Source of the DNA: Rhizophagus irregularis
Taxonomy: Eukaryota; Glomeromycota; Glomeromycetes; Glomerales; Glomeraceae
Assembly: GCF_026210795.1 (NCBI RefSeq)
Contig: NC_089437.1
Location: forward strand, 186,001 to 250,000
Direction: 5' to 3'
DNA: 64,000 nucleotides
Within the stretch, counting starts at the first letter, position 1, and each line of letters opens with the position of its first letter. Shown here in pieces: positions 1 to 64,000 of this stretch. The translations under genes and the position numbers were made by a program. A model generated the notes under the pieces. It was not told the origin of the DNA and ran no database searches. It was given only the letters and a program-made list of their open reading frames with translations.

Positions 1-1843
1 CCTTCACACTCTTCATGATTATAAAAGTCCCCTTCGTTAAAATATAAAGTTTCAAAATTAATATTATCAACGTCCATAATATTATCTTTATCACCTATTC
101 TATTCATATTATTATTATCAACACCATCAACGCTATCATTAGTTTTAACAAATAGGTCTAAACTCATTTGCTTCTTTGAAAAAAAATTATTTCTGTAAAC
201 TTCCCTTCTAGCTTTTTTCATAGCTTTAAAAGCACCTTTATCAATAATATCTTGACTTTTATTTTGTTCTAAATAAATAAAAATTTTATCAAACGCGGCC
301 AAAACTTCAGAGCTAGATACTGAAGTAATTTCCCTATCACTTTCATCATCAGAAATGGAGTTATTTTCTTTAAGAATGGCAACTATCTGTTCTTCAGTTA
401 GTGTCTCACCAGTAATTTCATTCTCCTGATCTAATTTAATATATTCTTCAGCGGTAAGGGGATGTATATATTCAAGTTTATCAATTAAATCTTGGATTTC
501 TTTACGTTCATTCTCTTCACGTTCATTCTCTTCTATTTCATCTTGAGAATCTGTATCATCTAATGGCAAAATTCCTGCATCTCTCCAGCAGTTAAATATA
601 GTTTGAGAAAGAACTTTATCCCAGGCTGATACCACATACTTAATAGCTTTTTTGATATCAATTGGTGACTTACTATTGCCTGTTTCTTGTTGATAATCAA
701 AGGCCTTGATACGATTTTTAAGGAGCAATTTTCGATAGTGTGCCTACAAATATATAAATATGGTAAGTTTAATTTCGTAATAATTAAAAAATTGCATTAA
801 AATTTTTCAGAATTAATTACCTTAAAACTATTAATAATACCTTTATCACAAGGTTGCAGATGCGCGGTTGTGTTAGGAGGTAAAAACTTAATTTCTATAT
901 TAGTCAATTCTACACCTTCATATAAAGCATGAACAGGAGCGTTATCTACAAGAAGAAGAATTTTTCTTCCTTTTAATCTCATTGTTGCATCAAATTGACG
1001 AATCCAATCATTCCAAATGGAGACTTGCATCCAAGCTTTTATATTCCAGTAATATTCTACCGGTAAAGATGACTTGGGTAAGTTTTTCAAGGGACGAGGG
1101 TTTTTGTATTTATGAATAAATACTGGTTTAAGCTTTTCTCTACCAGTTGCATTAGAACAAAGAAGAATTGTCACACGATCTTTTGATTGCTTTCGTCCAG
1201 ATATAGGTTTATCAGAAATCATTCTTTTAGGTTCCATTTTCCAATACAAACCAGTTTCATCACAATTGAAAACATCATCAAGACTATATCCACGAATCAA
1301 ATCTTGAAGCTCTTTCCTAAATTCATCAAGTTTCTCAAGTGGTGCACTTGCAGCCTCTCCTTGCTTTAAATAACAAGAAAGATTGTGCCTTTTTTTAAAT
1401 CCATTAATCCAACCATTACTTCCTTTAAAATTTTCAATCTTATATAAAGATGCAAACATCATAGCTTTTTCATGTAAAACTTGATCACTAATATCAACAC
1501 TATTTTCCAAAGCTTTTAATACCCATAACGTAAGTGCTTCTTCAATTTCTGGAAAAATCACCCTAACTTGTCTTTTACCTTTAGCTTCAGGTGCTTGGGG
1601 ATCAATTTCAAGCCATTTTTGTGAATTTTTTAACGTACTACTAATACATCCTTCACTAACATCAAATAATTTCGCTAGTTCTTTATTTTTTAGAGAAGGT
1701 TCAGTAACTTTTTTAAGACATATTTCATGTTTTTGGGCAAGAGTCAAGGAGGCTCTTTTTGGCAAAGTTTTTTCTTGGGATATTATACCTTTGCCTATGG
1801 TTATTTGAGTACGCGAAGTTCTTTTATTTTGAGTTTTGGGCAT
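1..1843 (-). CDS. Tigger/pogo-like DDE transposase, C-terminus beyond window
   Basis: Cut-and-paste transposase of the Tigger/pogo branch of Tc1/mariner. Exon 1 runs 1843-821 (341 codons). A 77-base GT-AG intron (820-744) follows, and exon 2 stays open from 743 to the window edge, so at least 588 residues are visible and the C-terminus is missing. A psq/CENP-B-type helix-turn-helix lies near residues 30-80, and a second CENP-B-type DNA-binding helix bundle near 95-160. The catalytic triad is visible as CDET (D195), LLLVDNAPVH (D300) and LQPCDKG (D333). Exon 2 opens with AHYRKLLLKN and contains TIFNCWRDAGILP, both typical of Tigger proteins after the third catalytic Asp. The rest is acidic and low-complexity. 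No stop or frameshift is seen, so the copy could be active. The start is the first ATG, 389 bases inside the terminal repeat. Confidence 0.93.
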
Positions 1844-2232
1844 AGTGTGTGAAGAAAATAATTAACTAGATCAGGATTACTTTTATTATAATCAAAATAA
1901 AATATGATACTTTTCCTTTTTAGTTTAAATCACGAAAAAATTCTAGCTTCTAAAGGCAAATTCGAATTCAAATAAATTATACGTGATAAAAAATTCACTA
2001 ATTAATTGTGTAACATTTGAAAAATTCGTTATAGCAAAAATCTTTACTATATCAAGGGTCATTTTATTAACACTGGTTCCAGTATTTAAATTCGAATTAC
2101 GAGATACAGAAAATTTATTATAAAATTCACTATATCAAGAATTATTATTTATAAAAAAATCCGTACCTAGACTTTTCTTCATTATAGTGAGTTATTCACT
2201 ATATAAAAATTCACTATAGCGAGGGTGAACTG
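1..2232 (-). mobile_element. Tigger/pogo DNA transposon, 5' end and terminal repeat
   Basis: The element around the transposase. Its transposase-5' end is at 2232. Read on the minus strand the terminus is CAGTTCACCCTCGCTATAGT, followed outward by TA at 2233-2234, the expected TA target duplication of this superfamily. Between 2000 and 2232 short motifs of the form TTCACTATA recur in both orientations and look like subterminal transposase-binding repeats. The other end lies outside the window, so terminal repeat symmetry cannot be tested here. Confidence 0.82.
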
Positions 2233-2927
2233 TATATTGTTATTAAAAAAAAATCATAGAAAATTTTTTTATACCAAACTATTATTAAAAAAAAATCTCA
2301 TTAAATTTTTTTATAAATCTCACTAACACAATCTATTGTTATAAAAAAATCTTTTATTAATTTATTAGTATACTTTCAAAAATAAACTCACTCACTATAT
2401 CCAAAAGTACACTAGTTATTATTGATATTAATTTTTTAGAGTTTGGATCTGTTATCCATTTGAATATTCAATAAAATTATAATTTACAATTACAAATAAA
2501 TGGTTGAAACAAAAAATTTTAGAATACACATTTTTCGCAAAATTAATAGTTTATTCATCATGAAATTTATTTCAATTTTACATATAGCAATAGATTCACT
2601 ATATACAAATTACATTTCAGATATCTGTTATTCAGATACTCATCCATTACTACTACATTACGAAAATAAATTATTAAATTTTATCATTATAGATGATTGC
2701 TGGCTTAATGACTACCTGCTAAACCATTGAAATTTATAAGTTTTTATCCATAGTAAATCTGAATGAAATTATTAATATCCATTCAAACAACGGATTCCAG
2801 ACTCTATTATTTTTAACTTAATAGACAAACTAAAAGTGAAATTATTCAAAGTAATTTTTAATGTAAATGAAAATAAATCAGAAATTCATTATGCACAAAT
2901 CCTATAAAGTCTTTTGTAAATAAAAGC
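2233..2927. other. spacer with a second, unrelated pogo-like terminal repeat
   Basis: A/T-rich spacer. Bases 2340-2415 recur almost identically but inverted at about 32088-32175 and contain TTGGATATAGTGAGTGAG-like sequence, similar in design to the Tigger terminus. They are probably the end of a different pogo-type element. A 76-codon open frame at 2500-2730 has no recognisable domain and is not called as a gene. Confidence 0.45.
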
Positions 2928-3296
2928 ATGCCTACAAATGAGGCAGCAGCAATATATTGTCAATTATTACATGCATTAATTGCAGCAAATGTTCTATTTT
3001 ATTTTGTAAATAATCCTGAAGTTCACAAATTATTCAAAGTGTTGCAACCTTCAAACATCCTTCCATCAAGAAAATGGATTAGTATAAATCAAGTTCATAA
3101 AGAAGTAGAACTTGAAATAAAACATCTGCTACTCAGAAATAAAGCTAAGTACTTAACATTAACTGAGGACAGATGGACAAATGTATCTCAACATAGTATG
3201 TACTCACTCATCAGGAGATTATATGAGGCAAATATTAGCGTAAAGTTGTCAAATATGTATAATCCCTGGAAATTTACACCCTGTAAAAATCTATAA
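2928..3296 (+). pseudogene. hAT-type transposase fragment
   Basis: A 122-codon open frame that looks like an internal fragment of a hAT-family (DUF659-like) transposase. It has ALIAANVLFYFVNNPEVHKL, LPSRKW, then a helix rich in E/K, and KYLTLTEDRWTNVSQHSMYS, the segment just before the RNase-H fold with the DxW-type motif. After this the similarity stops and the frame ends in unrelated sequence, so most of the catalytic domain and the dimerisation tail are missing. No terminal repeats could be assigned. It is a decayed remnant. Family assignment is from recognition of the motif, not from a search. Confidence 0.62.
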
Positions 3297-3379
3297 AAAT
3301 ATGGTTTTGCATAAATTACACTTAAACATAGTTATTTAATAAGGCATATCTTAAAAAGTGCCATAAATTATTCATGAAT

Positions 3380-3830
3380 AGGTAGTTTTGAAGTTTTACA
3401 TCTTGAAATAATTTCTTAAATAAGTGATCTACACATAAAAATAATTTGAAAAATACTTTATTGAATTTGTATCTTAAGTTTTGTAAAGTCTACACAAGTA
3501 GGTAGTTTCAGTAATTTATGCTTTAGAAATTTGCATAAATACATGATTTTGTATAACCCACACATGAAAATGTAGCTTAAAATATTTTGAATAGATTTGT
3601 ATCTAAAAAAGTTGTGTAAAATTTATATAAATAGTTAGCTTCAGTATTATACACTTTAAAAATTTGCGTAAATATGTAATTTAAATAAACTGCACGTCAA
3701 AATACAGTTTAAAAATATTTTAAAAATTTTATATCTGATGAAAGTTGTGTAAAAATTTACACAAATAGGTAACTTTGGTAATACACTTTAAAAATTCGCA
3801 CAAATACATGATACTAAATAATATATACAT
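3380..3830. repeat. degenerate tandem repeat, period about 130 bp
   Basis: Three to four diverged copies of a unit with the order AGGTAGTTTC, TGCATAAATACATGA, CACATGAAAATGTAG and GAATTTGTATCT-like blocks. Copies begin near 3380, 3496, 3627 and 3765. Many point differences and small indels are present. There is no coding potential. It may be the internal minisatellite of a decayed transposon. Confidence 0.55.
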
Positions 3831-3956
3831 AATAACAAAAATTATATAAAATAAATACAAAGGTTTAAGCATGTCTCTATTCTAAGATAAATATGAAATA
3901 TAATATTAATAATTAAAAAAAAAGAATAAATAGTGTAGTGGTTAGATAACAAGACT

Positions 3957-4322
3957 TGATGGATTATTTAATAATTTCAGAATTACAAACATATTTTGAT
4001 TTTCTCTTTTCCAATTTTGATTTTATAATCCCATTCATTTATGTAGTATCCATCAATCCATCTTGCACTATACACTTTGTCAAACTCATCATCTGCAACA
4101 TATTTAATATCATCAAGTCTATAATAATAAGGTATCCATTCTAATGCATTTTTTTACAAAAGAAGTATGTAGTGATAGCTGAGTATTTTGAATAAATTTA
4201 TTAATATGATAATTCCTGCTAGTCCAATTTTTAAAATTTTGCTTAAACCATTTTGCGTTACATTCATAGTCACAATTACATGACTTAATCAGCTTTTTAA
4301 CACTTTTGATAAAAGAATCCAT
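3957..4322 (-). pseudogene. kinase N-lobe exon fragment (copy of first exon of the 53.4 kb gene)
   Basis: Inverted duplicate of exon 1 of the kinase gene at 53,379. The ATG is at 4322 and the product begins MDSFIKSVKKLIKSC, then FKQNFKNWTSRNYHINKFIQ. The reading frame breaks near 4150, where the adenine run has seven A instead of the six in the intact copy. In the shifted frame the similarity continues as NALEWIPYYYRLDDIKYVAD, a degenerate glycine loop (EFDKVYSARW) and a VILK strand, ending near 3957 without the rest of the kinase. It is not expected to make a functional protein. Confidence 0.8.
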
Positions 4323-5490
4323 TGAGAGTTTTTTCAACTAAAATTCATACGTATAAAAGAAAAAAAAATAAAAAAAAATTTACAGATAGTAAAAAAATTT
4401 TGATTCTTTATAAATGGAAGAACAATATTTATGCATAATTACTATGTAATGCCTGATCATTGTAATTTTTATACGAATTCAACCAGATCATTTTTGCACG
4501 TAAATTTTTCTAAAACAACACAATTATTAAGAGTTCGTTACAATAAGTTAGATACATGGATGAAGCATTTTTTAGGTTATTTATATTCTATATTATATGT
4601 TTATAAAGTTATGTGTTAATTATCCATTATCTAAAGAATACTGTAATAAATATATATATTTAATCATGAAAGATCATCACATGGAAATAATTATTGTTCC
4701 TAATTTTTCTTAAAACTTGAAAAAAGTACAGAATCTGAAGGTCATTAAAAAATTATTATAATTACTAGTAGTCTAGTAAAACCTTTTACATAATTCTTGA
4801 GAAAATTTGGTGAAGTTGGTTTTATTTTTTTATTTCACTAGTTCCTTATTGAAGAAACAATATGGACAATTACCAAATAGGAATTGTTTGAATTTTGTTT
4901 GAGGAAACTTGACAAAATTTGGAGTACTGTTAAGTTATAAATACTCTTATTGGTTGGTTCTTTATTGTAGGAACAATGCTCAAAATAATTATTCTCATTA
5001 TTTTTTATTTTTCATTATTAGCTTGGAGAAAAGAATGCCGAAAGTCTGTACAATGAGTCTAACTTTAATCGAAATTCAATATATGGTTAGTTTGATGCCA
5101 GCATTTTTATAACATTACATATTAAGTTTATGGTTACTTTTAAGTTTAAAATATGACAAGTTCTATGCATTGGATCCGCAATCAGCTCCTACATAGATGA
5201 TATGTTAATATATATTGATGATGAAAAAAAAAACAAAAGGATGAACATGTACGCAATAAAATGGGAAAATGGTTAATTAACATTTACTTTTGATTTTTAT
5301 TTCTCAGTAAATTAGTAGATTTTCTTTATGGGAGTTTGTTCTTTTTTGATCTACCATTTTTTTTTCTCTTTTAAAAGATTATCTGAATCAAATGAATTAA
5401 ACAAATTATCTCAAGAGCAATATAATTCTCTAATTATATTTTGGGTTATTTTTTTAAATTTGGAATTTTTATCGGTATTGCAAAGGAAAA
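3957..5490 (-). repeat. left copy of an inverted segmental duplication
   Basis: This segment matches, in inverted orientation, about 51,650-53,735. Landmarks shared by both copies are the kinase exon 1, the block around GGAAGAACAATATTTATGCA, an A/T-rich stretch whose frame reads SYKY...LVLYCRNNAQNNY, and a terminal block with TTTGGGTTATTTTTTTAAAT near 5450. The copies differ by point changes, small indels and one 172-bp insertion found only in the right copy. Small open frames in the duplicated flank look non-coding. Confidence 0.85.
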
Positions 5491-6033
5491 TCAAGAAACC
5501 TAAATGTCATATTATTATTGGATAAATGAATATAATGTAATAAATTATCAAAAAAAAACTTGGTAAAGAAATATCAATAATCCAAGCCTACTTTATAAGA
5601 AAGATGTCGGATCTGTGATTCGGTTAAATTCCGTGAAGAAAACAGAGAAACTTATAAAAATAATATGAAAAGAGTTCATGCTAACAATAAATGTATTTTT
5701 GTAAATATAAAGAAATGAACATATAAAAATAAATATAAAAGAAAAGAAAGGTTATTGCTATTTCGAATGGTGATCTGCAAGGATTTAAAAACTAAAAGTT
5801 TCAATGATCCGCAATACCTTTATATATATATAGTTAAATGTAATTTATCCTTCTATGTACGAGTCAGATGATTGGCATTTTGTACGCACTAAAAAATGTG
5901 CAACCAAATATTGCGTAATGAAAGCTACACAATTTACGCCGACCGTCTTCGTAAAGGCAAATTTTCTTCCCATTAAAAATCGTAAAAATCGTAAAAATCA
6001 TAAAAATCATAAAAATCATAAAAACCATTAAAA
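5491..6033 (+). promoter_or_regulatory. upstream region of F-box gene, TATA-like run and short tandem repeat
   Basis: No gene seen in 5491-6033. An alternating TA run at 5820-5832 is a plausible TATA element about 200 bases before the start codon. From 5971 to 6033 the leader is a short tandem array of CGTAAAAAT and CATAAAAAT units (about six copies) that runs straight into the ATG. The function of the array is unknown. Confidence 0.35.
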
Positions 6034-7419
6034 ATGTTGAAACTCAATAGAGATGTTATATTTTTAATATTGGAAGAATTGCAAAATGATAGCAAATCAC
6101 TTTATTCATGTCTTTTAATTAATAGAACTTGGTGTGAAACGACGGTACCAATTTTATGGAAGGACCCTACTAGTAGATATGATCTAACTGACGATGCATG
6201 TAGTATTTTATTTAATAAAATACTTTTACATTTATCCGAAGAATCAAGAAATAAATTGAAGAATCAAGAAATTGATCTTCTTATAGAAATATATAAGCGA
6301 CCTTTATTTAATTATATTAGTTTTTGGAAGCATTTGGATTTATGTTTCTTGGAATGTATGATGAACGTTTTTAAAATCGACAATTCCAAAATATCTAACG
6401 AAGTATTAAAATTATTTACTAATAATGGGAAGAAATTTATTTCTCTCTCTATTCCGGAATCATTTAATTATCACTTGTTTTCATGGAATGAGCATTGCTT
6501 TTTAGAACTTGAATATTTTTATTTTGACTGTAATATCAATAGCGATATATTAAAAGAATTGTCCAAAATAATTACGTCAATTAAAAATTTGGAACTTAAT
6601 ATTAAATATAAAAATACCACTGATCCTTCTAGAATCGTTAAATTAATCGAAGCTCAAAAAAATCTAAAAGAAGTTAGTTTGATTCATGATTATTACATTA
6701 AAATTAATGAATCATATCACAAAATACTTGAAGAATCACTAATTAAATGTGCAAATACCGTTCAATATTTGAAAATAGACTGGAAACCTATCACAAATTT
6801 TCTTTCATATCTTGTAAATTTAGTAAGCTTAGAATTAAGTTATTTTTATACAAATTGGAATTATTCAGTATCTTTACCACTTTTAAAATATTTAAAGGCT
6901 AATGGCGTCTCATCTGAAGTTTTAGCAAGTATTATTGAAAATACGAAAGGAAATCTTAATGAAATCATTATAAATTATCAACATCACCATAATGATAAAA
7001 GGCTTATTAAGGCAATTTATCAACATTGTCCTAATCTTAATTATATTAAATTATCATTGTTAAATAAGGATATGGATATTATAGAATTTCAAAATTTATT
7101 AATCAATTGTAAATTTATAAATATATTAGATATTATTGGTATCGGTGATTTCATTTGGAATGAACTACTAATAATATTGACAAAATATTCACCAATCAAT
7201 TTATTGAAGTTAAAATTATTTTGTTACTTACCCAATTCTAATTTTATAAAATCTTTAAAATTATTTCTTGATAGTAGGAAAAATAAAAGTCCTATATTCT
7301 TACAAATAGATTTAATGAGATTATGGGAGAGACAACAACAGCCGATGTTACAACAATTAGAACATCTATTGAAAGAGTATAAAGTTAAAGGTATAATTAA
7401 AGATTTTGAATGCCCCTAA
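6034..7419 (+). CDS. F-box protein with LRR-like repeats
   Basis: Intronless gene for a 461-residue F-box protein. The N-terminal F-box (about residues 3-45) reads LNRDVIFLILEELQND, then LLINRTWCETTVPILWKDP, a pattern typical of this fungal family. The remainder has regularly spaced L/I/N-rich segments such as KNLEL, LVSLELSY, CPNLNYIKL and FINILDI, consistent with degenerate leucine-rich repeats that would bind substrates. F-box proteins normally dock on SKP1 in SCF ubiquitin ligases; that role is inferred here. The start is the first ATG in the only long frame and begins right at the F-box. It is a close paralog of the gene at 10,203; the pair diverges most in the repeat region and at the C-terminus. 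No break is seen. Confidence 0.88.
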   Translation: MLKLNRDVIFLILEELQNDSKSLYSCLLINRTWCETTVPILWKDPTSRYDLTDDACSILFNKILLHLSEESRNKLKNQEIDLLIEIYKRPLFNYISFWKHLDLCFLECMMNVFKIDNSKISNEVLKLFTNNGKKFISLSIPESFNYHLFSWNEHCFLELEYFYFDCNINSDILKELSKIITSIKNLELNIKYKNTTDPSRIVKLIEAQKNLKEVSLIHDYYIKINESYHKILEESLIKCANTVQYLKIDWKPITNFLSYLVNLVSLELSYFYTNWNYSVSLPLLKYLKANGVSSEVLASIIENTKGNLNEIIINYQHHHNDKRLIKAIYQHCPNLNYIKLSLLNKDMDIIEFQNLLINCKFINILDIIGIGDFIWNELLIILTKYSPINLLKLKLFCYLPNSNFIKSLKLFLDSRKNKSPIFLQIDLMRLWERQQQPMLQQLEHLLKEYKVKGIIKDFECP

Positions 7420-7957
7420 AAATAGTTGTGTACAATGTATATAGTATATATATATGGAGTATTGTAACCTCAATTATTTGACAAATAAAATTATATATAT
7501 TACATCTTCATAAGTATGAAATTTTTTAATTGTTTCCTAACTAAATGAACTGTAAGATGATAGCAAAGTTCTTTATTCATGTCTTTGAATTTAGTGTAAT
7601 TTACCAGTCTATGTAATAATTTTTGGCAGATAACCGATAATTCATACAATATTAAATTTAACGTAACACTTTAAAAGTTCTGTACAACAAATTATTTTTT
7701 TAAAACTGGTATACGAGTCACGTAATGTAAGGTTGTGTACTTCACCTTGTATACAAAATGGGTTTTCAAAGAATGACCATTTTCCCATCATGTGATATGA
7801 GTCTAAAATATTCAAAATTTGTATCATATTATTATTACTGATCAAAATGATTAGTTTGATAATAATACATTTTTAGAAGAAATATAAATACTACCATATC
7901 ATTCATTATATTGACATAATTTAATCTCCTTCCTTTTTTCACCTATTTCTTAATAAT
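7420..7957. other. intergenic spacer between F-box genes
   Basis: A/T-rich spacer containing a TATATATA run near 7447-7457. The minus-strand open frame near 7642-7845 has no recognisable domain. Part of 7555-7600 (GATAGCAAAGTTCTTTATTC, then ATGTCTTTGAAT) resembles the F-box coding sequence at about 6089-6117, and so may be a small duplicated fragment. Confidence 0.4.
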
Positions 7958-9786
7958 ATGACATGCTTAAAAATATTTTCAGGAGAATTACCTGAATTAT
8001 CATATGAAATCATAAAATATTTTCAGAATGATTACAAAACATTACATTCAAGTATTTTGATTAATAGATCATGGTGCCGCTTAGCAATTCCATTATTATG
8101 GGAAAATCCATTTTTAATTTGTAAATATTCTCGCAAATATGATTTTATTGCAATTTATTTACATGATCATTTTAATGATAAAGATAAATTAATATTAAAT
8201 AGATTTGGAATTAATAATGATGTATTTCCTTCGAATACATTATTTAATTATCCTAGTTTTATTAAAAGTTTAAGTGTACAACAAGTTAGAAGTTCTATTA
8301 TTTATTGGTTTACTAATAATAAGAGTGAATATATTGATACATTTTTCGGATTAATTTACGTGTCATTACTTGAAGTAATCATTAAAAATGAAGCATGTTT
8401 ACATACTTTTGAATTTTTTACATATGGAAAACTTGATTATTTTATAATTAAGTTAATTTTAAAATATCCAAATTTTACTCATAATATCAGGAATTTAGAA
8501 CTTGGATTTGACGCTAATGCCGGATTTACAGACTTACTAAAAATTTTTACATTTTAATTGTAATTCAATTTCTACATTTCATATTTACTATAAAAGTAAA
8601 GGACTTGAAGATACTTACAAATTAATTGAAAAATATACTTCTCAAATAATTAATTCACAACAAAATCTCAAGAAAATTAGTTTCAAGTGTACATTTTCGA
8701 TGTTATTATTAAAAAATTTAAATATTTCAAACACTTTAGAAACAATTATATTATGTTATGTAAATTTTAAAAATATGGAGTTACTAAATGAAGTATTTGA
8801 ACAATTAAATGGTTTAGAATCTATTCATATTTATTTGTTAATAATTTTATTCAACAAATCATTCATATACTAAACCATTTAAATTGAAATCCTTATTTAT
8901 GAATAATAATTTTAATGATAATGAATTATTACAATTATTATTCCAAAAAAAATATTTAGAAAATATTTCATTGGGACCTTGTATGACGAGTATGTCAAAA
9001 CAAATTTTATTAGAATCAATTAGAAAATATTGTGTGAAAATTAAGTTTTTTGAATCAATAGAAAGTCATAATATTGATAATTTCCAATTAATATTGGATT
9101 CGATTAAAAATTTCAAACAAAGTCTTAATTATCTTTCTATAGAAAATCTTTCATATTTTAATGAATATGCTAGTTACATGATGTTAAATTTAGGACAAAT
9201 TCTTCCTTATAAGTTAGAATATTTATCATTACAACTTGATGTTAAATCAAGTAATGATCTGGAAGTATTTTTAAAGAATATTAAAAATATTTTTATTGAA
9301 AAATTAATAATTGAAGTTAATTGAAGATATTTTACCATATATAAAGAAGCATACTATTATGAAAGAGAAAAGGGTTAAGTATTTGGCTATCGGAATAGGA
9401 CCCAGAAATATGTATATAGGGGTCAGGTGATGAAAAAAAATTTTTACTATGAGCTGTATGCATTTTTTCAGGGCCGGAATTATGATAATGTCAGTCGGTT
9501 ACTATAATAGGAAATAAAATTCTGACTGGAATTATAAAAAATTATCTAAAAACGGAAAGATTTTCATGATTTTTTTAGTTCAAAATACGCAAACTCAAAC
9601 CTGACTTTTTTATGTATATTTCTGGGTCCTATCGGAATTGCGTATATCACATATCAAGAATTATTTTGCATAATGAATCAGAATGAAATAAGTGAATTTG
9701 AATCATATAATATTAAAATTAAAAATTCTATAGACTTGATTATCAAAGATGAGGAGATTTTTAATATTGTAATCGAAATGTATTAA
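7958..9786 (+). pseudogene. F-box protein gene broken by frameshifts and a MITE
   Basis: The N-terminus is a good F-box (SGELPELSYEIIKYF, then SILINRSWCRLAIPLLWENP), and similarity to a roughly 500-residue F-box/LRR-like protein runs to 9786. The frame is broken at least four times. A T-run at about 8552-8558 shifts it first, two shifts occur near 8840 and 8872, and an extra T at about 9319 closes the frame that covers 8884-9324. The last part is split by a 236-bp transposon at 9396-9631. Skipping that insert rejoins VKYLAIG with IAYITYQELF in one frame, and the product would end NIVIEMY at 9786. This belongs to the subfamily of the truncated gene at 45,983, not that of 6,034 and 10,203. It could be partly sequencing error, but the transposon alone disables it. 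Confidence 0.85.
9396..9631. mobile_element. 236-bp MITE inside F-box pseudogene
   Basis: Terminal inverted repeats TAGGACCCAGAAATAT on the left and the complementary ATATTTCTGGGTCCTA on the right; the match continues inward to a shared GTCAGG. It is flanked by a repeat of TCGGAA (9390-9395 and 9632-9637). Because the right end is ambiguous by two bases, the target duplication can also be read as 8-bp TATCGGAA, which would suit a hAT-like element. There is no coding capacity. Removing the element plus one target copy restores the host reading frame exactly. Confidence 0.85.
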
Positions 9787-10202
9787 TTATAACTATGATA
9801 AAATATTTGATTAATATACAATCTTATTACTTTTAAATTTAAGATATTTAATATATTACTTTTATACTTGCTATTCCCTACTAATTTTAAAATTATAACT
9901 AGCTATGATTAAGTGTATGAATTTGTCTTTTGGCTTAAAGGATTTCTTGGCTGCTTACCAAAAGTTAAAAAACAAAAATCATTAATAAAATATCAAAACG
10001 TGACGTTCACAGTTACACTTTGAAAAAATTGATTATCCGTCTGATAATCCTTGAGATCAGTAGATCACACTATCAAAATTAGATTGATTGCAAATGACAC
10101 ATTTTATGTCATCAGATCAGGACTCCGAAAATGTCCATATGTCCATTCAATAAATACATCCTTACCTATGTGAATCATCCAGAAAAAGCTTTTCTTTAAA
10201 AA
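9787..10202. other. spacer upstream of F-box gene
   Basis: Nothing gene-like seen. The region just before the ATG at 10,203 is less A/T-rich (GTCATCAGATCAGGACTCCG near 10,109) and lacks the CGTAAAAAT leader array of the paralog at 6,034. The two paralogs therefore do not share their promoters. Confidence 0.4.
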
Positions 10203-11678
10203 ATGTCAAAACTTAACAGAGACATAATTTTCTTTATATTAAAAGAATTACAAAATGATAACAAATCTCTTCATTCATGTCTTTTAGTTAATAGAACTTG
10301 GTGTGAAACGACGGCACCAATTTTATGGAAGGACCCTATTACTAGATATGATCTAACTGACAATGCATGTAATATTTTATTTAATAAAATGCTTTTACAT
10401 TTGTCTGAAGAATCAAGAAATAACTTAAAAAATCAAGGAATTGATCTTTTTGTGGAAACATGTCAGCAACCTATATTTAATTATATTAGTTTTTGGAAGC
10501 ATTTGGATTTATTTTTCTTAGAACATCACATAAATCATATAATGGAATTTTTTAAAGTAAAAAGCAAAAAAAAAAAATCTATTGTCAAAAATGAAGTATT
10601 GGAATTATTTATTAATAATGATAAGAAATATATTTCTCTCTCTATTCCAAAATATTTTAATACTCACTTGTTTTCAGGAGCTGAACATTGCTTTTCAAAA
10701 CTTGAATACTTTTATTGTGATAAGTATGTAGATGACAATATTTTGAAAGAATTGTCTATGTTAAGTACATCAATTAAAAAATTGGAACTTAATGTTAGAT
10801 ATGGTAGTTTTGGTGGAATCATTGAATTAATTGGAGCTCAAAAAAATCTAAACCAAGTTAATTTAACCTATGATAATGAAGACTATATTAGTAATGATAC
10901 ATTTGAATACTGTCAAAAGCCACTAGAAGAATCATTAATTAAACATGCAGATACTATTCAATATTTGAGAATGGATTGGGAGCCTATCACAAACCTTCTT
11001 TCATATCTTATAAATTTAGTAAGTTTAGATTTAGGTTATTTAACACATTTAAGATCTATGCCTTATAATTGGTATCATTTAAAAAACGCATCTTTGCCCC
11101 TTTTAAAATTTCTAAAAGCCAACTACATACCATCTAAAATTTTGGCAAGTATAATTGAAAATACAAAAGGATATCTTATTGAAATTAGTATTCATCATAA
11201 CAATTTAGATGATAACCACTTTATCCAAGCAATTTATCAAAATTGTCCAAATCTTAGTTATCTTAATTTGGCATTATCAAATAATAGTTATAAGGAATTT
11301 CAAAATTTGTTAATTAATTGTAAATTTTTAAATAAATTAGAAATTATTTCTATTTCATATAGTAAGATTGATTGGATTATATTATTTGAAATATTGGCAA
11401 ATTTTTCACCAATCAGTTTGTTTAAGTTTAAATTTACTTCTACTTATTTTTATTGGGAATATAGACAGAGAGATTTAAAATTATTTCTTTGTCATTGGAA
11501 GGACAGACATTCTATGTTATTACAAATTGCTTCAAAAGGATCATGTATGTATATTACTGCTAATAATCCAACTCAACAACAATGCCAAGCGAAGCGGCGA
11601 AAATTAAAAGATTTATTACAAAGATATAAAGATAAAGGTATAATTAAAAAATATGACATAATTCAAGCTGATATTTGA
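10203..11678 (+). CDS. F-box protein with LRR-like repeats
   Basis: Intronless 491-residue paralog of the 6,034 gene. The F-box occupies about residues 3-45 (LNRDIIFFILKELQND, then LLVNRTWCETTAPILWKDP). The body has LRR-like segments, including KKLELNVR, LVSLDLGYL, CPNLSYLNLAL and LNKLEII. There is a lysine-rich insertion near residue 122 (KSKKKKSI) coded by an adenine run that is absent from the paralog. The C-terminus ends in a basic helix (QAKRRKLKDLLQRYKDKGII) similar to the tail of the other copy. The likely role is SCF ubiquitin ligase substrate recognition, by family analogy. The frame is uninterrupted and the start is the ATG immediately before the F-box. Confidence 0.88.
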   Translation: MSKLNRDIIFFILKELQNDNKSLHSCLLVNRTWCETTAPILWKDPITRYDLTDNACNILFNKMLLHLSEESRNNLKNQGIDLFVETCQQPIFNYISFWKHLDLFFLEHHINHIMEFFKVKSKKKKSIVKNEVLELFINNDKKYISLSIPKYFNTHLFSGAEHCFSKLEYFYCDKYVDDNILKELSMLSTSIKKLELNVRYGSFGGIIELIGAQKNLNQVNLTYDNEDYISNDTFEYCQKPLEESLIKHADTIQYLRMDWEPITNLLSYLINLVSLDLGYLTHLRSMPYNWYHLKNASLPLLKFLKANYIPSKILASIIENTKGYLIEISIHHNNLDDNHFIQAIYQNCPNLSYLNLALSNNSYKEFQNLLINCKFLNKLEIISISYSKIDWIILFEILANFSPISLFKFKFTSTYFYWEYRQRDLKLFLCHWKDRHSMLLQIASKGSCMYITANNPTQQQCQAKRRKLKDLLQRYKDKGIIKKYDIIQADI

Positions 11679-12491
11679 ACCGTTTACTATGTTAAACAAG
11701 GGAATTTTTCAACATTCTTTCAATTTCTTCTTTTCATTATTTTAAGTTTATATTCAATTTTTTTGTCTTCACTATAACAAATAAAATTCATTGAAACGTC
11801 TATTTGAACTCTTATCAATTAATAAAATTCTAAGTAATTTTCTAAATATATGTTTATATTATCAATTGATATTAAAATAAGAATGAGATAATTCTTTTAA
11901 TATTATAGCTTTTATTTAAATACTCTCTTACATATTAAATATCACAGCGACTTAAACAAATAAAATAAAAAAAATAAATTAATAAAAGCATAGTCGTCTG
12001 GGTTCAGTCTATTCACCAAAAATCATTTCACCAAGTGACACCAACAGGTTATTTCATTTCACCGAAAATCATCTCACCGAAAATTATTTCACCGAATTTT
12101 AATTTTTTACTGTAATTTGATAATCAATAACATAGCCACAATTATTAATTTGATATTTAATTGTGAAAATAACATAGCCACAATTATTAGTGAATTGTTT
12201 ATTGTGTAGAATTATATTAATATACACATAAAAGAAATGTTGTGTAATTTGAATATAATAAAATGTTAACTTTTTTTGAATTAAGAAATAGTTCAATTTT
12301 AATTAATTTATATATTTTATTCATATTATGTATTAAAAGCATTAAGCATAAGTTTTTATTTGTGTTCATTTATGCTATGGAATTTCTAAGATATATGTAA
12401 GTATTTTTAATTACATAAAGCATTAATATAAAAATATTATAAAATTATATGAAACAAATGCATCCCTATTCGTCTAACTTCATAAATAATA
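11679..12491. other. spacer with short tandem motif TTCACCGAAAATCAT
   Basis: Between about 12,019 and 12,095 the motif TTCACC(A/G)AAAATCAT and variants occur four to five times, and CATAGCCACAATTATTA is repeated at about 12,131 and 12,173. This looks like the subterminal repeat region of a decayed MITE, but no matching opposite end was found. The minus-strand open frame across 12,099-12,296 is judged fortuitous. Confidence 0.45.
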
Positions 12492-14024
12492 CTAAGTACT
12501 ATCTTTTTTTGTTATCTGAAATATTTCATAATTATTTATTAAAAATTCATCCTCCGTATCTCTTATTTTTTTTTCATAAGATGATTGCATACACTTATTG
12601 AAATCATAACTTTTTGAATCATTCTTCTCTTTCACAACCAAACAAATATCATCATTAAATGAAGGACCACTTCTATTATGATAACCTACTGCATAATCCG
12701 TATTGTTTACATGACTTAAAATTGGATCTTTAAAATCATTTTTGCTTTTAAAAGAAAATATAAAGCTATCTTTTGTTTTACCATACTCTGCATTATGATG
12801 CGATTTCCAGATCAAAGGATTATATCCTCCAATAATTTCTTCTGTTCCTTTTATTTTAATAAATGTAACAGTATAAGGTATATTATCACATAATTCATGA
12901 AATTTTTTAGGGGTAAATCCATCACTACTTCCTCTTAATAATAATTTAAATTTATATGGTAAATATAATTCTCTTGTATAAGCATATTTGCTTTCAATAT
13001 CTTTTTTATCGATCCACCTTGAAATTAATGAAGCAATATTCAGATTAACAATATTTGAATTAATTATTCCATCAATATTTCTGTGTCTAGGAAGTAATAT
13101 ATTATTACTTGGTTCATTATTATAATCTAAGTATGATCCTAATAATTCTTCGTAGAGTTGATGTTTCAAAATTTTTTTATAGGGTCGGACTTTTTGAAAG
13201 AAATCTGCAGATGAAAGGCTAAAAAATCTAATTAAAGGTAAACAATGCTGCAAAGTATTTTCCATTGTTTTAAAATCATTGTCTGACCAGGTATTAGGTT
13301 CTGGGATAAGTGTAGGATTCTGTGCAAGGCCCCATTTTAATACATGTTCCCAAATTTCGATTTCTCTCATTTGTAAATCATCTCTTTTAATAAGCGAAAT
13401 AAGAGAATTTTCAGGAAGAGAGGTAAAATCGAGTGATTTAAATATTTTTTCAGGTGATTTAGCCATGAAACCTGTACAAAATTGTTGTAGTTCTAATAAA
13501 GAATTAGATTGAAAACTTGTTCGATGAGTAAGTTCAAAATGTTGCCCAATCCATTCAGGTTTATTCTCAATTAAATATTTTTGTAAATGATCAATTAATT
13601 CTTGAAGAAGAAGCTCATCAGCAGCAGTCAATACCTTTAAAATTTCTAAAGGTTCATGCTCATTTAATGAAATAACGCCACCATAAATATATCTATATTA
13701 ATACGTAAAAATTGTTAAATATTATTATGTTGTTAATAAAAGATATAAAACTTTATACTCTATAACTTACTCGAGAATAATCTGAAAGATTTCTGGTGAG
13801 ATATTTGGTAACGTAATATGAGCCACAACACCATCATTATCTTTTTTATTTGAAACCAAAGTTCGTCGTAAAAATGAAGATCAGTAACACAAAATAATCC
13901 CATGCGCACGGAATATTTTCACATTTGGATCATTACCAACTTCAATTGTAATGTCATAATATTCATCATCATTCAAAATTTCAATATAATCTTGACTTAA
14001 CTTCTTAAAAAATTTTGATATCAT
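12492..14024 (-). pseudogene. BTB-BACK-TLDc protein gene with premature stop at codon 48
   Basis: Two-exon gene: exon 1 is 14024-13771 and exon 2 is 13692-12492, with a 78-base intron. It would encode 484 residues. The BTB domain starts at residue 1 and crosses the intron at the IYGG motif, BACK lies around residues 140-240, and TLDc around 300-480 (GGYNPLIWKS, then KDSFIFSFKS). Codon 48 is TGA (13,883-13,881). Every other paralog in this window has CGA (Arg) there, in the context CYRSSF or CYRSPY, so this is a C-to-T change at a CpG. All else is intact and the splice sites are preserved, so the inactivation looks recent. Exon 2 alone stays open, but the BTB domain could not be made whole. 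Confidence 0.87.
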
Positions 14025-14112
14025 TTTTTATAATATAATTTAAAAAGCAGAGGGGGAAAAAAATTTTGCTTTTAGAAAGTAAGTCGCAGATCAATTTAAA
14101 TGTTAATCAATC

Positions 14113-14148
14113 TATTCTATATATGTATAAATTGATATAAATTAAGGG
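14113..14148 (-). promoter_or_regulatory. conserved TATA-like block upstream of BTB-TLDc genes
   Basis: A block containing TTCTATATATGTATAAATTG followed by ATATAAATTAAGGG, 90-125 bases upstream of the ATG at 14,024. It recurs upstream of the paralogs at about 16,638-16,673, 19,051-19,083 and 38,643-38,678. A truncated form is found at 22,574-22,590 and a looser one at 49,943-49,975. It survives where surrounding spacer has diverged, so it is the best candidate core promoter of the family. Confidence 0.5.
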
Positions 14149-14172
14149 AATAGTAAAAGCACTAATTCTGAT

Positions 14173-14581
14173 TAGAGATGGCAATGGTCACGGTCATTAA
14201 CCGGTTATGACCGGTCATGACCGTGACCGATATCGGTCGGTTAAAGACCTCTGACTGACCATTTGACCGACCGGTTAACCGACCGTTTGACCGACCTTTT
14301 AACCGATCCTGAAAATGTTTGCAAAACGTAATTTAATAAAAAAATGTTTCGCAAACATTTTTTTAATTATTTTAATAGAAAACGTTGTGAAAACGTTTTT
14401 TATTAAGTATTTCAAACGTTTTTTTATTAAATTACGTTTTGCAAACGTTTTCAGGATCGGTTAAACGGTTGGTTAACCGGTCGGTCAGACCGGTCGGTCA
14501 AACGGTCGGTCAGTCGGTCAAAGGTTCTTGACCGGTTATGACCGACCGATGACCGACCATGACCGACCATTGCCATCCCTA
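14173..14581. mobile_element. 409-bp hAT-like foldback MITE
   Basis: Begins TAGAGATGGCAATGGTC and ends with the complement GACCATTGCCATCCCTA. The perfect 8-bp target duplication is ATTCTGAT (14,165-14,172 and 14,582-14,589). The paralogous spacer at 16,688-16,700 has the same flank with no insert, an empty site. The arms are packed with GACCGGT and GACCGACC motifs in both orientations, and the core consists of AAACGTTTT-type palindromes, so the whole element can fold into one hairpin. It is non-coding. The 8-bp duplication and the TAG...CTA ends fit the hAT superfamily. Confidence 0.93.
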
Positions 14582-15001
14582 ATTCTGATTGGTCACATTT
14601 AAAAAGAAATTGAAAATAAATTTATTTTCTCATTTTCTTATCTACATTGAAAGTTCTTCGGAATATCAAAAGTATAAGTATTATTTCAATAGATAAAAAA
14701 ATAAAAAATATAATTTAAAAGCCATATTTAAAAATATTTTTATATACAAAAGTATTTAATGCATATTTCACTCAACAATTTTTGAGCAATTAAAATTTTT
14801 AATATGAATTAATAAAATTTTATGATCAAGTATCATTCAACATAATAGTATCATTGTCTTTTACCTTTAATCCTGTATTATAACTTTTATTTAAATATCT
14901 TCTGCCTGTACTGACAAACAAAATAGTAATTTAAAAAAATAGAATGAAAGAAAAACAAACTAACTAAAGAATATAAAATTTATCCAATTTCATAATTAAT
15001 A
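14582..15001. repeat. spacer duplicated between neighbouring BTB-TLDc genes
   Basis: Bases 14,582-14,700 match 16,690-16,805 (upstream flank of the neighbouring gene). Bases 14,697-15,001 match 17,140-17,451 (downstream flank of the next gene). Compared with the other spacer, this one lacks about 335 bases (16,806-17,140). The pattern shows that the genes and their flanks duplicated in tandem. Confidence 0.8.
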
Positions 15002-16547
15002 CTAAGCATCTCTCTCAATTATTTGAAATACTTCATAATCTTCTATTAAGAATTGATCCTCCGTATCCCTTATCTTTTTTTCATAACAACGTTGCTTACA
15101 ACAGTACTTACGCCTAATAAAATTATATTCATTTAAACTATCACTTACTCTTGCACATAAAAAAAGATCTGTATCAAATGTAGGACCATGTTCATTATGA
15201 TAAGCTACTGCATAGTCCGTAATTTTTACATGACTTAAAATTGGATCTTTGAAATTATTTTTACTCTTAAAAGAAAATATAAAACTATCTTTTGTTTTGC
15301 CAAGCTCACCATCATTAGGTGACTTCCATACCAAAGGATTATATCCTCCAAGAATTTCTTCTGTTTCTTTTACTTTAATAAATGTAACCGTATGAGGTAT
15401 GTTATCACATAATTCATGAAATTTTTTGGGAGTAAATTCATCTCTACTTCCTCTTAATAATAATTTAAATTTATATGGTAAATATAATTCTCTTGTATAA
15501 GCATATTTGCTTTTAATATCTTTTTTATCGATCCACCTTGAAATTAATGAAGCAATACTCAGATTAACAATATTTGAATTAATTATTCCATCAATATTTC
15601 TGTATCTAGGAAGTAATATATTATTACTTGGTTCATTATTATAATCTAAATAAGACCCTAATAATTCTTCATAGAGTTGATGTATCAAAATTTTTTTATA
15701 GGGTCGGACTTTTTGAAAGAAATCTGCAGATGAAAGGCTAAAAAATCTAATTAAAGGTAAACAATGCTGCAAAGTATTTTCCATTGTTTTAAAATCATTG
15801 TCTGACCAGGTATTAGGTTCTGGGATAAGTGTAGGATTCTGTGCAAGGCCCCATTTTAATACATGTTCCCAAATTTCGATTTCTCTCATTTGTAAATCAT
15901 CTCTTTTAATAAGCGAAATAAGTGAATTTTCAGGAAGCGAGGTAAAATCGAGTGATTTAAATATTTTATCAGGTGATTTAGCCATGAAACTTGTACAAAA
16001 TTGTTGAAGTTCTAATAAAGAATTAGATTGAAAACTTGTTCGATGAGTAAGTTCAAAATGTTGCCCAATCCATTCAGGTTTATTCTCAATTAAATATTTT
16101 TGTAAATGATCAATTAATTCTTGAAGAAACAGCTCATCAGCAGCAGTCAATACCTTTAAAATTTCTAAAGGTTCATGCTCATTTAATGAAATAACGCCAC
16201 CATAAATATATCTATATTAATACGTAAAAGTGTTAAATATTATTTATATATGTTATTAATAAAAGATATATAACTTTATACTCTATAACTTACTCTAGAA
16301 TAGTCTGAAAGATTTCTGGTGAGATATTTGGTAACTTAATATGAGCCACAACACCGTCATTATCTTTTTTATTTGAAACTAAAGTTCGTCGTAAAAATGA
16401 AGATCGGTAACACAAAATAATCCCATGCGCACGGAATATTTTCACATTTGGATCATTACCAACTTCAATTGTAACATCATAATATTCATCATCATTCAAT
16501 ATTTCAATATAATCTTGACTTAACCTCTCAAAAAATTTTGATATCAT
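15002..16547 (-). CDS. BTB-BACK-TLDc protein (mosaic paralog)
   Basis: Two exons, 16547-16294 and 16211-15002, give 487 residues; the intron is 82 bases. The BTB domain begins at residue 1 (DVTIEVGNDPNVKIFRAHGI), the BACK domain includes IKRDDLQMREIEIWEHVLKW, and TLDc carries ILGGYNPLVWKS and KTKDSFIFSFKSKNNF. BTB-BACK proteins typically bridge substrates to CUL3 ubiquitin ligases. The TLDc fold is linked to oxidative-stress protection and V-ATPase binding in other eukaryotes, but which role applies here is unknown. The first two thirds match the 12,492 gene almost exactly, while the TLDc end (from about 15,430 downward) and 3' flank match the 17,452 gene. This suggests gene conversion or unequal crossover. 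The reading frame is intact. Confidence 0.9.
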
Positions 16548-17451
16548 TTTTATATTATATTTTAAAAAGCAGAAGGGGAAAAAAAAATTTGTTTTAGAAA
16601 GTAAGTCGCAAATAGTTTAAATGTTGATCAATCTTTGTATTCTATATATGTATAAATTGATATAAATTAAGGGAATAGTAAAACCACTAATTCTGGTTGG
16701 TCACATTTAAAAAGAAATTGAAAATAAATTTATTTTCTCATTTTCCTATCTACATTGAAAGTTTTCGGGATATCAAAAGTATAAGTATTATTTCAATAGA
16801 TAAAAAATCATCATTAATAAATTAAAATTTGGTTTTCGTACTGTATTTAATAAATATATATTTTCATATGTCTACGTTCATTGGAAGAATTTGCTTTAGT
16901 ATATGGTTATTTTTTACAATAGATTTGTAAAGAAAATATTAATTAATGCATAAAATATTTGAAAAGGATAACTTGTTAATTGTATAATAAAAGATTTTAT
17001 AAACCAGATAATTTAAATATTTTATTTTTTTAAGATTATAATAAAACATAATCTTCCTTTAAATTATTTATGTGATAAAAAACGAGCTACAACTTAAAGA
17101 TAGATTTTTGCGCGTGATAATAATTGATATACTTAAATAAAAAATATAATTTTAAAAGCCATATTTAAATTATTTTATATACAAAAATATTTTACATATT
17201 TTCACTCTCAACAATTTTTGAGCAATTAAAATTTTTAATATGAATTCAAATATTTTCAATAAAATTTTATGATCAAGTATCATTCAATATCATATGGTAT
17301 CATTGTCTTTTACCTTTAATCCTGTATTATAACTTTTATTTAAACATCTTCTGCCTGTACTGACAAACAAAATAGTAATTTAAAAAAAAATAGAATGAAA
17401 GAAAACAAACTAACTAAAGAATATAAAATTTATCCAATTTCATAATTAATA
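16548..17451. other. spacer between BTB-TLDc genes
   Basis: Contains the conserved TATA-like block (16,638-16,673), the empty target site of the 409-bp MITE (ACTAATTCTGGTTGG at 16,687-16,701), and about 335 unique A/T-rich bases (16,806-17,140). No open frame or RNA gene was recognised. Confidence 0.6.
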
Positions 17452-18976
17452 CTAAGCATCTCTCTCAATTATTTGAAATACTTCATAATCTTCTATTAAG
17501 AATTGATCCTCCGTATCCCTTATCTTTTTTTCATAACAACGTTGCTTACACCAGTACTTACACCTATTAAAATTATATTCTTTTAAACCATCACTTACTC
17601 TTGCACATAAAAAAAGATCTGTATCAAATGTAGGACCATGTCCATTATGATAAGCTACTGCACAGTCCGTATTTTTTACATGACTTAAAATTGGATCTTT
17701 GAAATTATTTTTACTCTTAAAAGAAAATATAAAACTATCTTTTGTTTTGCCAAGCTCACCATTTTTATGTGATTTCCATACCAAAGGATTATATCCTCCA
17801 AGAATTTCTTCTGTTTCTTTTACTTTAATGAATGTAACCGTATGAGGTATGTTATCACATAATTCATGAAATTTTTTAGGAGTAAATCCATCTCTATTTC
17901 CCCTTAATAATAACTTAAATTTATATGGTAAATATAATTCTCTTGTATAAGCATATTTGCTTTTAATATCTATTTTATCAATCCATCTTGAAATAAGGGA
18001 AACAATATTTAAATTAATAATATTTGAATCAATAATCCCATCAATATTTCTGTATCTAGGAAGTAATATATCTTTGCTTGGTTCAACATTAGGGTTCAAA
18101 TAAGATTTAAATAATTCATCATAAAATTGAGGTTTCAAAAGTTTTTTATATGGATGAACTTTTTGTAAAAATTCTTCAGATGATAAACTGAAAAATCTAA
18201 TTAAAGGTAAACAATGCTGCAAGGTAGTCTCCATTGCTTTAAAATCATAATCAGTCCAAATATCAGGATCTGAAACAAAAGTTGGATTTTGTGTAAGACC
18301 CCATTTTAATACATGCTCCCAAATTTCAGTTTCTTTCATTTGTAAATCATCTCTTTTAATAAGTGAAATCAACGATTTTTCAGAAAGTAAAGTAAAATCA
18401 AGTGATTTGAATATTTGAGGAGATTTAGTCAAACAGTCTATACAAAATTGCTGAAGTTCTAATAAAGAATTAGATTGAAAACTCGTCCGATAAGCAAGTC
18501 CAAAATGTTGTTCCATCCATTTAATTTTATTATTAATCAAATATTTTTGTAAATAATCAACTAGTTCTTGAAGGTGAAGTTGATCAGCCGCAGCCAATAT
18601 ATATAAAATTTCTGATATTTCTTGTTCATTTAATGAAATGACACCGCCATATACATACCTATATTATAAAACTGTCTTAAATATAAAATATATAAATGAT
18701 TATAAATCTGAATGTTACTTACGTTAAAAGAATCTTGAAAATTTCTGGAGATATATTCGGTAACTTGATGTGAACTAAGTCATCGTCATTATTCTTTTTA
18801 TTTAAAGTCAAAGTTCTTCGAAAATATGGAGATCGGTAACACAGGATAATCACGTGCGCACGGAATATTTTTACGTCTGGATCTTTACCGACTTCAATTG
18901 TAACATCATAATATTCGTCATCATTCAAAATTTCAATATAATTTTGACTTAACTTATTAAAAAATTGAGATAACAT
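17452..18976 (-). CDS. BTB-BACK-TLDc protein
   Basis: Two exons, 18976-18723 and 18658-17452, give 486 residues, with a 64-base intron placed at the codon before YVYGG as in all paralogs. The BTB segment reads DVTIEVGKDPDVKIFRAHVI and CYRSPYFRRTL. BACK contains IKRDDLQMKETEIWEHVLKW, and TLDc ends IRDTEDQFLIEDYEVFQII. It groups with the 37,051 gene in its BTB and BACK parts (AAADQLHLQELVDYLQ). It shares a near-identical TLDc and 3' flank with the 15,002 gene. A likely CUL3 adaptor or stress-related TLDc protein, by family analogy only. No break is seen. Confidence 0.9.
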
Positions 18977-20951
18977 TTTCGTATTTTAAAAAAGCGAGAA
19001 AAGGGGTTAGAAAGTTTTGTATTTAGTTTTGTATTCGAAAGCAAGTTGCAGATCTATATATGTATAAATTAATACAAATTAAAAGGAATAATTCCGATTG
19101 GTTATTTACTATAATAAATTGAAATATCAAAAGTACAAATAGTGCTTCAGTAAATAGAATAATTAATTATAAACAAAGTAATGGGACGAATAAAGAAAAT
19201 TAAAATTTATTTTTAGTACTGTACTTTGTTAATAAATATACAACAGATTCTCAAAGAGAGAAAAAAATTTTTTAGTTCCTGATTTCGTATTTTTGAATAT
19301 TAAATTTCGCGATCACTAAATTTCACATGTGTAGTCCAAGTAAGTTATAATATCGACATATTTAAATCAAACTCGTATAAATAGGACCATTATTTTGAAT
19401 CTGCCTATAATAATTTTTTTGCAATAATTTATCTTTTTAACTATTAAAAAAATGATAGATTTTTTTAAAATATTTCCATTGTCAATTTATACAACAATAA
19501 AACAATATCATAATGGACCATCTAGACTCTAAAAGAATTAAAATGCCACATATTTTTGCCAAAGTTTATAACTTAATATCACCACTCGGAAGTTCTAAAA
19601 CAAATGAGCAATTGCCAAAAAGCTATTTTTAATCTTCTTCCTAGTACTCATTTACAATCTGTCGTTACTAATTATTCAAGATAAATAATATATTTACGGA
19701 AAACTTTCTTTCAAAATTCACCCGGGCCAGCAAATTTTAAAGAACTCGGAAATATTTGGAAAAGCTTAAAATAAGATAAAATTATACTACCATTCTCGGA
19801 ATAGTACTCCAAAATTAGCGTATAATTTTTATTTTATATCAAGCTTTACCGAATATTTCCGAGTTCTTTAAAATTTGTTAATTGTCCCGAGTTCCGACCT
19901 TTTTGAAATCATCTGTAAACTCGGATTTTCGTAATTCTGACCAAAATTAAACTGGCCAAAATTAGGTTGGCTGATTTTTTTATTTTTCCTACAAATTGAT
20001 ATAATAATAGTCCAGGCCTGGACCGGGCCGGTAAAATAGGGGTCAATGCAGGTCTCTAGCTCAAGTTCATTTTGGTAAATTTTGAAACCATATGAACATG
20101 TTTTAGATCCTGAATGGAAAATTTTGAAAGATGATGGAATTATTGCTGGTTCAAGTTCCTGGTAATGGATGGGAAAAAGAAAAATTAGGAAACTTTACAT
20201 GATTGAAATTTATTTCTTGTTTATTAGAAAATTAAAAACTTTAAAAAAAAGATGATTTAGTTATCTATATAGAAATCTTACTAAAATTACCATAAAAAAA
20301 GTATTTAACGCATCTTTAACCATTAATAGCAGTAAATGAATGTTTCAATAAGAAGAAATCAAATATTTCTCATTTTCTTGACCAACTATGTTTAAACCTT
20401 CAGCTATATAAAAATTTTATATCCAGTATTATCAATCTTACATAGCATTATTATTCTTCAAATTTATGTGCATTATTATCAACATTGAACAATTAAATCA
20501 GGCAGATAATAAGCCATTTTCACAACCCTATTTTAGTTGCTCGCTTTATGCAGACCAATAAAAAAAGGAATTTTATACTTTAGACCCTATAAAAAATTTA
20601 TTTTGTGTTTTTTTATTCTATGTTATTTCCATAATGTATCATATTCACGGAGTTTTTACGGAAATTACGGATAAGATTTTTTTACAGGGAGAATAAAAAA
20701 ATACATTCCATAAATACAAAAAACAATACGAAATCTTAGATTGTAGTTTCTATATCATTCAATATAAAGTACGTTATTATCGAATAATAAAAAAAAAGAA
20801 TATGCTAATTCTTTTATCTTAATTTAATATTATAATTTTAATATCCTCCATCTGCACATTTGAAATTTACATGCCAAATAAAACCATAATTAAAAAAAAA
20901 ATAGAGTAAAAGAAAAAAAACTAAAGAATATAATATTAAAACATCATAATA
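18977..20951. other. spacer between BTB-TLDc genes
   Basis: Holds the TATA-like block of the upstream gene (19,051-19,083) and the inverted repeat described separately at 19,725-19,893. An isolated block with AGTCCAGGCCTGGACCGGGC (20,008-20,027) resembles one end of a foldback element without a detectable partner. No coding region is supported. Confidence 0.5.
19725..19893. mobile_element. small foldback element or MITE remnant
   Basis: An inverted repeat of about 40 bases. The left arm contains AAATTTTAAAGAACTCGGAA and the right arm its complement TTCCGAGTTCTTTAAAATTT. CCCGGGCCA and TTGTCCCGAG lie at the outer edges, and AAGCTT is found near the inner ends. No clear target duplication is seen. 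It probably represents an old MITE. Confidence 0.5.
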
Positions 20952-22481
20952 CTAATCGTCATGTTTCTTGATTATTTGAAATACTTCATAATCTTCAATT
21001 AAAAATTCATCCCTCGTATCTCTTATCCTTTTTTCATAACAATATCGTTTACACTCATAACAATTATATCTTTTTAAACCATCTTTTTCTTTCACATATA
21101 AAGAAAGATCACTACTGAATGCAGGACCACAACTATTATGATATATCAGCGCACAATCCGTATTGTTCACATGACTTAAAACTATATCTCTGAAATTATT
21201 TTCACCTTTAAAAGAAAATATAAAACTATCCTTTGTTTTGCCATAATCACCATCATTATGTGACTTCCATACTAAAGGATTATATCCTCCAAGAATTTCT
21301 CCAGTCCCTTTTACTTTAATTAGTGTAACAGTATGAGGTATATCATCACATAATTCATGGAAATTTTTAGGAGTGAATCCATCTCTACTTCCTCTTAATA
21401 ATAATTGAAAATTATATGGTAAATATAATTCTCTTGTATAAGCATATTTGCTTTTAATATCTATTTTATCAATCCATCTTGAAATTAAAGAAGCGATATA
21501 TAAATTTAAAATTTTTGAATCGATAATACCATCAATATTTTTGCATCTAGGAAGTAATATGTTATTACTTGGTTCAGCATTAGGGTCCAAATAAGATTTA
21601 AATAATTCATCATAAAGTTGAGGTTTCAAAAGCTTTCTATAAGGATGAACTTTTTGTACAAACATTTCAGATGATAAACTAAAAAATCTAATTAAAGGCA
21701 AACAATGTTGTAAGGTATTCTCCATTACTTTAAAATCATTGTCTGTCCAAGTATCAGGATCTGGAATTAGTGTTGAATTTTGTGCAAGACCCCATTTTAG
21801 TACGTGATCCCAAATTTCAATTTCTTTCATTTGTAAATCATTTCTTTTAATAAGCGAAATTAGAGAATTTTCGGGAAGTAAGGTAAAGTCTAACGATTCA
21901 AATATTTTTTTAGGAGATTTAGCCATGAAACCTGTACAAAATTGTTGAAGTTTTAATAAAGAATTAGTCTGAAAACTTATTCGATGAGTATATTCAAAAT
22001 TTTGTTCAATCCATTCAAATTTATTCTCAATTAAATATTCCTGCAAATAATTAATTAATTCTTGAAGAAGCAACTCATCAGCAGCAGTCAATACCTTCAA
22101 AATTTCTAAAGGTTCATGCTCATTTAATGAAATAACGCCACCATAAATATATCTATATTAATACGTAAAATGGTTAAATATTATCCATGTCATTAATAAA
22201 AGATATAAAAATTACTCTATAACTTACTCTAGAATAATCTGAAAGATTTCTGATGAGATATTTGGTAACTTAATATGAGCCACAGTACCGTCATTATTTT
22301 TTTTATTTGAAACCAAAGTTCGTCGTAAAAATGAAGATCGGTAACACAAAATAATCCTATGCGCACGGAATATTTTCACATTTGGATCATTACCAACTTC
22401 AATTGTAACATCATAATATTCATCGTCACTCAAAATTTCAATATAATTTTGACTTAACCTCTCAAAAAATTTTGATGACAT
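20952..22481 (-). CDS. BTB-BACK-TLDc protein
   Basis: Two exons, 22481-22228 and 22152-20952, give 484 residues; the intron is 75 bases with a GTAAGT donor. BTB (DVTIEVGNDPNVKIFRAHRI) continues over the intron into IYGGVISLNEHEPLEILKVL. BACK has IKRNDLQMKEIEIWDHVLKW and CLPLIRFFSL. TLDc has ILGGYNPLVWKSHNDGDYGK and DSFIFSFKGENNF and ends QIIKKHDD. It is an intact member of the cluster, with exon 1 closest to the 12,492 and 15,002 genes. Its upstream flank matches the family only to about 22,590, just past the TATA-like block, then changes abruptly. This marks the edge of the duplicated unit. Confidence 0.9.
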
Positions 22482-24435
22482 TTTTATATTTTTTAAAAAC
22501 AGGAGAAAGGGATTAAAAAATTTGTTTTAGAAAGCAAAATTGCAGGTCGATTTTAAATATTGGTAAATTTTCATATTCTATATATGTATAACAAGACGTA
22601 TGGGACCTTGTGATAAAGTTTACTTTTTTAACGTAACAGGTAACAAACATTGAAGCCATCCGCGGCAGGGATAGCGTTACATAGGCGTTATTCTAGAAAA
22701 ATTCTGTAATATCACTTCCCGTGATGATCAGATGTGACATTTCACTAAAATACAAGATACTTTTTTCCGCTCCTTTCAGCCTTTTCACCATAAATATCGT
22801 CTATAAAAAGTACATTTTTCTATTTTGCTATAAATATTATTTTATCTTATTTATTGTATAGCTGATAATATTAACATACGTACTAAAATACCGTTTTTAT
22901 TGATATATATAATAAAGGATATATTTACCTTGTTTACATGTTTACACTTAAATATTATATTTAATTTTAGGAACTTACAAAGAAAACATGATGTCTTTAA
23001 AGTATAATTTTTTTTAAAAAAAAACAATTCTTTAATACTAAACTTTTTTAAAATATAAATAAATAAGATATCATTAAAAAAAATTGATGGTAAATTTTAT
23101 AAACGATTTTTGTAAAAGAATTGCATTGAAAATATTCCTTTGACTTTTTAATTGCTCTTTTTTTTTAAAAAAAAAAATCGGGAAATTTCTAATTTTTTTT
23201 TTTCTAAACTGTAACGCATCTCTTTATTAAGGATAGATATCCTTTTAGTCGAAATACATAGAACCGCACATGCAAACATGATACGGCTCTATAACAGAGT
23301 TCAATCTATCTTAAAATAAATAAAACAAAGATAAAAATAATAAAAATAAAAAACAACAAACGTTACAAACTAAACTAAACTGGACCACTAAACTGGACCA
23401 AACTAAAAAAACTATCCACTAGTGATTAATATGCAGGGGAAAAAATACGAGAAAATTTGGTACAGTATAACACTAAAACCTAAGCTGAAAATTCAGACGG
23501 AGCCCAACAGCCCCACGTCCAGTAGTAATTACTATCCCTCATCAAAATTATCTCTACAAAAAAAGAAAAAATTAGTTCTATGCTAACCCTATCGTTTGCA
23601 TCTAAAAAGTTTTTATCGGTAAATTTTTTTAACGTGAAATCACGTGACTTCGATTTTAAGATGCAAAAATCCTTCATTTAATGTCCGTCCTCGCCTCAAC
23701 TTATCCTTGCTCCTTCACCTTTCTTTGTTACTTCTTTCTACTTCACTCCTTTCTTCTGTGGTGACTCCAAGATTGGTCGTTTCTCCCGGAAATTTCTAAT
23801 ATAAATGGTACACAAACAAATCTGACCCAATAAAATTTATTGGATCGTCACGGGATAACGGGAAGTGATATTGCGACATTTTTTCGGGTGTTACTGGGGT
23901 AGTAGTACATGTACCTCAATTATTTGCATCAGCACGAGAGGCAATCATTGGCTCCTCCTCCATTACTGCCAAAGCCTTTTGCCTTAATGCAACGTAGCGC
24001 AAGTGACCCTAAAATTTCCTTTTCGACCCATCTGTCTCAAGTTAATCAAACATGTTTCTCAATTACAGAAAGGAATATCTTTCGAAGGAGCATAGCTTTG
24101 AGAAAAGCTTGATTGATGCTGAAAGTATTTTGAGCCTGTGCGAAAAAATGCAATAAAAGGAAATAGATTTAATATCTTTCAACTAGATAATTCACCAGAA
24201 TAGTAATTTATTTGTTAGTATATCCTATCTATAAACCATAAATCATAAAATATATTAATATATTTTTTTGCGTAGTGATCACTTATCACCTGCTCTGCTA
24301 AAATATTGCAGTAAGGCACTTCGCATGATCTGACTGACCCGTGTCTTCCTCCCCTAGAACCTTTCCTCGATAAATCGTTACTGCGCCACATTACTGCGCA
24401 ATTAGTGAACACGCGTGTCCAGATTTTAGTTATTA
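22482..24435. other. spacer, possible old element with 15-bp inverted ends
   Basis: AATATCACTTCCCGT at 22,709-22,723 faces its exact complement at 23,857-23,871, each followed inward by GATGATC/GATCGTC-like sequence. This could be a 1.16-kb non-autonomous element, but no target duplication is found. The interior holds runs of A/T and a moderately G/C-richer stretch at 23,460-23,800. Small open frames there lack recognisable domains. Confidence 0.3.
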
Positions 24436-25064
24436 AGTAAAGTAGTACCGTACGGTAATACAAATTCGGACGAATTTAATCCTTTTTGTTCGTACGTACG
24501 TTTCTAACAGATAACTTTTTTTATACTAGTACGTACGAATGCTTTAAAAATTTTCGTACGACTTTGAATTTTCGTACAATTTTGAATTTTCGTACATGCT
24601 TTGTTTTTTAATGTACATATATCAATTATACTCTTTGAAGATAAGCTTATAAATTTCTATTTCTTTAATAATATTCAGCTCTATAATAATAAAATTGACT
24701 CATAAAGCCATAATAATTATATAGACCTGTTCAAATTCAGGATTTACTAATTCAATTGAAAAGTCTTCAACATCGGATATATTATCAATATTCATATTTA
24801 CAATTATTTTTCTTCTTCAAAGCAGTAAAGATTAAAAAGAGATATTTATGACAAATATATAATAAACAAAATGTAAAATCATTGCAAATCAGATCAATTA
24901 TGTTTCTCAAATATTATGTAATTGTAACATTTTCATTATCGAAAGTTCTATTACAATGCAAAATTATTAGTACGGAAAATCAAAATTTATTTTTAATAGT
25001 CCGTCTGAGTACGGAAAAATAAGAAAATTTTTTTCGAACGTCTGTAGTACAGTACTATTTTACT
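24436..25064. mobile_element. putative foldback element with TTCGTACG motifs
   Basis: Left edge AGTAAAGTAGTACCGTAC and right edge, read in reverse, AGTAAAATAGTACTGTAC. The left half contains repeated TTCGTACG/CGTACGTACG and the right half AGTACGGAAAA motifs. The design (short terminal repeat plus a repeated subterminal motif) matches the hAT-like elements nearby, but no target duplication could be seen. It may be old or rearranged. Confidence 0.4.
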
Positions 25065-25091
25065 ATATTTTCGTAAATCCAGTTGTGTGAC

Positions 25092-25876
25092 TAGTGCTCC
25101 TACCGGGTCGGATTTGGTCGGGTTTGGAGTATATATCCGACTCGACCCGGCAAAAATAGAAATGATCCGATTTTAACCCGACCCGAGTATATTTAATTCG
25201 AATAACCCGGGTTAAACCCGAATTTTAGTAATTTTCATTGCTGTATGCTTAGTAATATATCAAAAATATTTTTTCAAACATAATTTTTTCAATAACGCAA
25301 GGTAATTGATATCATATAGGTCATACAACTTTTTATTATTAAAATTAAAGCTAAGCACGAATTTAAAGATATCTTCAATTCCTGTTTATTTATTGCTTTA
25401 TATTTGAACTATAAAATCAAAATTGTATCACTTGATTGTATCTGCTTTAAGACTACATCTTTTTGCAGCTATCAAATCGGTTCCACCGGCAAATACTCTT
25501 TCTACTGGAACGCTGGTTGCTTTATTAATTATCAAAATACACTTATTAGCTAATGTAATATTAATAATTAAAATATTAATTCATACACATATCTGTAATT
25601 GCAAGGTGTCTCTAGCAATTTTCGCTATACTACCTCATTCATCTAACAAAATTATATAAAATTAATCAATATTAACACGTAATCAATATGTGATCAGTGA
25701 TTTTAATGATCATCCGGGTCTAATACGGGTCAAAACCTGAGTCAAGGAAATGAATAACCCAACCTGACGGGTCGGGTCATGCGGGTCATGGGTTATTAAA
25801 ATTGTTAGTACCGACCCGATTTAAAATTCACTCGGGTTGAATTATCCGGGTTAGACCCAAATTTTGCGGAGCACTA
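25092..25876. mobile_element. 785-bp hAT-like MITE with GGGTCGGGT subterminal repeats
   Basis: Starts TAGTGCTCC and ends GGAGCACTA, flanked by a perfect 8-bp target duplication TGTGTGAC (25,084-25,091 and 25,877-25,884). Inside each end there are several copies of GGGTCGG, CCCGACCC, and CCCGGGTTAAACCCG-type motifs in both orientations. The central part is ordinary A/T-rich DNA with a short open frame (25,423-25,659) that has no recognisable domain. It is non-autonomous. Confidence 0.92.
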
Positions 25877-26368
25877 TGTGTGACTGATTAACTAATCATC
25901 AGATCAATCTGTGCGACAATTGAATCTCATTTATACCCTCAAACTCTTTTTTTTTTTTAATGTTGACAAAATTACATCAAATCAATAGGGTATCTAAACT
26001 AAAAATAAAAGTAAAACAACAATAAAACAAAATATAAACTTAAATCTAATTAACCCCAAAAATTTATGTTGGAAATCTTTTATAACGTTATTCATGTGAC
26101 TTCAATTATGGTTTATCAGATAAACTTATTTATTCTCTGCTCCTCGTTTTTTTGTATATTCCTTACCCATAGGACTTTTAGTCGCCCTCTTTTCATTTAT
26201 ATTCATATTCTTTGTATCCGTCTCACGATTCTCTTCTTTAACCCGCTTTGTAAAGTCATTTTTAAGCAAGCGTCGTATATCTTTGTATTACATCATGCGA
26301 CTCCACCGCCTGAATTATAAATTTCTTTTGGCTGCATAATATTTTTGAAACAACTATTATCATAATAG

Positions 26369-28581
26369 ATGTTAGTCAAAGGTGTGCTTGATAATGGGTG
26401 TCTTAATTTGGTAAAATTGGCAGGAAAATCTCAGATTCATGAAATCAAAGATCTGTACACTGAGGAGCAGACAAGTAAGCAAAATCGAGTGAGTATTTAC
26501 AATTGATGTTTTTATTTCTTTTCAAATGTGATGTTTTACGTAGCAAATTTTTCTTTTTTCTTCACAATATCTCTTATGCAGAAAATTTTCAAGTTTATGA
26601 GGATTACAATGAAGGAGTTGTGACTAAGAAACCAAAAAACAATTCTTTTCTGAAAACATGGCAGATTACAAGAAACCATTGGAAAAAACTTTGAATGTCA
26701 TAGGAATTTGGAAAAAGGAGTTTTTAATTAAAGCGAGTTAAACTTCGTTTCTGCATTTCTGTGTTATACTCGGACTGACATCATTACATTGCTCCATGAA
26801 CATACAACAAACATCTACTATTTCCAAGTCTGATGATGTGTTCGAAATAGATTTAGAAGATGTGCTTGTCGATGCTACCAGCGATGATAATGCAAAAGTA
26901 ATACCAACAAATGGAGGGGAAAAACAAAAGCTTGTGAGTATCTTATACAATATTCATAGCTCAAGATTAAAGATTTCTAATTTTGTTCTGTCCATTAAAG
27001 TCACCATTGGAAGATCCCGAAAAATTAAAAAATCCCTAAAAAACGACCAGCTGAAGAAGGTTTTCCCTGTTAATACACTTCCTCCCAACCTTCGTGATCG
27101 CTCTCCTCCTCCATCATATAAAAGCGGGGATAATTCTTTGGACGATCATAATGAGGCCTCTCCAGTAATATTTTCCTTCATTTTGTTTGCTGCACGATGT
27201 GTAAAGTTCGTTTCTAATCTGCATTGCTCTTCAAAGTCAAATGACCGTGACGAGTCAGATATAGGGATAGATTAAGACGATGATAAAAATCCTTTCATAA
27301 AGAATGGAGAGGGATCAAGAAACAATAAGGTTATTATTAATCAGTATTGTCAATCATTAAGTAAAGAATATTCATTCATAAAATGTCCTTAATATAATCT
27401 TTTATTAATTAATTTGATTTCTAATTATAGTACAATTCTATTATGAACATGCCATCAACAGTATTGATATAAATGATGCTTCTACAAATGACGTAAATAT
27501 TGAGAAGTATTATGAATTTATAGTCACTTTTCCTGATATAATAATAATCTTTTCTTGCCTATAGTGTGTGGCAGGCAGATGGTCACAATATCTCTCTTGA
27601 TTTTCGTAATTTTCAATTAACATTGATCAAACAACTAGAAACCAATCCAACGTTTTCATATTTGAAAGATATAGAACGGATATTGTAAGTATTTATTGTG
27701 CAAATAGAATCAGTTTCATTATCTAATTTTTGTATATATCTGCAGATGCTTGTCGTCAATCATGTTCTGTAATGAGATCAAGTCAGAATTTCTATTATGT
27801 TCCAAAAAAAGTATGGAAGATAATTTGCCCAAGACCTTTAGTTCTGATGGGGTTTACCACGAAATCCCGACAAGCACAATCCCGATATGATAAAATCCCG
27901 AGGCACGTATTCCTAACAGAGACAATATACTGAATGATCAAAATCCCAAAAGTATCATATCCCGAATTGTCTAAAATCCAGAATTTAAATTTCCTGAAAG
28001 TTCAAGTTACTGATGAGTCAAAATCCCGACACAATATTATAATTTTGAGTATCTCTTTGATTTTTGTTTACTAGGAAGATCATTTCCTACTGATTATATA
28101 ATTTGCGACAATTAATACAATCATATATACAATACATATGCACTATTTCCAATTTAAATGATAAAAAATTGCAATTTTGATTTATGACTTACATGTTACA
28201 GTATAATATATAGTGAGATCACGCAGTAGTAATTGACATAATAACTCCTTGGCAAATTATGCAAATTATTAACAATTGTGCAATCACTACGATTTATTAC
28301 ATAAATGGTGGTCACATGAAAAAATTCTTTTCTTTATTGTGTCGGGATTTTGACTCATCAGTAACTTGAACTTTCGGGAATTTTGAATTCCAGATTTTGG
28401 ACTATTCGGGATATAACTCTTTCAGTATTTTAATCATTCGGGATATTGTCTTAGTCGGGAATAGGAGTGTCAAGATTTTATCACATCGGGATTATGGTTG
28501 TCGGGATTTTGGGAGGATCCCGTTCTGGTTCTGATGATGTCACCAATAGTTGTTCAAAAATAGTAATCGAATATAGCATAG
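26369..28581 (+). pseudogene. unrecognised multi-exon gene, interrupted by a foldback element
   Basis: Several exon-like blocks with sensible splice signals. A first exon from ATG 26,369 (MLVKGVLDNGCLNLVKLAGK) ends near 26,487 (GAGTGAGT). A block from 26,579 encodes ENFQVYEDYNEG and KTWQITRNHWKK. Another at 26,796-27,180 contains EIDLEDVLVDATSDD and VNTLPPNLRDRSPPPSYKSG. Later blocks encode VWQADGHNISLDFRNFQLTL (from about 27,563) and, after a CTGCAG acceptor near 27,745, CLSSIMFCNEIKSEF through EDNLPKTFSSD. That last exon is cut by a 679-bp element and resumes at 28,536 as DVTNSCSKIVIEYSI. Frames shift near 26,690, so it is probably a decayed gene. I do not recognise the family. The exon model is approximate. 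Confidence 0.45.
27849..28527. mobile_element. 679-bp foldback element inserted in an exon
   Basis: Long imperfect inverted arms of about 180 bases carry repeated ATCCCGA motifs on the left and TCGGGAT on the right. The inner arms include GATGAGTCAAAATCCCGACA and its complement. It is flanked by an 8-bp repeat GTTCTGAT (27,841-27,848 and 28,528-28,535). Removing the element with one repeat copy rejoins KTFSSD and DVTNSC in frame. It has no coding capacity. The long arms recall MULE or foldback elements, but the 8-bp duplication fits hAT. Confidence 0.82.
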
Positions 28582-31500
28582 TAAGTCCTTCCAGATGATG
28601 CTAATAATCAGCAAAAGTCCTATTTATGATTTAGCTCTTGAACATTAATAATATTTATGTCTTTTTGCTTTCAGTTTTATGTATCTTTCTTCAATCAGTT
28701 TTAACGAAAATAAAGAGCTACATTTATACATAGATATTGTCACTTAATGTTAGAAGAGTTATTTAACAAGACTGATTTTGCAAGTTTCATGTAATTAAAA
28801 TTATTACAATATATTATATTGCTATATACTTACAATTTGTCATTGAAATAAAGGGCGAACAGCAAGTCCACAAGCTCAAAAGATGAATGAATCTGATCAA
28901 CAATTTGTCAGCCAAAATTAAAATGTAAAAACAATTTTGTATATTGTACATTTGAAACATTGCCAGTGATGTCTTTATTTGGTTCCGAAATACCTACAAT
29001 AACTGAACCTTTAGAATTGTCTATTGGATGTCGTTTTGTAAAATAAATTTTGGACTGACCTTATACATTTATTTTATAATTTTTTTCAAAAGGCACATCA
29101 ATTTTAAATGTTTTAGTAGAAAATTACATTGCGTTTAGATCATAACTATACCAATATTTTAAATAATCTGGGAAGTTGCATTTTTATATAAAGGGAACAA
29201 TTTATAAATATTTATTTTAAATATATTAATCAATTTTAGCATATTGATACCCTTATTTATTTGCAGATTGTTCATATCAATAAATTTCTTCATCTACGTC
29301 CTTTTCAATTCCAATTCCTCTTTCACACATAAAACAAAGATTATTATTCAGCTACCTTATGTCCTAAATTCGCAGTTTTCTTATATATTTTAGTTGACTT
29401 TTTCTTTTTTCCTTCAGCTGATTTATTATATAATTCAAAAGCTATTTGATTACTATTATAGTTAAAATATGTATTTGATTAAATCAATAAGTATAATGAA
29501 GATCAGCATTAGCTTTAACGTTAACGAACCATAGATTGTTATGATAATATTATTCGTTTTTACAGAATTACAAAATTTTTTAATCTTTCCAAAATCAAAT
29601 ACATGTATATGATTACTCTTTTTATCTGTTAGAAACAAAGTTGGCTAAATAAAGAAATTAAAATTAAAGAATTGGAGAAAATTTCAATAAACTTATTGAG
29701 ATGCTAAATACATTTTAGTATTTTAAATTTTCAACGCGCAGAACTTTTTGCGACTTTTGGCAGATTTATGAAATTTGGCAAAAACCCAACCCCGCTGCGT
29801 CTTTGGGAATTAAAATTGACTTACAGAAACATGTGATATCGATTAAGCTTTTTCCCCTAAAAAATGTCAAAGAATGATGCGCTGGGAAAATGGGTTATAT
29901 AGTGGGAAAATTGGTTAGACGCAAGATTTGGGTACAAAAAAATTTTTTTTTTTTGACTGTTCACTAATAAATTTGGGGACTTAAATAAAAATTTAGTGAC
30001 TAAAATACTGTCAAATATTTATTTAATTTGACACCTTTTTAACTAACTTATTGTTTGAGCTTTATTTTGGTCACTTGATTTACTTGATTTAAATCACAAG
30101 TTACAAAAAATTATTTTTTTCTTTTTTTGAATACCATATTACAAAATGATTAACTTAACTAATATTAAGTCTATTTTTATGAATTAATATTAGATTCTAT
30201 TCATTTAATTGAGTATAAACTTGCTTTGGTTTAAGCAAAAATATATGATTTTTTTGAAAATTTCGTGTACACTTAATATACAAATATTTTATTCACGTAA
30301 GTATAATAACCTAAAGTTACTAAGGAATTTTGTTCGTATATTATAAGTGAGTAGTAAACTTTTCAAATACTTTTTTCAAACTCCCCGCGAACTCCAAAAT
30401 TTTCCGTGATTTAAACAAAAGAAACTCTAAATTTGATGCACGAATTGCTGATCCACCTTCCACTGCAAGTTATACATCTATCTCTTCCATCACATCATCA
30501 CTTTGTTCTTATATTTTATACTTTTGGCGAGCCGTTCAGGTCAAAAGTCCGCTACCTGTTGAATTTGCAGCAGGTATCAGCTGGATTATTTGCGACAGGT
30601 ATCTGCTGAACTTGCAGCAGGTACCTAACAAGTTACAAATATAGTACATAAAAAATATTGGTATAAAGAGAAAAAACTGAGATGAAAAATATTAAAAATT
30701 CAGGTTTAAAAATTATTAGAATCTCGCTCGTTTTAAAAAAATTAAAAAAAAAAATAATATAATAATGAAAAAATTATTGACAAAAATCCGGTCTTATAAA
30801 AAAAGAAACTAAAAAGAAATATTATTAAAAAAAAATGATCTGGTCTAAAAAAAGAGACCAAAAAAAAAAAAAGATTTTAATATCAACGTTCGGATAGCTA
30901 GGATGAAAATAAAACATGATTAAAAAATATCTGATTAAAATTTCATTAACCGGAATTGTATTAGTCCCAGATTAGCCATCGGAACATAATGTACTGTACA
31001 AATGACTGATAGCAATCAAATTATCAAATTATTCAACCACAATAATTATGAAATCAGGCGCACGTCACGCAACTCAAAAGTATTTATACAGAATGGTTAA
31101 TACAGGAACTTTTTAGGCGGATTTTTTTATTAAAAGACGATTTTTTTTATTAAAAAAATGTATTTTTTATTTACAAAAAAATATAAGTATTTATAAGATA
31201 AAGAATGATTTTTTATAAAAGTGATGTTATTTTGTTTTATAAATAAAAATTTACATTTGACTGATTTGAGAATTTGTGAATCACCATGTGTAATTGATTT
31301 CTAAAATCATTAAATAAAAAATTTTTTTTAGAAGCAGAATATGATGAGAAGGAAATGGAAGAATGTGTGGCAAATTAAGAGTGGAACCTTACGAAAGATT
31401 ATTAGTGCTTAAATTTTTATAGAATTCAAAATTCTATAATATATTTAATTTCCTACAGTTTTTATTATATTTCCATCTTTCAAACTCATTGATCACAAAA

Positions 31501-32374
31501 TCAAGATCCTTCCCTATGTGAAAACTTTAAATTACAAAGATTTAGTGGAACTAATCAAGATTATATGAACAATAAAGAACAAGATATTACTATTCCAAAA
31601 AAAAATGACACTATATATACATTATTTGATGTTTTGGTTTTTAAGATTTTGATGATGATCACGATCTCTGATTTTAGAAAAAATTTTCAATCATAAAAAG
31701 TTTTTATGAAACCATTTAAAGAATTAATGAGCAAAAATTTGCATATAGAGAATATTTTTTTTTTTAAAAAAAAAAACTCTAGTAAATATTGATAGCTCAT
31801 TTGCATGTATATATATTTTTTTATAAGTAAAGTTAGTTGATTTGCAAATTACTAATTTAAGTTGTTATAAAAATCATAAAAAAATTTATCTATTTATTTT
31901 TATTTTGGGTTTGAGAAAAATGATATAGGAATTAAAAAATCTAAACAATTATGAGCAGATGTGTGAATATGGCAAGTCCAAAATTTTCAAATTTTTAGCT
32001 ATTTAGTCAATCCATTGTCATGAGAATTAATAAAGTTTTGCCGTTTCTTGGCATTATTTTTAAATCGGGTAATACTTTCCGACGTGACTGTACTTTTGGA
32101 TATAGTGAGTGAGTTTATTTTTAAAAGTATACTAATACTACTAATAAATTAATAAAAGATTTTTTTATAACTAAAATAAAGAAAGAAAACGAACTGTTAA
32201 TCGTTTGTTTAATAAGAGCAATTAAAAAAATCAACTCACCAAAATTTCACACCCAAAAGCCGAAAGAACAACCTAAAAAAAAATAAAAAATAGTCTGAAA
32301 AATGTTTGTAAGGATTTTTTCAACGGTGAAAACAAAGGAGAGATAAAAGGAAACTTAGGAAGATACAAATATTG
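28582..32374. other. gene-poor A/T-rich spacer
   Basis: No gene is supported. A short coding-like patch lies near 28,966-29,046 (VMSLFGSEIPTITEPLELSI) and may be a further exon of the unrecognised gene upstream. At 30,540-30,635 a short repeat of CAGCAGGTA and ACAGGTATCTGCTG-type motifs stands out from the background. At 32,088-32,175 lies an inverted copy of the pogo-like end seen at 2,340-2,415. The rest is homopolymer-rich. Confidence 0.45.
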
Positions 32375-32862
32375 AAGGGGCAAAGAAAAGTTTTATTTTT
32401 ATTTTTATTTTTAAATCCACGTGAACTGGATTATAGAAAGATAGACAAGAACAAAAGATAAAACAAAAGTCAAACGCTATCTAATACTATGCTATAATCA
32501 AACCGCCCGAGGACGGCGTCACTCTGGTACAAAAAACGAAACAAGGGTGGGTTCCAATTGCAACACCTATCCCAAAGAAACCAAAGAATAGACCAATCTA
32601 AACTAAGGAGGGAAGAAAAGATCCATATTTTTCTTTCGGTCAATTATGACCGCCACCTGTAAATACTGTCATAGGTGGAGTGGTTCACACTATTCTAATT
32701 GTTGTACTATGGTGTAAAAATTTGTACGTGGGGGTTACCCAAAAAAAAAGATGTAATAAATTACTAGTCAAAAGTAAAAATGTGGCTAAAAGTAATATAG
32801 GTTTATAACTATCAGCATGCCACGAAAATTAAAAAAAAGCTGATAGGTATGTCTGGAACTAA

Positions 32863-34767
32863 TTATGAAGAAGCGAAGACTTTGAAGTCTTCTGGAGACA
32901 ATATGTCTAGTCTCAATTTCTTGATGTGAATAATAGGCCTGTCTTTATTTGTAGGCAGAGCAGGAGGACGTTTATTTGGTCTGAGTTCGAGTTTTTTTGT
33001 GTCGTCTGACGTGTGTCCTTTGTAGCGATAATGGTATGCGTTGTCATCCATGACTGAGAAATAGTTGATTTGAAAAAGACCTAATTCCTGTTCTAGTTGA
33101 AGTAATTGTTTATTAGATTTATAAACGTTTTTTCCTTGTTTAATTCTGTTCTGTAGAACGGTTCGACGGTCAGTTAAAGGGGTGATTTTCTTATGAAAAT
33201 GTTCTTGAAAATCAGTGAGATCTTTAGTCACAGCCTCACGGTATTCTATACTGTTGGAAGAGGTACCCCAGAGCTTAGCTCTAGAAGAAAGTTCTTCTTC
33301 ATGAAGAAGGCGTGCAGCTTCACTTGCTTCTCGATCTTTTTGTTGTCGCACAGCTAGTTCGTGAGCTTCTTTACGTTTTCTAATACCATTTAACCAGTAG
33401 TAACTTCCTGGTGTATGTTGTTGACCTTTGAGTTTTGCCTGTCTTTTAGATATATAGACGGGTTCGTCGGTTACGTAAGGGAAGAGGTCGTTAGGAATCC
33501 AAATGCCCAACTTATCATACCAAGTATTCTCGTCTTTAGAGAGAATGGGTTGTGAATTAGTGGTAGATGAATGAGTATCAGATGTGCTAGTCGAATCATT
33601 CCCTGGACATAGTCGAAGGGGCGGGTCAAGATTGGCTGAGGCTACTGCTGCAGCTCGAGTCCCGATTAAATCAGGAGGTATAGGAAAATTGTAATATTTC
33701 TCATCTCTGAGCACTAGTCTTTTATGATATTTGAGGTGTTGTATAGGTTTTTTAATGTATTGTGAGGGTAAAAATAAGAACCCGTGTTTTTTGGCACGGT
33801 GGAGTTTGTCTACTAGATTATCCACAGGATTATAAGCTATTTTGCCGTGACCACGATTGTAGAAAACAGATCTACATGCCCGTTGAAAGCGGGATTTTTG
33901 TTTTTTACTCCTTTTACTGTTATCAGAGTGGTGTGAGCGGAAATTGTCCAATCATTTACGATACATACGACGGTCGTTGAAGAAGTGAAGGAATTTATAT
34001 CCATTGGCTACGTACGAAACATCGTAGGAAATTCCAAGGCGATTTGAGTGAATGTGTTTTTCTCTACCAGTATACCATTGGTAGTAGGTACGAGTTGCGT
34101 GAAATTGTTTGTTATTGACGATATCATTCGATATCGGGGTATGTTTTTTAATATGATGAAAGAGATCTAAATTTCTTTGATGAGAGACACAAGCTCGTCT
34201 ATTGTGAGACATAATATAAGGTGAGGGAACACAACACACCTGTGTGTGTTCAGTACCGAAATTTTGAATGATAGGGAAATTACATGGTGTAAAAATACCA
34301 AAATAAAAGCGGTATCGTTTATAAGAAAAGTTAAAGAAAGTTTTTGTTCGAGAATTTCTTTGTGTGACTTTGTCAGCACGTGATTTGATAAGAAAATATC
34401 TATCGAGTAATCTGGAACGAATAAGATTAAAATATTTCTTTTGGATAGAACGCGGGATAACTTTTTGATGAGAAAAAAAATGTTGTAACATCTTACTAAT
34501 CTGATATTTCAGATTAGGAAAGCTACAGGTGGAAGAGTAGCTAATAGGGGTTGATTTCATGTGGTAATCATTTGTGTGTATTTTAAGATGAATATCATTG
34601 GTGTTTGCTGAGAGATCAGCTAACTCAAAAAAGAAACTTTTTGATCTTCTGATTTTGTAAATCTTGTTACATCCAGCCCGTTTGGGTTGAGTCACGTGGA
34701 ATTTTTTGAATGAGACGTCGAAAGAAAATTTTCCTAAGGGAATAGGTTTGTTAAAGGTAAAAACCAT
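32863..34767 (-). pseudogene. long intronless reading frame of unknown function with one in-frame TGA
   Basis: The reading frame starts at ATG 34,767 and runs 271 codons to a TGA (33,954-33,952). It continues in the same frame without further stops for 362 codons to 32,863. The first part is basic and rich in His, Tyr and Phe (FHVTQPKRAGCNKIYKIRRS, YKFLHFFNDRRMYRK). The second part begins with a basic stretch (KRSKKQKSRFQRACRSVFY). It has a Ser/Thr-rich linker near its residue 120 and a conserved-looking block WYDKLGIWIPNDLFPYVTDE. A long charged helix (KRKEAHELAVRQQKDREASE) follows, then a Pro-rich end. I recognise no domain. The continuous frame after the TGA implies a recent nonsense change (AAA-TGA-TTG), read-through, or two stacked products. 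It lies inside the retroposon-like insertion, consistent with having no introns. Confidence 0.65.
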
Positions 34768-34910
34768 ATTTTTCAATATGTTATGTAAATATAAAGAAAA
34801 AATGTGATAAAAACTTCTTTCAAAGGTCGGGTGGTAAGGAGAAGAACCTTTCCATAAGAGGCCACCCTGTGGTCCTCTTTCTTCTCAGACGTTAAAAAAC
34901 GTAAAAAGGG

Positions 34911-34918
34911 TATATATA
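34911..34918 (-). promoter_or_regulatory. TATA-like element upstream of the unknown reading frame
   Basis: TATATATA about 145 bases upstream of the ATG at 34,767, inside the insertion. Between it and the ATG the leader contains GGTGGCCTC and CCACCC blocks able to pair. A promoter carried within the inserted unit would let new copies be transcribed. Confidence 0.35.
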
Positions 34919-35008
34919 AAAAACAGTATTTAACTGCGGATTTCTATGTGAAAAAATGGAAAGGGGAAAGAGTTTTTTTTTTTTTTTTCAAGGGGCAAAG
35001 AAAAGTTT

Positions 35009-36430
35009 AAAAAACTTAAGTCAAATGTGATTATCCCGTGATTCACGTGATACATTTGAAAAATTTGGCGATTTCAGTTATTTGATATATATATTATTTT
35101 ATCGTAGAGTAAAAAACAGACAATACCTTTTTCCTATTTGGTAATTTGTTGTACTATACTCTTTAAAATACTATATTACAATTTTTTTATATATTTTTTA
35201 AAATGAAGTAACCCATAAACTCCCAGGTAAACCATAAATGAGGTAAACGATCATCAAAACACTTGCAATGTATACTCTTTTTTGGTTGTGATCTACATGA
35301 AAACTTTGCGAATTTAATATCTTAAAAAAAAGATTATTTCCCTCCTTGCGAATCGATGGCATTTATATATTTTTTTTATAAATCATATAAAAAAAAAAAA
35401 ATTTTTTAACGCATGTTACGCAAAATCTCAGATGATGTGACTTTTCTAGAATGCAAGAATGACTAATAAAAAAATCCACTCTCATCATATTCTTTTAGAA
35501 AACTTTAACTTAATAAAGAAACTTCTTACATTAATTAAAAAATATTCTAAAAAAATCAAAAAATATTTTCTCATATCGAATTCATGCACCTTGCATTTTT
35601 TTCTTTGATTAAGCCCCGATTATCACTCATCGTAGTATAAATAACTTGATATGTTTTTTCCTATTTTGTATTTCCTGCGCATTGTCCTACAATTCTTTTA
35701 AAAGTAAATCATTTTATTTTTACCATGAAAATTCTTGAGTATAAAACACTTTCTTTTTTGATTGGATTTATTCCTTATTTCTTAGAATAGACAATCTGTT
35801 TAGGATTTCTACTCCATTTGGATCATAAAAAAAAAAATTTTTTTTTTATATTGTGGAAATTTTTTGTTAACAAATATACGGATTGTGCTATATAGTTGTT
35901 GGAGTCAGATGACTTCAATTTAGTATTATTATCTTCTTAAACACGCGTGAGTCGCATGATATACATAACAAAAATGACATTTCGATAGTTACACAAGATC
36001 CTAGAATTTAATATTTCCTAGTACTGATTATAATATACTGCGTATCGATAAAATATGTTAGTTTGTATTATTACTCATATAAAGTCAACGATATTACAGT
36101 ATCTAATCTCTAATCTCATAATTAACATGTAAAGTATTATTATTATTTTATTTAATAAAAAAGCATACTATAATATATCAAATTTTTGGAGAAACACGCA
36201 ATAAAACTTGTCAAACACCCACTTTATTACTACTTTTAAATAGGTAAAGTTCAAATTACTTTGATATTTTGTTATTAGATGAGTAAAGAGACATGAGATA
36301 TAATGTGACGATACAAAATTTCTTCGGATCACTCAGGTGATATGAAAGCAAAATGTTTTTTTTTTAATTTTAAAAACGATGAAATGATTAAAATACGCAG
36401 AAATAATTAAATATTATAAAATTCGCTCAT
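35009..36430. other. A/T-rich spacer
   Basis: No gene, repeat array or RNA gene recognised. Homopolymer runs dominate (for example 35,375-35,410 and 35,825-35,850). Confidence 0.5.
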
Positions 36431-36440
36431 CCTAAAGAAA

Positions 36441-36714
36441 CTAGGGACGATATCATAAAGATGCTGAATTTACTGAACTTGGCAATTGTCCGCGTTGCAA
36501 TAAAGACATCATTCGAAGCTTTACTGTGATGTTTTATGGACATGTGTTTCATAGTAGGGAGTGCGTCGAAAAAACTTTTCTGCTTACACGCCAAAACAAC
36601 TGTCATGTCGATGATTGCACTGCAATCGTGAAGCCAGTGGTCTCTGAACGAAGATTTTCTGTAGCGTCATCGCAATCAAGTGCTTCATCGTTAGTTAGAA
36701 GGATGATCAAGTGA
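36441..36714 (+). pseudogene. RING-like zinc-finger exon, upstream part not found
   Basis: The open frame starts right after a plausible acceptor (CTAG, ending about 36,448) with RYHKDAEFTELG. It then has NCPRCNKDIIRSF, HVFHSRECVEKTF and NNCHVDDCTAIV, and ends in a Ser-rich tail (RRFSVASSQSSASSLVRRMI). The spacing C-x2-C...H...C...C-x4-C is like a RING or related cross-brace zinc finger, the type seen in ubiquitin ligases. No ATG precedes the first cysteine pair in this frame, so either an upstream exon exists that I could not identify or this is a fragment. The internal ATG at 36,526 would remove the first CxxC. Confidence 0.42.
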
Positions 36715-37050
36715 ATTTGCCAATAATTCATGAAGAGACGCCAGAGATACCGGAAATAACCATATTAGTTAAAGTTTTATTTTAATATAATTCCATTTAA
36801 TTTTAATCATTAGTTACAAAATATTTTTATTTTGAAAATAAATAGTGTACTACAAAAATAATAATTTTAAATCCATTTATGTAAAAATATTATTGTTAGA
36901 TAAGGCTTTTTAGTTATCTTGAATGATAAGACATAAATTTCACCAACATATAGTATATTATGCTAATATATAACATTATCATTCCCAATTATCAGCATCA
37001 TAAAGAAAAAGAATAAACTAAGTACATATTCATCAACTTTATAAATAGTA

Positions 37051-38569
37051 CTAAACATCCTTCTTGATTATTTGAAATATTTCATAGTCCTCTATTAAAA
37101 AGTCATCATCTGTGTCTCTTATCTTTTTTTCATAACGAAATTGTGCACACTTATGAATATTATAATTACATAAATCATCTTTCCCATTAACATATAAACC
37201 AAGATCACTACTAAATGCAGGACCACTAAAATTAGAATATACCAGTGCACGATCCATATCATTTACATGACTTAAAATGGGATTTTTGAAATTATTTTTA
37301 CTTTTAAAAGAAAATATAAAACTATCTTTTGTTTTTCCATACTCGCCATTTTTATGTGACTTCCATACTAAAGGATTATATCCTCCAAGAATTTCTTCTG
37401 TCCCTTTTACTTTAATTAGTGTAACAGTATGAGGTATATTATCACATAATTCATGGAACTTTTTAGGAGTAAATCCATTATCACTTCCTCTTAATAATAA
37501 TTTAAATTTATATGGTAAATATAATTCTCTTGTATAAGCAAATTTGCTTTTAATATCTATTTTATCAATCCACCTTGAAATTAAAGAAACGATATGTAAA
37601 TTTACAATTTTTGAATCAATAATCCCATCAATATTTCTATATCTAGGAAAGTAATATATCATTACTTGGTTCAGCATTAGAGTCCAAATAAGATTTAAAT
37701 AATTCGCCATAAAGTTGAGGTTTCAAAAGTTTTTTATATGGATGAACTTTTTGTAAAAATTCTTCAGATGATAAGCTAAAAAATCTAATTAAAGGTAAAC
37801 AATGTTGTAAGGTATTCTCCATTACTTTAAAATCATTGTCTGTCCAAATATCAGGATCTGAAACAAGAGTTGGATTTTGTGTAAGACCCCATTTTAATAC
37901 ATGCTCCCAAATTTCAATTTCTCGCATTTGTAAATCATCTCTTTTAATAAGTGAAATCAAAGATTTTTCTGAAAATATAGTAACATCAAATGATTTGAAT
38001 ATTTGTTGAGGCAATTTAGTTATGCAATCTATACAAAATTGCTGAAGTTCTAATAAAGAATTAGATTGAAAACTTGTCCGATAGGCAAGTCCAAAATGTT
38101 GTTCCATCCATTTAACTTTATTATTAATCAAATATTTTTGTAAATATTCAATTAATTCTTGAAGGTGAAGTTGATCAGCAGCAGACAATATATATATAAT
38201 TTCTGAAATTTCTCGTTCATTTAATGAAATGATACCGCCATAGACATATCTATATTATAAAATTCTCTTGAATATGAAATATTTAAGTTATTATAAAAAA
38301 CTAAATGTTACTTACGTTAAAAGAATCTTGAAAATTTCTGGAGAGATATTCGGTAACTTGATGTGAACTAAATCACCGTCATTACTCTTTTTATTTAAAG
38401 ACAAAGTTCTTCGAAAATATGGTGAACGGTAACACAGGATAATCATGTGCGCACGGAATATTTCTACGTTTGGATCTTTACCGACTTCAATTTTAACATC
38501 ATAATATTCATCATCATTCAAAATTTCAATATAATTTTGACTTAACTTACTAAAAAATTGAGATGACAT
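37051..38569 (-). pseudogene. BTB-BACK-TLDc protein gene with one-base frameshift
   Basis: Exon 1 38569-38316 and exon 2 38249-37051, 66-base intron, same architecture as the other paralogs. BTB reads DVKIEVGKDPNVEIFRAHMI and CYRSPYFRRTL, BACK includes IKRDDLQMREIEIWEHVLKW, and TLDc has ILGGYNPLVWKSHKNGEYGK. At 37,648-37,650 an extra A in GGAAAG (GGAAG in paralogs) shifts the frame just before the conserved PRYRNIDGII segment. The product would therefore stop after BACK, and TLDc is in another frame. A single homopolymer indel could be a sequencing error. If so this is an intact gene of about 484 residues, closest to the 17,452 paralog. Confidence 0.85.
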
Positions 38570-39015
38570 TTTGTATTTCTAAAAAAGCGAGAGATGGGAT
38601 TAAAAAGAAAGCAAGTTGCAGGTTAATTATCAAAGTTTGTATTTTCTATGTATGTATAAATTAATACAAATTAAGGGAATAACTCCGATTGGCCACAAAA
38701 TATTAAAAATGTCCACCCCTTGATGGTACCAAAAACAAACATAAGATCGGCAAAATATTTTACCCAAATGTGATTGCACTATTTAATTGGCCAATAAATA
38801 TCGTCATCATATGGCAACGTAAACGCGACGAACAGACGCACGAAATAAAGAAAAAAAAACACCAAAGAAATAAATAATATTTCTTTTATTTTAATATTCA
38901 AAATAATATACTTTAATTATTTATTTGTGTTTAATTAGTTGTATATTCAAAATAAGCAATAGTACATATTATTTTCTAAAGTATTGTATATAAAATAAAA
39001 AACAAAAAACAAATA
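38570..39015. other. upstream region of BTB-TLDc gene
   Basis: Contains the family TATA-like block at 38,643-38,678, then a somewhat G/C-richer patch (38,815-38,845, GGCAACGTAAACGCGACGAA) with no coding signal. The remainder is A/T-rich and nothing else is seen. Confidence 0.45.
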
Positions 39016-39543
39016 CACAGTGAAATTCGATAAACCGGATATTCGATAAACCGGATTTGGGCCTAAACCAAACTTTTTTGCTGGAACCAAATCACGTATA
39101 TTAAAATAGGCTCGATATACCGGAGGTTACTAGTAAAAGCTCGATATTCGCTATAACGGATCAATTTTCTAACCAGCTATAGTAAAAATGATTCGATAAA
39201 CCGGATCACATGACTGGGAACCAATAAAATTTAAGTAACGTGATGCGGTAAATCTTAAATTTAGCCGGAATTATAAAAATCTTAATTCCGGCTGAAGTTA
39301 AGTATTACTTATATATTCAATTAAAATATTTTATATTCATTTTCATGACCTCTATAACTTAAAACTAGATGAAAAAATCAAATTATAGTGTACTGTATAT
39401 TAGTTTTATTAGCATGAAAATTTTTTAAAAATTCAATATAATAGATTTTCAATATATCGAAATTTTTTCGCTAAACCGGATATCCCGATAAACCGGATAT
39501 TTTTAGTGGAACCGATAGATCCGGTTTATCGAATTTCACTGTG
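39016..39543. mobile_element. 528-bp pogo-like MITE
   Basis: Terminal inverted repeats of about 25 bases. The left end begins CACAGTGAAATTCGATAAAC and the right end is its complement, finishing ATTTCACTGTG. TA dinucleotides flank both ends (39,014-39,015 and 39,544-39,545). GATAAACCGGAT recurs at least five times, in both arms and once inside. There is no coding capacity. The TA duplication and CAGTG-type ends fit a Tc1/mariner-pogo non-autonomous element, different from the Tigger at 1-2232. Confidence 0.9.
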
Positions 39544-39746
39544 TATACAGTTAATATCTTCCATAACTGTACAAAAAATACGAACATATAAAACTGAGAT
39601 ATTCTCAATTACAAATGAAAATCTTTATTAATCCGTCCTCATAAATAATAATAAATCATATAAATAAATAATAATTAATGTTTCTAAATTCCATACCACT
39701 GTTAATAAATAGTGGTCCTTATAAACGAATAATACAATTGAATTGT

Positions 39747-41219
39747 CTACGCGTTTATATTCTTAATTACTCCTTCAATCTTATATTTATCGAACAGTTT
39801 CATATATGAGTTATCTTCTCGATAAAAATAAGTGTTATCAAAATATAAGGAAACTGCAGGTCGTCCTTTCCACTTTTCAAAGAATTTTTCTAAAGTTACC
39901 AAAGAAAACTCAATGTCAGAGTAAGGAATTCCAATATCTATTAGATTTGTTGATGCTTCCCTAATTAACACATTTGACAAATAATCTCCAAATTCTAACG
40001 CTTCTTTTTTTTCATAACATGCGTCTTTAAAATTTAATGATCGCAAATTTTGACATTTTTTAAGTAATCTTTCAAATTCAATAAAGTGATTCTCCAATAA
40101 TGGAAATACAGGAACTGATAAATATTCAATTAAAAAACAATTATCACAAATTGTATTAACAAAATTAAGAGAGTCATCATTAAAAAAATCTTTTTCTATG
40201 TGAAAATTATTTATCCATAATTCTTTAAGATATAAGCTACTTTTTATTATGCAAGTAACTTGGCAAATATCTATAACATCTATCTCTATAATCTCAAGGT
40301 CACGATAAGTCACCATTTCCAATTTTTCATTAAAATCGGCATTATCCAAAAATCGAGGAGAATTAATTTCTAATATTTTTAAATTATGAAGTTCTAGGAG
40401 TGCATATTGTAGAAATGTATAATCATAATTAGTAGAATAAAGATAATCAAAATGAAGGCTTATTTCAAAATGTATAAGAGTATTTGCATGCTTTTTTAAT
40501 ATGTTTAAAATTTCTGTATAAGGATCTTCCAATTGTTCCCAATCAAAATGAAAATAATCATCTATAAAATCATCTACCCACCCAAAATATTTTAAATTTT
40601 TTTGAAATTCGATTAATTTAGTAGTTCCATGATTAGCATTTAAGTTATTATTAATTATGACGATTCTTTGTATTTGTTGACAGATATGTGCTAATCTGTA
40701 AAAGTACCTAGGATCGATCAATGTATCACATGTTAATTCACAAAGTGATTCAAGACGGGCCTTTGCTTCCGGAGGGTATACTATCTCATAGGTACCATGT
40801 ATATTTAAATATTTTATTTCTGGACATTTCTTTATCAAGAAACTATAAATTTCCTCTTGTAAAAGAAATCGATTATATTCTGATGATGATCCAATGGAAA
40901 TTATATCATCTATAATTTTTATATTGATACTTCTACAGAAAGACAAATAATCAAATGCAAGTGATTGACCTGAAATTTTAATCCCTTTCTTTGATAAGAA
41001 TTCTTTAATATCATTTGATAAATAGGAAGTAATAATAGAATATAAAGAATTTTTTTTACAATAATTAATAGCATAGTAGCGCCAGGGGTTCCTCCATAAA
41101 ATTGGAATCACGGTTTCACACCAAATTCTATTAACCATTAAGCATGAAAAGAGATATTTTGAATTATCTTGTAATTCCTCAAATATCAAGAAAAGAATAT
41201 CTTTATTAAGTTTGGACAT
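39747..41219 (-). CDS. F-box protein with LRR-like repeats
   Basis: Intronless gene for a 490-residue F-box protein. I take ATG 41,219 as the start because it opens the F-box directly (MSKLNKDILFLIFEELQDNS, then CLMVNRIWCETVIPILWRNP). The frame is open upstream for 28 more codons from 41,303, but that extension is a low-complexity hydrophobic and poly-Lys stretch not present in paralogs. The body has LRR-like segments such as PEIKYLNIHG, HNLKILEINS, LKELWINNF and QNLRSLNFKD. The last residues resemble the tails of the other F-box proteins (KYKIEGVIKNI). It probably selects targets for an SCF ubiquitin ligase. It is diverged from the 6,034/10,203 pair and shows no break. Confidence 0.88.
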   Translation of the reverse strand: MSKLNKDILFLIFEELQDNSKYLFSCLMVNRIWCETVIPILWRNPWRYYAINYCKKNSLYSIITSYLSNDIKEFLSKKGIKISGQSLAFDYLSFCRSINIKIIDDIISIGSSSEYNRFLLQEEIYSFLIKKCPEIKYLNIHGTYEIVYPPEAKARLESLCELTCDTLIDPRYFYRLAHICQQIQRIVIINNNLNANHGTTKLIEFQKNLKYFGWVDDFIDDYFHFDWEQLEDPYTEILNILKKHANTLIHFEISLHFDYLYSTNYDYTFLQYALLELHNLKILEINSPRFLDNADFNEKLEMVTYRDLEIIEIDVIDICQVTCIIKSSLYLKELWINNFHIEKDFFNDDSLNFVNTICDNCFLIEYLSVPVFPLLENHFIEFERLLKKCQNLRSLNFKDACYEKKEALEFGDYLSNVLIREASTNLIDIGIPYSDIEFSLVTLEKFFEKWKGRPAVSLYFDNTYFYREDNSYMKLFDKYKIEGVIKNINA

Positions 41220-42489
41220 TTCTTTTTTTTTTTGAATAAATAAAATAAAATAAAATAATAAAAAAAGAAGTACGTTTATATAAAACTTCGATAAATGTTT
41301 CATCGGAATATATATGGTAAATGCAGGATCAGAAAAACAGTTACACGGTTTAAAATTGGAAGTTTGAATAAATGTAAATCATACAATAATTCGGCTACAT
41401 TCGGGTGTTACTATTTTATAATTGTGTAACATTTATCTCGTGCGTTTTTAGGGTCCAGTATATTACGTCATCCATATATGGCAAAAAATTGGAGACCATC
41501 TTTTTTTTACCTTCGTTACAAGAAAAAATTTTTTAATATTTTTCAAACTCTTGCTTAGAAATATCTGTTAGAGAGCAAAAGTTTCTGATTATTTCAAACA
41601 AACTTTAAAAAAGTATAGTATAAATATAGTTTACAACGAAAAACTACCATATGAAGTTAACAAGTAGTTGCGAATTCTCTAATTAGACCAACTTTAAATT
41701 AATTTAAAACTTGTGAAACTTTGAGACTTAATAATATAATTAGTTAAATAATTTATATCAAAAAATTAGCAATCATCATGTTCAAATAAAAATTTTTATT
41801 AATACCATTTTATTTTTTATTATCTTAAGCGTATTTGTTCCTTTAAACTAAATACAAAATATTTCATGTGTTGTGAAGTAATAATTAGATTATTATAATT
41901 TTATAATGAAATGGGAAGGCAAATAAATTAATTTAATAACCTAGAATTATATTTATATACTTGGCACTTGTGGAGTTATTATTTTTAATGTATAATATCA
42001 ATCAAACAAATGGTATTTCATTAAGTTTTGTCCATAAAAATATATAGAAATATTAATAAATGGTTAAAATGTAGATAGGATGCATTTTATTTTTTATTTG
42101 AACGTATATTTAATAAAATTCATATGGTAGGTTGGGAAATACCGTAAATTTCCAGAGTTTTCTCGTTAATTTCGTGGTCACGTTGATCTTATAAAATGAT
42201 CGTCATATGGTCATATATAAATGATGACATAATATACCGTAAACCCTTTAGGACAAATTATTAAATGATATAATCAAATGTTAAAATCTTTATTTATATA
42301 ATTTATATAGAATATTCTTAAATATAAAATCCAATAAATCTATATGTAAATATAAAAACTAAGATAAAAAATTTATAAAGTATAAAAGAAAAATAGAACT
42401 TCAATAACTTCAATACATAAACTATCTGACTTCAACTTTCACGTAAAAAGAAACTTCGTTCAATATTATGTTCATCATCTTGACAAATT
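41220..42489. other. A/T-rich spacer
   Basis: No gene recognised. It separates the promoter side of the F-box gene from the 3' end of the kinase gene. A G/C-richer remnant with ATTTCCAGAGTTTTC lies near 42,150. Confidence 0.45.
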
Positions 42490-44317
42490 TCATTTAGTTC
42501 TATAAAAAAATAATAAATTAGATATAGAATATTAATAAAACTACAAATAATAATAACTTACCTAATTCGCTTAATTTCACAATCTAAGCATTCTGAAACT
42601 GTATATTATGTATTTATAGTATTTAAACATTAATAAATTTAAATAAAATAATTATAATAATGAAGGGAATACTTACTTGGATTTGCTGATGTTGATTGAG
42701 CAGTATAACTAGTGTCTATTAAAAAACAAATAACATTAAAAATGTAAAATGGATTATATGATAAAACAAAATTAAATTTAATTACTTGAACTGAATAGAA
42801 AAGATGATAAATCTAAAGAATCTACTGGTTTTGGAAGATTTTTGAAATTTAAAAGTCTACTAGTATAAATTGCTTGTGGATGCGTTTTGAAACGTTTGTA
42901 TTTATCTTCATTTGATCTGTTTTCGAATTTTTCTTTACTAATTTTATCATATTCTTTTATTTGAAAATAAAGTTCGCATGTGTTATAATTATACAATCCT
43001 TTTAGTGTTTGATACAACTCTTTAATGGTTGGTCTATTTTTTATTTCAGCATTCCAACATTTAATTATCAAATCTGCAAGTAACTTTGGCATGTCTTTAG
43101 AAATTGTTGGTCTAAGTCCTTTACATATTTCAATAGCTAAAAATTCATCATGAGGAATATCATTAAAAGGAATTTCTTCAGAAAGAAATTCGTTCATTAT
43201 CATTCCAAATGAGTAAATATCTGCTGCTTTTGTATATTGTTGTCCACGTAAAACTTCTGGTGCCATATATGGTAATACTCCATAAATTCCTTCTTCTTTA
43301 ACTGTTTGCTTTATATTTGCTGGTCGACACATTCCTAAATCACTTATATATGGAATACTTGAAAATAATATATTACCTGAATGAAAATCTTTGTGAACTT
43401 TTTCAGCATTATGAATATCTAAAAGTCCTCTTGCAATTCGTTGTAAGTCAAACATTTTTGATCCATATTTTATATAATTTTTAGATTTATTTAAATAATT
43501 TCTCAAATTTCCATCATTACAATAATATATAACCATCATATACTCTTTATTATTTGGATCTTGAGTAATTCCATAACATTGAACAATATCTACAAAATAA
43601 ATCTGAAGATGAGATTTAATCTAATTATCATCAAAAAGGAAAAATTTTATTAATAAATAAATGTAAATAACAATCTTTATATATAAGACAAAGTAAGTTT
43701 AAATTACCTCATTTAAAAAATCTGAACATATATCAGAAGAATTATCCAAACTTTTCAATGCATATTTACTATAGTATTGCTCTCTATACCATTTTTGATT
43801 TTCAATATCCCAATGATCAATATATCCTTCAGGCCATTCAGCTGAATAAATCTTACTAAAACCACCTTCCGCAATATAAGTGATATTTTGAAATTTTTCA
43901 AAAGGTATCCATTCAAGATATTTTGTATAATGTACAGCATTAAGTTGTGATTGCTGTATAAATTCATCAATATCTTTATTTCCACTAGTCCAATTTTTAA
44001 AGTTATCTTTAAGTCTTTTAGCATTACAAGATTGACACCATTTGTATCCTGTGCCAGGTTCTTTACATTCTCCACATATTCCATATGCTTGTTTTCTTTT
44101 TTCTAAATCTCCTATATAAACTACTCTATTATCTACATTTTCTGATTCAATAGTTGAATCAATAGTAGGAATTGTAACATGGAGCTTTTAATAGACAAAA
44201 AATTATTAATATTTTTAACTACAAAATTCAATAAAATAAAAATAATTAATTAAAATATTAAATTGCTATTACCTGATATTTATTTTCATTAGTATTCACC
44301 CATGAATTTTTTGGCAT
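42490..44317 (-). CDS. TKL-type protein kinase, six exons
   Basis: Predicted exons: 44317-44273, 44184-43708, 43620-42786, 42715-42677, 42598-42562 and 42499-42490, about 480 residues. N-terminus MPKNSWVN; a four-cysteine CxxC...CxxC zinc-ribbon-like motif (residues 52-68) precedes DNFKNWTSGNKDIDEFIQ, a hallmark of this fungal kinase family. The glycine loop is AEGGFSKIYS (about 119-128) and the beta-3 lysine is in YALKSL (K159). The exon-3 start gives IKSHLQIYFVDIVQCYGITQ. The catalytic loop is HKDFHSGN (D252, N257), the DFG equivalent is DLG (D268), and APE lies at 294-296. All catalytic residues are present. The short 3' exons (NTSYTAQSTSANP, ISECLDCEIKRI) have good splice signals, but the very last junction is uncertain: another frame after it reads ELNEICQDDEHNI. 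Confidence 0.82.
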
Positions 44318-45982
44318 ATTAATTGAGTTGTGGATTATAATTTTAATTTTAGTTAATATAAATAAATAACTACGTTACTCAAAATAAATTTCAGAATTAT
44401 TATGGGTAAAAGAAAAAAATTATGAATTGAACGAAGTTCGCACATTTGTATTACTTATTTGTATTACTATTTGTACTACTATTGTATACAAATTACTTTT
44501 TTGTAACAAAGAAAATTCGTACGCAGCAGTTGATCATCATAAAAAATAAATCTAACCGAAATGGTTAAAATGAAAAATGCGAAGAATAGAAAAATCATTT
44601 CCAAATTATATATCAAAAATAAATTAGTTTGGAATAAAAATTTTAATTAATATATTTTTAATTAACGAAAATCAAGGTAGATACAGATTATAGTTCGTAC
44701 ATAAGCTTTTTTTATCTTTACGCTAGGAAGATAAATAATAATATTTTACCCGGTATCCCGTGATTTGATATTGCCTGATACACGAATTTTTGCCTGATAC
44801 ACGATTTTTTTGCCTGATCAACCAATCAGACTTGATTTACCCAATATAACAGTGAAGTACCGAATAACTATTAAGTATGATTAGTTAAATGAACCTTGTC
44901 GAGTAAATATGGTAAATGAAAGAAATGTAAGGTATTTCATACTATTATCCGTATGGAGAAGATAATATTATGATGATTAAACATTGAAGGATCGAAAATT
45001 TTATTGTATATACGTAAATCAATAATAATCTTGAAAAGTTTATTATATATGCAATTTTAAATTATGTAAATTTAAAACAAAAAAAAATATATTTATCTTT
45101 TATCTTAAATGATATTTATTTAATTATGTATTAAGAATATTAAGAGATATATTTTTTTGATATTTTACATATTACCTTTGCACCAATCTTATTAATCTTT
45201 GATGAGGCGTAAAAAAATTAAAGATGAATAGAGTGTTAAAATTATGGTCAAGTATTAAATAGCACTTGTATTAACAAATCCATTTCTACGATAAAAATAT
45301 TAATAAATGTTTTTAAAAAGGACAATCTAACGGACTACAGGTTTCATGAAGACGAATACATCATATTTTGAATATTATATTTTATAGAGAATTTTTCAAA
45401 AATTAATGCAAAAAATGTCAACACGTAAACGAATATAATGCTCAAAAGTTGGAGAATGTTGAGAATGCTAATAGAAATTCAGTTGGTTTGATAGGTGCTT
45501 TATTTACAAAATTACATTTCTATTAACTCATATCAAGCATAAAACTATAGCTTATGACATAATTGAGATAATCTTTTATATACGTATAAAAAGATCAAAT
45601 GTATCAAGGGCATTAGCAGTTTTTAGATTAATATATATATTTATAAAAATTCTTTATTTTTAATATTTCATACGCTTATCTATTTTATCTTATAAATACA
45701 ATACATTCATACATAATTATGGTTTTTTTTGATAAATAGTTAGTTAAGATAATATAGAAATTTTATAAAATTAAAAAAAAATTAAAAATAAACATGCATT
45801 ATGTGATAATAATGTGTGGTTATCTACAGTAGTTAATGATTAACTATGAATATAATAATTAATAAATAACAAAAGGATTATTAAAAATATTCTTTATACA
45901 ATATAGTATAGTAAAATTATTTATTTAAATTGTTATATCTTACTTTATTCTTTAAAGAATTAATATGATAGTATGACTTTAT
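44318..45982. other. A/T-rich spacer
   Basis: No gene supported. At about 44,772-44,818 the phrase TTGCCTGATACACGA is repeated two to three times in a row (tandem unit of about 20 bases), inside a stretch with GGTATCCCGTGATTTGATAT. The rest is homopolymer-rich. Confidence 0.45.
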
Positions 45983-46273
45983 TTATAGTGATAATGTATT
46001 TGAAGGAAATATGTCATTATTATGAACTACATATTCATTTAATTTTGTTTTATAATCATCATTTAAATTACGTAAATAAATTTCAATAAATTGATAATTT
46101 TTAGGAAATTTAATTGAAAATGGATCTTCCCATAATAATGGGATTGCTAAACGACACCATAATCTATTAATTAATATACATGAACGTAATGTTTTATAGT
46201 CATAACGAAAATATTGTATAACTTTGTCTATTAATTCAGGTAAATCTCCTGAAAATAACTTTGAACATGCCAT
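45983..46273 (-). pseudogene. truncated F-box gene
   Basis: A 96-codon frame that is the N-terminus of an F-box gene of the 7,958 subfamily: SGDLPELIDKVIQYF, then LINRLWCRLAIPLLWEDP. It keeps similarity as far as SNTL, where the longer copy continues FNYPSF, and here ends after two unrelated residues at a stop. The LRR-like region is missing, so if expressed it would be an F-box-only peptide. It is more likely a truncation by rearrangement. Confidence 0.72.
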
Positions 46274-48280
46274 ATTAAGCGAGAAGAGAGAAGAGAGAAA
46301 AAGGACTCCGAAATTAGAAGTTACGTCAAAATATGATGTGAATTTTGTGAATTTTGGAGTTGAAATTCCACAAGTTATTTGTTATGGATCGTATGATTTG
46401 TACACATGACCTACTTTGCTATATAAAAAATATTGTGCAACAAATATCGGAACTAAAAATCCGAGAAGTATATCCAAATCAAGTAAACCGGAAAGTAAGA
46501 CTAAACGTCTAAACGACACAATCGGCTCCAAAAATCCGATAAAAAAATCATCGACACAAACATAAAAAAAATGGAAGAATCGACGAAATACATGATTATT
46601 TGGATAAACATTTTGCCGAACGATCACGTGATCTCAAGTTTTATGCTTATTCACAGTAATTCATATAATTCATTATATTGTTGTGTATTTGTGAAATTTA
46701 GGTCGTACGAGTGGTCACAATTTGACCGTATTTGACTAATCATTTACTTACACAGATTAAGCACAGTAACTCTCTGTGATGTTACGTTATTGAACTGTTA
46801 AAAAGAAACTGACCTGAAATCAGTACATGTCTACATCATTTACTGTATTTCGCCATAACAAGCCATCGATCAAGACAATGATACTTATATATTACATAAG
46901 ATTTTTGAATTTTTTTTTATATCAAATTGTAGGAATTTTTTTTCGCATAATTTTTTTTATTGATAAATTAAACTTTTTTTTAAAAAATTTTTTTTTCGCA
47001 TGATTTTATTTGATAGATTAACTTTTTTTGACTTTTTTTTCAAATTATTAGTCATGATGTCATTTTATTACTATAGAATTCTTTCCAATATAATCATTTT
47101 TGTATATATACCTTGACCCAAAAAAGAAAAAATTTTTTAAATACTTGATTCAAAAATTTTCTCTCAACATTAAACCTCTGTTTAAATATACTGTATACCA
47201 AAAAGCTATAATAAAAACAGGATGTAGCAAAGCCATAATTATATTAGAAAAATTAATCAAAAAAATCTATTTACACTCAAAATTGAACATTTTAACTGAA
47301 ATATTCAGCCAAAAAACAAACATAGAGTATTTATAGCAACACCTAAAAAGTGTTGCTATCTATGTGAATTATATATCGATTTGCTAGAATATCAGGATAC
47401 TATATTGTCACCACTATCATAAATGGAAGCTTCCTTATGTAAATGATGATAACTACAGGAAAAAATCATTGTCAATATCTGCTTGAAAATCTTAACCATT
47501 CCATACGCGAAGAAATAATGCAACACAACAAAGTACAAAGGCAAGGTCATAGTGAGGATTCTAATGATTATATTGAATACGAAAAAATTGGTGCAATGTA
47601 CGACACTATTTTTATCTGAAAGATGATTAAAAATATACTTAATAGGTAAATTTTTAAAGTTAAAAAACATGATTAACATGTAAATTCTATAAAATATAGT
47701 TATATGACAAGTTTAAACTGGATTTTGATAAAATAGCAAAGTAGTCTCAGATTTTTTTGCTCAAAATACAATGAACAATGTATATATATTCATTTATCTA
47801 AAAATATAACACAATTAGCTATGTATTAAAAAATCTTGGATATAAATAAAGATATAAATAATTAACTTGTATTATTCTTAGTTTATATACATTTATCGAT
47901 TTTGATTTCTGAATAGCCAAATTAAAATTATGTAACGTGTAGCTTGTTTCCATTAAAATTATTACGGTTGCCATCATAGAATTAATTAGTGTAATAAGTG
48001 TCGGCTATATCGCTAAATGGTTTGATCGTTAGATTCGTATCATGTATTGGGTCATTCTTATTGATGATATCAATTTTTTTATCACTGAAATTATGATAAA
48101 TTTAATAAATTTAAAGAATTTAATATTTTTTATTCGTGCTACGGTTTATTCATTTATGTGCACAATTAATGTTTATTTTATTTCATATTTAATAATACTT
48201 ATTGATTGCTCAAAGAAATAGATAGTGATATACAAAAAAATAATTTTAACAAGGATTAAAAATAACTTTTAAAAATAGTA
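46274..48280. other. spacer with a possible stray exon
   Basis: Mostly non-coding. At about 47,456-47,617 on the plus strand an open frame after a CTACAG acceptor reads HCQYLLENLNHSIREEIMQH and then GHSEDSNDYIEYEKIGAMYD. This is hydrophilic and coding-like, but no partner exon was found. A short motif AAAAATCCGA occurs at 46,457 and 46,531 in a locally G/C-richer patch. No RNA gene is seen. Confidence 0.35.
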
Positions 48281-49840
48281 TTAATCTACTTTTTTTATGA
48301 TTTGCAATACTTCATAATCTTCAATTGAAAAATTTCCTTTTACATCTCTTATCTCCTTTTCATAATGCAATTTCGTACATGTATTATTATTATAAACATT
48401 TAAGTTACCTTGTTTTACACCTATTAAAAGGTCACCATAAAACGAAGGACCACATTCAGCATGATAAAGTAATGCATAATTCATATTTTTATGACTAATA
48501 TGACTTAAAATTGGATCTTTAAAATTATTTTTACTTTTAAAAGAAAAAATAAAACTATCCTGTGTTTTACCATATTCATTATGATTTGGTCCTTTCCATA
48601 TCAATGGATTATATCCTCCAATAATTTCTTCTGATCCTTTTATTTTAATAAATGTGACGGTATAAGGTATATTATCACATAATTCATGAAACCTTTTAGG
48701 TGTAAAACCATTTTTACTTCCTCTTAATAATAATTTGAATTTGTATGGTAAATATAATTCTCTTGTATAAGCATATTTGCTTTTAATATCTATTTTATCA
48801 ATCCATCTTGAAATTAAAGAAGCAATATTTAAATTAATAATTTTTGAATTAATAATTCCATCAACATTTCTATATCTAGGAAGTAATATATTATTACTTG
48901 GCTCAATATTAGAAACCAAATAAGACATAATTAATTCTTCATAAAGTTGAGGTTCCAAAAGATTCTTATATGGACGAACTTTTTTTACAAATTCTTCAGA
49001 TGATAAACTAAAAAATCTAATTAAAGGTAAACAATGTTGTAAAGTATTCTCCATTGCTTTAAAATCATTATCTATCCAAGTATCAGGATCTGAAATGAGA
49101 GTTGAATTTTTTGCAAGTCCCCATTCTAAAACATATTCCCAAACTTCAATTTCTTTCATTTGTAAATCATCTCTTTTAATTAGTGAGACTAAAGATTCTT
49201 CGGGAATTGAAATAAAATCAAGTGACTTAAATACCTTTTCAGGAGATTTAGCCATCAAATCTGTACAAAAATTTTGAAGCTCTAATAAAGAATTAGAAGA
49301 ACTAGGCTGAAAACTCATTTGAAGAACAAGTCCTAAATGTTGTTCGATCCATTGAGGTTTACTTTCGATTAAATATTTCTGTAAATAATCAACTAACTCT
49401 TGAAGATGTAGTTGATCAGCAGCAGCTATTAATTTTAAAATTTCCGTAGATTCTTGTTCATTTAATGAAATGATACCTCCATAAATATATCTATATTTTA
49501 AAAAATGTATACCGTATTATAATATATAAAATATTCTTTAAAATACAGTACTAATTAATAAAAAACTAATAATTATAACTTACTTTAAAATAATCTTAAA
49601 GATTTCTGGTGAAATATTTGACAACTTAATGTGGATTTGAGCACTATCATTATTATTCTTTTTATTCGAAGTCAAAGTTCGTCGTAAAAATGAAGATCGG
49701 TAACACAGAATAATCATATGCGCACGGAATATTTTTACGTTTGGATCTTTACCAACTTCAATTGTAACATCATAATATTCTTCATCATTTAAAATTTCAA
49801 TATAATTCTGACTTAGCCTATTAAAAAATTGAGTTGACAT
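48281..49840 (-). CDS. BTB-BACK-TLDc protein
   Basis: Two exons, 49840-49584 and 49490-48281, 488 residues, 93-base intron. The BTB N-half has DVTIEVGKDPNVKIFRAHMI and CYRSSFLRRTL, the splice junction reads LKYIYGGIISLNEQES, then AAADQLHLQELVDYLQ. BACK has IKRDDLQMKEIEVWEYVLEW, and TLDc has IIGGYNPLIWKGPNHNEYGK and DSFIFSFKSKNNF and ends LQIIKK. It is the most diverged paralog in the window and stands alone, 10 kb from the nearest relative. The frame is intact. The first in-exon-2 methionine is not the start; exon 2 is open back to the acceptor. Role by analogy: CUL3 adaptor or TLDc stress protein. Confidence 0.9.
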
Positions 49841-51649
49841 TTTTTTTTTGAAAGCGTGCGAAGGTAAGCAGTTATGTTACCGAGTTACAAAATCAATTAA
49901 ATCAATTAATCAATTTAAGTGTCGATCAAGTACAATAAGTATTCTAGATATGGATAAATTATGTATAAATAGGGATTAAAAGATTTGTGGATTTGTGGCT
50001 GAATAATTTTCATTAAAGCCTTTCATCAGTAACCTGATTTTTGATACTGTGCCTCAAAAGTTAAAAAAAATTGTGATCGGCATGAGAAGTTTGGCGCAGT
50101 ACAACAAAAACATGGCTTGTAGATGGAATTATTTTTTAAAAAAAATACTTATACATAGACATGAAATTATATTATAAAATTAAATTTCAATAATTATTAA
50201 TGGATGTACATTATAAGGATTTGTTTTGAGGAAAACTAAAATAAAGCGACAAAATGATGTTCATTTTTTTTTGTTCAAGAAAAAGGAAATTATGGAGAAA
50301 AATAATGTTAATTTAATTTAAATGATGACTTTAATAAATTATCAGTTATAGAATTTATATATTATTAAGATTATCGATAAAATATATCAGATTATTGACA
50401 CTTGAGATATGAAATGGATCAATACATAAGTTCATGCAGAAATTATTGGATAGTAACTGGATACTACATGAATGGCCCGCCAAACCGATAATATTGAGGC
50501 ACTACATGCTAATAACAAATAACTGAAATAATATCACAAATATTTATAAGTTTTAAAGAACATTTGCGAGTAATTTCCATAAATTCAGTTCTTCGTCCAT
50601 GAAAACAACTCTTAGATTGCAAATTTTAAGTTATCATAGAGCTCATGACTAAAAAGTTTTGTAAGCGAACTTTGATCGACTAAAATATTATGAACGTATT
50701 TAAATCAATTTTGTATATCCCGTAATCCTATGTCCTAATTCCTTACTAATCTATCATTATTATCCATAGTATTTTATTAAAAAAAAAAATTCACAAGAAG
50801 AGTTTGTGAAAATTTGTGAATAATGAAGAGAAAGTTGTAAGAAATAAAAAAAAATGAAAAAAAAATTAATGGAAATGTAAAAATGAATAAAATCATGAGA
50901 AATGAGAGTAGAAATTGTAATATGAAAAAAAAGTTTGTAAGGAAATGAAAAAATGAAAAATATTTATAGAAATTGAGTTTCACGTGAAATAATGTGATAT
51001 TATAAGGTTAGATACTGGTATCCCACGATATAAATGTTCATATTTACTTTTTTTAAAAAAAAATCGAAATCGGTTTTCTAAATAAAAAAAAATCATATAA
51101 AATATATTTATTCAAATAAAAAAAAAATTATATCACAGCACTTGCCCGATTCGAACCTAAAAGGCAAAAGAACAGGAAAAAAATTAAGAAAAAAGAAAAT
51201 ATTAGTAAAAAAAAATAACAAAGGAAAAAATTATAAAAAAAATGTGCTTACAGTGGAAATCTAAAAGATGAAAGAATGAAAAAACAATTAGGAATAATAT
51301 TACTATATAAATAGGGTAAATCAAGAATCAAGTTGGGACACTCATTTAATTATTCTTTTTATTATTATTATTAATCATTTAAAAAATATTTATGCGTTTC
51401 TGTTATCTTATCCATTGGTTTTAACCAATTTTATAAAAAAAAAGTTTGTATGAGCGTTATTAAATTAAAAATGAAATTAATATTTCGGGAATAAAATCTA
51501 TTTTGACATATCAAGCAATTTTTTTATCAATCGTCAATAAACAATTCGTTAGAATAATTTATTTTAACTTTAAATGGGAAAACTTTTGTGTGGACACGTG
51601 ATAATCACTACTTGTATCCCGAGGTATTCTTGATTTCCCCCTTTTTTTC
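49841..51649. other. A/T-rich spacer
   Basis: A loose version of the BTB-gene promoter block lies at 49,943-49,975. At 51,134-51,157 the minus strand carries TAGGTTCGAATCGGG, which looks like a tRNA B-box, but no matching tRNA fold is present. The low-complexity purine stretch 50,790-50,980 is not coding. Confidence 0.45.
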
Positions 51650-53735
51650 AAACCTTTGAACTTTGCATACCTGTAAAAAATTACAGATTTAAAAAAAAAA
51701 TAACCCAAAACATAATTATTACTCTTGAGATAATTGGTTTAATTTATTTAATTCAGATAATCTTTTAAAAAGAGAAAAAAACATGGTAGATTACTCCCAT
51801 AAAGAAAATCTATTAATTTACTAATTTACTGAGAAATATTATAATTTCCCTTTTTTATAAAAATCAAAAATAAATGGTAATTAACCATTTTTACCATTTA
51901 TTACGTAACGTATTCATCCTTTTTTTTTCATCACTTTTTTTTTCAATATATTAACATGCCATTATGTAGGAGCTTATTGCGGATTAAATGCATAAAGCTT
52001 TGACATATTTTAAACTTAAAAGTAAGCATAAGCTTAAGATTATTATAAATGTTATAAAAATGTAAGCATCAAACTAACCATATATTAAATTTCGATTAAA
52101 GTTAGACTCATTGCACAGACTTTCAGCATTTCTTTTCTCCAAGCTAAAGAGTTGAATAATGAAAAATAAAAAATAATGAAAATAATTATTTTGAGCATTA
52201 TTCCTACAATAAAGAACCAACCAACAAGCCAACAAGAAGTATTTATAACTTAACAGTACTTCAAATTTTGTCAAGTTTCCTCAGACAAAATTCAAACAGT
52301 TTCTATTTGGAAATCGATTCTTCAATTAGGTTTAGTGTTCTAATCCGATCATCATCCGTCATTCGAAAAATCCGCCGGTTATGGACAACGTCTGAGTGAT
52401 GCGTTATTGTCCATTATTCAATTATCCGAGAAATCCAATAAAATCTGAATTTTTGGCGGATGTCCGTAATCCGACGGATAGCAGTTTAACGGATTGGAAC
52501 ACAAGTGATTGGTTGCATAAGGAACTAGTGAAATGAAAAATGAACTAACTCCGCCTAATTTTCTCAAGAATTATATAATAGGGTTCTATTAGACTACTAG
52601 TAATTATAATAATTTTTTTATGACCTTCAGGTTCTGTACTTTTTCAAGTTTTCAGAAAAATTAGGAACAAAAAGTTATTTCCATGTGATGATTTCTTTCA
52701 TGATTAAATATATCATTGACTGATATTTATTACAGTATTCTTTAGATAATAGATAATTAACTTATAGCTTTATAAATATATAATATACTATATAAATAAC
52801 CTAAAAAATGCTTCATCCATGTATCTATTTTAACGAACTCTTAATAATTGTGTTATTTTAGATAAAATTACGTGCAAAACTGCAAAAATGATCGGTAAAC
52901 AATTGGTTGAATTTGTATAAAAATTTAGCAATCATGATCAGCAATACATAATTACGCATAAGTATTGTTCTTATACAGTATATCGACAGATAATTAGTTT
53001 AAATAACGAATAATTAGCTTATAACTTTATAAACATACAGTAAAATATATAGCATGAATAACATAAAAAAATGCCCCATAATAATGAACGTATTATGTTT
53101 TAGTTCAAAAGGTTTCATCAATTTTTTTAATATTCGTGTTATTTTAGAAAAATTCACGTGCGTTTATTTAAAATGATCGGCAAATAATTTGATTGAAATT
53201 TTTATAAAATTTTCAGCCCACATTACAATGATCAGCAATACATAATTATGCAAATTATGCATAAATATTGTTCTTCCATTTATAAAGCATCAAGTGAAAT
53301 CGTTTTTTTCTTACTACTGCAATTTTTTTTTTTATTTCTTTCTTTTAAACGTACCAATTTTAGTTGATAAAACTCTTAATGGATTATTCTATCAAAAGTG
53401 ATAAAAAGCTGATTGAATCATGTGTTTGTGACTATAATTGTAACACAAAACGGTTTATACAAAATTTCAATAATTGGACCAGTGGTAATAATGATATTGA
53501 TAAATTTATTCAAAATACTCAGCTATCAGAACATACTTATAAGGTAAAAAATGCATTAGAGTGGATACCTTATGATAGACTTGATGATATTAAATATGTT
53601 GCAGATTATGAGTTTGGCAAAGTGTATAGTGCAAAATGGACTGATGGATGCATAAATAAATGGGATGGTGCAAATCAAAATTGGAAAAGAAAAGATCAAA
53701 ATATGTTTGTAAATCTGAGAATTTTAAATAATTCA
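51650..53735 (+). repeat. right copy of inverted segmental duplication
   Basis: Inverted match of 3,957-5,490. It runs from about 51,650 through the upstream region of the kinase gene and into its first exon. It is longer than the left copy mainly because of a 172-bp insertion (52,333-52,504) and unmatched A/T-rich stretches around 52,720-53,000. As the right copy includes the promoter and the intact exon 1 of the gene, it is the likely source. Confidence 0.8.
52333..52504. mobile_element. 172-bp MITE-like insertion in one duplicate
   Basis: Ends TAGTGTTCTAATCCG and CGGATTGGAACACAA form an inverted repeat (GTGTTC(C/T)AATCCG). Internal GGATTACGG/CGGACATCC-type motifs repeat. The inverted paralogous segment near 4,850 lacks this insert. 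The target duplication is not clean. The short CGGAT-rich design is like that of the other small elements here. Confidence 0.62.
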
Positions 53736-56700
53736 GCAAGTATTACATTAGAATTTATAAATAAGGTATAATAAATTTATCATAATTTCATTTTTTTTAT
53801 TATAATATATTAATTGCATTAAACTGTGCCATTTTGTAAAAAAAAATATTCCAATTGTTTAAATAACAAATAGTAACTTTAATATATTGTAGATTGCAAT
53901 ATCTCATAAAGTTTATGGAATAACTCAAGATCAAGAAACCAAGAACTATATGGTTGTTTTGAAAGATATATGTGAAAAATGTAAAATAATGTGTAATTCA
54001 ATGTATTTTCAACAAAATTTCAATAATTGGACCAGTGGTAATAATGATATTAATAAATTTATTCAAAATACTCAGCTATCAGAACATACTTATTATAAGG
54101 TAAAAAATGCATTAGAATGGATACCTTATGATAGACTTTATGATATTGAATATATTACAGATGATGATAAGTTTGGTAAAGTGTACAGAGCAAATTGGGC
54201 TGATGGATGTATTTGGTATTGGAATAAAATAAATAAAAATTGGAAAAGAAAAGATCAAAATATGTTTGTAATTCTGAAAATTTTAAATAATTCAGCAAGT
54301 ATTACACTAGAACTTATAAATAAGGTATAGTAAATTTATCATGAGTTTCATCTTTTTTGTTAATTGTAATATATTAATTATTAAACTGTGCCATTTTGTA
54401 AAAAAAATTCCAGTTATTTTAAAAACAAATAGTTGAAAATTTTATTTTTACTAATATTTCTAACTTTAATATATTGTAGATTGCAGTATCTCATAAAGTT
54501 TATGGAATAACTCAAGATCAAGAAACCAAGAACTATATGGTTGTTTTGAAAGATATATGTGAAAAATGTAAAATAATGTGTAATTCAATATATTTTCAAC
54601 GAGATTTCAATAATTGGACCAGTGGTAATAATGATATTGATGAATTTATTCAAAATACTCAGATATCAGAACATGATGATATAAAGAGGGCATTAGAATG
54701 GATACCTTATAATAAACTTTATAATATTAAATATATTGCAGATGATAAGTCTGGCAAAATGTATAAAGCAAGGTGGACTGATGGATGTATAAGTGATAAT
54801 AGTTGGAACAGTAGTAGTTGGGATGATGAAAATCAAAATTGGGAAAGAGAAGATCAACATATGTTTGTAATTCTGAAAATTTTAAATAATCCAGCAAGTA
54901 TTACATTAGAATTATTTATAAATAAGGTATAATGAATTTATCATAATTTTCATTTTTTTATTAATTATAATATGTTAATTGCATTAAACTGTGCCATTTT
55001 GTAAAAAAAATTCCAGTTATTTTAAAATACAAATAGTTGAAAATTTTATTTTTACTAATATTTCTAACTTTAATATATTGTAGATTGCAGTATCTCATAA
55101 AGTTTATGGAATAACTCAAGATTCAAAAACTGAGAACTATATGGTTGTTTTGAAAGATATATGTGAAAAATGTAAAATAATGTGTAATTCAATGTATTTT
55201 CAACGAAATTTCAATAATTGGACCAGTGGTAATAATGATATTGATAAATTTATTCAAAATACTCAGCTATCAGAACATACTTATAAGGTAAAAAATGCAT
55301 TAGAGTGGATACCTTATGATAGACTTTATGATATTAAATATATTACAGATGATGATAAGTTTGGCAAAGTGTACAGCGCAAATTGGACTGATGGATGCAT
55401 AAATGGTGCAAATCAAAATTGGAAAAGAAAAGATCGAAATATGTCTGTAATTCTGAAAATTTTAAATAATCCAGCAAGTATTACATTAGAATTTATAAAT
55501 AAGGTATAATAAATTTATCAAAAGTTTCATTTCTTCGTAAATTATAATATAAATTAATCACATTATATTGTATCATTTGATGGAAAAAAATTATCAGTTG
55601 CTTTAAATGACAATTAATCGACAATTTTATTTTTACTAATATTTCTAACTTCAATATATTATAGATTGCAATATCTCATAAAGTTTATGGAATAACTCAA
55701 GATCCAAAAACTGAGAACTATATGGTTGTTTTTAAAGATATATGTGGAAAATGCGATAAAGTGTGTAATTCAATGTATTTTCAACGAAATTTCAATAATT
55801 GGACCAGTGGTAACAATGATATTGATAAATTTATTCAATATACTCAGCTATCAGCTCATGATGATATAAAGAGAGCATTAGAATGGATACCTTATAATAA
55901 ACTTTTTAATATTAAATATATTGCAGATTGTGAGTTTGGCAAAGTGTATAGTGCAAAATGGACTAATGGATACATAAATGAATGGGATGATGAAAATCAA
56001 AATTGGAAAAGAAAAGATCAAAATATGTTTGTAATTCTGAAAATTTTAAAAAATCCAGCAAGTATTACATTAGAATTTATAAATAAGGTATAATGAATTT
56101 ATCAAAGTTTCATGTTTTTGCGAATTATAATATAAATTAATCACATTATATATTGTGTCATTTGATGAAAAAAAAAAATTACCAGTTGTTTTAAATAGCA
56201 AATAGTTGAAAATTTGATTTTTTTACTAATATTTTAACTTTAACATACTGTAGATTGCAGTTCCTTATAAAGTTTATGGAATAACTCAAGATCCAAAAAC
56301 TAAGAACTATATGGTGGTTTTGAATTATATATGTGAAAAATGTAATGAAGTGTGCAATTCAATGTATTTTCAACAAAATTTCAGTGATTGGACCAGTGGT
56401 AATAATGATATTGATAAATTTATTCAAAATTCTCAACTATCAGCTCATGATGATATAAAGAGGGCATTAGAATGGATACCTTATAATAAACTTTATAATA
56501 TTAAATATATTGCAGATGATAAGTTTGGCAAAATGTATGGAGCAAGTTGGACTGATGGATGTATAAGTGATAATAGTTGGAACAATAGTTGGGATAATGA
56601 AAATCAAAATTGGAAAAGAAGAGATCAAAATATGTTTGTAATTCTGAAAATTTTAAATAATCCAACAAGTATTACACCAGAATTTATAGATAAGGTATAA

Positions 56701-59700
56701 TAAATAATGTGTTATTTTGAAAAGTTCCATTTTTTTGAAAATTGTAATACATATTAAAAATTGTACTGCACCATTAATGTGACCACTGATCATTTAAAAG
56801 GGTAATTAGTTAAAATTTTATTTTACTAATATTATTCATTTTATTACACAGATTGCAATACCTCATGAAGGTTACGGAATAACTCAAGATCCAGAAACCA
56901 AGAATTATATAGGGATTTTTAATGATAAATATGGAAAATATGTGCATAATGCAATGTGTTTTCAGCAAAATTTCAATAATTGGACTAGTGGTAATAATGA
57001 CATTGATAAATTTATTCAAGATGCTCAAAAATCATATACAAATAATGTATTAGAATGGATACCTTATGATAGGTTTTATGATATTAAATATATTGCAAAA
57101 GGAGGGTTTGGAAAAGTATATAGAGCAAAATGGATTGATGGTTATATAGATAAATGGGATGACTATGACCAAAATTGGAAAAGGAAGGATCAAAACATGG
57201 TTGTAGCTTTGAAAAGTTTAAATAATTCAAAAAATGTTACATTGGAATTTATGAATGAGGTAAATTAGTCAATTTATTACCAAATTTAAATTATTTAATT
57301 ATTAGGATTAATACTTATTTATACATATACAGATTACATTACATTACAAAGTAAATTCGTACAAATGTATTATTAAACTTTATGGAATAACTCAAGATCC
57401 AAAAGAAAAAAATTACATTATGGTTTTAGATTATGCAGAGCATGGGAATTTACGAAATTATTTAGATATAAAATATAATTATTTAAATTGGAATAATAAG
57501 ATCAGTTATTTACATAAAATTGCACATGGACTTAGAGATATACATGAAAAAGAATTAATTCATCGAGATTTGCATATTGGTAATATATTAAGGCTTAAAA
57601 ATCACACTTGTATAACTGATATGGGATTATGTAAACCTGCAGACTATAATGCACCTGAGAATGCAAAAAACAAATTATATGGTATATTACCTTATATTGC
57701 GCCTGAAATTTTACGTGGACAAAATTATACCAAAGCTGCAGATATTTATAGTTTTGGTATAATTATGTATGAAGTAATTTCTGGATTACCTCCATATTAT
57801 GATGTTGGTCATGATATAAATTTAGCAGTGAAAATTTGTAAAGGATTTAGACCAAGGTTTAACATTAAAGTACCCCAATTGATTGTGCATCTAATTAAAA
57901 AATGCTTGGATGCAAATCCATTAAATCGACTAAAAGCAGAAGAAATTGAAAGGACTTTAAGTCAATGGTTTAGAGAATCATTTGATCCTGGATCTAATAA
58001 ATATGCGGAGATAAACAATCAAATAAAAGAAGCAGAAATGATTAATAAAAAATCACCGATTAATAGTACTAATAGTCTAGGAATATCATATAAAACACAT
58101 TCAGAAGCAATTTATACCAGTAGATTACTCAATTTTAGTAATCTTCCTGAGCCAAAAAATTCTGATGATTATTATGAAGAAAATGATAATATAATTAGCA
58201 TGAAATTTTCGGGTATTTATTAGTAAAAAAATTTCATTGTCCGGAGCGAAGCTTAAAGGACTATGTCAAAAATAGTGTCACATGACGATATGCCGTCACG
58301 TCATTGAAATTTCGCTGAAAATAAATTGTGATACACCAGATAAACAAGATAAAGAACCTTTTTTTTTTTGTTCCGGACTTATAACGGTTTCCGTTTCCTA
58401 GTATTAATTAAAACAATAAAAAGATATTATTGGGCGTTTTTTATAAAACTAGTAACGATTTTGTTGATCATTTGTTGATCATTTATTTTAAATTTATTAT
58501 AAATTTTGTCACGAGATTTTCTATGGAAATCATTTCTCAATTTGTTATTAAAACACCTGCTGAATTGCCTCGAAATTGAAAATCATTTCCCTTTTTATAA
58601 AAAAATTTCCTTTTTGGTAAAAAACTCTCAGATTAATCTTATATAACTTTATGTAAATGTCAATGACAATGTCAATGTCAGTGACAATGTCAATGTCAAT
58701 GTCAATGTCAATGTCAATGTCAATGACAATGACAATGACAATGACAATGAAAAAAACTTCTAATGCCAACTTTTCGCAAAAACTCTTCCTGTGCCACTAA
58801 AAGTCCCTGTTAAATTGTTGCATCATTCAATATTTGCATAATTTCATTTTTTTGTTGATCATTAAAATTTCATAAAATATTGCAAAAAAATAAAAAAATT
58901 GTAAAAAAAACGTTTCAGCGTTTTTTCATATAATATTATTAAAAAAAATGCCAAAAACTTTTTTTTTTGCATTACTATTAAGAAAAAAACGTTTTGGCAT
59001 TTTTCCATATAAAATTATAAAAAAAATAACACAAAAACGTTTTTTCTTCATTTTTTATTTTTTTAACAAAAAATGTCAAGACTGACGTTTTTAATTAAAA
59101 AAAACCAATATTTTTTTGATTTTTAATCACAAAAATGTCAAGTCTGACGTTTTTAATTAAAAAAATCATTTTTTTTGATTTTTTAATTACAAAAACGTCA
59201 AGTCTGACATTTTTAATTAAAAAAAACCAATATTTTTTTTTGATTTTTAATCACAAAAACGTCAAGTCTGACGTTTTTAACTAAAAAAATCAATTTTTTT
59301 GATTTTTAATTACAAAATTGTCAAATCTAACGTAAAAAATAATTTTTTGAATCATAAAAATGTCAAATCTGACGTTTTTAATTAAAAAATCATTTTTTTT
59401 TATTTTTAATCACAAAAAAGTCATGTCTGACGTTTTTAACTAAAAAAATCATTTTTTTTTGATTTTTTAATTAAAAAACGTCAAGTCTGACGTTTTTTAA
59501 CTAAAAAAGTCATTTTTTTGATTTTTTTAATTACAAAAACGTCAAGTCTGACGTTTTTTAACTAAAAAAGTCATTTTTTTGATTTTTTAATTACAAAAAC
59601 GTCAAGTCTGACGTTTTTTAACTAAAAAAGTCATTTTTTTGATTTTTTAATTACAAAAATGTCAAGCCTGACGTTTTTTAACTAAAAAAGTCATTTTTTT

Positions 59701-60548
59701 GTTTTTTTAATTACAAAAATGTCAAGTCTGACGTTTTTTAACTAAAAAAGTCATTTTTTTGTTTTTTTAATTACAAAAACGTCAAGCCTGACGTTTTTTA
59801 ACTAAAAAAGTCATTTTTTTGTTTTTTTAATTACAAAAACGTCAAGTCTGACGTTTTTAATAAAAAAATCAATTTTTTCTATATTTAATTATAAAAACGT
59901 TTGATGACCCGACCCAAAATTTTCGAGTCAATCTGACAGTATAATGATTATAACTCACTAATAATTACCAAGTTACTCTAGTTGTATAATATACTAATAA
60001 GGTTCTAATTATTAAATAGATTCCTTACAAATTGATATTTCTCAATTGAAAAATAACAATTCTTTTGAACTAAAAAATTCTGATGATAGTTATGAAAAGA
60101 ATGATAATATTAAAATGGAATCTTCAGGTATATTTTTTAAAAAAAAAATTTAATAAAATTAATTATAAAATATTAATAAATTTTTTAATTCATTAAATAG
60201 AATTCTTACAAATTGATATTTTACAATTAAAAATTGATAATAATAATTTTCCTGAACAAGTTAATTCTGATGATTCTTACGAAAAAAATGATAATACGAA
60301 CAGTATGAATTCTTCAGGTATTGATTAATAAAAAATAACCAGATTATTATTTAATAATAAAAAACACTAATTTCTTTCTATTAAATAGAATCACTACAAA
60401 TTGATATTTCTCAATTGAACACTAATAAAGATGGTAAATATTCCTTAGATATGGATAAAAATAATCAAGACGATTGTATAATATACTTATTTTATTTGTT
60501 CATTTTTTAGACTGGGATAGCGGTACTGGGGGCGAAGAAAAAATTTAG
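53379..60548 (+). CDS. TKL-type kinase with seven repeated N-lobe modules and one C-lobe, 12 exons
   Basis: Exons: 53379-53765, 53893-54324, 54480-54926, 55084-55503, 55665-56087, 56254-56694, 56852-57259, 57333-58212, 60020-60127, 60201-60317, 60389-60475 and 60511-60548; 1,395 residues. Exons 1-7 are phase 0 and homologous. Each carries NF(N/S)(N/D)WTSGNNDI(D/N)(K/E)FIQ, LEWIPY, a glycine-loop region and the beta-3 strand. Exons 2-7 also begin with the beta-4/5 piece YGITQD, and exons 2-6 carry CxxC. Modules 1-6 have lost loop glycines (for example DDDKFGKVYS) and module 1 has Arg for the beta-3 Lys. Module 7 is canonical (AKGGFGKVYR, 932-941; K971). Exon 8 has HRDLHIGN (D1065, N1070), DMG (D1082) and APE (1109-1111). 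Exons 9-11 are phase-1 tail repeats (LQIDIxQL...NSDDSYEKNDN) and the end is YWDSGTGGEEKI. ATG 53,379 is chosen; an upstream in-frame TTG is ignored. Alternatively translation ends in intron 8 (58,223). Confidence 0.8.
58660..58752. repeat. hexanucleotide microsatellite
   Basis: About 15 units of GTCAAT/GACAAT in intron 8 of the kinase gene. The open frame it creates on the minus strand (IDIDID) is an artefact of the repeat. Confidence 0.9.
59060..59900. repeat. array of about 14 units, each with a TGACGT palindrome
   Basis: Satellite-like array in the 1.8-kb intron 8 of the kinase gene. Each unit has a palindrome AAAACGTCA-AGTC-TGACGTTTT followed by AACTAAAAAAGTCATTTTTT-like spacer. From about 59,465 to 59,870 the period is exactly 60 bases with near-identical units. 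To the left the units are shorter or longer and more diverged (CGTCA becomes TGTCA, and TCATG or TCAAATC cores appear). Just upstream (58,890-59,050) related AACGTTTT and ACGTTTTGGCATTTT motifs appear, perhaps older relatives. Confidence 0.92.
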
Positions 60549-62199
60549 ACCATTTGCTATTTTAGTTAAATTTTTATATTTTAATAGAAATAATGATGGA
60601 TAAAATTTTAAATTATACTAGCCTAATTGGTTAACTTATATTAACTTATATTTATTCGATTCATTAACTAAATAAAAACTTTTTAAACTAAAGGTCAAAT
60701 TAATGCTGACCAAATTAAATTTTAAATTGAACTTGTCCAAAGAAATAAAAAGTAAATAAAACATTGTGTTTGATAAAAAATATGAATATAATAAATGTAA
60801 ATTATATTTATTACCATTAACAACATTTTCTATGGGAATTTTCTAGACGTGGAATACCTGCAAATAAGAAAGAAAAAAAAACTTTTTCTTTTTGTTTATT
60901 TAACGAGATTTACTAACTACTGTATTTGTTTTTTTTTCTTTTTGAGGAGGTTCAGTCACTGTGGACGTGATAACGACAAGTCATATAATAAAAATTTTCT
61001 AAAGTTTTTTTTATTAACGAATATTACTAACTGTTCGTTTATTTTTCTTTAGGCGTTTTTTTAGTCTCTCCGGACTTGGAATATATGTTGGTTAATAAAA
61101 ATATTTCTCATTTTTTTTTATAATATCTAACTGTTCGTTTGACGAAAATCCGATTTTCATTTTCCAGATGTTCCAACTTAGAATAGAAAAATTAATCATA
61201 GTCAACCATTGATTTCCAATGGTTCATCTCAGGGTAATTAGAGTATTGAACGAGTATAACCACTCAAATGTAAGGTAATCTAACATTCCATTTTTCTTTA
61301 TCTAAAGATCCATTTCTCCAGTATTTCGAAATATATCTTTCACTTCTCCTCTACGAAAGTGCTTCTCTGTGAAGTTTGAAACTATAAATTTAGAAAATTT
61401 GATTACAACACCACTATCATCTTTATATGTTTCGCCAATGTTTTCAGTGAAACTTTTTTCGGAAGCTTGTCCCAGAATCAAACATTAAGAAAATTTGAGC
61501 AGAGAAAGTTTAAGAAATGATAAAGTTTGAAAGAAGTATAAAATATATATACTTTATATACTTTTCTGAATCATCGTGATTAATTATAAAATGATCTTTA
61601 TAAACTCTTAATTGGTGACACGAAATATGATATAATGATATAAATGACATTAGCATAATAAAAAAAAAGTTTATAAAATTAATTTATCAGCAAGCGAAAA
61701 AAAACGGTTAATGTTGCAACACAATTAGTAGCCAATAAATTAATTTCAGTATGTCATAGCGATAAATTAATTAATAAAGCTCTGATATAAGGTTTCACAT
61801 ATACAACTTACTCCAACCAACCACCCAAGCGGCCAAGTTCGTCGTGCTGTTTTTTTCCGAGCATGAACTCATTAAAAAAGAAACCGATCTATCGCAGTTT
61901 AAGAAGTATTGAAAAAATTATTGAAGTTCGGACGAGACATTTCAAAATTAAGGTATGAATGAAGTATATTTTTTCGGTTTTGGCTGGCATTTGCGAGGAA
62001 GCGACTCAGACCTTGTAAAGCTAATATCTATTTTTTTTGTTTATAAAAAATCTTTAAAGTGCTAGTTTGTTATTGCCTATTGGATGGCGAGAAACCTCTT
62101 TTTGAAATAATTAAATCACTCTTTTTGCAGTGAATAACTCTGATAATTCGCGCTTCTTCTTCCGTTGACTATTCAAACTTTCGGAGTTTTACTAAGGTC
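60549..62199. other. A/T-rich spacer downstream of kinase gene
   Basis: No gene supported. A sequence TTAACGA(G/A)(A/T)TTACTAACT(A/G) occurs twice, near 60,900 and 61,015, with a shorter relative (ATATCTAACTGTTCGTTT) at 61,123. This suggests a decayed tandem repeat of about 110 bases. Confidence 0.4.
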
Positions 62200-62204
62200 A
62201 ACCA

Positions 62205-62645
62205 AGCTCTTAGCTGAGATTTCCGAACTTTTCTGAGATTAAGATCGAGAATGATGAGCTTAAGGATAAGAATACTGAAATCCCTGAACTTAGAAGGAAG
62301 TTCGCTGAGACTGAGGCTGAGAGAGCTGAACTCAAGGGCAAGGTTACCGAGCTTCCAAAACAGGGTGTGGAAGAAAGTAAGAGGCGTGATGCCGAGAATG
62401 CCAAACTCAAGACCAAAATCAAGGAGTTGGAATCTGAAAATGTTGACTTTAGAGATAGAATCACAAAAGTAGAACAGAGACCGATGCTAAATGACCCAAC
62501 AACAGTTCACCTAACTTCAATTTGGTTGCAGATCATATACCCATGGCAACGCATCATGAAAAACCATTGGTAGATACCTCATTACCCGAAAAACTAATAC
62601 CAGAAGGTTACCAGAGGTATTGTATTGTAAAACCTATTCAGAAGT
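62205..62645 (+). pseudogene. coiled-coil protein gene fragment with frameshifts
   Basis: From about 62,232 one frame reads SEIKIENDELKDKNTEIPEL, KFAETEAERAELKGKVTEL, ESKRRDAENAKLKTKIKELE and ENVDFRDRITKVEQ, a continuous heptad coiled coil typical of a large Glomeromycotina family. Upstream the residues AEISELF are in another frame. Near 62,500 the frame shifts again, and the likely continuation reads NFNLVADHIPMATHHEKPL and then DTSLPEKLIPEGYQ, ending in a stop at 62,647. The unshifted frame ends at 62,573. No start codon or upstream exon was found. The conserved downstream domain of this family is not present, so it is a broken copy. The function of the family is unknown to me. Confidence 0.65.
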
Positions 62646-62649
62646 GATA

Positions 62650-64000
62650 AAGTGGGCGTTTGGGTATGCTTTTGTGTTATGTCTATATTTAACTATTAAA
62701 TATTTTTAAAATAACAAATTAGTTTAAATAATATATAGATATTATAACTTATAACTCACCAACTAAAAGAAATTACAAAATAATTTTGTAAATAGGGTTT
62801 GATTAGTTTAAATTATGTAAATAATAGGAATATAGATAGCATGTAACCTACACCTAATTATTAATAATGATATTTATAATATTAAAAATTATTTAAATTG
62901 AATCACGGGAAACATTAATATTAAATTTTAAAATTACTTTTTTTTTTCGTTCGAAATTAATCACGTGATACAGCTAATTTTATTGGCCATCAATATATGA
63001 TACGACTGATACGCGTCGTAATAATAATTTTATTGGCTTTTAAGCTAGAAACACTAATGCTAAATCGGCGGTTTCAGCAAAGTTTTTGGTAATTTCATGA
63101 TAGTAAATATTAACAATTTTATTACTATATTTCCATTAGTGTGGACAAATAATTTTTTCATACTAGAAACATAAAACATGGTTGATCGATCATGTTGCTA
63201 AAATAAAAAATCAGATGAAAATTTCATTTCCTAATCGGTTTTGTGCACCATAAAAACGTGTGTGACACAGCGGAATCAAGCTGAAATAAGTCACATTATG
63301 CTAATATAATATTCGCTTTATAATTTCATACTCTTCAATTTTTAAACATTGAAATGATACTTATTGAAAATTAGAATTTCATATAGCTGATCTATTAAAA
63401 CTTCTTACATGTAAACCTAACTTTAATTAAATGTGACTTTTAGGATTTTTTTGAAAAATTTTCAAAAATTGAAACTGATGGCATAACTTAGGAGAAATTT
63501 GTAGTGCCCAGCCAAAATTAATATTTATATAATCCAAACTAATATAAGGGATTATAATAAAGTTTATAATATTTAATTTTATGAATTCAAGTTTAAATAA
63601 TTAAAATTACCAAAATTTGTGAAGTTTATCATTTTTATTTTGAAAAATATTTGACTTTTTTTTATTAAAAAAAGAGAATGAATTAAAAAAAAAAAATTTT
63701 TAAATATAAAATTACCTCATCCAAATTGGGAGTTATGATTAAATCTAATTCATAAAAACACTACTATATTTCAGTCAAAAATTTATTCTAAATTAAATAA
63801 AATAATGAATGATTTACGCAAATATTTTATGAAAAAAATTTGTTTATAATACCATTAAATAATAAATTCACATGTCATAAAAATAAAGATAATTCTTATA
63901 AAAATAAAAATAAAATTTTTTGAAACAAGAAAAAATGCGAAATTGACTATAGAATCACCATCTTACATTTAACTTTTCATTTATAATTTCTAATTCACTA
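62650..64000. other. A/T-rich spacer
   Basis: No gene, repeat array or RNA gene recognised up to the window end. Confidence 0.5.

Follow-up and report, generated by a model that had tools for sequence, protein, structure and literature searches.

The window, a stretch of 64,000 nucleotides from the genome of Rhizophagus irregularis, carries a gene in which six N-lobe exons with decayed glycine loops precede a single intact N-lobe exon and an exon for the C-lobe (Table 1). Exons 1-7 measure 387 to 447 bases; each ends at a codon edge followed by GT, and exons 2-7 each start in phase 0 directly 3' of an AG. Introns 2-7 match intron 1 in position, and retention of intron 1 would truncate the chain because the second codon behind its donor is a stop. 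Exons 2-7 open with an alpha-C/beta-4 segment that falls about nine residues short of its counterpart in the C-lobe exon. The open frame of exon 8 closes with a stop at 58221-58223; alternatively, this exon may splice onward to tail exons near 60.0-60.5 kb.

Table 1. Exons and introns of the array gene, in coordinates of the window
Feature	Position	Strand	Content
Exon 1	53379-53765	+	start codon, CxCxxxC stub, WTSGN helix, pseudo-N-lobe 1 (VADYEFGKVY, VNLR, alpha-C Lys)
Intron 1	53766-53892	+	GT-AG, phase 0; stop as second codon behind donor (GTA TAA)
Exon 2	53893-54324	+	short beta-4/5 of module 1 (YGITQD..NYMVVL), CxxCxxxC, pseudo-N-lobe 2
Intron 2	54325-54479		stop as second codon
Exon 3	54480-54926	+	beta-4/5 of module 2, CxxCxxxC, pseudo-N-lobe 3
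Intron 3	54927-55083		stop as second codon
Exon 4	55084-55503	+	beta-4/5 of module 3, CxxCxxxC, pseudo-N-lobe 4
Intron 4	55504-55664		stop as second codon
Exon 5	55665-56087	+	beta-4/5 of module 4, CxxCxxxC, pseudo-N-lobe 5
Intron 5	56088-56253		stop as second codon
Exon 6	56254-56694	+	beta-4/5 of module 5, CxxCxxxC, pseudo-N-lobe 6
Intron 6	56695-56851		stop as second codon
Exon 7	56852-57259	+	beta-4/5 of module 6, linker without Cys pattern, canonical N-lobe (AKGGFGKVY, VALK, alpha-C Glu)
Intron 7	57260-57332		stop as third codon
Exon 8	57333-58223	+	full-length beta-4/5, hinge, kinase C-lobe (HRDLHIGN, DMGL, APE)

An earlier note on this DNA had described seven phase-0 exons repeating a single unit, and their coordinates, splice edges and motifs are all confirmed. 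The WTSGN helix and LEWIPY are present in all seven N-lobe exons and YGITQD in exons 2-7. The loops of units 1-6, correctly described there as decayed, read VADYEFGKVY, ITDDDKFGKVY, IADDKSGKMY, ITDDDKFGKVY, IADCEFGKVY and IADDKFGKMY, as opposed to IAKGGFGKVY in exon 7. In beta-3, the lysine reported for units 2-6 is indeed found within VILK in all five, with VNLR in unit 1 and VALK in unit 7. The residue that we take to be the alpha-C Glu (NE in unit 7), mapped like the strand names from general kinase anatomy, is replaced by Lys in each of the upstream units 1-6 (NK or DK).

The claim that unit 7 is canonical and feeds a complete C-lobe also holds. Joined to exon 8, its N-lobe gives a bilobed, TKL-type kinase domain (PF07714, E 1.5e-46) with all the catalytic motifs expected of it (AKGGFGKV, VALK, FMNE, HRD and DMG), the last occupying the DFG site with Asp and Gly retained and Phe replaced by Met. 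By itself, exon 7 matches PF07714 weakly (E 0.018, below Pfam's cut-off), and the upstream modules, searched against Pfam as single exons and as a pseudo-N-lobe joined from two exon pieces, gave no kinase match. Their kinship is drawn from comparison with unit 4, to which the six remaining window units (exon 7 among them) are 61-89% identical. Considered as pseudokinases, the upstream modules combine loss of motifs and a constrained skeleton with the lack of a C-lobe, and an AlphaFold prediction for one exon unit, run with the seven rows of the window, gave no confident fold (pLDDT 34, pTM 0.23).

A search for other genes with repeated WTSGN exons, as the earlier note had proposed, was run on the R. 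irregularis genome (146.7 Mb in 32 contigs), and 24 further arrays were read. A strict pattern for the module junction, from beta-5 to WTSGN, has 209 exact matches genome-wide and none in the reversed control. When a clade A unit served as the query, 117 of the best 150 matches lay in clusters of at least two; with a clade B unit, 140 of the best 150 were clustered in this way, and with either query two of the best 150 contained an internal stop. The layout is the same in all 25 array genes read. Upstream pseudo-N-lobes number six in the window gene and three to about 20 in the others (4 to about 21 modules in total per gene), and a single HRD-type motif lies 3' of the last module. A start codon ahead of the Cys stub also recurs in first exons, several other arrays having M(D/N)..F.KS.KK-like starts. 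Because the same layout is found in all 24 other arrays, a one-off decayed duplication or an assembly artefact is unlikely.

Intact and decayed ATP sites are distributed along these genes in a consistent manner. The GG of the glycine loop is present in the last module of 25/25 array genes versus 2/198 informative upstream modules, where it is replaced by DE, DK, NK and others. Three upstream matches keep GG (L013 at 3121, L013 at 5164 and L020 at 2002), the first of which is partial and lies outside the informative set. The rule is broken by L034, one of four two-module genes found later, whose last module has no GG, while the terminal module of L035 does have it; the C-lobe pattern missed both genes, which stand outside the tally. 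In the main clade (clade A), upstream modules retain GG in 2/166, the VAIK alanine in 0/166, the alpha-C Glu in 33/166 and the beta-3 lysine in 154/166. Matches uninformative for motifs amounted to 8/174 in clade A and 3/35 in clade B, the 174 representing 169 modules, as split modules were counted twice.

A module tree that excludes the diagnostic columns still divides upstream from terminal modules, with three changes among 70 clade A rows (L023 and L037 stand outside this count), and only 7 of its 88 inner branches are starred. This weakly supported tree suggests that the split between upstream and terminal modules predates most array genes, and the separation disfavours fresh decay of upstream modules in each gene. 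The C-lobe tree, with four changes of which at least two are forced by starred branches, made two origins of the arrays, for clades A and B, look likely. We do not claim that these were independent, as the AU test leaves one clade unrejected (p 0.118).

Under neutral drift with the mutation spectrum of the introns, the probability that none of window modules 1-6 would contain a stop is about 10^-3.7, with 4.4 of the six expected to carry one. The first stop test covered the window and four hand-picked arrays, none with broken modules, and was for that reason extended to all 23 arrays with at least two usable exons (L012 and L021, with one each, were skipped). Across their 170 open upstream exons, neutrality predicts one or more stops in 119.4, and the summed log10 P of -117 gives an order of magnitude, since exons were taken as open and modules are non-independent. 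Broken or partial modules, in contrast, make up about eight of the 169 upstream modules of clade A (L002, two each in L003 and L007, L013, L015 and L019). Stops in upstream modules are thus selected against. Exon lengths divisible by three follow from the construction of the exon calls and are not evidence, and indel counts taken from the alignments are set aside as well; the frame of exon 7 already opens within intron 6, so that the length of 115 obtained there for this intron falls short.

Amino-acid constraint was evaluated in six arrays chosen of the 24, whose upstream modules have omega values of 0.31, 0.55, 0.40, 0.33, 0.35 and 0.46; terminal modules have 0.195 and the C-lobe 0.157. For the upstream modules of the window, omega is 0.70, not significantly below 1 (2 delta lnL 2.1), and NG86 ratios among window modules run from 0.6 to 1.85, so that the window array alone would not prove constraint of this kind. 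Neither these ratios nor the rates by region include modules exceeding 25 gap columns. Rates by region are low upstream in the WTSGN helix (0.49), beta-1 (0.54), beta-2 (0.31) and beta-3 (0.52). The glycine loop evolves at 1.06 upstream versus 0.16 in terminal modules and the end of alpha-C at 0.65 versus 0.15, in sets that are not strictly comparable, the upstream pairs being taken within arrays and the terminal pairs between genes. Variation in loops is not peculiar to the pseudo units, because the 25-32 linker is also fast in terminal modules (1.45). Among close pairs, introns diverge no faster than exons (0.107 versus 0.123). Intron and exon distances are discordant, which reveals recombination between modules and makes all tree-based rates approximate. 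Overall, the strands of upstream modules stay constrained while their catalytic sites have been released.

Since the same layout recurs, stops are scarce and strands are constrained, the sequence evidence indicates that tandem pseudo-N-lobes on a TKL-type kinase are a recurrent gene architecture and not a decayed local duplication. A row of N-lobe copies with decayed ATP sites has apparently been retained as coding sequence. The proposal in the earlier note, that the protein may be made as a kinase with six pseudo-N-lobes, stands in its coding layout, which is backed by recurrence, scarcity of stops, skeleton constraint and the probably old split between upstream and terminal modules; the binding or inhibitory role suggested there is putative.

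The model that we favour, with modest confidence, is that the units are spliced and translated as one chain, in which an array of pseudo-N-lobes binds the partners of N-lobes and controls one terminal TKL-type kinase. Each pseudo-N-lobe would be the upper lobe of a kinase, severed at the hinge and linked to the following one, probably incapable of productive ATP binding yet keeping the N-lobe fold, so that the upstream units would present a series of surfaces for interaction. The array is predicted to bind molecules that usually contact kinase N-lobes; candidates are sibling kinases from the same very large family, the regulators of those kinases, or foreign molecules directed at them. Control over the single terminal catalytic domain might be exerted through avidity or the release of a restraint, in parallel with the integrated pseudokinase or decoy domains proposed in plant tandem kinases, and by this analogy a binding or decoy role appears plausible. 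The number of units would grow and shrink through tandem exon duplication and exchange between units.

A different use of the modules would be autoinhibition in cis. Here the pseudo-N-lobes would dock on, or compete with, the terminal N-lobe or the C-lobe, and the array would work as a brake tuned by module number instead of receiving external partners. Braking of the JAK type by pseudokinases is known and gives this idea a precedent; module number does vary among array genes, and modules end approximately at the hinge, which would permit pairing with a C-lobe in principle. We consider it unlikely, however, as upstream modules in the window are roughly nine residues short in the alpha-C/beta-4 segment, where contact with a C-lobe partner would be made. 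Another reading treats the array as a splicing cassette, its phase-0 junctions letting cells skip or choose exons and so vary the number or kind of N-lobes. Any subset of exons 2-7 between exons 1 and 8 keeps the frame, and an intron apparently lies between alpha-C and beta-4 in the window's single kinase as well, but most choices would produce dead kinases, given how rarely GG survives upstream in clade A, making this explanation quite improbable.

It is also conceivable, though we give it little credence, that unequal exchange adds N-lobe exons as tolerated ballast and the terminal kinase alone matters, the extension being weakly constrained or transcripts beginning near exon 7. The omega of the window, not different from 1, would fit, as would the variable module number and the broken or partial modules, and 19/22 clade A terminal exons have a Met in the interval from GIT to WTSGN, usually within beta-5, which would make internal initiation possible. 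Against it stand the selection on stops, the constrained upstream skeleton and the largely separate lineage of upstream modules; moreover, in 21/22 clade A genes the last N-lobe exon starts by encoding the GIT beta-4/5 part of the preceding module, L013 being the one that differs. Finally, false expansions often stem from repeats, but that an assembler multiplied modules absent from the fungus is scarcely credible, as 25 arrays at separate places share one ordered anatomy with divergent units and introns, and the published DAOM197198 assembly is reported to have highly uniform Nanopore and Illumina coverage across scaffolds (PMC10234402).

The window gene has the features of R. irregularis WTSGN kinases (the WTSGN helix, LEWIPY, an intron after the alpha-C residue and a C-lobe). 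The single-N-lobe TKL-type kinases of this fungus share the helix, a LEWIPY-like segment, the Cys stub, the apparent intron after the alpha-C Glu and the C-lobe, but have one N-lobe per C-lobe within the stretches examined. Non-catalytic kinase folds act as scaffolds or regulators in JAK (JH2-JH1), obscurin and titin, whose pseudokinases are complete domains, unlike the stacked half-domains of the arrays; to our knowledge, none of the three contains a half-domain concatemer. With a profile of the window modules, 13 PDB sequences were listed at an E of 10 or lower and 12 of them are RIPK2, a weak likeness (best E 0.14); RIPK2 has a single ordinary kinase domain in place of an N-lobe array. In the literature searched we found no description of this gene class, N-lobe arrays in kinases being unreported among the matches listed.

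The closest analogues appear to be the tandem kinase-pseudokinase proteins of plants. Yr15, Lr9 and Pm57 likewise join a catalytic kinase and a decayed copy in one chain, but consist of two whole bilobed domains, whereas the arrays repeat N-lobes only, 3 to about 20 times (PMC10260399, PMC11153570, as far as the sections consulted describe them). In the same sections, the second kinase of Lr9 has another residue in place of the subdomain III Glu, the decayed copy of Pm57 evolves faster (Ka/Ks 0.77 for the pseudokinase versus 0.14 for the kinase; PMC11153570) and an integrated decoy hypothesis is put forward for plant tandem kinases (PMC10260399, PMC11153570). The window gene is not a tandem kinase of the plant type, with at least two complete kinase domains per chain, because only about 28 residues separate YGITQD from the next NF..WTSGN and each gene has one HRD-type motif.

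More speculatively, and in our view doubtfully, the arrays could be a fungal family of recognition receptors, in which ATP-dead N-lobes with fast-changing loops and changing number serve as evolvable bait and the terminal kinase reports capture. If true, this would provide a fungal counterpart of plant integrated-decoy kinases, evolved once or more within one genome and serving the recognition of partner, rival or self/non-self in mycorrhizal networks.

Counts and studies of kinases usually take the complete two-lobed domain as their unit. A genome in which hundreds of half-domain repeats lie in front of single kinases suggests that the N-lobe is usable as a stand-alone repeat unit, and a major architecture may be overlooked when the domains of this symbiont are annotated, because Pfam did not recognise the upstream modules tested. 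The R. irregularis genome is reported, in the part of the source consulted, to hold 2,533 kinase genes (PMC10234402). Sensing or regulation by arrays of pseudo-N-lobes offers a testable idea for part of the kinase expansion in arbuscular mycorrhizal fungi.

The seven consecutive exons of 387-447 bases reported in the earlier note, phase 0 at both ends, were confirmed exactly in position when read from the sequence. Their WTSGN and LEWIPY motifs fit kinases of R. irregularis. Exon boundaries in this array are not the boundaries of the structural units. Exons 2-7 open with the beta-4/5 piece of the preceding module (YGITQD..NYMVVL), followed by a CxxCxxxC stub (absent from exon 7) and then NF..WTSGN, and they end just past the alpha-C residue. 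On this reading each module is an entire N-lobe, beta-1 to beta-5, that stops near the hinge and runs straight into the start of the next copy; the strand names are our own assignments, based on general kinase anatomy. The alpha-C/beta-4 segment of the upstream modules is about nine residues shorter than that in the C-lobe exon. The second codon of introns 1-6 is a stop, so that retention of any of them would terminate the chain.

Features of the window
Feature	Position	Strand	Detail
Relict	3986-4337	-	lone array first exon (MDSFIKS..WTSRN), frameshift-broken
Single-N-lobe ordinary kinase	42781-44187	-	four-Cys stub (CGECKEPGTGYKWCQSC), GGF loop, C-lobe HKDFHSGN
Apparent repeated segment	52720-53290		5' of exon 1; by eye, two diverged copies of about 300 bases
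Array exons 1-7	53379-57259	+	seven N-lobe exons
C-lobe exon	from 57333	+	follows the seventh N-lobe exon
ATGTCA repeat	58651-58749		16 copies
Satellite	58900-59900		60-base unit, inverted CGTCAAGTCTGACG motifs; between C-lobe exon and putative tail exons
Putative C-terminal tail exons	59985-60416		LQIDISQL..SDDSYEKNDN; also tandem repeats, period 188 bases, apparently phase 1

In the minus-strand single kinase, the frames of the two lobes appear to adjoin at the place of the array's junction, with an apparent intron. A scan of the surroundings of the relict found no C-lobe; the relict provides a picture of such a module when it is not kept.

By its sequence, the window array belongs to a gene class and is not a lone case. 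The window occupies positions 186,001-250,000 of contig C9. Across the 146,748,485 bases and 32 contigs searched, one of the array's units returned at least 151 matches, and 117 of the best 150 are grouped with at least one other match on the same strand. A unit from a second clade (clade B, marked by YGISQN and WTSGNEKID) likewise gave at least 151, with 140 of the best 150 in clusters of two or more. The matches listed spread over 15 contigs for the query from the main clade (clade A) and 12 for clade B; among them, many clade A arrays lie at 4.84-5.85 Mb of contig C2 and many clade B arrays at 2.39-3.79 Mb of contig C16. A strict fused-junction pattern occurs 209 times (71 + 138; reversed control, 0), a count covering the whole genome, with places for 100 among the matches listed. 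The N-lobe head motif was counted 1,912 times versus 958 for HRDLHxGN, a rough ratio based on exact patterns only. Further genes with repeated NFNNWTSGN-type exons, which the earlier note had proposed seeking, were found: 24 more arrays (L001-L021, L022/L023 counted as one, L024 and L025) were fetched, all of the same layout, in which pseudo modules precede one canonical N-lobe and then the C-lobe. Several stretches end early at the 5' side, leaving first exons visible in part of the set. Another 19 loci were initially taken for single kinases; four of these (L034, L035, L037, L043) hold two modules in the fetched stretch, the last of which retains the glycine-loop glycines (GG) in all except L034.

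The status of the catalytic motifs separates upstream from terminal modules. In clade A (22 genes, window included), GG, the Ala and Lys of beta-3 VALK and the alpha-C Glu are each present in 22/22 terminal modules, against 2/166 (GG), 0/166 (Ala), 154/166 (Lys) and 33/166 (Glu) informative upstream modules. In clade B (three genes, one of which, L022/L023, has about 21 modules), GG is kept in 3/3 terminal and 0/32 upstream modules; the latter mostly keep Glu (25/32) and often Ala (14/32). As exceptions, upstream modules at 3121 and 5164 (minus strand) of locus L013 keep GGFGEVY, with RAKR in place of RAKW and the beta-3/alpha-C part absent or changed in the profile match; a third upstream GG exception lies at 2002 of L020. 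The last N-lobe of L034 (C1:5203900-5205900), a two-module clade B gene, also has a decayed glycine loop (SKSDFDMIY), and its product is possibly a full pseudokinase.

In a neutral model that uses the mutation spectrum of introns and, for each module, half its distance to the closest one in the same array, the chance of zero stops in window modules 1-6 is 10^-3.7. Applied to 170 open upstream exons from 23 arrays, the model predicts at least one stop in 119.4 of them (summed log10 P, -117). These exons were chosen as open, so the fair comparison is the number of broken modules, about eight of the 169 upstream modules in clade A (in L002, L003, L007, L013, L015 and L019). Upstream omega ranged from 0.31 to 0.55 in six of the 24 arrays; the window value of 0.70 did not differ from 1 (2 delta lnL 2.1). 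Terminal modules gave 0.195 and C-lobes 0.157. NG86 medians fell in the same order (terminal 0.34, upstream 0.67, clade B upstream 0.50). By region, from within-array pairs upstream and between-gene pairs for terminal modules, the upstream WTSGN helix (0.49), beta-1 (0.54), beta-2 (0.31) and beta-3 (0.52) are constrained, while the glycine loop (1.06), 25-32 linker (1.58) and beta-2/3 loop (1.42) evolve at or above the synonymous rate. Terminal modules gave 0.13-0.16 for the glycine loop, beta-3 and alpha-C end, the linker being fast as well (1.45). This pattern is as expected for a retained fold with released chemistry. In close pairs, introns diverge no faster than exons, a result consistent with module exchange but equally with weak constraint.

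With the glycine-loop, Ala and Glu columns removed, the module tree required only three changes between upstream and terminal among 70 sampled clade A rows; pseudo-N-lobe and catalytic N-lobe thus probably diverged earlier than most array genes did from one another, with amplification of the former since then. Detail in this tree is uncertain (7/88 inner branches starred). In the C-lobe tree, array genes form two clades with single-kinase lineages in between, and a single origin of arrays was not rejected (AU p 0.118).

Kinase expansion in R. irregularis is already well known (PMC8647823, PMC6123716 and PMC10234402). In the last, Manley et al. give 146,773,001 bp, 32 scaffolds and 2,533 kinase genes for DAOM197198, with highly uniform read coverage over scaffolds. 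Among the matches listed in the open-access literature, we found no account of N-lobe arrays, which does not prove absence. Among described proteins, the tandem kinase-pseudokinases of plants come closest. Examples are Lr9, in which the subdomain III Glu is replaced by Asp in the second kinase and a decoy role is proposed (PMC10260399), and Pm57, with Ka/Ks of 0.77 for the pseudokinase versus 0.14 for the kinase (PMC11153570). The arrays may at most work like plant tandem kinases and are not members of that group, because their upstream modules are half domains. The architecture, the loss of motifs and the open frames are seen in the sequence itself; we infer that modules 1-6 and the terminal kinase would be made as one spliced chain, in which the pseudo-N-lobes would fold and serve as interaction surfaces that control a single kinase.
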